DNA from: Martelella mediterranea
Lineage (GTDB): Bacteria; Pseudomonadota; Alphaproteobacteria; Rhizobiales; Rhizobiaceae
DNA: 45,396 nt
Assembly: GCF_004342225.1 (NCBI RefSeq)
Contig: NZ_SMAR01000031.1
Coordinates: forward strand, 1 to 45,396
Direction of reading: 5' to 3'
The notes under the pieces were generated by a model, which worked only from the letters and a program-made list of their open reading frames with translations, was not told the origin of the DNA and did no database searches. This document shows, piece after piece, positions 1 through 45,396 of this stretch (position 1 is the stretch's first letter; every line of letters starts with the position of its first letter). The position numbers were made by a program, and so were the translations under genes.

Positions 1-7
1 GGGTCAT
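1..7 (-). CDS. Start of a CDS running off the left edge
   Basis: On the minus strand an AAAGGAG ribosome site stands seven bases before an ATG at 7-5, and the reading continues off the window. Only the first two codons (Met-Thr) are visible, so no function can be given. The gene would lie 96 bp downstream of the LuxR-type gene on the same strand and may belong to the same transcript. The call rests only on the ribosome site and start codon. Confidence 0.5.
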
Positions 8-103
8 CGGAAATCTCCTTTGACACAAGGAATCACAAATCACACAAAAACGGAATCCCATACGATTCATTCATCGCGCCTGACGCTCTAATGGCTTTTC
101 GCC

Positions 104-661
104 TTACGTGCCGGAACTACGCATCGTGCTTTGTGCATCCGAATGGATGCACGGCGTTCTAAGCCCCTCGCCCAGAAGCTCTTCAACAAACCATGCAGCG
201 AACTGGGCTCTGCCTGAAACACCGGCTTTGGCATAAATCCGTGCGAGCTGCGCCCGCACCGTCCCCTGCGCAGAGCCCCGCACTTCAGCAATTTCAGCTA
301 TATCCAGCCCTTTCAGCGCAAGAAAGCCAACCTCACGTTCGGCTGAAGTGAACCTCCATATTGCAAACTGGCTCTCAACAACGCGGGTGAAGTCACCACG
401 CGCACTTTCAATAGCCCGTTTCTGTTTCGACATCTGCTCCAGCGTCAGGCGAAGCTGCAAGCCTGCCAGAAGAATGCCAAGCACCAACACAAGCGCGATA
501 AGCGCCTCAAGGATTGAATGCGCCCCAGGCGGCTTTTCAAAAAGATCGCGCGTTGCATCCGCAACAAAGAAAACCGCTGCAATGCATTGCAGCATCATAA
601 AAAGAGCAAGGGCGACCGTTTGAGATCGCCCCGGCGTTTTTGGCTTTTCTTCTCGGATCAA
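104..661 (-). CDS. Membrane-anchored LuxR-type HTH regulator
   Basis: This 185-aa protein has two hydrophobic segments (about residues 16-36 and 50-70) followed by a C-terminal LuxR/GerE-type helix-turn-helix (about 103-165). The HTH shows the TSAEREVGFLALKG start and the GTVRAQLARIYAKAGV recognition region. There is no receiver or autoinducer domain, so it should be a DNA-binding domain tethered to the inner membrane. The start codon is TTG at 661-659 and overlaps the stop of the upstream cytochrome b gene (TTGA), which implies translational coupling. Cotranscription with PepSY and cytochrome b genes suggests that it reports on membrane redox or envelope state, but that role is inference. 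The HTH call is firm and the signal is unknown. Confidence 0.75.
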   Translation of the reverse strand: MIREEKPKTPGRSQTVALALFMMLQCIAAVFFVADATRDLFEKPPGAHSILEALIALVLVLGILLAGLQLRLTLEQMSKQKRAIESARGDFTRVVESQFAIWRFTSAEREVGFLALKGLDIAEIAEVRGSAQGTVRAQLARIYAKAGVSGRAQFAAWFVEELLGEGLRTPCIHSDAQSTMRSSGT

Positions 662-1302
662 CGCGGTGGACCTTTGATCATCGGACGAACCAGATTGCGC
701 CGGAGCGCCACGCTTTCGGCTACCACTCCGGCAACGTGTATGAACGCCAGTATAAGCATGAAGTTTGCGGCGGTTTCGTGAACGCCCTTTACAATTTCAC
801 CTGCACCTTCTGAATGGCCTTCATCGTCCTCACCATCCTTACCGACAAGCACAGACCAGTCGCCACTGGCAACGGCGGCCCGTTCTTCGGAGATTGTTAC
901 CGGCGACTTGGCATCCGTCATGATCAGACCTGTGGCAATCACGACGGCCAGAGCCAGCCAAAGTGCATAGACCATCATGGCACCGGCAGGGTTGTGCGAG
1001 CTGTACTCGCGAGGACGCCCACGCAGCAGTGACAGAAGATGCGATACTGCAGCTCGCGGATCGGGCAGGAAGGAGGAAAAGCGCGCTTCTTTTGGCCCGA
1101 GAAAGCCCCATCCAAAGCGGATGAACAACACAGCCATGGCAACCCAACCAACCCAGATGTGAACAGTCCCACCGGGTTTTGATAGCAAACCGTTGATGAT
1201 GACAGCGGCGGCAATCAGCCAGTGGCTGATACGCACTACAGGATCCCACGGATCAGGAGGAGCACTCTCGGCTCCTTTGCTGGATTTCTGAGCGCTCTTC
1301 AT
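658..1302 (-). CDS. Cytochrome b561-family membrane protein
   Basis: A 214-aa integral membrane protein of the cytochrome b561 / Ni-Fe hydrogenase b-type family, expected to carry two b hemes and pass electrons between the quinone pool and a periplasmic partner. Likely heme-ligand histidines sit in RISHWLI near the N-terminus, in the next segment (VHIWVGW) and in the last two helical stretches (VKGVHETAANF, LAFIHVAGV). An acidic loop (DGEDDEGHSEG) lies before the last helices. The reading frame is open to 1398, but the ATG at 1302 is preferred because it follows the PepSY stop by one base (TGACATG). It precedes and overlaps the LuxR gene. PepSY plus cytochrome b is a common alphaproteobacterial pair. 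Confidence 0.8.
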   Translation of the reverse strand: MKSAQKSSKGAESAPPDPWDPVVRISHWLIAAAVIINGLLSKPGGTVHIWVGWVAMAVLFIRFGWGFLGPKEARFSSFLPDPRAAVSHLLSLLRGRPREYSSHNPAGAMMVYALWLALAVVIATGLIMTDAKSPVTISEERAAVASGDWSVLVGKDGEDDEGHSEGAGEIVKGVHETAANFMLILAFIHVAGVVAESVALRRNLVRPMIKGPPR

Positions 1303-1303
1303 G

Positions 1304-1564
1304 TCAGTCTTTACCCGAAATTCTGGCGACTTTTCCCGATGCCGGGTCGATATAAACCTCCCACATCTGACTGTTGGAATCGGAACATTTTGCTTCAATC
1401 ATAGCGCCTTCGGCTTCAGATGCGCGAACCGTACAGCCGGTCTTTTCCAAAGCGGCTGTCGCATCCTTTGGGTTGGCGCCAACCACATCGCCGACGGATG
1501 GCATAGCGAAGGCAGAAACCGGCCCGGCAATGAGCGAAAGTGCGAAGAGAACAGAACGTTTCAT
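1304..1564 (-). CDS. Periplasmic PepSY-domain protein
   Basis: An 86-aa exported protein. Residues 1-20 form a signal peptide ending in AFA. The remainder is one PepSY-type unit, with NPKDATAALEKTGCTV and a C-terminal WEVYIDPASGKVARI, the usual ending of this domain. GAAAGGA precedes the ATG. It is the first gene of the three-gene operon with cytochrome b and the LuxR-type regulator. PepSY domains next to b-type cytochromes are thought to modulate periplasmic redox or metal-related partners. The exact target here is unknown. Confidence 0.75.
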   Translation of the reverse strand: MKRSVLFALSLIAGPVSAFAMPSVGDVVGANPKDATAALEKTGCTVRASEAEGAMIEAKCSDSNSQMWEVYIDPASGKVARISGKD

Positions 1565-1947
1565 GGTTTTTCCTTTCGTTTAGAAAAGCACTCGGACTAG
1601 CCGAGGCCATGACCGGATCTCACCCGCCCTTATCCGCGCGGTCCATCTGCTTATTGCTGATTTGACCCCCTATAAGCGGCTGCTTACTGGATTTACTATC
1701 GCCCTCGCACCGATGTTTCACATCATACGGCTCAGATGAGTAAGCCTGCATGCACGTTTGATCCCTACATTTTCCAGATAGAAGCAAAAACGCAGCATTC
1801 TTCTTTAGACTGACCAGACATCTATCGCAAAAGCCATTTTGTTCAGACTATTGACAATAACATGCTCGTCGGATGGACTGACAAATATCAATTTGGCAAG
1901 GACCGTTCCGGCGGCTCCTCTGGAAAGAGGCGAGATGAGAAGCAGCA
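1565..1947. other. Divergent intergenic region (383 bp)
   Basis: This gene-free stretch lies between the leftward PepSY operon and the rightward winged-helix regulator and should hold both promoters. A TTGACA hexamer at 1851-1856 is a consensus -35, but 17 bases later there is only a weak -10 (TGGACT). No convincing operator palindrome, terminator or RNA gene was seen. Confidence 0.4.
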
Positions 1948-3480
1948 ATGCGATATCTTGATATTGAGTTTTCTCCTGATTTTCTCTCGGCAAAAAAAGA
2001 CGGAGATGAGCGCAAGATATCTTTTACCCGCCAGGAGCGGATACTGCTGCGGCACTTTACCGCCAATAATATGCGTCTTTTGCAACGCAATGATCTGCTC
2101 GCCGTAATCGATGGTGAAAATACAGCAGCCGGTGATCGCCATATCGATTTTCTGGTGAATAAGTTGCGCCGCAATCTGGGTGATAGCGCGCGCAATCCAC
2201 GCTTTATCCGCACTCAATATGGCGAAGGCTATATCTGGATTGCCGAGAAATCCGACCCGGACAAAGATGACACCGCGTGCTTCATGTGCATTGGTCCGGT
2301 ATATGGGCTGGAGCGCGGTGGTGAAGAGGCAGAACACTGTGTATCCCAGCTGCGGGATGAATTGCAGGCCGGTCTCGGCGCAGAAAAGAGCGTCACGCTG
2401 TCGCACGGAAAAGAGCGACCAGACTGTGAGTTCACGCTTGAGGTTCATATACACAGATATCATAGCACACTTCATATGGCGCTGATTCTGCAAAGAGATG
2501 GCGAGATTATCGCGATCGAGCGACTCGACCGGCAGCATCATTCCAACAATACCGGTGCTGACACCATAATTCAGAATATATGGACCTATCTCGCGTTACC
2601 GCCGGCAGGCAATGGACGCCCCGGAGATACACCGATCTGGATTCGCCAGCATGATGCCGCTTTGCTTTTGAGCACCGGTCAATCCGGCGTCAGCTGGCGC
2701 GAAAATGCGAGAAAGCTGCAACGGGCAAAGCACTCAGCCCCGGAAGACAAGCGCCTCGACATCATGTGGGGCCTTAACCTCTATGTCCGGTTGCTGCAGA
2801 GCATGAGCGAGCGCGATGAATGGCTTTCCCAGAAAGAGTGGGACAGCATTGAACATGAGATCGAAGATATATGCCTCGCAAGACTCCCCGGCCTTTCCGA
2901 AATACCGGAGATGAAACTGGCAACCGCCAAGTTAATGATCTTCATCAACAGGGGGCATACGGATCGCGCAGAACTGCTCATCGATGAAGCATTGCAGAAA
3001 AGCGCATCCTTCGCGACCATTGTTTCACTGAGAGGCCAGATCAGTGCCAATCGCGGCCATATCAGAGAGGCCTGCGCCCTCTACGATGAAGCGATCACAC
3101 TATCGGATCCGGGCAGCGAATTTTATATCTACCTCCACGTCCTGAAGGCCGCAGCATTTAGGGCCGGAGCACAACACGAAGAGCTTGCGACTCTATCCGC
3201 AATGTTTCGCCAGCATCTGCCGGTCGCACATCAGCAACTTAAGATGCTGCTGGAACCAGACTTTGAAATCGATCCTTCGGAGCCAATATGGAATGGTACG
3301 GAGCTGACTTCGACAACAGCACAGAGCATGCTTCAGCATCTCTTCCGAATTTTCGGCCGTCACTTTGAACATCGCAGGCATCGCAAAAATATTATGGACC
3401 GACCGATACAGATTCTGACAGGCCTTTTCAGCGAAAGTGTCGTCAGCGACGAGATAAGAGCCAGTATTTGCAGGGCCTGA
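1948..3480 (+). CDS. OmpR-type winged-helix regulator with helical-repeat C-terminal region
   Basis: A 510-aa protein. Residues about 1-100 form an OmpR/PhoB-type winged helix (FTRQERILLRHF, then HIDFLVNKLRRNLGD, then the wing FIRTQYGEGYIWIA). There is no receiver domain in front of it and no clear transmembrane segment behind it. The C-terminal 400 residues are mostly helical; about 320-400 (HTDRAELLIDEALQKSA, GHIREACALYDEAITL) look like TPR-type repeats. The layout resembles HilA/CadC-like regulators whose sensing part is C-terminal. It sits immediately upstream of the subtilisin autotransporter and is a candidate regulator of it (inference). The ATG at 1948 has a purine-rich but weak ribosome site. 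Confidence 0.75.
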   Translation: MRYLDIEFSPDFLSAKKDGDERKISFTRQERILLRHFTANNMRLLQRNDLLAVIDGENTAAGDRHIDFLVNKLRRNLGDSARNPRFIRTQYGEGYIWIAEKSDPDKDDTACFMCIGPVYGLERGGEEAEHCVSQLRDELQAGLGAEKSVTLSHGKERPDCEFTLEVHIHRYHSTLHMALILQRDGEIIAIERLDRQHHSNNTGADTIIQNIWTYLALPPAGNGRPGDTPIWIRQHDAALLLSTGQSGVSWRENARKLQRAKHSAPEDKRLDIMWGLNLYVRLLQSMSERDEWLSQKEWDSIEHEIEDICLARLPGLSEIPEMKLATAKLMIFINRGHTDRAELLIDEALQKSASFATIVSLRGQISANRGHIREACALYDEAITLSDPGSEFYIYLHVLKAAAFRAGAQHEELATLSAMFRQHLPVAHQQLKMLLEPDFEIDPSEPIWNGTELTSTTAQSMLQHLFRIFGRHFEHRRHRKNIMDRPIQILTGLFSESVVSDEIRASICRA

Positions 3481-3692
3481 CTGGCCGGGGCACGGCTATA
3501 GCAGGCCCAGTCCATCTCCTCTGAAGACTAAAAAATGCAGAGAAAGGCCTCAGCAAATACTCAGCAAACAATTTTATGCAATGAGGGCATCTCAAAGGCG
3601 TTTTTTTCCAAAGTCCGGTTTTATGTTAGGTTTTCCTGATTGTCCGGAACGAATTGCGCCGTATCTTTGTGAAAACAAAAGACAGAAAGTCT

Positions 3693-6600
3693 ATGATGCG
3701 TTTTCTGACTGTCTCTGCGTGTGCCCCAAAACGCACTACTCGGCGCCGTGCAGCGATACTGCTTCTCACCTCGGCCTTGATCGGAACTTCACAGGCCTCA
3801 GCGCTTGGCGCGACCACAACACCGCCCGACAGAGAAAACGCTGCAGGAGTGTTTTCGGCAAAAGCGATTACTGACGCACTCGACAAGGCAGAGACATATG
3901 GTCGTCAGTCCTTTCTGGCGAGCATCGTCGAAAATACGCGACTGACGCCGGAGCGTGCTGACATGATCAGCGAACGTGCGATTGCGCTACGGCCTGATCT
4001 TGCGCAGAGCATCACACGCGCCGTTCAGTCCGGAAGGCATCTGGCGAGCCGTTACCCCGGAAAATCCCTTGCAGCGGGCACTTCGTCAATAACAAAGTCC
4101 TCTTCCTCTGGCCCCTTCCCTTACCCCGGTGGAAATCCGGGCATCCCGAAAAGCCAGCTCAGCGAGTATCAGCGCAATTATTCGCTTGATGCCATGCATG
4201 CAGATGCCGCACTTGAAAAAGGTTTTACAGGCAAAGGTGTGGTTGTCGGGGTCATTGATACAGGCATTGCCATCAGCCCCAATGGGACAGTGCATCCTGA
4301 ATTTGCGGGGCGGATCGACCCTCGCTCAAAAAGTTATCTTCACTGGTTTGATACCAGCGTTGAAGGTGATCACCTGACCCCGGAGCAGTTCAAGGCTGCT
4401 TTTCAACAAGGGCCGGATGATTCTTATGATATTGATGGCCACGGGACCCATGTTTCCGGCATTATCGGCGCAGGGCGGAACGGGTTCGGCATGGAAGGCG
4501 TGGCACCGCAGGCCACCATCCTTTCCGTCGGCGCGATACCGGGAGGCGATGGTGAAGTCTTTGTCGATGGCGAGGATTTTGATATCGATGAGTTGCAGTA
4601 TTGCGGTCCGTCGATACTGAATGGTTCCTGCGAACCTGTTACGGGGTCGCGTGTTCCCGATACGGTCGGTTTTGAATACCTGTCTCAGTTTTCGGATGTG
4701 AAAGTCATCAATGGAAGCTTCGGCGCCACGGCCGAGCCAAACCAGACGACCTGGGATATGCCTGTAGATGAACAGCCGCAGTTTATGGCCGATGCCAAAG
4801 CAATGCGGAAAAGCCTCGATGCCGGGCAGGTGATCGTCATGTCTGCCGGTAACGAATACGATATTGCTCCGGTTCTGGCAGAAAATCCCTTTAGCAGCGG
4901 ATTATTCCCTTTCATCCAGCCCGAAAATCAGGGCGCGACCAATTCTCAAGGCGAGCTGATCTATGACGATCATGGTACCGGGCTTGATCTGAGCTTCACA
5001 TCAGCTGAGGCGCTGGCAGCTGCAGAGGCCCAGGATGGCAAAGCCCGCGGACGCATTGTCGTTGTCGTCGCGCTCGATGCCTATAATCAGATCGCCAGCT
5101 ACTCGAACCGATGCGGTGTAGCCAGACAATGGTGTATTTCTGCGCCGGGTGGTGACCAGCCGTCAGGCGCAGACAGCGGCATTTACTCGACAGTGCCTGA
5201 GGATCTGGTTGCAAGTGGCTATGACTCCTACTCCGGCACGTCTATGGCTGCACCGAATGTTTCCGGTGCAATCGCGGTTCTAACCGAGGCATACCCGGCA
5301 CTGACGCCGGCTGAGATCCTCAATGTGCTGTTCCTGACGGCTGAAGATCTCGGGGCCTCGGGCGTTGATGATGTCTATGGCTGGGGCCTTGTCCGGCTTG
5401 ATCGTGCCCTGTCTGCAGGACCTGTCAATATGACGGGTAACGGTGTTTATACCGTTGGCGCGGATAATGCCGACACGACCTGGGTCGCATCTTTTGAAAG
5501 CGATGGCAGCCTGGAAAAGAAAGGCACCGGCACACTCACCGTTTCCGGTGCTGCGACTTTCAGGCAAGGCATTGTTATCGATGGTGGCCTGCTGGACGCT
5601 GATGGCTATCTCACCACTCCGTCAGTCATGATCGGACAGAACGCGACACTGGGCGGCAGCGGGTTTATCGAAGGCGATGTCGACGTATCGGGCAGGCTTG
5701 CGCCGGGGAATTCACCCGGCACGCTGATTGTATCAGGTGATGTGACACTGAATGCAAGTGCCACCACGGCAATAGAAATTGATGGAACCGGAACAGAAAA
5801 TGGTGCAGGCAATTATGACCGCATCCTCCTGTCGGGGAACGGCAATCTGTTCACAGCAGGCGGAATACTGAACCCACAATTACGCGGCATCACCGGATCG
5901 GCGATCAACAGCTTTGTGCCGCAACCGGGTGCGCTCTTCACATTCGCGTCAGCGCCGAATGGCAGCGTGACGGGCAGTTTTGATGTCCTTGTCCAGCCTG
6001 CAAGCGGCCTGCCTGCTGGCACACGCTTCGATGTTCTCTATCACGATACCGCACTTTCGCTCGCCACCACCCCTGAACGCTACGGAACACTTGAGACACT
6101 GGGCATTCAGACAGGCATCAACGAAAAGGCGCTTGGCCGGGCCATTGATGCCACGCGCCCTGCAGCGGGGCAGCGGCCGGATGCGGCCTACAATGACGGG
6201 TATAACGCGCTTTATGCCGCAAGCCTTGGCGATCTTGAATCCGGCATGTCGTCGATGACTGGCCAGATCCATGTGGAAATGGGAACGACAGCCGTCCGCG
6301 CCGTCGGCCGTTTTGCCGATACAATCGGTGAGCGGCAAATGGAACTGGCTGCTGGCTGGATGTCGGCCAACGAGACGGCATATGGCACCGGCACGGCCTG
6401 GGTCGCCGGCAATACGGTCTCAACCGATATCGGTGCATCCGGCGGTCTGTCAGGCTATGATTCGACCGCCGATAGCGGCGTTTTCGGTCTCGACTGGCAA
6501 TTCAGTGAAGGCGTCGCCGGTATCGCTGCATCCTATGAGTACGCCGATGTCGGGGCTGGCACAAACGGGTCCGGCAATATCGACACCTATCAGGGCGCGG

Positions 6601-7202
6601 TTTACGGCACCTTGGATGCGGGCTTGATGGCTTTTTCCGCGCGCGCAGGCTTTTCCTACGGTGATCTTTCGACGAGCCGGGAAACGTCGCTTGGCTCCTA
6701 TCATGCGACTGCCAGTGCGCGTGGTCACGGTACAGGTGGATTTATCGAAGCCTCCGCATTTCGTAAGCTTGATACGAATGTGATGACACTGACGCCGTCT
6801 GCCACATTCGGCTACAAAGGTTTTCACCGCCACAGCATGCGGGAAACCGGCAGCGCACTTGGGCTTTCACTTCCTTCCGAAACCTTTGAGGAAACCCAGA
6901 CAACACTTGCCATGGCATTTTCCAGAGACATCGTATTTGACAACGGCCTGCGGCTGGAACCGCTTCTAAGCCTTGGCTGGCGACATGATTACGGCGACGT
7001 CAGCCGTTCTTCAGAGTCCGGCATTTTTGGCGGGAATTTCGAGGTGAACGGGGCCGATATCGGAGCCGATGCCTTTGTCGGGCGCATCGCAATGGCGGCC
7101 AGGGCCAATAACCGTTTCTCTTTTGAGGCGGCTTACGAAGGTGAATTTCGTGAAAACCTTCAGAGCCACGTCTTCTCAGCCAGGGCCAGCCTTAGTTTCT
7201 GA
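3693..7202 (+). CDS. Subtilisin-family (S8) autotransporter serine protease
   Basis: A type Va secreted protease of about 1169 aa. Numbered from the ATG at 3693, a signal peptide covers about residues 1-37. The S8 domain follows with catalytic Asp189 (VIDTG), His250 (DGHGTHVSG), oxyanion Asn387 (SAGN) and Ser517 (GTSMAAP). A passenger-associated repeat follows (GTGTLTVSGAATF, then GRLAPGNSPGTL). The last ~280 residues form an autotransporter beta-barrel ending in Phe. The frame is open to a TTG at 3654, and neither start has a strong ribosome site. The inhibitor lipoprotein gene begins 22 bp downstream. All catalytic residues are present, so the enzyme should be active at the cell surface; substrates are unknown. 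Confidence 0.9.
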   Translation: MMRFLTVSACAPKRTTRRRAAILLLTSALIGTSQASALGATTTPPDRENAAGVFSAKAITDALDKAETYGRQSFLASIVENTRLTPERADMISERAIALRPDLAQSITRAVQSGRHLASRYPGKSLAAGTSSITKSSSSGPFPYPGGNPGIPKSQLSEYQRNYSLDAMHADAALEKGFTGKGVVVGVIDTGIAISPNGTVHPEFAGRIDPRSKSYLHWFDTSVEGDHLTPEQFKAAFQQGPDDSYDIDGHGTHVSGIIGAGRNGFGMEGVAPQATILSVGAIPGGDGEVFVDGEDFDIDELQYCGPSILNGSCEPVTGSRVPDTVGFEYLSQFSDVKVINGSFGATAEPNQTTWDMPVDEQPQFMADAKAMRKSLDAGQVIVMSAGNEYDIAPVLAENPFSSGLFPFIQPENQGATNSQGELIYDDHGTGLDLSFTSAEALAAAEAQDGKARGRIVVVVALDAYNQIASYSNRCGVARQWCISAPGGDQPSGADSGIYSTVPEDLVASGYDSYSGTSMAAPNVSGAIAVLTEAYPALTPAEILNVLFLTAEDLGASGVDDVYGWGLVRLDRALSAGPVNMTGNGVYTVGADNADTTWVASFESDGSLEKKGTGTLTVSGAATFRQGIVIDGGLLDADGYLTTPSVMIGQNATLGGSGFIEGDVDVSGRLAPGNSPGTLIVSGDVTLNASATTAIEIDGTGTENGAGNYDRILLSGNGNLFTAGGILNPQLRGITGSAINSFVPQPGALFTFASAPNGSVTGSFDVLVQPASGLPAGTRFDVLYHDTALSLATTPERYGTLETLGIQTGINEKALGRAIDATRPAAGQRPDAAYNDGYNALYAASLGDLESGMSSMTGQIHVEMGTTAVRAVGRFADTIGERQMELAAGWMSANETAYGTGTAWVAGNTVSTDIGASGGLSGYDSTADSGVFGLDWQFSEGVAGIAASYEYADVGAGTNGSGNIDTYQGAVYGTLDAGLMAFSARAGFSYGDLSTSRETSLGSYHATASARGHGTGGFIEASAFRKLDTNVMTLTPSATFGYKGFHRHSMRETGSALGLSLPSETFEETQTTLAMAFSRDIVFDNGLRLEPLLSLGWRHDYGDVSRSSESGIFGGNFEVNGADIGADAFVGRIAMAARANNRFSFEAAYEGEFRENLQSHVFSARASLSF

Positions 7203-7224
7203 AACCGATGATTAGGAGATCAAC

Positions 7225-7695
7225 ATGACGAGATCGCATATCAGTAGTTTAAATCCCCTCATGAAAACGTTGCTCTCCGGGCTGGTTCTGGCAGGTATTG
7301 CGGGTTGTTCTCCAAGCACCAGCCCCGCGCCCGCACCGGTCAGCAACAGCGCGCCCGCTCAGGAAAAGGAGCTGCCCGATTCCATCGTCGGCAAGTGGAA
7401 AATGTATCCGGCAATCGGCCCAACGACCAGAAGCTGTTCAGTTGAGTTCAAGGCCAGCGCTTTTGATCAGCATAAAGGCCGGGTCAGCGCCTTTGCCTGC
7501 AACCAGGTTGAAGGTCTTGGCAGCATCAATGGAGTCAGTCAGATCAATGGCTGGGAGCGAAAGGGCCGCACGATCATCCTTTCAGGCATTGCCCAGCCGA
7601 ATATCGGAACAATCGATCTGCCGATCGACTCCTTTTCCGACCGTGTCTACGGCAGCACGAAGGACGATATCCGCTTCGTCATCGTTCGGCAGTAG
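7225..7695 (+). CDS. AprI/Inh-type protease-inhibitor-like lipoprotein
   Basis: A 156-aa lipoprotein with a lipobox IAGC (Cys28), a Pro/Ala/Ser-rich linker (29-50) and a small beta-rich domain starting VGKWKMYP with two cysteines (71 and 92) placed to form a disulfide. This resembles the AprI/Inh inhibitor fold and the C-terminal half of Brucella Omp19. AGGAG at 7214-7218, six bases before the ATG, fixes the start over an internal ATG at 7261. It lies 22 bp after the autotransporter stop, so the two are probably cotranscribed. Classical AprI/Inh proteins inhibit metalloproteases such as serralysins; here the neighbour is a serine protease, so protection of the cell from its own autotransporter is an inference. 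Confidence 0.7.
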   Translation: MTRSHISSLNPLMKTLLSGLVLAGIAGCSPSTSPAPAPVSNSAPAQEKELPDSIVGKWKMYPAIGPTTRSCSVEFKASAFDQHKGRVSAFACNQVEGLGSINGVSQINGWERKGRTIILSGIAQPNIGTIDLPIDSFSDRVYGSTKDDIRFVIVRQ

Positions 7696-7729
7696 TATGA
7701 CCAGATGACTGCCTTTCAGGGGCGCCGGG

Positions 7730-8482
7730 TCAGATACCGGCACCCTGATTTTCATAATTTGCCATACCTTCCAAAAACTCTGCCACAAACGGCGATGCCG
7801 GTTCGCGCATCAGCTGGTCGGCCGTTCCGAACTGCTCGATACGTCCATCCGACATGATCGCTATCCGATCCGCGATTTCGAAGGCTTCTTCCTGATCATG
7901 CGTGACCAGAATGGCGGAGATACCAACCTTGCGCTGAAGATCGCGTAAAGCCGTGCGCAAGCCTTTGCGGATCTTCTTATCAAGCGCGCTGAAAGGCTCA
8001 TCGAGCAGCAGGAGACGCGGTTCGATCGCCAGCGCCCGTGTTAATGCCACGCGCTGCCGTTGCCCACCGGAAAGCTGAGAGGGATAGCGTCCGGCAAGAT
8101 GCCCGATCTCGGCCAGCGCCAGAAGATCATCCACCCGCTTTTTCATGTCGGCACGCGACGGACGAGCCCAACGCGGACGCATCTTCAGACCGAATGCAAC
8201 ATTGTCGGCAACGCTCATATGTTCAAAAAGCGCGTAGCTCTGGAACACGACACCGAAGCGGCGCAGACGCGCTTCCAGCCCGGTAATATCATCATTGTCC
8301 AGCAACAGCCGTCCGGCATCGGCAAATTGCAGACCTGCGATGACTCGCAGAAGCGTGGTTTTGCCCGAACCGGAAGGCCCAAGAAGTGCCACAAACTCAC
8401 CTGGCTCGATATCAAGGCTTACGCCATCCAGCACCAGATTATTGCCGTAGGATTTCGAAATATTTTCGACGTTCAGCCCCAT
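7730..8482 (-). CDS. cysA: Sulfate/thiosulfate ABC transporter ATPase
   Basis: A 250-aa ATPase with Walker A GPSGSGKTT, Q-loop FQSYALF, signature LSGGQRQRVALTRAL, Walker B LLLLDEP and H-loop VTHDQEEA. The insert RPRWARPSRADM is typical of CysA. It is last in the sbp-cysT-cysW-cysA operon. It ends soon after the H-loop (FVAEFLEGM), so the C-terminal TOBE/regulatory domain that brings many CysA proteins to about 350 aa is missing. The ending looks natural, with no frameshift visible. Confidence 0.9.
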   Translation of the reverse strand: MGLNVENISKSYGNNLVLDGVSLDIEPGEFVALLGPSGSGKTTLLRVIAGLQFADAGRLLLDNDDITGLEARLRRFGVVFQSYALFEHMSVADNVAFGLKMRPRWARPSRADMKKRVDDLLALAEIGHLAGRYPSQLSGGQRQRVALTRALAIEPRLLLLDEPFSALDKKIRKGLRTALRDLQRKVGISAILVTHDQEEAFEIADRIAIMSDGRIEQFGTADQLMREPASPFVAEFLEGMANYENQGAGI

Positions 8483-8505
8483 GGCCGGACTCCCGATTGA
8501 ATGCG

Positions 8506-9354
8506 TTAATGTGGCTGCGGGTGGCGTGCCTCGATAACCGAGCGCAGTATCAGCGTGATCACAGCGATAACCGTCAGAATGGTCGCGGCGGCAAAAGCGC
8601 CAGTCACGTTATAGTCATTATAAAGCAGCTCCACCTGCAGCGGCAGCGTCATCGTCTGGCCGCGAATATTGCCGGAAACAACACTGACAGCACCGAATTC
8701 CCCGATCACACGGGCATTGGCGAGAATTGCGCCGTAAAGCAGCGCCCAGCGAATATTTGGCAAAGTGACGTGTCGGAAGGTCTGCCAGCCGGTTGCTCCC
8801 AGCGTCAGCGCGGCTTCTTCCTGTTCGCTGCCTGTCATTTCCATCAGCGGGATCAGCTCCCGCGCCACAAACGGGCAGGTCACAAACAACGATACCAGCA
8901 CGATACCCGTAAGATTGAACATAAGCTGAATACCATACTGGTCAGCAAGTCCGCCAACGAGACCGGTCGAACCATAAACCAGAAGATAGCAAAGACCGGC
9001 GACAATCGGTGAGATCGAAAATGGCAGCTCAATAATGGTGATCAGCGCGCGGCGGCCCGGAAACCGGAACCGGGTCACAGCCCACGCCGCGCAGATCCCG
9101 AAGACGATATTGACCGGCAAGGCGATCAGGGCTGTCAGCACAGTGAGCTTGATCGCATGCAGTGTCTCAGGCTCGACAATGTTTGAAAAGTAGATACCGA
9201 GACCTTCGGAAAAGGCCCGTACGAAGATGGCAAGGCTTGGCAAACCCATCACCAGCGTTGCGAACAAAACACCGATCACGATCAGTGCCGTGCGTTTGGC
9301 GCGCTGACGACGTCTCAGGGCAGCGACCTGAGGATGCAATTTATTGTCTGCCAT
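8506..9354 (-). CDS. cysW: Sulfate/thiosulfate ABC transporter permease CysW
   Basis: A 282-aa inner-membrane permease with about six hydrophobic segments and the coupling-loop (EAA) motif EEAALTLGATGWQTFRHVTLP. Motifs such as RVIGEFGAVSVVSGNI are characteristic of the CysW family. It begins three bases after the cysT stop and lies 23 bp before cysA. It should form the channel as a heterodimer with CysT. Confidence 0.92.
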   Translation of the reverse strand: MADNKLHPQVAALRRRQRAKRTALIVIGVLFATLVMGLPSLAIFVRAFSEGLGIYFSNIVEPETLHAIKLTVLTALIALPVNIVFGICAAWAVTRFRFPGRRALITIIELPFSISPIVAGLCYLLVYGSTGLVGGLADQYGIQLMFNLTGIVLVSLFVTCPFVARELIPLMEMTGSEQEEAALTLGATGWQTFRHVTLPNIRWALLYGAILANARVIGEFGAVSVVSGNIRGQTMTLPLQVELLYNDYNVTGAFAAATILTVIAVITLILRSVIEARHPQPH

Positions 9355-9357
9355 GCC

Positions 9358-10251
9358 TCAGCCTCCCTTTACCAGATGCCGGCCGGCTCGGCTGGTCGCG
9401 ATATTTGCGAGGATGAGAACCGCCAGAGCCAGAGCCAGCAGCGTTCCGGCAATCGCGCTTGCTGCGGGAAAGTCATACTCATCCAGCCGGATCATCACCA
9501 GAAGCGAAGCAATTTCAGTCTTGTAGGGCATATTGCCTGCGATGAAGATCACCGCGCCAAACTCTCCCAGCGAACGGGCAAAGGCCAGTGACGCGCCCAT
9601 GACGAAGCTTGGCCAGAGCTGCGGAAACACGACATGCCTGAACACCTGAATATCGGTCGCGCCGAGTGTTTGGGCCGCTTCTTCAAGCTCTCTTTTCAGG
9701 CTTTCCATCACCGGCTGAACGGTTCTCACACCAAAGGGAACTGATGTGAACGTCATGGCAATGGCAATGCCCCACCAGGTATAAGCGACCTTGAGGCCGA
9801 ACTCAGACAGCAGCATGCCCATCCAGCCATTCTGATCATAAAGCGCCACAAGCGCGATACCGGCGACAGCCGTTGGCAAGGCAAATGGCAGGTCAATCAG
9901 TGCGTCCAGAAGACGTTTTCCGGGAAAGCGATAGCGCACCAGAACCCATGCCAGAAGCAGGCCGAAACATGCGTTGAAAACTGTCGCGACAAAGGCAGCC
10001 GAAATGGTCACCCGAAAGGCAGCCAGCGTTCGATCTGAGCTGATGATCCGCCAGTAATCGGCGAAACCGAGCTGACCAAGCTGAAAGAACAGCGCACTTA
10101 ACGGCAGCAGAATGATCAGGCAGACGAAGAGCAGGCTGACACCTAGCGTCAGCCCGAAGCCGGGCATCACCCGCCTCGCCCCGCGCCGCGGCCTGATGAA
10201 CTGGGATTGCACAAATGCCATAGTGCCCCTGAAGGGTAAGCCGGAGCGCAT
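9358..10251 (-). CDS. cysT: Sulfate/thiosulfate ABC transporter permease CysT
   Basis: A permease of about 297 aa, with the EAA loop EEAAQTLGATDIQVFRHVVFP and the CysT motif RSLGEFGAVIFIAGN. About six membrane segments follow a basic N-terminus (RPRRGARR). The frame is open to a TTG at 10275. The ATG at 10251 is chosen because GGAGG lies four bases before it; an ATG at 10221 with AGGGG is an alternative. It is the partner of CysW and lies 75 bp after the binding-protein gene. Confidence 0.9.
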   Translation of the reverse strand: MRSGLPFRGTMAFVQSQFIRPRRGARRVMPGFGLTLGVSLLFVCLIILLPLSALFFQLGQLGFADYWRIISSDRTLAAFRVTISAAFVATVFNACFGLLLAWVLVRYRFPGKRLLDALIDLPFALPTAVAGIALVALYDQNGWMGMLLSEFGLKVAYTWWGIAIAMTFTSVPFGVRTVQPVMESLKRELEEAAQTLGATDIQVFRHVVFPQLWPSFVMGASLAFARSLGEFGAVIFIAGNMPYKTEIASLLVMIRLDEYDFPAASAIAGTLLALALAVLILANIATSRAGRHLVKGG

Positions 10252-10279
10252 GCTGCCTCCGGAGTTGAACAGCAATCAA

Positions 10280-10305
10280 GCCCGCGCCGCACATACGGAA
10301 CGGGC
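10280..10305 (-). other. Interrupted hairpin between the sbp and cysT genes
   Basis: GCCCG at 10280-10284 pairs with CGGGC at 10301-10305, and an inner CCG/CGG adds to the stem. In the transcript the hairpin lies after the binding-protein stop and before cysT. Such intercistronic stems often let the binding protein accumulate over the permeases through partial termination or mRNA stabilisation. No long U-run follows, so it is not a strong terminator. Confidence 0.4.
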
Positions 10306-10325
10306 CTGAGAAAAATCAGTGTGGA

Positions 10326-11330
10326 TCAGCGTTTCGACTGAATCTGATCGAGAACACCGCCATCGGCAAAGTGCGTTTCATTGGCCTGTTCCCAACCGCC
10401 GAAAACATCTTCGACCGTTACAAGCTTAACATCGGGAAACTTGTCTGCATATTCCGCTTTGACTTCCGGGTTGTGAACCCGGTTATTGAAGGATGCGATA
10501 ATTTCCTGGCCCTGCTTGGAATAGAGAAACTCCAGATAGGCCTTGGAGACACCCTCGGTGCCACGGCGTTCTGCGACTTTATCAACGACAGCAACCGGAA
10601 ATTCAGCCAGAAGCGACATGGAAGGCACGACACGGGCATACTCGTCTTCGCCATACTGCGAACGGATATTTTCAACTTCTGCTTCAAATGTAATCAGCAC
10701 ATCACCGATACCGCGTTCGACAAAGGTCGTCGTCGCGCCACGCCCCCCGGTGTCGAATACAGCGACATTGTTCAGAATTTTGCCCACAAACTCCTGTGCT
10801 TTCGCATCGTCGCCACCGAATTTATCCAATGCATAGGCATAGGCGGCCAGATAGGTGTAGCGGGCATTACCAGATGTCTTTGGGTTCGGGAAAACAATCT
10901 GAACATCGTCGCGGGTCAGATCATCCCAGTCTGCAATGCCTTTCGGATTACCGTCGCGTACGAGGAACGCAGGCAGAGAGTAATAGGGCGAAGCGTTGTT
11001 CGGCAACGCCTGCTGCCAGTCTTCTGCCACAAAGCCATTATCGGCCAGCACCTGCACATCAAGAACCTGATTGAAGGTTACAAGGTCGGCCTTCAGACCC
11101 TGCATGATAGCACGGGCCTGTTTTGACGACCCGGCATGTGACTGGTTGATCGTCACATCCTGCCCGGTTTCGCCCTGCCAGTATTCGGCAAATGCCGGAT
11201 TGATCGTGGCATAAAGCTCACGGGCAATATCGTAAGAGACGTTGAGGATCTCAACCTGATCATCGGCCCGTGCAGCCGGCGCGGTCAGAATGAGGGCGGC
11301 GCCGATGGCGGCGAAGAGCGTATTTTTCAT
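10326..11330 (-). CDS. Periplasmic sulfate/thiosulfate-binding protein
   Basis: A 334-aa exported solute-binding protein of the Sbp/CysP family. The signal peptide ends in AARA. Family motifs include LNVSYDIARELY, INQSHAGSSKQARA and VFPNPKTSGNARYTYLAAYAYA, which line the sulfate site. The frame opens at a GTG at 11342, but the ATG at 11330 directly before the signal peptide is preferred. It is the first gene of the cys operon. A fused DoxDA thiosulfate oxidoreductase elsewhere in the window raises the possibility that thiosulfate is a relevant substrate (inference). Confidence 0.9.
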   Translation of the reverse strand: MKNTLFAAIGAALILTAPAARADDQVEILNVSYDIARELYATINPAFAEYWQGETGQDVTINQSHAGSSKQARAIMQGLKADLVTFNQVLDVQVLADNGFVAEDWQQALPNNASPYYSLPAFLVRDGNPKGIADWDDLTRDDVQIVFPNPKTSGNARYTYLAAYAYALDKFGGDDAKAQEFVGKILNNVAVFDTGGRGATTTFVERGIGDVLITFEAEVENIRSQYGEDEYARVVPSMSLLAEFPVAVVDKVAERRGTEGVSKAYLEFLYSKQGQEIIASFNNRVHNPEVKAEYADKFPDVKLVTVEDVFGGWEQANETHFADGGVLDQIQSKR

Positions 11331-11645
11331 GAGTGACCCCACTTTATGAAAATCTGAATTGTGGGGAGATTAGAAAATATGACGCCCAAGGCCAAGAAAA
11401 CCATTCCTGTGAGCAGCATATCTTTGAAAAATTAAATTCAAACTTCGCGAGGAACTGTACCGTTCATTTTAAAAGGTTAGCCGCAGGCTCAAATGATGTT
11501 CAGTGGCCTCTGATCCCTCTAACGTGCTGGAAGGCATGGCATATGCCGGAAGCGGTCCAGGTAATACAGCAAAACACCGCGCAAACAAGCTGGCTGCTCG
11601 CGCGGTGTCTGTTTCTGACCTGCCACTCATCTGGGAAGCGAGTGC
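11331..11645. other. Gene-free region between sbp and the L,D-transpeptidase gene
   Basis: This 315-bp region must hold the promoter of the leftward cys operon. Its A/T-rich part (about 11350-11480) is the likely site, but I see no clear -35/-10 pair or recognisable riboswitch. The right part holds the terminator of the L,D-transpeptidase operon, listed separately. Confidence 0.4.
11571..11608 (-). terminator. Rho-independent terminator of the dsbD/dsbA-like/ldt operon
   Basis: ACACCGCGC at 11574-11582 and GCGCGGTGT at 11600-11608 form a perfect 9-bp stem. Read on the minus strand, the stem is followed by a T-run (TTTT, 11571-11574, partly sharing the last stem base). It lies about 40 bp after the L,D-transpeptidase stop. 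Confidence 0.75.
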
Positions 11646-12338
11646 TCAGACATTCGTCGCAGTATCTTGCGGTCCGGTCCAACTGGCCGGAAGCACGACA
11701 ACCTTCGCGCCATCCGGTACTCGCTGATAGAGATCCATAATGTCCTGATTCATCATACGGATACAGCCTGAAGACATTGCCTGCCCAATCGACCACGGCT
11801 CGTTGGTGCCGTGGATGCGGTAGAGCGTGTCCTTGCCGCCTTCGAACAGATAGAGTGCGCGGGCCCCGAGCGGATTCATCGGCCCGGCTTCCATGCCGCC
11901 CGCCCATTTCTGATAAGTTTCGGGATCGCGCTTGATCATGTTCTGCGTTGGTGTCCACGTCGGCCATTCGCGCTTGTAGGCGACGTTGGCGGTTCCTGAC
12001 CATTCCATGCCAGCACGCCCGACGCCCACGCCGTAGCGCATCGCCTTACCATCTTCCATCACCAGATAGAGATACCGGTTCTGGGGATCGACGACCAGTG
12101 TTCCCGGCGTTTCACCTGTCGGATCGTCGACGATCTGCCGCCGGTATTCCGGCTCAAACTGTCTCAGATTGACGGCGGGCACCGCAAAGGGTTCGTCCGT
12201 GACAGCATCATAGCGCGCATCCTGAAGCACAGGCTGAGGCGGCGGCTGCTTTGGCTCTTGCCGGACGCCCGTAGAAGCGCAGGCTGAAAGCGCGGCAACA
12301 ACGGTTACCATCAACAGTTTGAGGATTACGTTTTTCAT
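11646..12338 (-). CDS. L,D-transpeptidase lipoprotein (YkuD domain)
   Basis: A 230-aa lipoprotein with lipobox LSAC (Cys20) and a YkuD domain from about residue 75. The catalytic block HGTNEPWSIGQAMSSGCIRM supplies His176 and Cys192. The family forms 3-3 peptidoglycan cross-links or attaches proteins to peptidoglycan in the periplasm. It is the last gene of the dsbD / DsbA-like / ldt operon, with its start overlapping the DsbA-like stop (ATGA). Because the active site is a cysteine, grouping with thiol-redox genes makes sense: DsbD-fed reductants may keep Cys192 reduced (inference). Confidence 0.92.
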   Translation of the reverse strand: MKNVILKLLMVTVVAALSACASTGVRQEPKQPPPQPVLQDARYDAVTDEPFAVPAVNLRQFEPEYRRQIVDDPTGETPGTLVVDPQNRYLYLVMEDGKAMRYGVGVGRAGMEWSGTANVAYKREWPTWTPTQNMIKRDPETYQKWAGGMEAGPMNPLGARALYLFEGGKDTLYRIHGTNEPWSIGQAMSSGCIRMMNQDIMDLYQRVPDGAKVVVLPASWTGPQDTATNV

Positions 12339-12970
12339 TCGACGCGTTCTCCTGCGGCGTGACGGCGGCGGGCTTCCGCCACAGCTTCCTTGAAGCCATC
12401 ATAGTCAAGCGTTGTGGTCATCATTGGACCGATCAGATAGGTCGGCGTGGATACAAGTCCCAGAGCGTCACCTTGTTCCATCGTGCGGCCAAGAAGAGCG
12501 ACAATTTCCTTATGGTGGTTTGTAAGATCGTCCTGAAGCTGCTGCATGTCGACGCTGGTTTCACGCACAGCAAACAGCATCTCATCTTCGCTGACTTTAT
12601 GCCCCGGCACGGACATTAAAGCGTGATGCACGTCCTCATACTTATCCTGATACTTCGCGCCGATCGCCAGCTGAGCACCATAAACGGACGCTTCCGACAG
12701 AACCGGCCAATCTTTGTAAACGAGACGGATATTACCGTCTTCCTCGACAATACGCTCAAGATCCGGCGCGGTCTTCTTGCAGTAAGGGCAATTATAATCG
12801 AGAAATGCAACAATGGTAACATCGCCATCCGGATTGCCTGCCTCAGGCGCATCCGGATCATGGAGGATAGCCTGAACATCGATGGACTGAGCCTGCGCCG
12901 GGGCAATCCCTGCAAAAGCCGAAAACGTTGCGGCAAAAACGGCCGCAACCAGAAAGCGCCTGCGTTTCAT
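12335..12970 (-). CDS. DsbA-family periplasmic thioredoxin-like protein
   Basis: A 211-aa exported protein with an N-terminal signal (MKRRRFLVA ... PAQAQ), a DsbA-type active site CPYC (Cys61 and Cys64 from this start) and the cis-Pro loop STPTYLIG. The ATG at 12970 has AAGGAG seven bases upstream and is preferred over the frame opening at 12994. It lies between dsbD and the L,D-transpeptidase gene. The CPYC pair and the DsbD neighbour fit a DsbG/DsbC-like reductase or isomerase that protects single cysteines. An oxidase role is not excluded. Confidence 0.85.
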   Translation of the reverse strand: MKRRRFLVAAVFAATFSAFAGIAPAQAQSIDVQAILHDPDAPEAGNPDGDVTIVAFLDYNCPYCKKTAPDLERIVEEDGNIRLVYKDWPVLSEASVYGAQLAIGAKYQDKYEDVHHALMSVPGHKVSEDEMLFAVRETSVDMQQLQDDLTNHHKEIVALLGRTMEQGDALGLVSTPTYLIGPMMTTTLDYDGFKEAVAEARRRHAAGERVE

Positions 12971-12996
12971 ATTGATCTCCTTCATGTTCTTCAAAG

Positions 12997-14826
12997 TCAG
13001 GCTCCGGCCTGAGATAACTTCTGCGCTATGGTTTTGGTGGTAATTGCGCCTGTTATTCGCGAGCCACCAAGCTCCTTTCCGGATGCATCGACCAGAAACA
13101 GAGTCGGCGGCCCAACCACCGAAAACTGACGCATCAGCGTCTCAGTATCGGAATTCTGGCGGGTGACATCGACTTCAATCACCGGCACCTGAGCAAGCCG
13201 GACTGCGATGCCGGATTCGGCCATGATTTTCTCATTGGATTTGCATATGGTGCACCAGTCAGCGGTAAATGACACGAGGACTGGTTTTCCGGGCGCCGAA
13301 GCGCTGGCCAATGCCGTTTCAAAAGCGGCAGGCGTAGAAACCCTTGTTTCCGCGACCTTTCGCACACTTTCACTGGCTGGATGGTTCGCCAGAAAGGCCA
13401 GCGGCCGAAGCGGATCACTTTCCCCGGCCGAGGCACCAACAAGCATCACCACACCGGCAACGAATGCCAGAAGCCCGGTCGCCTTGGATGTGCGCTCAAC
13501 CCAACCGCTCTTGCGGGAAAGGCGGTCGAAAGCCCCCGCATAGACAGAAAGTCCAACGGCAGAAGCGCCCCAGAGCGCCAGCGAAGCCACCGGCGGCAGC
13601 AACCTTGCAACCAGAAAAACCGCAACACCGAGAAAAACCACACCGAAGGCCTGCCGAACGGCCACAAGCCAGGGGCCGGATTTGGGAAGAATGCGCGCCC
13701 CAAATGTGCCGAAAGCAATAAGTGGCAACCCCATGCCAAGCCCGAGCGCAAACAGCGCCAAAGCGCCTTTTACTGCTTCGCCGGTGTTTATCGCATAAAG
13801 CATTGCAGCAGCCAGCGGTGGCGTCACACATGGGCCAATGATCAAAGCAGAACCAAACCCAAGAACAGAAGCGCCTGCGATCGATCCGCCCCGACCACGC
13901 CCGGAGAGCCAGGTCGTGATTCGGGAAGGAAGCTGAAATTCGAAAACGCCGAACATGCCCAGAGCCAGAAAGGTAAAAACAACAGCAGAAAATCCAAGAG
14001 CCCAAGGGGTTTGAAGCGCCGCCTGAAGATTGGCACCAGACCAGCCTGCAAACAGTCCCACCACGCCATAAGCCGCCGCCATGGCAAGCACATAGGCGCA
14101 TGAAAGCACGAATCCGCGACCGGCAGAAAGCTTCTCACCTGCTCCGGCGAGTGTTGCAGACAGGATCGGTATCATCGGCAAGACACATGGTGTGAATGAA
14201 AGCAGAAGGCCGAATCCAAGAAAGCCGATCAACATCAGCGCCGGATTGCCATTCAGATACGATGCCGCCTGTTCAGCTCTATCCGGCGTTGCCGGTGCGG
14301 GGCTGGCTGCAACGTCATTGGTCGAAGCGGCAACCGGTTTGGCCGGGGTCGATGTAATATCGGGTGCCGATTTCCATGGGCTCGCAGTCAGGCGATTGCC
14401 ACCAGAGCGAGCGTTTATACCGGATACGGCGAGCGAGGAAAGATCGAGCGTTTTCTTGACAGGAGGATAGCAAATCCCCTGCTCCGCACATCCCTGATAG
14501 ACCACGGTCAGCTGACCAAAGTCAGGCTGAGGCGGAAGCTCACCTTCGACCTGATCATGAAAAACATGCACCCGCCCGAAGTTCGGATCATCCTTTTCCT
14601 CACCTTCAGGCAGGCTGACATCAATCGGGGCGTCGCCATTTTGCACCTTCAGACTGTCGCGATAAAGATAGGTACCCTCCGCAATATGCCAGTCCAGAAA
14701 GACGGCACCATCATCACCACGCTTGGCAGTAAGCTGAAAGACCTCATCTGCCGGTCGCGGCGTCTGAGCACCTGCGACACCAGCAAGCAAAAAGACGGCC
14801 AGAATTAAAGACAAAAATCTGATCAT
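12997..14826 (-). CDS. dsbD: Thiol:disulfide interchange protein DsbD
   Basis: A 609-aa, full-length DsbD. An N-terminal signal is followed by the periplasmic alpha domain with the pair in CAEQGICYPP (Cys113 and Cys119). The eight-helix beta domain carries the conserved cysteines in FTPCVLPMIP and GPCVTPPLAA. The C-terminal thioredoxin-like gamma domain has WCTICK. It moves electrons from cytoplasmic thioredoxin to periplasmic acceptors, here most likely the adjacent DsbA-like protein. The frame is open to 14868; the ATG at 14826 directly precedes the signal peptide. A CTTAAG direct repeat lies 55 bp upstream, shared with the divergent response regulator. Confidence 0.93.
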   Translation of the reverse strand: MIRFLSLILAVFLLAGVAGAQTPRPADEVFQLTAKRGDDGAVFLDWHIAEGTYLYRDSLKVQNGDAPIDVSLPEGEEKDDPNFGRVHVFHDQVEGELPPQPDFGQLTVVYQGCAEQGICYPPVKKTLDLSSLAVSGINARSGGNRLTASPWKSAPDITSTPAKPVAASTNDVAASPAPATPDRAEQAASYLNGNPALMLIGFLGFGLLLSFTPCVLPMIPILSATLAGAGEKLSAGRGFVLSCAYVLAMAAAYGVVGLFAGWSGANLQAALQTPWALGFSAVVFTFLALGMFGVFEFQLPSRITTWLSGRGRGGSIAGASVLGFGSALIIGPCVTPPLAAAMLYAINTGEAVKGALALFALGLGMGLPLIAFGTFGARILPKSGPWLVAVRQAFGVVFLGVAVFLVARLLPPVASLALWGASAVGLSVYAGAFDRLSRKSGWVERTSKATGLLAFVAGVVMLVGASAGESDPLRPLAFLANHPASESVRKVAETRVSTPAAFETALASASAPGKPVLVSFTADWCTICKSNEKIMAESGIAVRLAQVPVIEVDVTRQNSDTETLMRQFSVVGPPTLFLVDASGKELGGSRITGAITTKTIAQKLSQAGA

Positions 14827-14880
14827 TGCAGTTATCCGGCATTCCTGATTGAACGATTGATGAGCCATGGCTCACGGGAC

Positions 14881-14897
14881 CTTAAGTCAGGCTTAAG
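14881..14897. promoter_or_regulatory. PmrA-box-like direct repeat between dsbD and the response regulator
   Basis: CTTAAG (14881-14886), five bases (TCAGG), then CTTAAG (14892-14897). This is the spacing and sequence of the PmrA/BasR box; OmpR-type regulators bind such half-sites one helical turn apart. It sits 48 bp before the response regulator ATG and 54 bp before the dsbD ATG. The same arrangement occurs at 18937-18953. Confidence 0.7.
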
Positions 14898-14945
14898 CTG
14901 ACCGGTAAAAGCTAATCACGTTCTTGCGAGCAAACAGGAAATGCA

Positions 14946-15608
14946 ATGCGCATATTGGTGATTGAGGATGATCCGGTTCTGGCTGACGGGCTGACAGTCG
15001 GCCTGAGCCTGAATGGCGAAACCGTAGATGCTGTGGCGAATTGTAACGATGCAAGAGCGGCCATCCGGGCTGGGCAATTCGATGCAATCGTTCTGGACCT
15101 GATGTTGCCGGACGGCTCTGGTCTGGATCTTCTGGCAGAAATGCGACAGGCAGGAAACCAGACGCCCGTCGTCATGCTGACAGCGCTGGACGAAACGCCG
15201 GATCGTATCCGCGGGCTTGATGTCGGCGCTGACGATTATATCGGAAAACCGTTTGACCTGGATGAACTGGCCGCCCGTTTACGTGCTGTGACACGCCGGG
15301 GCCACGGCCGTGCAGGTTCATTGCTGACCCTGAATGAAATCACTCTTGATCCTTCTAAAATGACTGTCACCGTCTCTGAGCGTGAAATCTCCTTGTCGCG
15401 CCGCGAATTTGCAATTCTGATGGCGCTGATGGAACGTCCGGGCGTTATCCGTTCCCGGCAAGAACTGGAAGACCGTCTTTATGGCTGGCAGGAAGAAGTC
15501 GAAAGCAATGCCGTCGAGGTTCATGTTCACAATCTTCGCGCCAAAATCGGTCGAACTCAGATCGAAACCATGCGTGGCGTCGGTTATCGGATGAGGCCAG
15601 ACCGATGA
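14946..15608 (+). CDS. OmpR-family response regulator (QseB/PmrA-like)
   Basis: A 220-aa protein. The receiver domain (1-115) has the acidic pocket EDD at 7-9, phospho-acceptor Asp51 (VLDLMLPDG), a Thr in VVMLTAL, and Lys in GKPFD. The winged-helix DNA-binding domain (125-218) shows SRREFAILMAL, NAVEVHVHNLRAKIG and TMRGVGYRM. The stop overlaps the sensor kinase start (ATGA). The subgroup is that of QseB, PmrA and TctD, which fits the CTTAAG-N5-CTTAAG repeat just upstream and suggests autoregulation. Confidence 0.92.
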   Translation: MRILVIEDDPVLADGLTVGLSLNGETVDAVANCNDARAAIRAGQFDAIVLDLMLPDGSGLDLLAEMRQAGNQTPVVMLTALDETPDRIRGLDVGADDYIGKPFDLDELAARLRAVTRRGHGRAGSLLTLNEITLDPSKMTVTVSEREISLSRREFAILMALMERPGVIRSRQELEDRLYGWQEEVESNAVEVHVHNLRAKIGRTQIETMRGVGYRMRPDR

Positions 15609-16912
15609 ATTCCCTGCGACGCCGTCTTTTCATTCTGCTTGTCGTCGCGTCCGGCATCATCTGGGTTGCGGCAGTTATCTGGATTACCACCTGGAGCCGC
15701 CTTGAGGTTCAGCATGTGCTCGACACCCGGCTTCAGGAAGCCGCCCGCATGGTTCACTCGCTGGTCTCCGACAGCGATATCGAAGCGGCGCGGAAAGACG
15801 GAACATTCGCCCCAATTGATTACGAGAAACAGTTGTCGTGCCAGATCTGGTCGCTCGATGGCGACCTCGTGGCCCGTTCCAGCGGGGCGCCGGATGAGAG
15901 CATCGCGCTCAACGAAGAGGGTTTCGGCGACCGTGAGGTGAATGGCGAGGCGTGGCGGGTCTACACCATCATCGACCCGGAAAAGGGTGTGCGGGTGGTT
16001 GTCGGTGACCGAGTCGGCCTTCGCGACCGTCTGGTCCGCGACCTTGTTGCGGGGCTTTTGATACCGGCGGCGCTGGTGCTTCCGGTGTTCGGATTTCTCA
16101 TCTGGTTCAGCCTCGGGCGCGGTCTTCGTCCGCTGAACCGCATTGCCGGCGACATCACCGCCCGCGACGCTGAGGATATGCGCGCGATTGACGCCGAAGA
16201 CGCCCCCTCCGAGGTCCGGCCGCTGGTGGATGCGTTGAACGGCCTGTTCGGCAAGGTGGATGCCGCACGCAGACATGAACGCGAGTTGACGGCCTTTGCC
16301 GCCCATGAACTGAAAACACCGCTTGCGGGCTTGCGCATGCAGGCGCAGGTGGCACGTGCGGCCAAAGACGACGCGATGCGCGATCAGGCTCTCAGGCAAA
16401 TTCTTGTTTCAGTCGACCGCACCGACCGTCTGGTCCGCCAATTGCTGACATTGGCGAGGCTCGAAGCCGGCTCGGAGAAGATCAGCCGGGCGCCGGTGGT
16501 GATCGGCGAGGTGCTGCGCGATGTGATCGCGGGCCTGCCCGAAGGCGGTACAACGATCATCGATCCGGCGCTGGAGCATATGAACGTCGATACAAACGCG
16601 GAGACACTGCATCTGATCCTCAGAAACTTGCAGGAAAATGCGCTCCAGCACGCCGGTGCGAACGGCGCGGTGCACTGGCGCGTGACAGCTGAAGGAAACG
16701 GACTGGCCGTTGAAGATAACGGCCCGGGTGTGCGGGAAGAAGACCTTGAGCTCCTGACCCGCCGGTTTTATCGCGGTCGCGACAACAAGGCATCCGGCAC
16801 AGGGCTCGGCCTGACGATTGCCGCCATGGCGGCAAAACGGCTCGGCGCGTCTCTGACCTTCGAGAATCTGCCGGACGGACAGGGCTTCCGCGTCTCGGTC
16901 GAACCGCTCTGA
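15605..16912 (+). CDS. Sensor histidine kinase (QseC/PmrB-like)
   Basis: A 435-aa inner-membrane kinase. The first membrane segment is at about 8-29, a periplasmic domain of about 115 residues follows, and the second segment is at about 148-170. A HAMP-like linker precedes the H box FAAHELKTPLAGL (His234). The N box NLQENALQHA, G1 DNGPGV and G2 GTGLGL motifs complete the catalytic domain. It partners with the overlapping response regulator. The signal is unknown; its target operons (thiol redox, cell-wall cross-linking) point to an envelope stress or redox cue. Codons look richer in G/C than those of the response regulator gene (not computed). Confidence 0.92.
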   Translation: MNSLRRRLFILLVVASGIIWVAAVIWITTWSRLEVQHVLDTRLQEAARMVHSLVSDSDIEAARKDGTFAPIDYEKQLSCQIWSLDGDLVARSSGAPDESIALNEEGFGDREVNGEAWRVYTIIDPEKGVRVVVGDRVGLRDRLVRDLVAGLLIPAALVLPVFGFLIWFSLGRGLRPLNRIAGDITARDAEDMRAIDAEDAPSEVRPLVDALNGLFGKVDAARRHERELTAFAAHELKTPLAGLRMQAQVARAAKDDAMRDQALRQILVSVDRTDRLVRQLLTLARLEAGSEKISRAPVVIGEVLRDVIAGLPEGGTTIIDPALEHMNVDTNAETLHLILRNLQENALQHAGANGAVHWRVTAEGNGLAVEDNGPGVREEDLELLTRRFYRGRDNKASGTGLGLTIAAMAAKRLGASLTFENLPDGQGFRVSVEPL

Positions 16913-16935
16913 TTTTGCAAAACGTCCCCAATGCA

Positions 16936-16969
16936 AAAATGGCGCGACCTTTTCAGGCCGCACCATTTT
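16936..16969. terminator. Bidirectional terminator hairpin
   Basis: The arms are AAAATGGCGCGACC (16936-16949) and GGCCGCACCATTTT (16956-16969), pairing at 12 of 14 positions. A/T runs on both outer sides let it serve both the rightward kinase gene and the leftward DoxDA gene, which converge here. Confidence 0.7.
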
Positions 16970-16994
16970 CAGACTATTCATATCTATCCGAACT

Positions 16995-18068
16995 TCATCG
17001 GGCCGAAAGCGGCGCCGTGAAAGTCTTTCCTTCAACATCGGTCAGCGTGAGCACCATATCGCCGCTGATATCGGCTCCGGCCGGGACAGCGAAATTCAGT
17101 GAAGCCTGACTGCCAAGCTGGCAGCGAACGCTATAAGCCAGCGCCTTGCAGGTCGAATAAGGCGCAAAGCGGTTATCGGCGATCTTGAGGACGTCCTTGT
17201 CCAGAAGCGCATCGACGCCATAATCGAAAACCGGCTGATCGGCATTGTTCTGGTCGGCCAGCGTGGCACGAACGATGTAAGCGCCCTGCGTATCGGGTCC
17301 GCGATCCATATAGACATGGACCGAAGCCATATCGTTGGTCAGCACGCCATCGCTCATCGTGACGCGCGGATGCAGGTTGTCGAAGCGCTTTCCGAGCGGG
17401 CTGTAGATCGCATCAAAGAAGAAGCCATAGAAGAACACCGTGAAGACGAAAGACAGAACGCCCAAAAGCGCGGTAATCGTCACAAAGCGGCTGGGCGTTA
17501 TGGGAAGCGGACCGCTTGTAAACCAGGCAAGCCAGGGCTTCCTTTCAATACGGCCGGATTTTACCAACAGGTTGTCGATCGAGTAAGGCCCGCTGCCTGT
17601 CACCAGCGTCACCGATGTCATGGCAAAACTGCATGCCGCCATCGTCCATTCATCGAGGCAGGTCGTGCCCATCCAGCCAAATATGACCATCAGCACCACG
17701 GACAGCCCCATGCCGATCAGCGCTACGAAACGCGTTGCAAGGCCCAGCATCAGCCCGACGCCGACGACAAGCTCGACAAGGCTGAAGCCGATAACGGAAA
17801 CATGCATCAGCAGTCCGTGATCGAGCATCCAGTGGACGACGTTTTCAAAGCCGAACGGCACGCCGGGTGCTGCATGAACCAGTTTATTGGCCAGATAGCC
17901 GGGCGATTCCGGGTCGATTTTCTGCGTTGCATAGATAAAGCGGCGCGAAAAACCACCCCAGTAAACCCATCCGATGACGAGCCTGTTGGCGAGAATGGCG
18001 GCTCCGATCAGCTGCCAGACTGACGGGCCGATCGCATTCCCGTCGCTTGGTGTTTTGACTGTCTGCAC
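16995..18068 (-). CDS. Fused DoxD-DoxA thiosulfate:quinone oxidoreductase-like protein
   Basis: A 357-aa membrane protein. The N-terminal half has about four hydrophobic segments with the TQO small-subunit DoxD pattern (VVHWMLDHGLLMHVSVIGF, GWMGTTCLDEWTMAACSFA). After a fifth segment, the C-terminal ~130 residues resemble DoxA (RVTMSDGVLTNDMASVHVYMD, then CKALAYSVRCQLG). In Acidianus, DoxD and DoxA form an enzyme oxidising thiosulfate to tetrathionate with quinone reduction. The frame is open to 18197, but the GTG at 18068 has a perfect AAAGGAG seven bases upstream and is the preferred start. The gene stands alone, convergent with the sensor kinase. Activity is inferred from family only. Confidence 0.78.
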   Translation of the reverse strand: MQTVKTPSDGNAIGPSVWQLIGAAILANRLVIGWVYWGGFSRRFIYATQKIDPESPGYLANKLVHAAPGVPFGFENVVHWMLDHGLLMHVSVIGFSLVELVVGVGLMLGLATRFVALIGMGLSVVLMVIFGWMGTTCLDEWTMAACSFAMTSVTLVTGSGPYSIDNLLVKSGRIERKPWLAWFTSGPLPITPSRFVTITALLGVLSFVFTVFFYGFFFDAIYSPLGKRFDNLHPRVTMSDGVLTNDMASVHVYMDRGPDTQGAYIVRATLADQNNADQPVFDYGVDALLDKDVLKIADNRFAPYSTCKALAYSVRCQLGSQASLNFAVPAGADISGDMVLTLTDVEGKTFTAPLSAR

Positions 18069-18244
18069 GGCGGTGCTCCTTTCAGCATTGGAACGATTTG
18101 ACCGCTTTTGCGATGTCTTGCGGCCGTGTTGCTCTCCGATGCCTCCTTTGACCATAGCCAAGAGCAGGAGCAATTGATCTGCATCACAAAAAATCAATTT
18201 AACTAATTGTTTTTGTTATTTTATATTTAAGCAATGAACGAAAA

Positions 18245-18267
18245 TTGCGCGCGCGAAGGCCGCGCAA
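18245..18267 (-). terminator. Possible terminator after the degenerate L,D-transpeptidase gene
   Basis: TTGCGCG at 18245-18251 pairs with CGCGCAA at 18261-18267. On the minus strand the stem is followed by a short T-rich run (AATTTTCG). It lies about 75 bp after the stop of the leftward gene ending at 18340 and before the DoxDA promoter. It is reasonable but not strong. Confidence 0.45.
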
Positions 18268-18339
18268 AATTTATCAAATGATAATTTCACGCAGCTTACA
18301 AACGAGCTCTGATTTTCATACGCAAAGGCCCTTCGGGAG

Positions 18340-18891
18340 TCACTTCGATGACGACAGGAACACCACCTTTCCGCCGGACGGCATCCGCTGATGCAGGTCC
18401 TCGGCGTCTTCCGGATTTTTCATTCTGATCATTGAGCCAAGCGCCGGCGGCAGGTCGCCACCCGCCCAGTTTTCAGCGCGCGCAGGCCCGTTTGTCGCGC
18501 CTTTGAAATCGAGCGGCTCAATGCGATAACGCATCGCACGGCCCTCGCCTGTCACCAGATAGAGCGAACCGGCAGCCACATCGACAACGACCGTGCCGAC
18601 GTCTTCCGTGGTTTCAAACGCTACGGACCGGCGGCGATCATTTGTTTTGATGGAAGCAGGGGTAATCACCGGAACCTGAAAACCGATTTCAGTCGCCTGC
18701 GTGGAATTTCCGCTGGAATGTGCATTTCCTTCATCTGACATTGAGCAGGCCGAAAGAAATGTCGCTGCCAGACCGGGCAGGAGACCGCGACGCAGCCCCC
18801 GAAAGGCCGGTCGGCTGCGCCAGCTTTCCAGACGACGGCGCGACGAGCCTGCTGAAATGATATGTCCGGACCTGATCACAATCCCGATCAT
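18340..18891 (-). CDS. Degenerate YkuD-like lipoprotein without the catalytic block
   Basis: A 183-aa protein with a long basic N-terminus and lipobox LSAC (Cys49). Residues 98-122 (VGTVVVDVAAGSLYLV, GEGRAMRYRI) and 154-178 (MIRMKNPEDAEDLHQRM, GGKVVFL) align with the L,D-transpeptidase at 11646-12338. About 40 residues between WAGG and IRMKN, including the catalytic His and Cys, are absent, and the Cys position before IRM is Met154. It cannot be a transpeptidase. It could be a binding-only relative or a decaying paralogue with an in-frame deletion. The CTTAAG direct repeat lies 45 bp upstream of the ATG, so it probably answers to the same two-component system as the dsbD operon. Confidence 0.65.
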   Translation of the reverse strand: MIGIVIRSGHIISAGSSRRRLESWRSRPAFRGLRRGLLPGLAATFLSACSMSDEGNAHSSGNSTQATEIGFQVPVITPASIKTNDRRRSVAFETTEDVGTVVVDVAAGSLYLVTGEGRAMRYRIEPLDFKGATNGPARAENWAGGDLPPALGSMIRMKNPEDAEDLHQRMPSGGKVVFLSSSK

Positions 18892-18936
18892 GAGAGCACC
18901 TGCTTCAATGCGTTTGGCCGGTGCTCGCCCCGGAAC

Positions 18937-18953
18937 CTTAAGGCAGACTTAAG
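18937..18953. promoter_or_regulatory. Second PmrA-box-like direct repeat
   Basis: CTTAAG (18937-18942), GCAGA, CTTAAG (18948-18953). The half-sites and spacing are identical to the repeat at 14881-14897, and the nearby bases are also similar (ACCTTAAG, CTTAAGC). It lies 45 bp upstream of the degenerate YkuD-like lipoprotein gene, at a distance suited to activation by an OmpR-type regulator. Confidence 0.65.
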
Positions 18954-19140
18954 CCTCGCTGATCGAATTGATCATCGTCAGGACGGCTGCTGATATCTGG
19001 CATTTTTGCTCCGGTATCAGCAGCGGCGGCGCTAATGGTGCACAGCCGCCAACGATTGGCCGGATGATCCCTGTCGCCGGAAAGCCGGATAATCAGGCCG
19101 TCCTCGACGTCGAGCACGACGCCGCAATAGGACAAGCATC
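18954..19140 (-). pseudogene. Remnant of a molybdopterin oxidoreductase (Fe-S N-terminal domain)
   Basis: On the minus strand, codons from 19138 to about 18960 read CLSYCGVVLDVEDGLIIRL, then GDRDHPANRWRLCTI and ADTGAKM. This matches the N-terminal 4Fe-4S segment of the formate dehydrogenase / assimilatory nitrate reductase family (CPYCGVGCG, VEDG, GDPDHPAN.GRLCTKG). The GC of YCGVGC is lost. The rest of the gene is absent: the 5' side abuts the IS630-type element and the 3' side dissolves before the CTTAAG repeat. It is a short scar, not a gene. Confidence 0.5.
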
Positions 19141-19152
19141 GGATATTTAATT

Positions 19153-20040
19153 TTACGCATACCCAGCCTCTTTGAGGAAGTTCCAGCATTCTTCCGGGCT
19201 GCAGAGATCGCATATGTTGCCGATTGCCCTCCGCAGGTCTTCGAGGGTTCTGGCGGCTGCGGTTCTCAAATGGGCCTTGAGTTTTGCAAAGACCATTTCT
19301 ATCGGGTTGAGATCGGGGCTGTAGGGTGGCAGGAAGAGAAACCACACTCCTTTCTGTCGAAGGCACTCGGCCGCCTTTGCGCTCTTGTGAACAGCCAGAT
19401 TGTCGAGAATAACAATGTCACCTCTGGACAGGATCGGCGCGAGCTGGGTCTCGATATAGGTATCGAAGGCGGCGCAGTTCATGGCCTTGTCGATGATCCA
19501 GGGCGCGCTCAAGCCGTCGCAGCGCAGTGCGGCGATGAAGGTGTGCGTCCCCCAATGGCCAAAGGGAGCATGCGCCCTGAGGTGGTCGCCCTTTCTGCTT
19601 CGTCCACGCAGGCGCGTCATTTTGGTGGTGACGGCGTTCGAGAGCCACGGGTCTCTCTCACCATCGATGAAAACAAGACGACCGGGTTGCTCGCGCATCT
19701 TCGGCTGACGCGACTGCCGCCATGTTCGCCGTGCTTCGGCGATGTCAGCGCGTTCGCATTCCGATGCCAGCAGAGTTTTTTTATAGGAGAAGCCGCATCG
19801 ACACAGAAACCGGGAGAATTCGGCCGGGGCGGCTTTCATCTGATGGGTTTCAAACAGATGCTTCGCCAATTCCGGCATGGTGATATCGGGCTGCGCCTCG
19901 ACCACGTCGATCAGGAACTGTTCGAAGGCAGCAAGTCGACCGCCGCGCGGTCGCCCGCGACGACCGGTCAGCCATTGCAGCGCGTCCACCCTTTCTGAAG
20001 CGCTCGACCCAACGAGACACGATCTTGTGGGAAACGGCAT
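19153..20040 (-). CDS. IS630-family transposase, DDE domain
   Basis: A 295-aa frame; true protein sequence begins at about [15 protein letters not shown]. The DDE residues are in [15 protein letters not shown] and [11 protein letters not shown]. Close to the first Asp the usual FIDET...VTTKM is replaced by [18 protein letters not shown], about seven extra residues beside the catalytic site, which may impair activity. The N-terminal DNA-binding part is in another frame (19850-20143), so expression of a full protein would need a frameshift or the element is broken. Confidence 0.7.
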
Positions 20041-20143
20041 AGACTAAAATCGCCTGCGCTTTCGTGAGCGCGCCAGACAAAACGGCAACAGCCATCTCCT
20101 CTCGACGCATCGGGGTCAGACGGGCATTCTTGTGAATGTTCAT
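19850..20143 (-). CDS. N-terminal HTH frame of the IS630-type element
   Basis: The ATG at 20143 has GGAGG eight bases upstream. The first ~65 residues ([20 protein letters not shown], then [17 protein letters not shown] and MADRSSR) are the helix-turn-helix start known best from IS481-type transposases. The frame then loses similarity where the IS630 DDE frame takes over, one base shifted. A 9-bp inverted repeat (CATTCGGAG at 20141-20149, CTCCGAATG at 20196-20204) covers the start codon. It may be a natural two-frame element or a chimera. Confidence 0.5.
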
Positions 20144-20290
20144 TCGGAGCCTCCGGTGAGTGCTGAAGCGTGGTAACGCCAGTCTCGTCGGTCTGCTCCG
20201 AATGGACAACCTACTGAAAGCTCACATCTAGGCTCAGGACCTATTAATTTGGCTTGAGATGTGATTCACGGTTTCCGGAAGGAGACCGTG

Positions 20291-21045
20291 ATGAGTGATT
20301 TGTTTCTGCTGAGTGAGGGCCAGATGGCTCGGATAGCGCCGCATTTTCCCTTGGCGCATGGTGTTCCACGTGTTGATGATCGCCGTGTCGTCAGCGGTAT
20401 TGTTTACGTCATCAAACATGGCCTGCAGTGGAAGGATGCGCCCAAGGATTACGGGCCGCATAAAACACTTTATAACCGTTTCATTCGTTGGAGCCGACTT
20501 GGCGTGTTCGACCGCATCTTCGCGGCGCTGGCCGGTCAAGGTCCCAGGCCCGAACGCATCATGATCGACGCCACGCACCTGAAAGCGCATCGCACAGCGG
20601 CGAGCCTGCTAAAAAAGGGGATGTTCCCCGTCGTATCGGGCGAACCAAAGGCGGGTTGAACTCCAAACTGCACACCGTCTGTGATGGCGAGGGGCGCCCG
20701 ATCATCATGCTGCTTTCCGAAGGCCAGATGAGCGATCATAAGGGCGCTCGGCTCGTGCTTGATGTCTTGCCGCCAGCCAAGACGCTGATTCCTGATCGCG
20801 GATATGACAGCAAGATCTTCCGGGAAGCATTGCAGGCAAAGGGGATAGAGCCCTGTATTCCCTCGAGCCGAAGCAGAAAAGTGCCATATCCATATGACAA
20901 GGCACTCTACAAGAAACGCCACAAGGTCGAGAACCTGTTCGCCAAACTCAAGGACTGGCGGCGCATCGCAACGCGTTACGACCGCTGCGCGCATACCTTC
21001 TTCTCAAGCATATGCATCGCAGCTGCCGTCAGCTTCTGGCTCTGA
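20291..21045 (+). CDS. IS5/IS427 transposase, two frames joined by -1 frameshift
   Basis: The ATG at 20291 follows AAGGAGACCGTG. The first frame (to 20659) carries the N-terminal domain and the first catalytic Asp (MIDATHLKAHRT). At 20611-20617 the heptamer A AAA AAG lies with AAA and AAG as zero-frame codons, the classical -1 slippery site. The second frame continues KKGDVPRR and supplies LIPDRGYDSK (Asp) and KKRHKVENLFAKLKDWRR (Glu). The fused product is about 251 aa. The coding part is intact; only the right end of the element was split by the later insertion ten bases after the stop. Confidence 0.85.
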
Positions 21046-21160
21046 TTTAACGAGATGCTGTAAAGGGGCCTGCGCCGTGCACGACCAGCCCAAGCATCTT
21101 GCAATTGCTCATGGCAAGCTGTCGCTGTTCCCGTATCAGTCTCAATCGGAGGAATACGGG

Positions 21161-22192
21161 ATGAAGCTGTTTATCGGACTGGATGTATCACTGGCGAAGA
21201 CCGCCGTCTGTGTGATCAATGAGTATGGCAAGATCGCAAAGGAGGCGCAGGTTCCCAGTGATCCCCAGGCGATCGTGGACTTTGCAAACACCCTGGAGGG
21301 AGCGGTCGCCATCATCGGACTGGAAGCCGGACGGCTGTCCCAATGGCTGCATCGCGGCCTGGTCGGTGCTAGGCTGCATGTTGTCCTGATGGAAACCCGG
21401 CAAGTGAAGGGTGCTCTGAAGGCAATGCCGATCAAAACGGATCGGCGCGACGCAGAAGGAATTGCCCGACTGCTTCACATGGGCTGGTTCAGGCCTGTAC
21501 ATTGCAAATCCGTGTCGGCACAGGAGGTTCGCGCGCTTTTGGCTGCCCGCAAGGCGATCCAGCAGGGCATGATCGCGCTGGAGCTATCTCTACGCGGACT
21601 GCTGAGAAACTTTGGCCTGAAGGTTGGCGCCATCTCACGCGGCCAGTTCGACGCCCGGATTAGGAAATTGGTGGATGGCAATGCCATGCTGCAAGCAGCG
21701 GCCGGGCCGATGTTACGTGCACGTGCAAGCCTGCGCCAGGAACTAGCCGGGCTCGAACGTCAGGTCCGTCTGCTTGCGAAGGATGACGCGGTGTGCCGGC
21801 TGTTGATGACGATGCCGGGGATTGGGGCGGTCGTCGCCTTGACTTTCCGATCCGCTGTCGATGATCCCGCGCGGTTCTCGTCATCCAAGAAAGTTGATCC
21901 ATGGGTTGGCCTTACACCATCGCGCAACCAGTCCGGTGAGCGCGACGTGATCGGCGGCATTACGCGTGCTGGCGACGCCAATCTGCGAAGAGCCTTGTGC
22001 CAAGCGGCTACCGTCATGATCCATCGGGGCCGCTCGACATGGCTGAGAAGCTGGGCTGCACAGGTTGCCAAACGCCGAGGTGCAAAGCGCGCGATGGTGG
22101 CTTTGGCAAGGCGCATAGGCACAATCCTGCACCGGATGTGGAGGGATGGTACGGAATTCTCCACAGTCCCGTTGATCGCCAAATCGGCCTGA
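21161..22192 (+). CDS. IS110/IS1111-family DEDD transposase
   Basis: A 343-aa recombinase. The ATG at 21161 follows GGAGG. The N-terminal RuvC-like domain has Asp8 (FIGLDVS), Glu55 (GLEAG) and Asp94/Asp97 (KTDRRDAEGIA). The C-terminal Tnp domain shows MTMPGIGAVVALTF and the serine motif GLTPSRNQSGE with GDANLRRALCQA. These enzymes use a guide RNA from the element's non-coding end to choose donor and target. All motifs are intact. The last nine codons lie inside the 372-bp repeat, so a non-expressed copy of the gene tail recurs at about 22537-22564. Confidence 0.92.
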   Translation: MKLFIGLDVSLAKTAVCVINEYGKIAKEAQVPSDPQAIVDFANTLEGAVAIIGLEAGRLSQWLHRGLVGARLHVVLMETRQVKGALKAMPIKTDRRDAEGIARLLHMGWFRPVHCKSVSAQEVRALLAARKAIQQGMIALELSLRGLLRNFGLKVGAISRGQFDARIRKLVDGNAMLQAAAGPMLRARASLRQELAGLERQVRLLAKDDAVCRLLMTMPGIGAVVALTFRSAVDDPARFSSSKKVDPWVGLTPSRNQSGERDVIGGITRAGDANLRRALCQAATVMIHRGRSTWLRSWAAQVAKRRGAKRAMVALARRIGTILHRMWRDGTEFSTVPLIAKSA

Positions 22193-22536
22193 GCGTTTAT
22201 AGCAGAACCATGTCGTTGAAGTCTGTCTGACCGCAGACCTTCGAGGCCCCAACAGGGACGCGGTTCCGATGATGCCGTGGTCAGGACTGTCGCCGGCCTC
22301 GGTCGAGCACGCCAACGAGATGGGCACATCGGAATTGCCGCACTGGACCAGCATCATGTTGGCAGCCATCGCGCTGACCACGGACCGAAGCATGAACCCG
22401 GGGCGACCTCAAACGAAGGGCAAAGCAAGCCAGGCATCGGCGAAAGGGAATCTGTCGGATTATTTACCGCATTGGCAGCCTGACGGCGCTGCTGCGGTCC
22501 TTACTTTTTGCTTAACTGAAACGGCCCCGTTACCGA
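22193..22536 (+). ncRNA. Predicted guide (bridge/seek) RNA region, copy 1
   Basis: IS1111-type elements encode their guide RNA in the non-coding end downstream of the transposase; this 344-bp region is that end and has no real ORF. TCAGGACTGTCG (22281-22292) contains the complement of the IS5 target AGTCCTGA across the AG core. CAGCATC (22349-22355) is the complement of the element's left end GATGCTG. Near the start, GAAGTCTG and CAGACCTTC can pair. RNA ends and fold are not determined; the call is from position plus guide matches. Confidence 0.5.
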
Positions 22537-22564
22537 AGTCCCGTTGATCGCCAAATCGGCCTGA

Positions 22565-22908
22565 GCGTTTATAGCAGAACCATGTCGTTGAAGTCTGTCT
22601 GACCGCAGACCTTCGAGGCCCCAACAGGGACGCGGTTCCGATGATGCCGTGGTCAGGACTGTCGCCGGCCTCGGTCGAGCACGCCAACGAGATGGGCACA
22701 TCGGAATTGCCGCACTGGACCAGCATCATGTTGGCAGCCATCGCGCTGACCACGGACCGAAGCATGAACCCGGGGCGACCTCAAACGAAGGGCAAAGCAA
22801 GCCAGGCATCGGCGAAAGGGAATCTGTCGGATTATTTACCGCATTGGCAGCCTGACGGCGCTGCTGCGGTCCTTACTTTTTGCTTGGCTGAAACGGCCCC
22901 GTTACCGA
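22565..22908 (+). ncRNA. Predicted guide RNA region, copy 2
   Basis: This is the second copy of the right-end non-coding region, carrying the same target-like stretch at 22653-22664 and the same left-end complement at 22721-22727. It directly precedes the true right boundary of the element. Whether one or both copies are transcribed is unknown. Confidence 0.45.
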
Positions 22909-22921
22909 AGTCCTGAGCCTA

Positions 22922-23209
22922 GTTGTTTGATCCCAGATTTTGATGGCGCAATTTTCTCATATGAATGGAGGGAAGCACTATGGGCCAGATTCTACACGGC
23001 AGCGCCACGACGACTGAGGCAGTCCGTCCTGGTATTCGTGGGTCAACCCTAACACCCGAAGCATAAGCACAAAGCTGACAAGCAGGTGTCGTCGTCGCCG
23101 ACAAGATCTATGGCTGTTGGAGCCCCTATGATGGGGAGCGTTGAGGGCAACCATATTTTCCGTGCTTCGTGCGGAAGGATCGTCCTTGGGCAAGCGACAA
23201 GCGGTACGA
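22922..23209 (+). pseudogene. IS481-like transposase remnant
   Basis: At 22980 an ATG after GGAGGG starts MGQILHGSATTTEAVR, the well-known N-terminus of a group of IS481-family transposases. The frame then fails within about 12 codons, and pieces in other frames to about 23120 (VNPNT, KHKADKQVSSS) only loosely recall the following HTH. No DDE domain remains. The rest of this stretch up to the DUF2264 stop holds nothing I can identify. The IS5-type element appears to have inserted in the leader of this remnant. Confidence 0.6.
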
Positions 23210-24949
23210 TCAGCCGTCGGTTCTGGCAAGGCGGAACTCGTGCTTCACGACGTGCACACCGGCTGCAAGCTCCAGTCGCAAACCGGGAACGCGTGTTCGC
23301 GGTGACAGCATATTGCTGTTGGTACGGCTGCTGTCGACCTTGGTGCGTGGCAGATCGTCAAGCGGTATAATCGCCGAGACGGCGTTCTCCCCCTTCACTA
23401 CCAAACCAGGTTCGCTCTCGTCATCGAGCCGCTCTGCCTCATGATACCACTGGTTCACGGAGAAGCCAGTCTCGACAACGCAGGCTGGCCGGCCCAGCGT
23501 GAAACGATGCTCACGGGTAAAGCGCCCCTCCCCGACCAGCTCAATCGTCGTTTCGACCTCCTGAAACCCGCTTCTCCAGCGCACGGAAAGCGTTTCGCCC
23601 TCAAGGGAAACAGAGAGGTTTTCCTGCCGCATCTGCCAGTTGGCGCCCCCATCGAAACTGAAGGCGAGAATATTGTCGCCGAAGTGGTTCATATTGGCGT
23701 ATTGGAGCGCGCCGACATCAAAGCCACTAAGCGTCGAATAGGCGAACTTGTTGTATTTGTCGATCTGAAGCCATTGGTGGATGGGCGCTGCAAAATGGGC
23801 GATGGCGTGCCCGCCGGTGCGCTGGACAAGCGTATCGCATCCCGGCATGGGATAGACCTTGCGCGGTGCATCGAGCGGTTCTTCCTCCGCCTGCCAGAAA
23901 TCCGACTCCTCCGGCATTGCCAGCGGCATGAACGCCTTGAGCGCCCAGTATGGCGATATGGGAGAATTATATTCCTCGCAAACGGCAAGGTTCGGATAGG
24001 CATAGCCGCGCGACAGAACACCGTCCGGACGGAAGATCGGGCGTTTGCGCCAGAGCCGCAATTGCCGGGCCCAAAGCCCCTTGATCTGACCAACCGGAAG
24101 CGGCCGCTCGCCGCTGAGCGCCAGCATACCCCAGAAGCCTGCGGTGGCAAAACGATAGGTCAGCGACCGCCCCTCGATCATCGCCTCGCCATTTTCGGCG
24201 AACCAGTGGGCGAAAGGCTCGGCAAAGACAAAGGCGCGGCTCCGGAAAAGCTCTGAAAATTCGTCGGCCTCGTCACCCTTCAGCCACGCATAAAGCAGGC
24301 CATAGAAATGCATGGCAAAGCCGCCATAGTGATCAACGGCGCCGGAGCCGCCATCGCCATACCAGCCATCAGCGCGGTACCAGCCGACGAGCCGGCCCAG
24401 ATTGCGGCGCTGGACCGCCTCGTCAACGAGATCGCCGCGACCAACCCTGCGCAGGCCTTCCTGGACCAGAACCGTGAAAAACTGCCAGTTATTGGCGGCC
24501 AGCTCGCGCTTTTGAATATCGGCGAGCCAGACAGCCAGATTGTTCTTCACCCGGAGTTCGAGCGGCTCCCAGCCTTGCGAGGGAAGTGCCGCCAGCAGAA
24601 AGCCGATCGCCGCCATTTCGACCGAACGCTGGTCGATATCGCCGACCGGCCCCCAATAGCGGGGATGCTCCGGATCGGTGCCTTCTGCAAGCGCATCGCG
24701 AAAGGTCTGCCAGTGGCCGAATGCGCCGCCACCCAGCGCATGGGGAACCAGCCCCCAGAACGGCCTCGCCACGCCTTCAAGCGAGGCCGCCCGCATGTCG
24801 AATTTTGCCGCCCCCTCCTCAAGATCGATGGCAGCACCACCGGCAGCAAGATGCGGCATGAGCGGTGCGACGAGCGCTTCGCACGCTCGTTGAAAATCGA
24901 CGCGACGTTCCATGGGATTGTCGGAGAAGCCTTTGAGCAGAAGAGACAT
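23210..24949 (-). CDS. DUF2264-family protein
   Basis: A 579-aa cytoplasmic protein with no signal peptide. It matches the DUF2264 family in layout: an N-terminal (alpha/alpha)-barrel-like part (NNWQFFTVLVQEGL, DGWYGDGG.GAVDHYGGFAMHFYG, FRPDGVLSRGYAYPNLAV) and a C-terminal beta-rich part (about 380-579) like that of polysaccharide lyases and heparinase-like proteins. Members occur in uronide and pectin utilisation loci, but the reaction is not established. It is the last gene of the leftward dctP-dctQM operon. Its stop borders IS debris, so loss of a few C-terminal residues is possible. Confidence 0.75.
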   Translation of the reverse strand: MSLLLKGFSDNPMERRVDFQRACEALVAPLMPHLAAGGAAIDLEEGAAKFDMRAASLEGVARPFWGLVPHALGGGAFGHWQTFRDALAEGTDPEHPRYWGPVGDIDQRSVEMAAIGFLLAALPSQGWEPLELRVKNNLAVWLADIQKRELAANNWQFFTVLVQEGLRRVGRGDLVDEAVQRRNLGRLVGWYRADGWYGDGGSGAVDHYGGFAMHFYGLLYAWLKGDEADEFSELFRSRAFVFAEPFAHWFAENGEAMIEGRSLTYRFATAGFWGMLALSGERPLPVGQIKGLWARQLRLWRKRPIFRPDGVLSRGYAYPNLAVCEEYNSPISPYWALKAFMPLAMPEESDFWQAEEEPLDAPRKVYPMPGCDTLVQRTGGHAIAHFAAPIHQWLQIDKYNKFAYSTLSGFDVGALQYANMNHFGDNILAFSFDGGANWQMRQENLSVSLEGETLSVRWRSGFQEVETTIELVGEGRFTREHRFTLGRPACVVETGFSVNQWYHEAERLDDESEPGLVVKGENAVSAIIPLDDLPRTKVDSSRTNSNMLSPRTRVPGLRLELAAGVHVVKHEFRLARTDG

Positions 24950-25012
24950 GGCGGATCACCGGGAATGCAGAACGAAAAAGGGACGGGCCGGAGCCCGTCG
25001 AAACGACCAGAA

Positions 25013-26941
25013 TCAAACGCCGAAAAGGCGCGGCAATGTCAGCGACAGGGCCGGGACGAAGGTGATCAGCAGAAGCCCCAGAATCTGCACCAGAAAGATC
25101 GGCAGAAGCGGCCCCACGACCTTGGTGATCTTTTCGCCGGAAACACTGCATGAGACGAAAAGGACGGTTCCCACCGGCGGCGTAACCACGCCCATCGACA
25201 GGTTGTAGACCATCAGAACGCCGAAATGGACCGGATCGACACCCATCGCCGTGACGACAGGATAGAAGATCGGGGTGAAGATCAGCTGCGCCGGCGCCAT
25301 GTCCATGAACACGCCGACAATCAGAAGAGCGACATTGATCAGCAACAGGATCACATATTTGTTGTCGCTGAGACTGGTCAGCATCTCGCCGATCGTGTCG
25401 GGGATCGAAGCAAAGGTCATGCTCCAGCTCATCAGGTTCGAGCAGGCGATCAGGAACAGGATGATGCCGGTCGCAGCAGCCGTTTCAATCAACACCTTGA
25501 GCAGGGTTTTCGGCGTCAGGCTGCGATAGAACAGCGCCAGGATGAAGCTGTACAGAACTGCGATGCCGGAACCTTCCGTTGCAGTAAAGACGCCCATGAC
25601 GATGCCGCCGATAACCACGACGACAAGCATGAGGCTGGGTGCGGCCCGCAGGAAATTGCGGGTTATCTCGCTCATCAGGTAAGGGCTCTTGTCGGTCGCA
25701 TATTTCCGCTTCCTGGCGTAGAAATAGGCGACCCCCATGACGGCAGCACCCATGATAATGCCCGGCACATAGCCAGCCAGAAACAGGGCAACAATGGATG
25801 CGCTGCCGCCGGTAATCAGCGAATAGACGATCAACGCGCCCGATGGCGGGATCAGCATGCCGCACGGGGCAGATGCCGCATTCACCGCCGTGGTGACCGG
25901 CATGTCGTATTTTTCCTCGCGCGCGATCGGCGTCACGATGCCGCCAATGGCGGTCGCGGCGGCAATGCCGGATCCGGAAAGCGAGCCGAACAGCATGTTG
26001 GCCAGCGCATTGGTCTGCCACAGGCTGCCGGGTATGCGGCGGCCCAGGAGCATTGCGAAGTCTATGAGACGGCGGGCAATGCCAGCCTGGTTCATGATGT
26101 TTCCGGCCAGCACGAAGAAGGGTAGCGCCAGAAATCCGAAACTGTCGAGGCCATTGAAAAGTCTCTCGCCCATGGTCGAGAAAAGCTGTGCAGTGTCAAC
26201 CTGCAGACTGAGCGTGAGAATTCCTGAAAACGCCAGACCGACAGCAATCGATGTGCCCAGAACCAGAAGCGCAAACAGCGTGCCGAACAAGATGAGAATC
26301 GAAAACAATTCGAGGTGGTTATCGACCCAATTCATATAGGTTTCTGTGCCCCGGAAGATGCTGGCGAGCACGATGAACGCCGTGATCAGGCCGATGACGA
26401 AAATGACATCCATCACACGCGCTTGCCGGGTGCGGATCAGCATTGCCAGCACGACGAACTGCGACAGACAGATGAGCAGGCCGGCGATCAGCAGCACGCT
26501 TTGCAGCGTGCCAACGGCCACATGAAGCATCGGTGTGAGGGTCAGCGCATTGCCGATCATCGAGTGGTAGCCGCCCCATGCCAGAAGCGCGCCGAACAGA
26601 AATGTCAGCGCTGCATTGAAGGCGTTGAGCCTGCCGGCCGGGCGCGGGCTTAGCGCGTCGACCAGAAGCGGAAGGTTCAGATGCTTGTTCAGCATGAAGC
26701 AGTAGGCTGAGCCAAGAATACCGAGCCATATCAGCGAATAGCGCAACAGCTCTTCCGTCAGGCTGCTTGGCGCGTTAAAGAAATACCGGGAGATCACCTG
26801 ATAGGAAATCAGCACGGACATCATGGCCAGAAGCAGGGCAAGAATGACGCCGAGCGTATGTGTCAGCCAGTTATAGGCGCGCGAAAACAGGCCCTGTTCG
26901 CGCAGAATCTCGTCAAATGCAGGTTCTGATTGCTTGGTCAT
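25013..26941 (-). CDS. TRAP transporter fused small and large permease (DctQM)
   Basis: A 642-aa membrane protein. About residues 15-170 form the four-helix DctQ part (VLISYQVISRYFFNAPSSLTEELLRYSLIW). About residues 205-640 form DctM, with GLDSFGFLALPFFVLAGNIM, GSLSGSGIAAATAIGGIVTPI and NLSMGVVTPPVGTVLFV. Fusion of the two membrane subunits is known in sialic-acid-type TRAP systems. It follows dctP by 93 bp and precedes DUF2264 by 63 bp. The system uses the sodium gradient to import an organic acid, here probably a uronate-containing di- or oligosaccharide. Confidence 0.92.
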   Translation of the reverse strand: MTKQSEPAFDEILREQGLFSRAYNWLTHTLGVILALLLAMMSVLISYQVISRYFFNAPSSLTEELLRYSLIWLGILGSAYCFMLNKHLNLPLLVDALSPRPAGRLNAFNAALTFLFGALLAWGGYHSMIGNALTLTPMLHVAVGTLQSVLLIAGLLICLSQFVVLAMLIRTRQARVMDVIFVIGLITAFIVLASIFRGTETYMNWVDNHLELFSILILFGTLFALLVLGTSIAVGLAFSGILTLSLQVDTAQLFSTMGERLFNGLDSFGFLALPFFVLAGNIMNQAGIARRLIDFAMLLGRRIPGSLWQTNALANMLFGSLSGSGIAAATAIGGIVTPIAREEKYDMPVTTAVNAASAPCGMLIPPSGALIVYSLITGGSASIVALFLAGYVPGIIMGAAVMGVAYFYARKRKYATDKSPYLMSEITRNFLRAAPSLMLVVVVIGGIVMGVFTATEGSGIAVLYSFILALFYRSLTPKTLLKVLIETAAATGIILFLIACSNLMSWSMTFASIPDTIGEMLTSLSDNKYVILLLINVALLIVGVFMDMAPAQLIFTPIFYPVVTAMGVDPVHFGVLMVYNLSMGVVTPPVGTVLFVSCSVSGEKITKVVGPLLPIFLVQILGLLLITFVPALSLTLPRLFGV

Positions 26942-27034
26942 GGATCTTGTCCCGGATAGGGCAGCTTATGAGATTGCGCCGGCGGCGCCTTTTGAATGTC
27001 AACGGGCGGCTCCCGTGGAGCCGCCCGCAATTGC

Positions 27035-28024
27035 CTAGTTGAGTTCGCGACCTTCAATGGCGAAGATGGCTTCCAGCAAGGCAGCCTTGGCCGGGTCCTT
27101 GGCCGCTTCGGTATACATCGGCTCGACCGACTTCATCAGCGGCTCCTTGTCGATCTGGATAACTTCGACACCCAGTTGGTCGACAGCCTTCTGCAAATCC
27201 TCGGCCTCGCTGCGGTCCGCAATTTCAATCGAGCGGGCAGAGATATCGGCGAAGACGGAATTGACGACTTCGAGATCCTCCGGTGACAGGCTGTCCTCGA
27301 ACTTCTGGCTGGCAACGACGAAATCGGTGAGACGCGTCTGTTCGGTTTCGAGCGCATATTTGGCGACTTCGCCGAACTTCGCCGACCACAGGCCCGCAAG
27401 CCCGCCTTCCGCACCGTCGACAACACCCTGCTGCAGGCCGGAGTAGAGTTCGCCGAAGGAGAGCGGCGTCGGAACAGTGCCGAAACGATCCAGCATTTCG
27501 ATGTAGGTCTCGGAGCTCATCGTGCGGAGCTTCTTGCCCTGAAGGTCGTCGATATTTGCGACCGGCGAGGTCGTGTAGATAGACCGAAAGCCCGATGAGA
27601 GAAAGCCGAGCGGCACGAAATTATGCTTGCCGGCTTCATCGAAAAGCGCAGCCCGCACGCCGGGATCGGCCATCACCGCGCCGTACTCCTCCGAGGTTCG
27701 GAAGATATAGGGTAGATTGACCACGCCATAAGCCGGAATGACATTTTCAAGCGCCGCGCTGTTGACGAGACCGAGATCAATAACCCCGCTCTGGATCTGC
27801 GAGAAGTAGTCAAGCTGTTCACCGAGAACGCCGTTGGCAAAGATCTTGATCTTGACCCGACCATCGGTTCCTTCCTCGACCCGCTCGGCAAATTCAGAGA
27901 GCATATATCCGGCGGTGCTGTCTGGCTGAACATTGTGGGCGAGCTTGTAGGTCTTGGCCTCCGCGCCAGTCGCGAAAGCGGCGAGAACGCAGGCCAGACC
28001 CAGAATTTTGCGAGAAACTTTCAT
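27035..28024 (-). CDS. TRAP transporter substrate-binding protein (DctP family)
   Basis: A 329-aa periplasmic protein with signal peptide MKVSRKILGLACVLAAFATG ending AEA, and the DctP/SiaP fold motifs LAHNVQPDSTAGYMLSEFAE, LGFLSSGFRSIYTT and GELYSGLQQGVVDGAEGG. In this family an Arg in the region around residues 140-175 (for example KKLRTMSSE) binds the substrate carboxylate. AGGGAAGGA precedes the ATG. It is first in the operon dctP-dctQM-DUF2264 and divergent from the GH88 gene. Confidence 0.92.
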   Translation of the reverse strand: MKVSRKILGLACVLAAFATGAEAKTYKLAHNVQPDSTAGYMLSEFAERVEEGTDGRVKIKIFANGVLGEQLDYFSQIQSGVIDLGLVNSAALENVIPAYGVVNLPYIFRTSEEYGAVMADPGVRAALFDEAGKHNFVPLGFLSSGFRSIYTTSPVANIDDLQGKKLRTMSSETYIEMLDRFGTVPTPLSFGELYSGLQQGVVDGAEGGLAGLWSAKFGEVAKYALETEQTRLTDFVVASQKFEDSLSPEDLEVVNSVFADISARSIEIADRSEAEDLQKAVDQLGVEVIQIDKEPLMKSVEPMYTEAAKDPAKAALLEAIFAIEGRELN

Positions 28025-28316
28025 TTTTCCTTCCCTAAGCTGATCGTCATGGCAAAGACCGGGGACCTCCTGACCAGACCACCCTTTCGAGTGGATTTCC
28101 GCCCCTTATCTTCGGAGCCTGCCGACCGGCCTCCAGAACCAGCCGAAAATTCATATCGTCCTCCGCGCCCACGCTGCAGTGACGATCGTAAACAGCGTGA
28201 ACGGCTATAGTGGTACTGCCAACGAGGACGAAAGGTCAACAATAATTTTCTCTATTGACGAAATAACGAAACTTAACGAAATTACGATAAATGATTTCGC
28301 CAAGAGGAATTCACTC
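28025..28316. promoter_or_regulatory. Divergent promoter region with an ACGAAA repeat array
   Basis: This 292-bp gene-free region separates dctP from the GH88 gene. Near the GH88 start, ACGAAA occurs at 28258, 28266 and 28276, followed by ACGATA at 28284. A TTGACG at 28255-28260 could be a -35 for the rightward gene. The repeats may bind the LacI-type regulator encoded at 29581, but they do not form the usual LacI palindrome. Confidence 0.4.
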
Positions 28317-29501
28317 ATGAACCTTATCGCCGACTCGTATTTCGCCAGGGAATCCGATGTGCGTTCACGCGCAGAGCATCAGGCAGCTCTGTTACGCTGC
28401 GTTGAGCGTCTTCGTGAGCAAATGCCGTCCGTCGGGCTGCGCAACCCCAAGATCGGCAATGCACGCAACCGCTGGATTTACTGCGACGGCGCGGATTGGG
28501 TGATGGGTTTCCAGACAGGGCAGCTCTGGCTTGCCTATCAGCTGACCGGCAGCAGCGCCTTCAAGAACGCGGCAAAGGCAAGACGGCCAGATTTTGAACA
28601 GGTTCTTCGCGATCGACGGCTACGCGATCATGATCTGGGCTTCCAGTTTTCACTCTCTTCCGTCGCCGAGTGGCTGCTGACAGGGGACAGATCGGCCCGC
28701 GCGATGGGCCTTGCAGCCGCCGATGCGCTGCTGGCGCGATTCAAACCCGAAGGGGGCTATATCCAGGCCTGGAGCGCAAAAGGCATGCATGATCGGGAAA
28801 AGGCAGCCTTCGCCAACGGCCGGATGATTGCAGATACGATGCAGAACCTGGCGCTGCTCTACTGGGCTCACCGCGAGACGGCCATTGAAGACTACCGGGA
28901 TGTCGCGCAGATCCATGCTGCCACCGCCGCGTCCTATCTCGTACGGGAGGACGACACCAGTTTCCATACCTTCGTATTCGATCCGTCGACTGGCGAACCC
29001 ATCCGTGGCGAGACCCATCAGGGATATGCGGATTCATCGTGCTGGGCGCGGGGTCAGGCTTGGCTGATGCACGGCTTCGCACAGTGTTATGCGGCAACCA
29101 AAGACACCGTTCATCTAGAGGTCGCACGCAGGCTCTCGGCCAAGGCCGAAGCGCTGGTCGGCTCCGCTTCTGTCCCGGTCTGGGATTTCAACCTGCCCGA
29201 CAACGAAACGCCCTACGTCGATTCCTCGGCGGGTGCTGTCATGGCGGCAGGGCTCTACCTGCTGGCAGATCAGGATATTCCTGCAGAAGAGGCCGGGCGA
29301 TGGCGCGCTTTTGCAGATCGCCTGATCGACGGGCTGCTCTTGACCTGCGACCTGACGAAAACTGAAGGTGCCCAAGGGCTTCTGGCCCACGGCGCCGCGC
29401 ATGTTCCCGCGGGTCGCTGCGACACGATGCTGCCATATGGCGACTATTACTTCATGGAAGCGCTTATGCGCTCCGAAGGGCACACCCGGTTTTTCTGGTA
29501 A
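28317..29501 (+). CDS. GH88 unsaturated glucuronyl/galacturonyl hydrolase
   Basis: A 394-aa cytoplasmic (alpha/alpha)6-barrel enzyme of glycoside hydrolase family 88/105 type. It removes the unsaturated uronic acid left by polysaccharide lyases, through hydration of the vinyl ether. The characteristic motifs are WVMGFQTGQLWLAYQLTG, RDHDLGFQFS (Asp106, matching the Bacillus enzyme's Asp88) and MIADTMQNLALLYWA (Asp173, matching Asp149). The ATG at 28317 has GAGGA eight bases upstream; the longer frame from 28179 runs through the promoter. It is followed by the LacI gene and divergent from the TRAP genes. Confidence 0.88.
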   Translation: MNLIADSYFARESDVRSRAEHQAALLRCVERLREQMPSVGLRNPKIGNARNRWIYCDGADWVMGFQTGQLWLAYQLTGSSAFKNAAKARRPDFEQVLRDRRLRDHDLGFQFSLSSVAEWLLTGDRSARAMGLAAADALLARFKPEGGYIQAWSAKGMHDREKAAFANGRMIADTMQNLALLYWAHRETAIEDYRDVAQIHAATAASYLVREDDTSFHTFVFDPSTGEPIRGETHQGYADSSCWARGQAWLMHGFAQCYAATKDTVHLEVARRLSAKAEALVGSASVPVWDFNLPDNETPYVDSSAGAVMAAGLYLLADQDIPAEEAGRWRAFADRLIDGLLLTCDLTKTEGAQGLLAHGAAHVPAGRCDTMLPYGDYYFMEALMRSEGHTRFFW

Positions 29502-29580
29502 AAACGACTTCAAGGCGCGATGGGAATAGGAAAGTTTCGGAAATTTTCGTATAAGACCGGCAAGAGACCAAGCGACCGGA

Positions 29581-30639
29581 ATGATCATGACGAAACCATT
29601 GCCTGCACCAACGCTCAAAGATGTCGCAGAAGCTGCCGGACTATCCGTTGCTGCCGTTTCCAAGGTCTTCAACAACCGGGAAGGCGTCAGCGCAGCCAAT
29701 CGGGCTCTGGTAACACGCATCGCGGAGGAAATCGGCTATCGCGGCCGCAGCGGTCGCGCCACAATCGCCACGCGGATATCATCCGCGCTCGTGGTTACCC
29801 TCGACAAATACGTCACCAATGACGTGTTTTATGGCCAGATCGTCGACAGTCTGCTCAAAAGTGCGCGCGAGGAGAGCATCGATATTGATCTGGCGCTGGT
29901 AACATCCAACGATCCGACGAGCGCAGACTACGACACGCTGCGCAACATCCGCGTTGACGCTGCGATCCTCGTCGGTCTTGACGAGGCGCCGGTCATCGAT
30001 GCCGTGCGCTCCACCGGTCGTCCGGCGGTACTGGTCAATGGCATGGATCGCAAGATGCAGCTTTCCAGCGTCTCGCCGGACTATAATTTCGGCGGTTGGG
30101 CGGCCACCCAGCATCTGCTGGAGCTCGGCCATCGAGAAATCGTCCATGTGACCCATCTCTACCGGGAATCGCTGAAACGCCGCATGCTTGGCTTCCGCGA
30201 TGCCATGGAAGAGGCCGGGATCGCCTTCTCGATGGACCATCATGTAATTGATGTCGGTGACCCCGATCTGCTCACGCTGTCCTGCCGCGACAAGATCACG
30301 GAAATCCTCCGCGAACGCACCCCACGGCCAACAGCCATCTTCTGCGCCAGCGATCTGGTTGCCCTTGGCGTGATGCAGGCTGCAGCAAGTCTTGGGCTTT
30401 CCGTCCCGGACGACCTGTCCATCATCGGCTTCGATGACCTTTCGCTCGCCGCGCACGCCTCCCCGCCGCTGACCACCATGCATATGGACCGCGCGGAAAT
30501 GGGCCGCCTGGCCGTAACGCTGCTTCTGGAACAGTCGCTAGCCTCCTTCAATTCAGCGCGGCGTATCACGTTGGGCGTTCAGCTGGTCGAACGAAAAACC
30601 ACGGGTCCGGTGGGAGGAATTGCAGTTCTGCCGCGCTAA
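29581..30639 (+). CDS. LacI-family regulator of the uronide locus
   Basis: A 352-aa protein with an N-terminal LacI helix-turn-helix (TLKDVAEAAGLSVAAVSKVF) and a periplasmic-binding-protein-like effector domain ending in the usual GFDDLSLAAHASPPLTTM. The start is ATG at 29581 or 29587, with a weak ribosome site. It lies 79 bp after the GH88 gene on the same strand and most likely represses the divergent TRAP/DUF2264 and GH88 operons until an unsaturated uronide or its breakdown product binds. Confidence 0.9.
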   Translation: MIMTKPLPAPTLKDVAEAAGLSVAAVSKVFNNREGVSAANRALVTRIAEEIGYRGRSGRATIATRISSALVVTLDKYVTNDVFYGQIVDSLLKSAREESIDIDLALVTSNDPTSADYDTLRNIRVDAAILVGLDEAPVIDAVRSTGRPAVLVNGMDRKMQLSSVSPDYNFGGWAATQHLLELGHREIVHVTHLYRESLKRRMLGFRDAMEEAGIAFSMDHHVIDVGDPDLLTLSCRDKITEILRERTPRPTAIFCASDLVALGVMQAAASLGLSVPDDLSIIGFDDLSLAAHASPPLTTMHMDRAEMGRLAVTLLLEQSLASFNSARRITLGVQLVERKTTGPVGGIAVLPR

Positions 30640-30855
30640 GGCAGCCCTGCTTTCACCGATTCCGTCTGGCGATGGCGATACGCTGTCGCGAGCAGATTGC
30701 CGGGCTCATTGCTGGTGTGACCGAGGCTGACCAGATGCTGCTGACCAGTGTGTCGGCGGGGATTCTTGCATTGAGACGGAACGACCAACGGCCCGCTGGC
30801 GGAACCAACGGGCGTCATAGACAAAACAGCGTTGATTGGGGGAACTGGATGTGCG

Positions 30856-32076
30856 TTATTGCGGAATAGGCGACCGGCTCTCAGCAAAGCGCAAGAGGAA
30901 GTTGCGAGCGGAATCTTGGCTGAATGCGTCATCAAGCACTATCAATGCGGCCCCGCCGAGGGCGGTATCAAGGGTTGTCGCCCCAGAGACGATCCGCAGG
31001 TCGTGCGTGGCCAGCGGCAGACAGCGCTGATAGACCAGTTCCCTTACGCCAGCGAGCAGAAAATCGCCCGTTTGAGCCAAAGTGCCTCCGACGACGACAA
31101 GGCTGGGGTTAAGCAGACTGACAACATCAGCAGTTGCCTCGCCGATCACCTGCCCCGCCTTACGCACGGACATGATCGCCTCGGGTTTGTTCTGATCAAC
31201 AAGATGAACGACATCGCGCGAGTTCTCCGCCTGGTAACCAGTGGCTCTCAAGTCTCTGGCGAGTGCCCACCCGGCAGCACGTGCTTCCACACAGCCAAGT
31301 TTGCCGCATCGGCACAGCGGGGCATGATCGGACGAGAACTGAATGTGGCCAATATCTCCCGCACCGCCCTGAGCCCCCCGGAAAAGCCGCCCACCGGTTA
31401 TGATGCCACTGCCGATACCTGTTCCGGCCTTGATGAAAAACATATCATCAACGTCCGGAAAATTGCGCTCATGCTCATAGATTGCCATCAGGTTAACGTC
31501 TTTTTCGACATGAACCGGTACTCTATATCGAGTGGAGAACCAGCCCGTTATGTCAAAGCCTGCCCAGTCCGGCAAAACCGACGGTCGCACGACACTGTGA
31601 GTGCGAACATCGATCGGTGCGGGCAATGAGAGCCCGATTCCCGCCAGAAAACGATCTGCAAGACCATCTTTCCCGACAAGCGCCGAGAACGCATCGGCCA
31701 GCATTTCCAAAGTCGCAACTGGGTCGTTTTGCGTGGTGAAGGCCATCGTTTCCTGACTGATGATATTCGCCTGTAGGTCCATCGTGGCGATGCGCACAAA
31801 GGTTTCACCGAAATTCGCGACCAGGACATACCCGGCGTTGCTGTTTACTTCCAGCACCCGCGAAGGTCGCCCGCCACTCGGCGTTGTCTTTTCGGTTTCT
31901 ACGACAATTCCAGACTGCAGAAGCGGCGCAAGCCGCGACGAAAGCGTTGCACGGGCGATTCCCGAGGCCTTAAGCAACGCAGATCTGGAGGTTGCAGCAC
32001 CTGTCGCGATCAACGAAAAAATCGTCGCGCTGTTGCTCAGTTCACTTGCTTGCAGACCAATCGCTGATTTCCTCAT
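30856..32076 (-). CDS. ROK-family transcriptional regulator (NagC/XylR type)
   Basis: A 406-aa protein. The N-terminal winged HTH (SNSATIFSLIATGAATSRSALLKASGIARATLSSRL) is followed by a ROK sugar-binding domain with the zinc motif GHIQFSSDHAPLCRCGKLGCVEA. The ATP-binding DxGGT near residue 90 is replaced by FGETFVRIA, so it should sense rather than phosphorylate sugar. It lies downstream of the sugar ABC operon on the same strand, separated by a hairpin and a 256-bp gap, and has its own A/T-rich promoter region with repeated TTTTGAT. It probably represses the tkt-ABC operon. The 216 bp between its stop and the LacI stop hold nothing I recognise. Confidence 0.88.
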   Translation of the reverse strand: MRKSAIGLQASELSNSATIFSLIATGAATSRSALLKASGIARATLSSRLAPLLQSGIVVETEKTTPSGGRPSRVLEVNSNAGYVLVANFGETFVRIATMDLQANIISQETMAFTTQNDPVATLEMLADAFSALVGKDGLADRFLAGIGLSLPAPIDVRTHSVVRPSVLPDWAGFDITGWFSTRYRVPVHVEKDVNLMAIYEHERNFPDVDDMFFIKAGTGIGSGIITGGRLFRGAQGGAGDIGHIQFSSDHAPLCRCGKLGCVEARAAGWALARDLRATGYQAENSRDVVHLVDQNKPEAIMSVRKAGQVIGEATADVVSLLNPSLVVVGGTLAQTGDFLLAGVRELVYQRCLPLATHDLRIVSGATTLDTALGGAALIVLDDAFSQDSARNFLLRFAESRSPIPQ

Positions 32077-32280
32077 AGAGGTGCTATTCTGCCTTCTTCA
32101 GGTTGTGATTCTTCTATGATCTGATTAGCAGATTTTGATGATATTGAACATTTTTGATAAAGTTTTGATCAAATTCCACAACAAGCTTGGCGTTCTTCTT
32201 TGTACCATGTGCTTAAAGGTAGAAATTTCGCTGCAAGATCGAAAATAATTGCAACAGAATTCGAGTTTCGCTGTCAATGA

Positions 32281-32307
32281 CCATCGCGCCTTTCTCTAGC
32301 GCGATGG
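32281..32307 (-). terminator. Hairpin after the sugar-binding-protein gene
   Basis: CCATCGCGC (32281-32289) and GCGCGATGG (32299-32307) form a perfect 9-bp stem about 25 bp past the stop at 32333. No T-run follows on the minus strand, so it may act as a weak terminator or as a 3' stabiliser. Confidence 0.5.
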
Positions 32308-32332
32308 CTGATTTCGTGGCGTGAAGCACGCC

Positions 32333-33277
32333 TTACCGCTCGTCTTCCCAGCCGACATAATCGGCGACGTTGTCAGCGGTCACCAGCATCGGATCCATAA
32401 GGACATTTGTCTCGGACAGAGTTTTGCCCTGATAAACGTCATTGGCAAGCTCAAAAGCCTTTGCTGCCATGGCATATGGATCCTGAGCAGCGGTCGCCGC
32501 AATCAGCGTGTTTCCACTTTCCAGCAATTTCTGCACATCCGGCGCGCCGTCCACCGAAACGATGAAGAACTCTGACCGGTTCAACTGCTTTGCCGCGAGA
32601 TCGGCCCCGATGGCAGCCGGATCATTCAATGCGAAAACCCCGTCGATATGGGGGAAGCGGGTCAACAGGCTCTGCATCACTTTCATGCCGGTATCGCGAG
32701 AACCTTCCGACGCCTGATCGGCAATGATATTGATGTCCTCATACTTATCGAGAACACTCTTACAGCCGTTGACACGGTCAACCACAGCGGAAACCTGAAT
32801 AGCATTGACGATGACCACATCGCCTTTGCCGTTCAGCCGGTCCGCCATGTACTGGCAAGCGATCTCGCCAGCGCGAACATTATTCGTTGTCACATTGATA
32901 TCGGCATTGGGCGCAACCGCATCAAACGCGCCGACCACCAAACCAGCATCCTTGGCCTTTTGAACCGATGGTACACTTGCCTGCGGATCAACTGGCACGA
33001 TCATCATGATCTGCATGCCTGCGCCGATAAAGCTGTCAATCTGCGACAACTGTTTATTGAGGTCGTAGTCGGCAGAAACGGCCGTAATATCGACGTCCGG
33101 ATTGAGCGCTTTTGCAGCACTGGTTATGCCCTCCGCCGTAGCAACATAGAATGGATTTCCGAGTGTGCCGACGGAAATACCCACCTTGTCGACAGTTTTG
33201 GCATCCCCAGCCATAGCGGTACCCGCCGCCAGACCTGAAATGATCGCTCCCACTACCAAACCTGATTTCAGTTTCAT
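32333..33277 (-). CDS. Sugar ABC transporter substrate-binding protein (RbsB-like)
   Basis: A 314-aa periplasmic protein with signal peptide ending AMA and a type 1 periplasmic-binding fold (VGISVGTLGNPFYVATAEGI, IMMIVPVDPQASVPSV, GVFALNDPAAIGADLAAKQ, IVSVDGAPDVQKLLESG). The ATG at 33277 has GAGGAGAAAGAA before it; the frame opens earlier at 33328. Last of the four-gene operon after transketolase, RbsA-like and RbsC-like genes. The ligand is a monosaccharide or polyol, not predictable more closely by eye. Confidence 0.9.
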   Translation of the reverse strand: MKLKSGLVVGAIISGLAAGTAMAGDAKTVDKVGISVGTLGNPFYVATAEGITSAAKALNPDVDITAVSADYDLNKQLSQIDSFIGAGMQIMMIVPVDPQASVPSVQKAKDAGLVVGAFDAVAPNADINVTTNNVRAGEIACQYMADRLNGKGDVVIVNAIQVSAVVDRVNGCKSVLDKYEDINIIADQASEGSRDTGMKVMQSLLTRFPHIDGVFALNDPAAIGADLAAKQLNRSEFFIVSVDGAPDVQKLLESGNTLIAATAAQDPYAMAAKAFELANDVYQGKTLSETNVLMDPMLVTADNVADYVGWEDER

Positions 33278-33317
33278 TTCTTTCTCCTCATATACGAGCA
33301 CGGAAGTGCTCTCTTTC

Positions 33318-33336
33318 CAGCCCGACAAACGGGCTG
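33318..33336 (-). other. Intercistronic hairpin between permease and binding-protein genes
   Basis: CAGCCCG (33318-33324) and CGGGCTG (33330-33336) form a perfect 7-bp stem with a 5-base loop, between the permease stop and the binding-protein start. It probably adjusts relative expression or mRNA stability. Confidence 0.5.
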
Positions 33337-33341
33337 AATCC

Positions 33342-34325
33342 TTAATTCGCCCGATAGCGGTCGAGCGCGACGGCGCCGATAATCACCAGCCCTTTAATGA
33401 TGTATTGCCAGATGTCCGAAACCCCGACGAGGATGAGCCCGTTCGACAAAACCGCGATTATCAGAGCGCCGACGAGCGTGCCCCAGATCGAGCCGATCCC
33501 ACCGACAAAGCTGGTGCCGCCGAGAATGACGGCCGCGATCGCGTCAAGCTCATAGGCCTGTCCGAGTTGAAGTCCGTTCGCCGCATAAAGCCGTGCACCG
33601 GACATGACCCCGCCGAGGCCAGCCAAAAGTCCGGAAGCGCCGTATACGAACAGCAACACTTTCCATGTCTTGATCCCCGTAAGCCTCGCAGCCTCCTCAT
33701 TGCCGCCGACGGCGTAAATCCATGTTCCCAGGACAGTCTTGGAAAGAATGATCCAGGAAACGACGATGACGGCGAGGGCGATCAGGACAAGCCAGGGAAT
33801 GCCGAACAGGCTCTGGTTGCCAATAGCGGCGAACGGAAGATCGGCGTTGAAGACGGTCTTGTCGTTGCCCAGGAGCCGCGCCATTCCGCGAAATGCGGTC
33901 AGAGTGCCGAGTGTGACAATGAATGGCGGCAGTTTGAGTGTCGATATCAGGCCGCCGTTGAAAAGACCGCATGCAAGACCGCACCCCAGTCCGGCGATAA
34001 TGCCCAGCATGCCAAAGTCCGGAACCATCGAAACGATCAATGACAGCATCGCCGCCATGGCCAGCGCCGAACCGACAGAAAGGTCGATACCGCCAGTCAG
34101 GATGACGAATGTCATTCCGGCGGCGAGAACCGTATTGATCGAGGCCTGCTGCATCACGATCGACAGGTTGCTGGTCGAAATGAAGCGTCCGCTAAGAAGC
34201 TGGAAGCCGATACATAGCAGCACGAGCACCGGAAGCATGCCGAGCGTCCGCATTGTCGACTGGATTCTCGCTTGCAAAGCCACTCTGGATTGGGGTGCCT
34301 GGGCGTTATTGGTGATATTGCTCAT
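33342..34325 (-). CDS. Sugar ABC transporter permease (RbsC-like)
   Basis: A 327-aa membrane protein with 8-10 hydrophobic segments and BPD_transp_2 motifs: MTFVILTGGIDLSVGSALAM, YAVGGNEEAARLTGI and ELDAIAAVILGGTSFVGG. The ATG at 34325 has GGAGG nine bases upstream; the open frame to 34460 lies inside the ATPase gene in another frame and is not coding. It forms the channel for the RbsA-like ATPase and RbsB-like binding protein. Confidence 0.92.
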   Translation of the reverse strand: MSNITNNAQAPQSRVALQARIQSTMRTLGMLPVLVLLCIGFQLLSGRFISTSNLSIVMQQASINTVLAAGMTFVILTGGIDLSVGSALAMAAMLSLIVSMVPDFGMLGIIAGLGCGLACGLFNGGLISTLKLPPFIVTLGTLTAFRGMARLLGNDKTVFNADLPFAAIGNQSLFGIPWLVLIALAVIVVSWIILSKTVLGTWIYAVGGNEEAARLTGIKTWKVLLFVYGASGLLAGLGGVMSGARLYAANGLQLGQAYELDAIAAVILGGTSFVGGIGSIWGTLVGALIIAVLSNGLILVGVSDIWQYIIKGLVIIGAVALDRYRAN

Positions 34326-34351
34326 AAGTTGGTTCCTCCCAGAACAAACAC

Positions 34352-35899
34352 TCAGGCCATGGCCGTTTCGGTCTTGCCTGTTGAGAAAGACATGATTTCT
34401 TCCTGGATAATCTCTCCATCGGGCCCGGGCAGCACTTCGCCGGCGATCCTGCCATTGCACATCACCAGGACACGGTCTGAAACGCCTACGATTTCGGCCA
34501 GCTCACTGGAAATCATCAGGATTGCGACGCCACTCTTTGCGAGTTCGTCGATCAGCCGGTAGATTTCAGTTTTGGCGCCAACATCGACGCCACGGGTGGG
34601 CTCATCCAGAATAACCACCTTGGGATTGGCCTCGATCAGCCGGGCAAGCAGTACCTTCTGCTGATTGCCGCCCGACAAATCTCCGACCCGAACCCCTGGA
34701 CCGCTGGCACGGATATTGAACGCGCTAAACGCCCGGCGCGAACGTTCCGCAGCTTTCTTGAAGTTCCTGAAGCCTCCGGGATAGGCATCTTGGTTCATCA
34801 CCGACAGATTCAGATTCTGCGCGATCGACATATCGAGAAAGAGGCCGAGACGCTTCCTGTCCTCCGTCAGATAAGCGATGCCTGCAGCAATTGCGCCTTG
34901 CGGGCTCGCGATGCTGACTTGCTCGCCATTGATCTGTATCTCGCCCTCGCTGTGGGGATCAGCACCGAAGATGAGCCGGGCGAGTTCGGTGCGGCCAGCC
35001 CCCACAAGGCCGGAAAGGCCGACAACCTCGCCGGCACGCACTTCGAGCGAGCACCCGAAAACATGCGCTCCATCACCGATATTGCTGACTGTCAGAACAG
35101 GATCGCCGGCCAGCGGTTCCGGATGGCGGGTCTTCTTGTAAAACGTCGAAAGATCGCGACCCACCATCATTGAAATAAGCCGCTCCGGAGAAAGCTCGCT
35201 TCTTTCAATCGTTCCGATTTTCCGGGCATCCCTCAAGACGGATACCCGGTCGGCAAGCCGGTAGACTTCCTCCATGCGGTGGCTGATATAGATGATCGCT
35301 ATGCCCTGACTTTTAAGCTCCGCGATGACATCGAACAGCCGTTCGCTTTCCCGTTCGGTGAGCGAAGTCGTGGGCTCATCCATGACGATGATGCCAGGGG
35401 TAAACGACAAGGCTCTGGCGATTTCCACCATCTGCCGTTCGCCGATGGAAAGTTCCGACACCAGTGTGCGGGGCGAAAAACGCAGACCCAGCCTCTTCAA
35501 TATCGCCGCCGTTTTCCGCTCGGTATCATGCTGGGAGATAAAGCCGAATTTCGCATTCTCCGTTCCCAGATAGATATTCTGGTTCACGGTCAGATTCGGG
35601 GCCAGAGACAGTTCCTGATAGATAACAGCGATACCGGCCTCTTTCGAAACGCGGGGATTGCCTTTGGTGAGCGGTTTGCCATGGATCAGCACCTCCCCGC
35701 CGGGATCCGGCACCAGTGCACCGGACAGAATTTTCATCAAGGTCGACTTGCCGGCGCCGTTTTCTCCCATAAGCGCATGGATCTCGCCGCGTTCCACGGT
35801 CAGCGAGACATCGCTTAGCGCCTTGATCAAGCCAAAGGTCTTGGAGATATTTCGCATCTCCAGGACAAATTCCGCATTAGGACTTGCGGACATCTCCAT
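34352..35899 (-). CDS. Sugar ABC transporter ATPase with two ABC domains (RbsA-like)
   Basis: A 515-aa protein with two nucleotide-binding domains. The first has Walker A GENGAGKST, signature LSIGERQMVEIARAL and Walker B IIVMDEPTTSL. The second has the degenerate P-loop GLVGAGRTELARLIFG, typical of the family, with LSGGNQQKVLLARLI and VVILDEPTRGVDVG. Purine-rich GGAGGAAAGG lies before the ATG pair at 35899/35893. It follows transketolase by 198 bp, which may include its own promoter. Confidence 0.93.
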   Translation of the reverse strand: MEMSASPNAEFVLEMRNISKTFGLIKALSDVSLTVERGEIHALMGENGAGKSTLMKILSGALVPDPGGEVLIHGKPLTKGNPRVSKEAGIAVIYQELSLAPNLTVNQNIYLGTENAKFGFISQHDTERKTAAILKRLGLRFSPRTLVSELSIGERQMVEIARALSFTPGIIVMDEPTTSLTERESERLFDVIAELKSQGIAIIYISHRMEEVYRLADRVSVLRDARKIGTIERSELSPERLISMMVGRDLSTFYKKTRHPEPLAGDPVLTVSNIGDGAHVFGCSLEVRAGEVVGLSGLVGAGRTELARLIFGADPHSEGEIQINGEQVSIASPQGAIAAGIAYLTEDRKRLGLFLDMSIAQNLNLSVMNQDAYPGGFRNFKKAAERSRRAFSAFNIRASGPGVRVGDLSGGNQQKVLLARLIEANPKVVILDEPTRGVDVGAKTEIYRLIDELAKSGVAILMISSELAEIVGVSDRVLVMCNGRIAGEVLPGPDGEIIQEEIMSFSTGKTETAMA

Positions 35900-36097
35900 C
35901 TGTCTTTCCTTTCCTCCCGGCAGACCCTATTGCTCCCGACCGGGCCTGCTATTTCACCTCCTCTTCTTGAACCATTACCGGACCCTGCCAGAGAGAGTTC
36001 CCACCGGTTCGGTGTGGATGGCTGCTTCAGCGTGAACCGGCCATCGACAGCGGGTACAGGGCCCGGAACGGATCGTTGAAAGGAGGCGGCATTCAGA

Positions 36098-38122
36098 TCA
36101 TGACTGAGCGTTGGCGATTGCCGCCATCACAGCCGCACAGACACTGTCGGGCGTCATCTTGAAGTATTCGAACAGATCCTCGGACGGTGCGGATTCGCCG
36201 AATGTATCGATGCCAACGCAAACCCCATTGCGACCGACATATTTGCGCCAGTAATCCGTCACGCCCGCTTCCACGGAAATGCAAGGAAGTTCAGGGGGCA
36301 GGACAGTGTTGCAATATTCAGCATCCTGCTGATCGAAAACAAAGGTCGATGGGAGCGACACAACACGGACATGAACGTCTTTCTGCTCCAGCTTTCTCTG
36401 CGCATCCATGGCAATGGCAACTTCACCGCCCGTTGCAATGATCACGGCATCCGGTTTACCGGCAGCATCCTTCAGCACATAGCCGCCCCGCCGGATCAGC
36501 GCGAGCTGATCATCAGTGTGTGTCTGAGGTGGCAGGCTCTGACGGCTGAGCGCCAGAACGGTCGGATGATTGCGATTGCGGATCGCGAATTCCCAGGCTA
36601 TCGCCGTTTCCGCAGCGTCGCAGGGGCGCCACAGATCGAGGTTTGGCATCAACCGTAAAGAAGAAAGCTGCTCGATCGGCTGGTGAGTCGGCCCGTCTTC
36701 GCCAAGCGCGATGGAATCGTGCGTCAAGGCATAGACCACGCCGATCTTCATCAATGCGCCCATGCGGATCGCATTGCGCGCATACTCGGAGAACATAATA
36801 TAGGTTCCTCCGAACGGGCGAACGCCACCATGCAGAAACATCCCGTTCATGATCGCGCCCATACCGAACTCGCGAACACCGAAATAAACAAAATCACCGC
36901 CGCTTTTCGCGGTTACCGGCGTCGCATCGTCCCACTTCGTCAGGCAGGAACTGGCAAGGTCGGCCGAGCCTCCCACAAGCTCCGGCAGCGCATCGGCCAA
37001 CATCTCGACCGCCTGAAGGCTCGCCCGGCGGGTCGGCATGCTTTCGCTACTGTTTGCAGCAGCAGTGACAAAGCTCGCCATCCGCTGGTCAAAATCAGCC
37101 GGAAGCTCGCCCTCCATACGGCGGCGGAACTCAGCGGCATCTTCGGGGAAAGCGTCTTCATAGACAGCGAAACGTTCGTTCCAGTCGTCCTCGAGAGTCT
37201 TGCCTGAATCGACCGCACTCCAGGTGCTGTATACCGCTTCGGGAATCTCGAACGGGCCGTGGGGCCAACCGATCGCGGCTCTTGTGCGCTCAATCTCGTC
37301 ATCGCCGAGCGGATTGCCGTGACTGTCCTCACTGCCAGCCTTTGACGGCGAGCCCTTGCCGATTGTCGTTTTGCAGCAGATCAGCGTCGGTTGTGTCGTG
37401 TTTTCCTTCGCCTTTGCGATTGCCGCATCGACCGCGTCAACATCATGCCCATCGACATCCGGAACGACCTGCCAGCCATAAGCCTCGAAACGCTTCGGCG
37501 TATCGTCGGCGAACCACCCTTCGACATGACCGTCAATCGAAATGCCGTTGTCATCGTAAAGAACGATTAGCTTGCCGAGACCGAGCGTACCGGCAAGCGA
37601 GCACGCCTCGTGCGAGATGCCCTCCATCAGGCAACCGTCCCCGACGAACGTGTAGGTGTAGTGATCAACCAGTTCATACCCGGGCTTGTTGAAGTCTGCC
37701 GCCAGCATCTTCTCCGCCAGCGCCATGCCGACGGCGTTGGCAATACCCTGCCCCAACGGTCCTGTGGTGGTCTCCACACCTGGCGTATAACCATATTCAG
37801 GATGACCCGGCGTCTTCGAGTGAAGCTGTCGAAAATCACGAATGTCGTCCATAGAAAGATCATAACCGCTTAGATGCAGCAGGCTGTAGATCAGCATCGA
37901 ACCATGGCCGTTTGACAAGACAAAGCGGTCACGGTCGAACCAATGCGGATTTTTCGGGTTGTGGCGCAGATGCCGCGACCAAAGCGCAACGCCGATCTCA
38001 GCCATGCCAAGCGGCATGCCCGGATGGCCGGAATTGGCTTTCTGTACGGCATCCATGGCCAGCGCACGAATGGCGTTGGCAAGATCGGCCGTGCTGGCCG
38101 TCTGTGTACTGCGGGTTAGCAT
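36098..38122 (-). CDS. tkt: Transketolase
   Basis: A 674-aa full-length transketolase. The thiamine-diphosphate motif starts at [18 protein letters not shown] and ends around [11 protein letters not shown]. The N-terminal HSGHPG-like [15 protein letters not shown], the central [12 protein letters not shown] and [14 protein letters not shown], and the His-rich [20 protein letters not shown] are all present. It transfers two-carbon units between sugar phosphates in the pentose phosphate pathway. It is the first gene in a sugar transport operon controlled by a ROK regulator. This suggests a pentose/pentitol substrate and a second, inducible transketolase (inference). GAGG precedes the ATG. Confidence 0.95.
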
Positions 38123-38431
38123 GTAAAACCTCGTATGCTCCTGAAGAGCAAAACGGTCTCGAACGGCGCTTCCTCACCCAGACCGCTGCTCCTCCCTGTT
38201 GACGGAGCTATATAGCGACAAAAAAAACGATTTGTAAATCATTTTATGAGCATTTTTATACCAAACTCTTATTTTTAAGATCATAAAATTATATTTTTCT
38301 CCGATTACCGGTCAAAAAAACCCTAATATCGACCACAGGAGTGGAAGGAGTAGACCTGCCACGGGTGGCGTAAAATCCGATCACCAATTCTCCTCCTGCA
38401 ACGCGCGTAGGAGGGACAAAGGAGTTAAACC
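38123..38431. promoter_or_regulatory. A/T-rich promoter region of tkt with inverted repeats
   Basis: This 309-bp region is unusually A/T-rich between 38210 and 38330. ATTTTATGA (38241-38249) and TCATAAAAT (38281-38289) are perfect 9-bp inverted repeats with centres 40 bp apart, and GATTT-GT-AAATC (38229-38240) is a short palindrome. These are candidate sites for the ROK regulator. The part from about 38345 on, with TGGCGTAAAATCCGATCACC, looks like the end of an IS21-type element leading to the remnant below. Confidence 0.4.
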
Positions 38432-38548
38432 GTGGAACTGTATCTGAAGGTTCGTCGACTCCCTCGGAAGAGAGGCAGTCGACGTCAGCAGCCTGTAGAA
38501 ATGTAGGGACCTTCGAGACATCCTTGTTATTCTGTTTTTACGACAAGG
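38432..38548 (+). pseudogene. IS21 istA 5' remnant
   Basis: A GTG at 38432 follows AAAGGAG. The frame reads VELYLKVRRL, the usual start of IS21-family IstA transposases, then goes out of frame (EERQSTSAACRNVGTFETS in another frame resembles the following HTH) and stops. Only the first ~35 codons remain before the IS481-like remnant begins. The ribosome site and start look intact, the gene does not. Confidence 0.5.
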
Positions 38549-39150
38549 ATGAAGCCCAGACGGGCTGCTTTTCACAAGCTGCGCATTCTCAAATATGCTG
38601 AAGAAACTGGCAGTGTCGTTAAGGCATGCCGTTACTTCGAAGTTGGCAGGGCCAGTTTCTATCGCTGGAAAGTGGCCTATGAGAAATCAGGATAGTCCCG
38701 AAGCCGGTATCGTGGATCGGCCTTCCAAACCGATAAATCCAGCCAGCCAAGCCGAATGCGACTACCGACAAGATCATTTGCCTGCGTCAGGAATATCATC
38801 CGGGGCCGATCTGGAACGCGATCACGGGATCAGAATCTCCGATGCATGCGTCTATCGCATCCTCAAGAGAAATAGCCTCGGCCGGTTGCCACGTGGCGCG
38901 CGGCTTAAAAAAATCATACCCGGCCCTGCCAAAAACAGGTTCCTGGCCATCAGACATAAATCGATGTCAAGTTTCTGAAATTTATAGAGAAAGGCGCCAC
39001 TTAAAGCGCCATCAGTATACTGCCATTGACGATGCGACCCACATTCAGACGCTCAATATCTATGATCGTCAGACCCAAACCAAAGCGATGGACTTTATCG
39101 ACACAGTGATCGCCAGATTCCCTTTCCGTATTCGTGAGGCCAGAAGCGAT
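38549..39150 (+). pseudogene. IS481-type transposase remnant, frameshifted and truncated
   Basis: From the ATG at 38549 the frame reads MKPRRAAFHKLRILKYAEET and CRYFEVGRASFYRWKVAYEKSG, a normal N-terminal HTH, then stops. In other frames, GLGRLPRGARL-like and RHQYTAIDDATHIQTLNIYD, TKAMDFIDTVIARFPFRIRE match the DDE core of the same transposase type (first Asp region only). Similarity ends at RSD (39150), where the family continues NGHEF. At least two frameshifts and loss of the 3' third make it non-functional. It borders the aldolase/Tct cluster. Confidence 0.75.
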
Positions 39151-39178
39151 CTTCTTCGTCGTCTCTTCGTTTCTCACC

Positions 39179-39982
39179 TCAGTAGTCGCGCGCCGCAGCC
39201 CCGGCCTCAGCAATAAGCTCGAGGTCGGCCGTCATCTCTTCGCGCGCAACCCGCGCGGCAGCATAGAGCAGCCCCACATCGGCCGGCCCCACGATGAAGC
39301 TGTATCCCGCGTCCCGAAGTTGGCTGTAGTTACGCCCGCCACCCAGGATCGTACCGAGCTTCACGCCGTGTTCACGGCCGGCTCGCTCGATTTCTTCCTT
39401 GGCCTTGAGAAGATCGGGATGGTCAAGCTGCTCCAGAAGACCGATGGACCCAGACAGGTCATTCGGCCCGACAAAGACCATATCGATCCCGTCGACCGCG
39501 CCGATCTCGGCTACGTGGGGCACCGCGTTGATATGCTCGCACTGCACCATCAGCAGCAGGTCGTCATGCGCCTGCTGCGCGTAATCGGTCCAGCGACCGT
39601 AATGTGAGGCGCGCACGATGGGCGCGGCATAACCCCGTCCGCCCCTGGGCGGATAAAGGCACGAATGCACGATATTTTTGGCCTGCGCCACCGAGTTAAC
39701 CATTGGCACGAGGATCGAGCGCGCGCCACGGTCGAGGGCGCGCTTCAGCGTCGTGTCGTCGCCGTCGGGTACGCGCAGGACCGCTTCGCCGCCCGCTGCC
39801 TGCACCGCACGGATGAGGCTCAATCCATCCTCGAGCGGTGCCGCACCGTGCTCGCAGTCGATGACCACCACGTCCCAGCCGGCGTTGACCACGATCTCGC
39901 AAACCTCCGGCGATCCGGTATCGATCCACGCTGCGGTCACGATGTCGCCCCTGGCGATCCGTTCCTTCAGGGCATTACTCAT
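39179..39982 (-). CDS. HpcH/HpaI-family aldolase
   Basis: A 267-aa class II aldolase of the HpcH/HpaI (citrate lyase beta-like) superfamily. The motifs are VVVIDCEHGAAPLED (catalytic His in CEHG), AVLRVPDGD (substrate Arg), LMVQCEHINAV (metal Glu) and GIDMVFVGPNDLSGSIG (metal Asp). Members cleave 2-keto-3-deoxy sugar acids or 4-hydroxy-2-ketoacids into pyruvate or glyoxylate plus an aldehyde. The start overlaps the tctA stop (ATGA), so its substrate is probably derived from the acid imported by TctABC. Confidence 0.9.
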   Translation of the reverse strand: MSNALKERIARGDIVTAAWIDTGSPEVCEIVVNAGWDVVVIDCEHGAAPLEDGLSLIRAVQAAGGEAVLRVPDGDDTTLKRALDRGARSILVPMVNSVAQAKNIVHSCLYPPRGGRGYAAPIVRASHYGRWTDYAQQAHDDLLLMVQCEHINAVPHVAEIGAVDGIDMVFVGPNDLSGSIGLLEQLDHPDLLKAKEEIERAGREHGVKLGTILGGGRNYSQLRDAGYSFIVGPADVGLLYAAARVAREEMTADLELIAEAGAAARDY

Positions 39983-41505
39983 GAGATGTCGTCCTTTGCG
40001 TCATTGATTTCATTGGGTTTGAGGATGGTGTAGATCGCGCGATAGAGGCAAATCGACCATATCAAGATCGTCGCGCCCCCCAACACCATGGAAATGTTGC
40101 GATCGAATAGCGGCATCAGCGCGCCTTGCGATTTGATCATTGAGGTCATGAAGTTCTGCTCGACCACCGGGCCCAAAACGACCCCGAGGATTGCCGGCGC
40201 GATGGGCAGGCCGCCCAGGATCATCGCATAACCCAGAAAACCCAAAACCAGGATGATCCAGATCGAGAAGACCGAGTTCAGGACTGCAAATCCCCCGATA
40301 AGCGAAAGCGCCAGCACCAACGGCATCAGCATGTGCTTGGGCATACGAAGAAGCTGGCTCGCCAGCAGGATCGCGATGCCTCCGGTGAGGATCATAAATA
40401 TGTTCGCCATCAGGAATGCGCCGAAAAGAGTATAGACGATCTCGCCACTGCGCTCGAAGATGTCTGGGCCAGGGTTGAGGCCCTTCATCATCAGCACGCC
40501 AATGGCGATGGCCGTCACGCTGTCGCCCGGTATCCCGAAGACCAGCGCCGGCGTCCATGCGCCGCTGACGGCCGCGTTATTGGCGGCCCCCCCGTCGACC
40601 AGTCCCTCGGCATGGCCGTGCCCGTATTTCTCTGGCGTGCGTGAGAACTTCCGGGACACCGCATAGGCGATCCACGCAGCAACATCCGCGCCCGCGCCCG
40701 GCAGCACGCCGATTAACACGCCCATGGGACCCGATCGCGCGATGTTCTTCCATCGTGCCTGAATTTCGCGCAGTGCGTTTCCAATAGCCTCACCCAGCGG
40801 TTCCATCTTCGGTGTTTGGATCCTGGTCGCCGGGTCGCGCTGCATCACCGCTGCCTTGAACAACTCGGTCAACGCGAAGAACCCGATCATGGCCGAGATG
40901 AACTCTACCCCGTCGAATAGATCGTAGAGACCGAATGTATAGCGCGGCTCGCCCACCGCGATATCGATGCCTACGCAAGCGACGGCAAGTCCGATGAACA
41001 AGCTCGCAAAGGTCTTGGCGGGCGGTGCATCGGCCACGAAAACGGCACAGCTGAGGCCGAGGGCAGCGAGCCAGAACATCTCGTCGCTCGAAAAGTTTTT
41101 GGAAAAATCCGCCAGGAGCGGTGCAGCCAACGCCAATGCGCCGACTCCGATGATCCCACCGCAGACGCCGGCAAAAAGCGATACGAACAGCGCCGTACGC
41201 GGCTGGCCCCGCTCCGCGATGGTCGCACTGTCGGCAACATAGGCGGCGGAAGCCGGCGTACCAGGTATTCGCAAAAGCGCGCCGCTTATATCGCCGGCAA
41301 AGATGCCCGTTGTGGTCGTGGCCACGATTGCCGCCACCGCTGTCACCGGATCCATGTAGAATGTAAAAGGCACCAGAAGCGCCACAGCCATCGTTGCAGA
41401 CAGCCCCGGCAACGCGCCGACCAGAGCGCCGTAGAGCGTGCAGACAGCGATGGTTGCCAAAAGTGTGGGGTCGGTCAGCCCCCTCAAGATGTTCATCAGT
41501 TCCAT
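39979..41505 (-). CDS. Tripartite tricarboxylate transporter large permease TctA
   Basis: A 508-aa membrane protein with about 11-12 hydrophobic segments and TctA signatures GALVGALPGLSATMAVALLV near residue 30, GVLIGVLPGAGADVAAWIAY, and AVSGAWTPALVFGIPGDSVTA. It is downstream of tctB by 9 bp and overlaps the aldolase start. TctAB import carboxylates using an ion gradient after capture by TctC. Confidence 0.93.
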   Translation of the reverse strand: MELMNILRGLTDPTLLATIAVCTLYGALVGALPGLSATMAVALLVPFTFYMDPVTAVAAIVATTTTGIFAGDISGALLRIPGTPASAAYVADSATIAERGQPRTALFVSLFAGVCGGIIGVGALALAAPLLADFSKNFSSDEMFWLAALGLSCAVFVADAPPAKTFASLFIGLAVACVGIDIAVGEPRYTFGLYDLFDGVEFISAMIGFFALTELFKAAVMQRDPATRIQTPKMEPLGEAIGNALREIQARWKNIARSGPMGVLIGVLPGAGADVAAWIAYAVSRKFSRTPEKYGHGHAEGLVDGGAANNAAVSGAWTPALVFGIPGDSVTAIAIGVLMMKGLNPGPDIFERSGEIVYTLFGAFLMANIFMILTGGIAILLASQLLRMPKHMLMPLVLALSLIGGFAVLNSVFSIWIILVLGFLGYAMILGGLPIAPAILGVVLGPVVEQNFMTSMIKSQGALMPLFDRNISMVLGGATILIWSICLYRAIYTILKPNEINDAKDDIS

Positions 41506-41514
41506 GACGTCACC

Positions 41515-41982
41515 TCACCATGCGAAGGGCAACATCACGCCCCAGGGGAGCGAAACGCGCATCACCGAATAGAAGACGAAATGCAGGAGCAGCGTCGCCG
41601 CGACTGACAGCACACCCGCCGAGATCCAACCGCCGCCGTAAAACCGCGTCACCGTGAACAGAAGGCAGACCGTCGCCAGATGAAAGCCGAGCGGGTTGAG
41701 CGCCAGCGCATAGGCCGCGATCATTGCGACCAGCAGGGCGACCCGCCCCGCCCCGCGCGCATCGAACGTGACCCGCTTACTCAGCCGCCCGCGCAAATCG
41801 GCCAGCACGATCAGCAAGCCGGAAATCGCCATGCCCCCGGCTACGATCTTCGGAAAGAACCCCGCGCCGTAGCTCATGGTGGGCGGCGCGGAGAACCCGC
41901 GCGCGCCCAGATACATGGCGAAGCCAGCAAGAACCAGAGCCCCGCCTGTCACGAAATCGCTGGTCACGCGAATTTTAGTCAT
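41515..41982 (-). CDS. Tripartite tricarboxylate transporter small permease TctB
   Basis: A 155-aa membrane protein with four hydrophobic segments, starting with an extended hydrophilic Met region and containing SYGAGFFPKIVAGGMAISGLLI, the TctB pattern. The start lies inside the tctC 3' end (8-bp overlap) and the stop lies 9 bp before tctA. Confidence 0.85.
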   Translation of the reverse strand: MTKIRVTSDFVTGGALVLAGFAMYLGARGFSAPPTMSYGAGFFPKIVAGGMAISGLLIVLADLRGRLSKRVTFDARGAGRVALLVAMIAAYALALNPLGFHLATVCLLFTVTRFYGGGWISAGVLSVAATLLLHFVFYSVMRVSLPWGVMLPFAW

Positions 41983-42955
41983 TTTTCTTCATGCCGATGG
42001 CCTCAATCGTGGCTCCCAGGCTCTCGTCGTAGGCCTCCATCACCGATCTCAATTGTGCGGCATCGCCCCAGACGACTGGCGCGCCGAGACTCGCGCGGAA
42101 TTCGGCCCAGCGATCCGACGCCACGATTTCCTCCAGAGCGGCCTCATAACTGCAAGTGATGTTCTCCGGCAGATCCTTCGGTCCCGAGATGCTTGTGAAA
42201 GCCGCCAGCGTCCATCCGCTGTCGAGTTCCTCAGCCGTCAGCGGCACGTCCGGAAACGCCTGGCTCGGCGTGTCGCTCATATAGGCCAGCGCCCGCACTT
42301 CACCCGAATCGATCAGCGACTTCCCCTCTTCCAGCGAAGGCGTCACCATGTCGACACCGTGCGCCAACAGTTCCTGCAAAGCGCTCGCCGAACCCTGCGA
42401 GGGCACCCAACGGATCGCCTGAGGATCCATGCCCTCGGCCTCAAGCATTCCCGCAAGCGCCAGATGCCAGATCCCACCCAGAGCTGTGCCCGATGCGGTC
42501 AACTCACCCGGATTTTCGCGCGCGTAATCCAGTAGTTCCGTCAGGCTTTCGAACGGGCTATCTGCGTTCACGATGACGCCCGCCGCTGGCATGTTCATCA
42601 GTGCGATGGGCGTGATGTCCTCATAGGTCAGATCCGTCAACCCGAACCAGTGCATCGTATCGATCTCGACCGTCGCCGCGCCGATCGTATAACCGTCGGG
42701 CCGCGCGCGCGAGATCGCGGTATGACCTGTCACGCCGTTGCCGCCGGTGCGGTTTACCACGTTGAAGGGAACGCCGAACCGATCCTGCAAGGCGGTCGCG
42801 AGCTGGCGCGCATTGGCGTCGGTCGTTCCGCCCGCGCCCCACGGAACGATGACGTTTACAGGGCGCTCGGGCACCCAGTTGCAGTCCTGCGCAACGGCTG
42901 CATGGCCGAACCCGGTAGCCGCGAGGATCGCGGCGGAGAAAATCGCTTTGTTCAT
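41975..42955 (-). CDS. Tripartite tricarboxylate transporter binding protein TctC
   Basis: A 326-aa periplasmic protein of the TctC/Bug family. The signal peptide ends AAVA; the mature part begins with WVPERPVNVIVPWGAGGTTDANARQ, and VNRTGGNGVTGHTAISRARPDGYTIG are family hallmarks for carboxylate binding. GGGAGG precedes the ATG. It is the first gene of the tctCBA-aldolase operon, divergent from the LacI gene across a palindromic operator region. Confidence 0.93.
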   Translation of the reverse strand: MNKAIFSAAILAATGFGHAAVAQDCNWVPERPVNVIVPWGAGGTTDANARQLATALQDRFGVPFNVVNRTGGNGVTGHTAISRARPDGYTIGAATVEIDTMHWFGLTDLTYEDITPIALMNMPAAGVIVNADSPFESLTELLDYARENPGELTASGTALGGIWHLALAGMLEAEGMDPQAIRWVPSQGSASALQELLAHGVDMVTPSLEEGKSLIDSGEVRALAYMSDTPSQAFPDVPLTAEELDSGWTLAAFTSISGPKDLPENITCSYEAALEEIVASDRWAEFRASLGAPVVWGDAAQLRSVMEAYDESLGATIEAIGMKKND

Positions 42956-43063
42956 GGTGTCCTCCCAGACATTGTGCGGCCCCCTCGAGGCCAGCGTGAA
43001 ATGCGTGGCCTCCTCAAGACCAGCATGGAAGGAAAGATTGCACGGAAAAAAATGCTAGTCAAT

Positions 43064-43095
43064 CGTTCTACTAGAACGTTTTACTAAAACGTTCT
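43064..43095. promoter_or_regulatory. Overlapping palindromic operators between tctC and lacI
   Basis: Positions 43073-43095 form a perfect 23-bp palindrome with arms AGAACGTTTTA and TAAAACGTTCT around C43084. Positions 43064-43078 form a second perfect palindrome (CGTTCTA, C, TAGAACG) centred 13 bp away and sharing part of the first. On the minus strand TTGACT (43062-43057) next to it can serve as the tctC -35. This fits binding by the divergent LacI regulator. Confidence 0.75.
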
Positions 43096-43145
43096 ACTTG
43101 ACGCCTAAAGCTCACTTCAGACAGAATCATGCGAAAGGAGATCCC

Positions 43146-44147
43146 ATGCGCGCCCGCGTCACTCTAAAGGATATCGCCCGGGAGACCGGGCTCTCGGTCA
43201 GTTCCGTATCGCTGGCCTTGCGCGGTGACACCCGCTTTCCGGCCGATACGATCGCCCGTATCCGTACCGCCGCCACGTCGCTTGGATATGTCTACAATCA
43301 GGCAGCCGCCGATCTGCGCATGTCACGCACCAACCAGGTCGCCGTCTGTCTCGGCGATCTTACCAATCCTATCTTCAACGACATGCTCCTTGAGGCCGAG
43401 ACCGAAATTGAGAGCCGCGGCAAGCGCCTGCTCCTTGGCATCACCCGTGAGAATCGCGCGCGTCAAGCCGACTTCCTTCATCAAGCGCTTCAGGTCGGCT
43501 GCGAGGCGCTGCTACTCTGCCCGGCCTACGGCACCACCTGCACAGATCTGGACGCGATCCTGCGCGTCGGCGACACTCTCGCCATCTCGACCGCGCTGTT
43601 CTTTCGCTCGGTAGAGGGCTTCGATGCCCCACAGATCGTCATGGATGAGGTCCGCAGCGGTCGCCTTTCCGCGCGTGCAGCCATTGATGCCGGCCATCGC
43701 AACCTTCACTGGATCGGCGGTGGCCGGCAAACGAGCGCCGCGTTCCAACGTCAATCGGGCGCAGTGGCCGAGATCGTCGAGGCCGGTCTCGCGCCTCCAG
43801 GCCTCCATCCCGGCCCCACCTCACGCGCCTACGGCTTCGCCAAGGCCACCGAACTCCTTGCCACACACAGGGGAGAGATCGCATTTCTATGCTTCTCCGA
43901 CCTTATCGCAATGGGGGTGCTAGCGGCCTGCCACGCCGCCGGGCGGCGCGTTGGCCATGACGTTTCCGTCGTCGGCTGCGACGACATGGACGAGGTCAGA
44001 TACGCCATCCCTCCCCTCACGACAATCCGGATCGACCTCAAGCACATCGTCGCCACCGCCATGCAGGCTGCCACCACCCCCGACTTCCCGCGCCCCGAAG
44101 CCTTCGAGCCCGTTCTAATTCAGCGCGAAAGCCTGTGCAGTCTCTGA
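43146..44147 (+). CDS. LacI-family regulator of the Tct/aldolase operon
   Basis: A 333-aa protein with helix-turn-helix VTLKDIARETGLSVSSVSLAL, hinge region and effector domain (CLGDLTNPIFNDMLLEAE, ending GCDDMDEVRYAIPPLTTIRID). The ATG at 43146 has AAGGAG six bases upstream and is chosen over the frame opening at 43098. It is divergent from tctC and should bind the palindromes at 43064-43095, with the transported acid or a catabolite as effector. Confidence 0.9.
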   Translation: MRARVTLKDIARETGLSVSSVSLALRGDTRFPADTIARIRTAATSLGYVYNQAAADLRMSRTNQVAVCLGDLTNPIFNDMLLEAETEIESRGKRLLLGITRENRARQADFLHQALQVGCEALLLCPAYGTTCTDLDAILRVGDTLAISTALFFRSVEGFDAPQIVMDEVRSGRLSARAAIDAGHRNLHWIGGGRQTSAAFQRQSGAVAEIVEAGLAPPGLHPGPTSRAYGFAKATELLATHRGEIAFLCFSDLIAMGVLAACHAAGRRVGHDVSVVGCDDMDEVRYAIPPLTTIRIDLKHIVATAMQAATTPDFPRPEAFEPVLIQRESLCSL

Positions 44148-44382
44148 GCAACAATTATGTCTTCCATAGCGGCCCGACCAGCACGGTCGATGCCTTTGAG
44201 CGGTGGCTTGGCCGAGCAGTTTCGAGCATGTCATTCAGCGTAGCACCGGGATCCCACCCGCTTTAAATCTACTCTAACATTTTGATTACGTTGCCGCACG
44301 CTGTCTGCTGTTTTCGGGTCGCCATCTAAAATGGGGCAATTTCGGCTGTGAATCAAAGCATAGCTTGATCCGCAGCGTAGGT
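44148..44382. other. Intergenic stretch with a possible gene scrap
   Basis: No gene, terminator or clear promoter is visible. On the plus strand 44159-44265 reads YVFHSGPTSTVDAFERWLGR and a few further codons before a stop. The piece VDAFERWLGR recalls the start of some GH26-like proteins, but the match is too short to name. The rest shows nothing I recognise. Confidence 0.25.
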
Positions 44383-45396
44383 TCAACCGCTGGAGCGGGC
44401 GACGAGGTCGGCACCGACCAATATCTTTGCACAGGGGAGGTCGGCAGCGCCGGTAATGATGTCGTCCAGCAGCGCCACGGCATGAAAGCCGATCTTGCGC
44501 TTTGACACGTCAATCGTCGTCAGCGGCGGATCGCTGGTGGCACTCATCGGCAGATTGTCGAAACCGATCAGCGAAACATCCTGAGGAATACCGATACCGT
44601 TCTCCCGCAAAGCCCTGGCAAAGCCGAGCGCCATGATGTCGTTGGTGCAGAAATAGCATTCCGCCAGTTTGCCGCCGGACGCCAGATAATCAGACGCACC
44701 GCGATGGGCACCAGTAAAAGTCGATTCAACGGAAATGATCAGCGAGGGATCAACCGCAAGACCGAGCCGCTCCATGTTGCGGAAATAGGCATCATGCCGC
44801 AGTTTGAAGTTGGTCGTTCCAACATGGCTGGCGACAAAACCGACTCTCGAGAAGCCGCGCGATTTGAAGCGTTCCAGCACCTTGTAGACGGCGTCGATAT
44901 TGTTCATGTTAACGAAATTCGCCTCGACGACGTCGTAAAAAGTATCGATGAACACGATCGGCGCCCCGACGCTCTGCAGCAAACGGATGTCTTCCTCGCT
45001 CAATTCCGTTCCAAGAGCGATAACGCCGCTGACGCCGGCGGCTCCAGCGACAGCCTCTGCAATCGACGCAATGGTCTCGCCATCATGGCTGACGACCTCA
45101 AGCGCATAGCCTCTCCGCAGCGCCTCCTGCGACATGCCATCGATATAATCAGAAATGAAATGACTGTGGTCCCGGTTTACCGTCTGGCCGTGTTTGGCGA
45201 TTTTTAGAAACCGCAATGTCTCCTTGACCTCGCTGGTACGGCTTCGGAAGGTACGAGGTACATATTTCAGCCGCGATACAGCTTCGAGAACCCGCACCCT
45301 CGTCGCTTCCGAAATCTCTCCCTTGCCGTTCAGCACAAGGGAAACTGTCGCAGCTGACACACCTGAGGCAGCTGCAATGTCGCGAATCGTGGGAAT
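44383..45396 (-). CDS. LacI-family regulator, cut by the right edge
   Basis: The reading frame continues to the last base of the window: IPTIRDIAAASGVSAATVSL is the LacI helix-turn-helix, so the start codon lies just outside, probably within a few codons. The effector domain ends in GFDNLPMSATSDPPLTTIDVS. The GTG at 45360 inside the HTH is not the start. Its target operon is not visible; it is convergent with the Tct regulator gene. Confidence 0.88.
   Translation of the reverse strand: MPTIRDIAAASGVSAATVSLVLNGKGEISEATRVRVLEAVSRLKYVPRTFRSRTSEVKETLRFLKIAKHGQTVNRDHSHFISDYIDGMSQEALRRGYALEVVSHDGETIASIAEAVAGAAGVSGVIALGTELSEEDIRLLQSVGAPIVFIDTFYDVVEANFVNMNNIDAVYKVLERFKSRGFSRVGFVASHVGTTNFKLRHDAYFRNMERLGLAVDPSLIISVESTFTGAHRGASDYLASGGKLAECYFCTNDIMALGFARALRENGIGIPQDVSLIGFDNLPMSATSDPPLTTIDVSKRKIGFHAVALLDDIITGAADLPCAKILVGADLVARSSG

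What the first reader, a model, noticed from the sequence alone, without database searches (positions are those of the whole stretch)
21055..22908. IS1111-type element carrying two tandem copies of its guide-RNA end
Seen: the whole right non-coding end of this IS110-family element (344 bp plus the transposase tail) is duplicated as a 372-bp tandem repeat with only two differing bases. Known: IS110-family recombinases use an RNA encoded in a non-coding end, downstream of the gene in the IS1111 subgroup, to specify donor and target. Inference: the element has two guide-RNA genes and two possible right ends. Divergence of one copy would allow a second target specificity while the first is kept, a natural route to retargeting.
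Basis: partly seen in the sequence, partly recalled or inferred. Interest (0 to 1): 0.78.

Follow-up and report, generated by a model that had tools for sequence, protein, structure and literature searches.

The report
Jumping element with doubled guide-RNA end
A bacterial jumping gene that uses a small RNA to choose its landing site carries that RNA gene and its right end twice in a row; a like doubling arose separately in Mesorhizobium, with seams at the points the element's enzyme is thought to cut, but this particular copy looks worn out and its two RNAs are the same.

Summary
An IS1111-type element (21053-22908) carries its whole right end, predicted guide-RNA gene included, as two 372-bp copies (22165-22536, 22537-22908) differing at two bases. 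A covariance model built without this element finds a full guide RNA in each copy. Its guides match the flanks: the element sits at the end of an IS5-type element, and empty sites in relatives fix the borders. The two RNAs are identical, so there is one specificity, not two. This copy looks decayed: both inter-copy differences hit a TTGAC motif present in all 36 right ends compared, and transposase, left repeat and RNA carry changes at otherwise invariant positions. Doubling is not unique. A separate event, at one site in two Mesorhizobium genomes (one on a 6.46-Mb contig), stands beside single-end alleles in four others; that element looks intact. In each end duplication I retained (three firm right-end cases, one truncated, one at a left end) the seam lies at the AG core of an element end. 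I infer ectopic exchange at the core by the element's recombinase, as in published IS621 off-target recombination, rather than random slippage. Retargeting by divergence is not seen. Known family, new variant, moderate interest.

The parts
20228..21052 (+). left part of the IS5-type element that serves as target: terminal repeat CTAGGCTCAGGAC at 20228, transposase remnant 20488-21045
   Evidence: Pfam DDE_Tnp_1; terminal repeats; uninterrupted relatives at 76-89% identity
21053..21070 (+). left end: 7-bp extension AGATGCT, then subterminal repeat GTAAAGGGGCC (relatives GTAAC or GTAAT)
21161..22192 (+). IS1111-type transposase, 343 aa, open; P58R and G246D at positions invariant in 32 of 32 aligned relatives
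22165..22536 (+). right-end copy 1 (inner): last 28 bp of the transposase gene, guide-RNA gene, right end
22165..22166 (+). internal AG (CAC-AG-TCCCGTTG) that the inner right end is joined to
22246..22396 (+). guide RNA 1 (predicted): guides for right target 22280-22288, left target 22311-22319, left end 22350-22355, right end 22382-22390
   Evidence: models R1 and R2; guide letters and coordinates checked
22512..22516 (+). TTAAC in copy 1 where relatives have TTGAC (probably the -35 half of the circle-junction promoter; my inference)
22523..22536 (+). inner right end: GGCCCCGTTAC plus CGA, followed by AG
22537..22908 (+). right-end copy 2 (outer)
22618..22768 (+). guide RNA 2 (predicted), identical to guide RNA 1
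22884..22888 (+). TTGGC in copy 2 where relatives have TTGAC
22895..22908 (+). outer right end: GGCCCCGTTAC plus CGA
22909..22922 (+). right flank AGTCCTGAGCCTAG: core AG plus the terminal repeat of the interrupted IS5-type element

Best explanation
This is an IS1111-type, RNA-guided insertion sequence lying in the end of an IS5-type element. Its guide-RNA-bearing right end was duplicated in place when the right-end core (CCGA-AG) was joined to an internal AG about nine codons before the transposase stop (CAC-AG-TCCCG) on another copy of the same DNA. I think the element's own recombinase made or started this exchange: either right-end core with pseudo-core between sister copies, or insertion of a circular copy at the pseudo-core followed by homologous loss of one transposase repeat. 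Both routes give exactly the observed order. The result has two identical guide-RNA genes and two possible right ends. In this genome the element has since decayed and probably does nothing. Shown: the anatomy, two identical predicted guide RNAs, guide-target match, borders, recurrence, seams at the core. Inferred: recombinase involvement, RNA expression, inactivity.
For: Right-end RNA found in 79 of 84 relative loci. Consensus fold of 40 sequences: 34 pairs, 16 with at least one change on both sides. In the 25 loci where both flanks and the guide could be read automatically (not all independent), guides fit their own flanks better than shuffled ones: right 7.12 v 4.91 nt (best of 500 shuffles 5.92), left 4.56 v 2.83 (best 3.44). 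Same-site alleles: G713 and G1188 with two right ends, G1207, G1112, G717 and G718 with one. Seams include the core at an element end: window AGTCC, L037 GAAG, L089 ACAGAAGCA, L081 AG, and at the left end of L023 GAGATGC. A uniform null for the two firm right-end cases not used to notice the pattern (L037, L089) gives 1.5e-4 to 6e-6. Microhomology does not pick the site: in the window 2 of 78 AG sites share more with the right-end junction (7 and 6 bp) than the used one (5 bp) and 5 tie with it; in L037 10 of 66 share more (5-7 bp against 4). Precedent: of 117 IS621 off-target insertions 102 kept the core and 56 closely resembled target or donor, and deletions and inversions between sites were seen rarely (PMC11208160, passages). 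Decay.
Against: All seams carry 2-9 bp of shared sequence, as slippage would. The pseudo-sites fit the guides poorly: the window site only the core-proximal right half (AGTCC), L037 only GAAG. L081 is cut by a contig end and its copies are 96% alike; L089 is from a MAG. L059, a 91-bp duplication whose distal end lies about 11 bp outside the core, was dropped because of an N at its join; if real it is a counter-example. The null is crude and post hoc. No expression or transposition data.
Confidence: 0.6

Rival explanations
1. Plain replication slippage or microhomology-mediated duplication between AGTCC repeats; the transposase played no part, and the position at the element end is luck or selection.
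For: Every seam has 2-9 bp of microhomology; units of 160-372 bp are ordinary for slippage (general knowledge); duplications that spare the transposase would be tolerated.
Against: In the window, L037 and L089 (and L081 as far as it goes) the distal breakpoint is the right-end core, and in L023 the left-end core; breakpoints in the flank or elsewhere in the right end were not seen in the 84 element loci scanned, apart from the dropped L059. Longer shared sequences were not used.
Confidence: 0.27
2. The doubled end is an adaptation: two guide-RNA genes raise dosage or let one copy drift to a second target.
For: Both copies keep full predicted guide RNAs; the doubled element of G1188 keeps an open 344-aa transposase, TTGAC in both copies, an intact left repeat and both RNAs.
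Against: Guides identical in the three genomes with a whole second RNA (window, G713, G1188); window element decayed; rare: of 385, 297, 28 and 394 genomes scanned with the model, 11, 28, 3 and 48 had a match and only the window's own genome had a doubled RNA (only 7-10 candidates per genome were scored in the large scans, so some could be missed).
Confidence: 0.06
3. Assembly artefact in a draft contig.
For: Draft of 105 contigs; one of the repeats seen in relatives, L059, is visibly a scaffolding artefact with an N at its join.
Against: The copies differ, and the differences sit beside two different junctions; the same kind of structure occurs in two Mesorhizobium assemblies, one a 6.46-Mb contig.
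Confidence: 0.07

Closest known systems
IS1111 family insertion sequences with seekRNA (ISEc11, ISPa11, ISKpn4; PMC11187229: abstract, sections 6, 8, 9 and 13 and search passages seen)
   Same: DEDD plus PF02371 transposase of 343 aa, subterminal repeats, long non-coding region downstream of the gene holding a structured RNA with the top-strand match 5' of the bottom-strand match, no target duplication
   Different: the right end with its RNA gene is present twice; the target is the end of an IS5-type element; the word tandem does not occur in the main text of that paper
IS110-family bridge RNAs (IS621; PMC11208160, passages seen)
   Same: target and donor guides in one RNA, two-base core, off-target exchange at core-like sites
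   Different: in the IS110 group the RNA lies in the left end; the off-target events were measured in a laboratory system, not seen as doubled guide genes in nature
IS4321/IS5075, IS1111-type elements that target the terminal repeats of Tn21-type transposons (title seen in a reference list; otherwise recalled)
   Same: an IS1111-type element that lands in the terminal repeat of another transposable element
   Different: here the target is an IS5-type element

Membership tests
IS1111 family | DEDD transposase of about 330-350 aa with a PF02371 C-terminal domain | tested here: met
   343 aa, PF01548 and PF02371; the individual catalytic residues were not checked one by one
IS1111 family | subterminal inverted repeats with 7-bp left and 3-bp right extensions | tested here: met
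   GTAAAGGGGCC / GGCCCCGTTAC with AGATGCT and CGA; one mismatch peculiar to the window
IS1111 family | longer non-coding region downstream of the gene, encoding a guide RNA | tested here: met
   two covariance-model hits; 79 of 84 relative loci; prediction only
IS1111 family | guide RNA carries matches to both target strands | tested here: met
   for 25 relatives; in the window 8 of 9 on the right and AACGAG on the left
IS1111 family | no target-site duplication | tested here: met
   empty sites in L241 and L242
IS1111 family | RNA bound by the transposase; circle formation; transposition | not testable with these tools
   needs the bench
element with two guide specificities | the two RNAs differ in their guides | tested here: not met
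   RNA regions 22246-22396 and 22618-22768 identical

The most novel reading that the evidence does not exclude
IS1111-type recombinases repeatedly build tandem copies of their own guide-RNA gene by exchange between an end core and core-like sites inside or beside the element. Such doubled ends are stable enough to occur at one site in two species' genomes (Mesorhizobium G713 and G1188), leave a functional-looking element with two right ends, and so offer raw material for new guides while the old one is kept.
Probability: 0.3. Interest if true: 0.72.

Novelty: new variant of a known kind. Interest (0 to 1): 0.48.

Why it matters
How RNA-guided insertion sequences change target without losing function is open. 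A natural, recurrent way of doubling the guide-RNA gene, with the seam at the recombinase's own core, would supply the duplicate-then-diverge step and would also show that these enzymes rearrange their own neighbourhood, which bears on the specificity of bridge-RNA tools. The Mesorhizobium site, with single and double alleles at one place, makes it testable.

Tried and rejected
Rfam: no match in 20900-23100 up to E 1, so the RNA had to be modelled here. Own-genome search for a second copy of the element: none. Uninterrupted IS5 end in the own genome: only a 99-bp fragment; plasmid relatives used instead. Protein reading of the right end (92- and 91-aa ORFs): no Pfam family. Viral contigs: 12 relatives, 9 with an RNA match, none doubled. 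Plasmid records with several matches: 6 searched whole, no close same-strand pair; L012 and L014 were not searched there for size. Doubled RNAs in the class (385 genomes), the window's family (297), the family of G376 (28) and the family of G714 (394): none but the window's own. The idea that guide matches pick the internal site: weak, not claimed. That both large duplications begin nine codons before the transposase stop may be chance: 10 and 9 AG sites lie in the 147- and 139-bp stretches examined.

Rows dropped: L059 (N at the join); L021 (the same 77 bp at both contig ends); L022, L093 and L168/L186 (repeats outside the element); L195 counted with L023 (same sequence over 327 bp). Literature: nine searches of open-licence PMC papers; no listed title or abstract beginning reports duplicated guide-RNA ends. 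Four papers were opened, in part (PMC11187229, PMC11208160, PMC3281130, PMC3832669), so this is not proof of absence.

Full report
WHAT IS THERE. The window holds an IS1111-type element from 21053 to 22908. Its 343-aa transposase gene (21161-22192) has both IS110-family domains. Downstream, a 372-bp unit occurs twice without a gap: 22165-22536 and 22537-22908, differing only at 22514 and 22515. The first unit starts at an AG about nine codons before the transposase stop, and each unit ends at a right end (GGCCCCGTTAC-CGA). The first is followed by the transposase-tail sequence again (AG-TCCCGTTG), the second by the flank (AG-TCCTGAGCCTAG). The genome (105 contigs) shows no other copy.

BORDERS AND TARGET. 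The flanks are the two parts of an IS5-type element with terminal repeats at 20228 and 22909-22922. Uninterrupted IS5-type relatives on plasmids read GATTTAACG|AGTCCTGAGCC (L241, L242), which fixes the insertion point and shows no target duplication. Many relatives have flanks of the same kind. The core shared by target, left end and right end is AG.

GUIDE RNA. A conserved RNA lies in the right end of 79 of 84 relative loci (L011-L094). The consensus fold of 40 sequences, the window's copy 1 among them, has 34 pairs, 16 with at least one change on both sides. Model R1 built from them gives two matches in the window's genome at E <= 1e-4, 22246-22396 and 22618-22768, each 1.9e-35. Because R1 contains the window, I built R2 from 38 sequences without the window and L011: it finds the same two places, E 8.3e-34 each, and no other in the window up to E 0.01. 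Guides can be read directly: GTCAGGACT (reverse complement of the right target, 8 of 9), GCCAACGAG (left target, AACGAG), AGCATC (reverse complement of the left end) and GGACCGAAG (right end, ACCGAAG). The order, top-strand match first, is the one reported for IS1111 seekRNAs (PMC11187229, section 9). Over the 25 loci where flanks and guide could be read automatically, own guides fit own flanks better than shuffled ones: mean 7.12 against 4.91 nt on the right and 4.56 against 2.83 on the left, beyond all 500 shuffles. The fit is not uniform: about half have right matches of 4-5 nt, among them L089 and L081, which have partly doubled ends, and also L027, L028, L037-L039, L054, L062, L083 and L088. 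Rfam has no matching family at E <= 1. All this is prediction; expression was not tested.

TWO RNAs, ONE SPECIFICITY. The RNA stretches of the two copies are identical. The only inter-copy differences turn TTGAC into TTAAC (copy 1) and TTGGC (copy 2). A first pattern found TTGAC in 34 of 34 right ends but demanded CTT there; a second, without that demand, found TTGAC within 22 nt upstream in 36 of 36 right ends from 33 loci. These are not all independent elements. Given the reported promoter formed when the ends abut in the circle (PMC11187229, passages), this is probably its -35 half; that reading is mine. Other damage: P58R and G246D in the transposase, invariant in 32 of 32 aligned relatives; 6 replacement against 5 silent changes on the window's branch; GTAAA in the left repeat, where the other 90 left-end matches (not all independent) have GTAAC or GTAAT; and AGGCCCC instead of AGGTCCC at the start of the RNA, seen only in the window's two copies among 81 rows. 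I conclude that this copy is probably immobile.

RECURRENCE. A scan of loci L004-L094, 84 of them (L011-L094) element loci, for internal direct repeats of 50 bp or more gave 10 rows in 8 loci. Retained after inspection: L037 (Mesorhizobium wenxiniae, 357 bp, 100% identical, whole RNA doubled), L089 (Roseicyclus MAG, 160 bp, 100%, doubled from the RNA's last guide to the right end), L081 (MAG, spacing 177, 96%, cut by the contig end) and L023 (a 222-bp duplication of the left flank ending at the left-end core). Dropped: L059 (N at the join), L021, L022, L093. Later loci gave no further element-end duplication beyond re-fetched copies of these and of the window; two pairs of unlike guide RNAs in L163 are described under Noticed in passing. 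The L037 seam, used as a DNA query in 146 genomes of its genus, had a match in 10: in full in G713 (L037's own genome) and in G1188, in the split single-end form in seven, and a 26-bp stretch in one. G1188's contig is 6,461,656 bp. Reading the stretches, G1207, G1112, G717 and G718 carry a single right end at the same site; G1250 is single at another site; G1241 and G1198 could not be parsed by my motifs. G1188 shares with G713 the right flank and only about 100 bp of the left flank. Its two copies differ at one base, before the RNA stretch. Its transposase is open (344 aa) with P58 and G246 kept, TTGAC in both copies and the left repeat intact. One shared event, inherited or transferred, explains both genomes best. 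So doubling is very likely real, can persist, and is compatible with a working-looking element. It is rare: of 385, 297, 28 and 394 genomes searched with the model, 11, 28, 3 and 48 had a match, and only the window's genome had a doubled RNA. In the large scans only 7-10 candidates per genome were scored (G714 gave 7 matches there and 9), so this is a lower bound.

HOW IT AROSE. The seams share little sequence (AGTCC; GAAG; ACAGAAGCA; AG; GAGATGC), but each includes the AG core at an element end. If breakpoints were placed at random over 400 to 2000 bp, the two firm right-end cases not used to notice the pattern (L037, L089) would both hit the core with probability 1.5e-4 to 6e-6 (crude and post hoc). 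Sites sharing longer sequence were available and not used, in the window (2 of 78 AG sites, 5 more tied) and in L037 (10 of 66). Two routes fit: exchange at the core between sister copies; or insertion of a circular copy at the internal AG followed by homologous loss of the repeated transposase part. The left-flank case L023 fits only the first. IS621 made core-preserving off-target insertions (102 of 117) and rare deletions and inversions in the laboratory (PMC11208160, passages). Guide fit at the internal sites is weak, so slippage at a nick made by the recombinase is also possible.

LIMITS. No reads, no expression data, no transposition data. The window's contig is a draft. The named relatives are nearly all alphaproteobacteria by their record titles; I did not test other IS1111 lineages.

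Noticed in passing
L163 (Roseicyclus MAG G715 C12), model hits 3435-3588/3863-4014 and 9026-9179/9334-9487, minus strand: Two pairs of adjacent related guide RNAs with different guides. In one, a right end (GTTACAGA-AG) is joined to AG-GTCCC inside the guide-RNA gene of a related element whose own flanks fit its guides; a right-end-like sequence is joined at the matching place in the other.
   Followed up: partly
L086 (Roseinatronobacter thiooxidans) and L163 3863-4014: This RNA's right guide GGGACCT and left guide CACTGAG resemble a fit to the conserved start of the guide-RNA gene itself (CACCG-AG-GTCCC; AGGTCCC in 67 of 81 rows), as if one element type aims at its relatives' guide genes; its own copy reads AAGTCCC. 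Against it: L086's own right flank does not fit.
   Followed up: partly
L023 1275-1733: 222-bp tandem duplication of the IS5-type target tail whose seam is the left-end core GAG-ATGC: a mirror image of the right-end duplications, 96% identity.
   Followed up: yes
window 22512-22516 and 22884-22888: The only two differences between the copies fall in the same five-base motif, one change from TTGAC in each copy (about 2e-4 by chance, post hoc).
   Followed up: partly
L059 2014-2194: 91-bp repeat with an N at the join next to the right end: most likely a scaffolding artefact that mimics a doubled end.
   Followed up: partly
window 3654-7202: Subtilase-type autotransporter (Peptidase_S8 plus autotransporter beta-domain) after a gene with a Trans_reg_C domain (1948-3480).
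   Followed up: no
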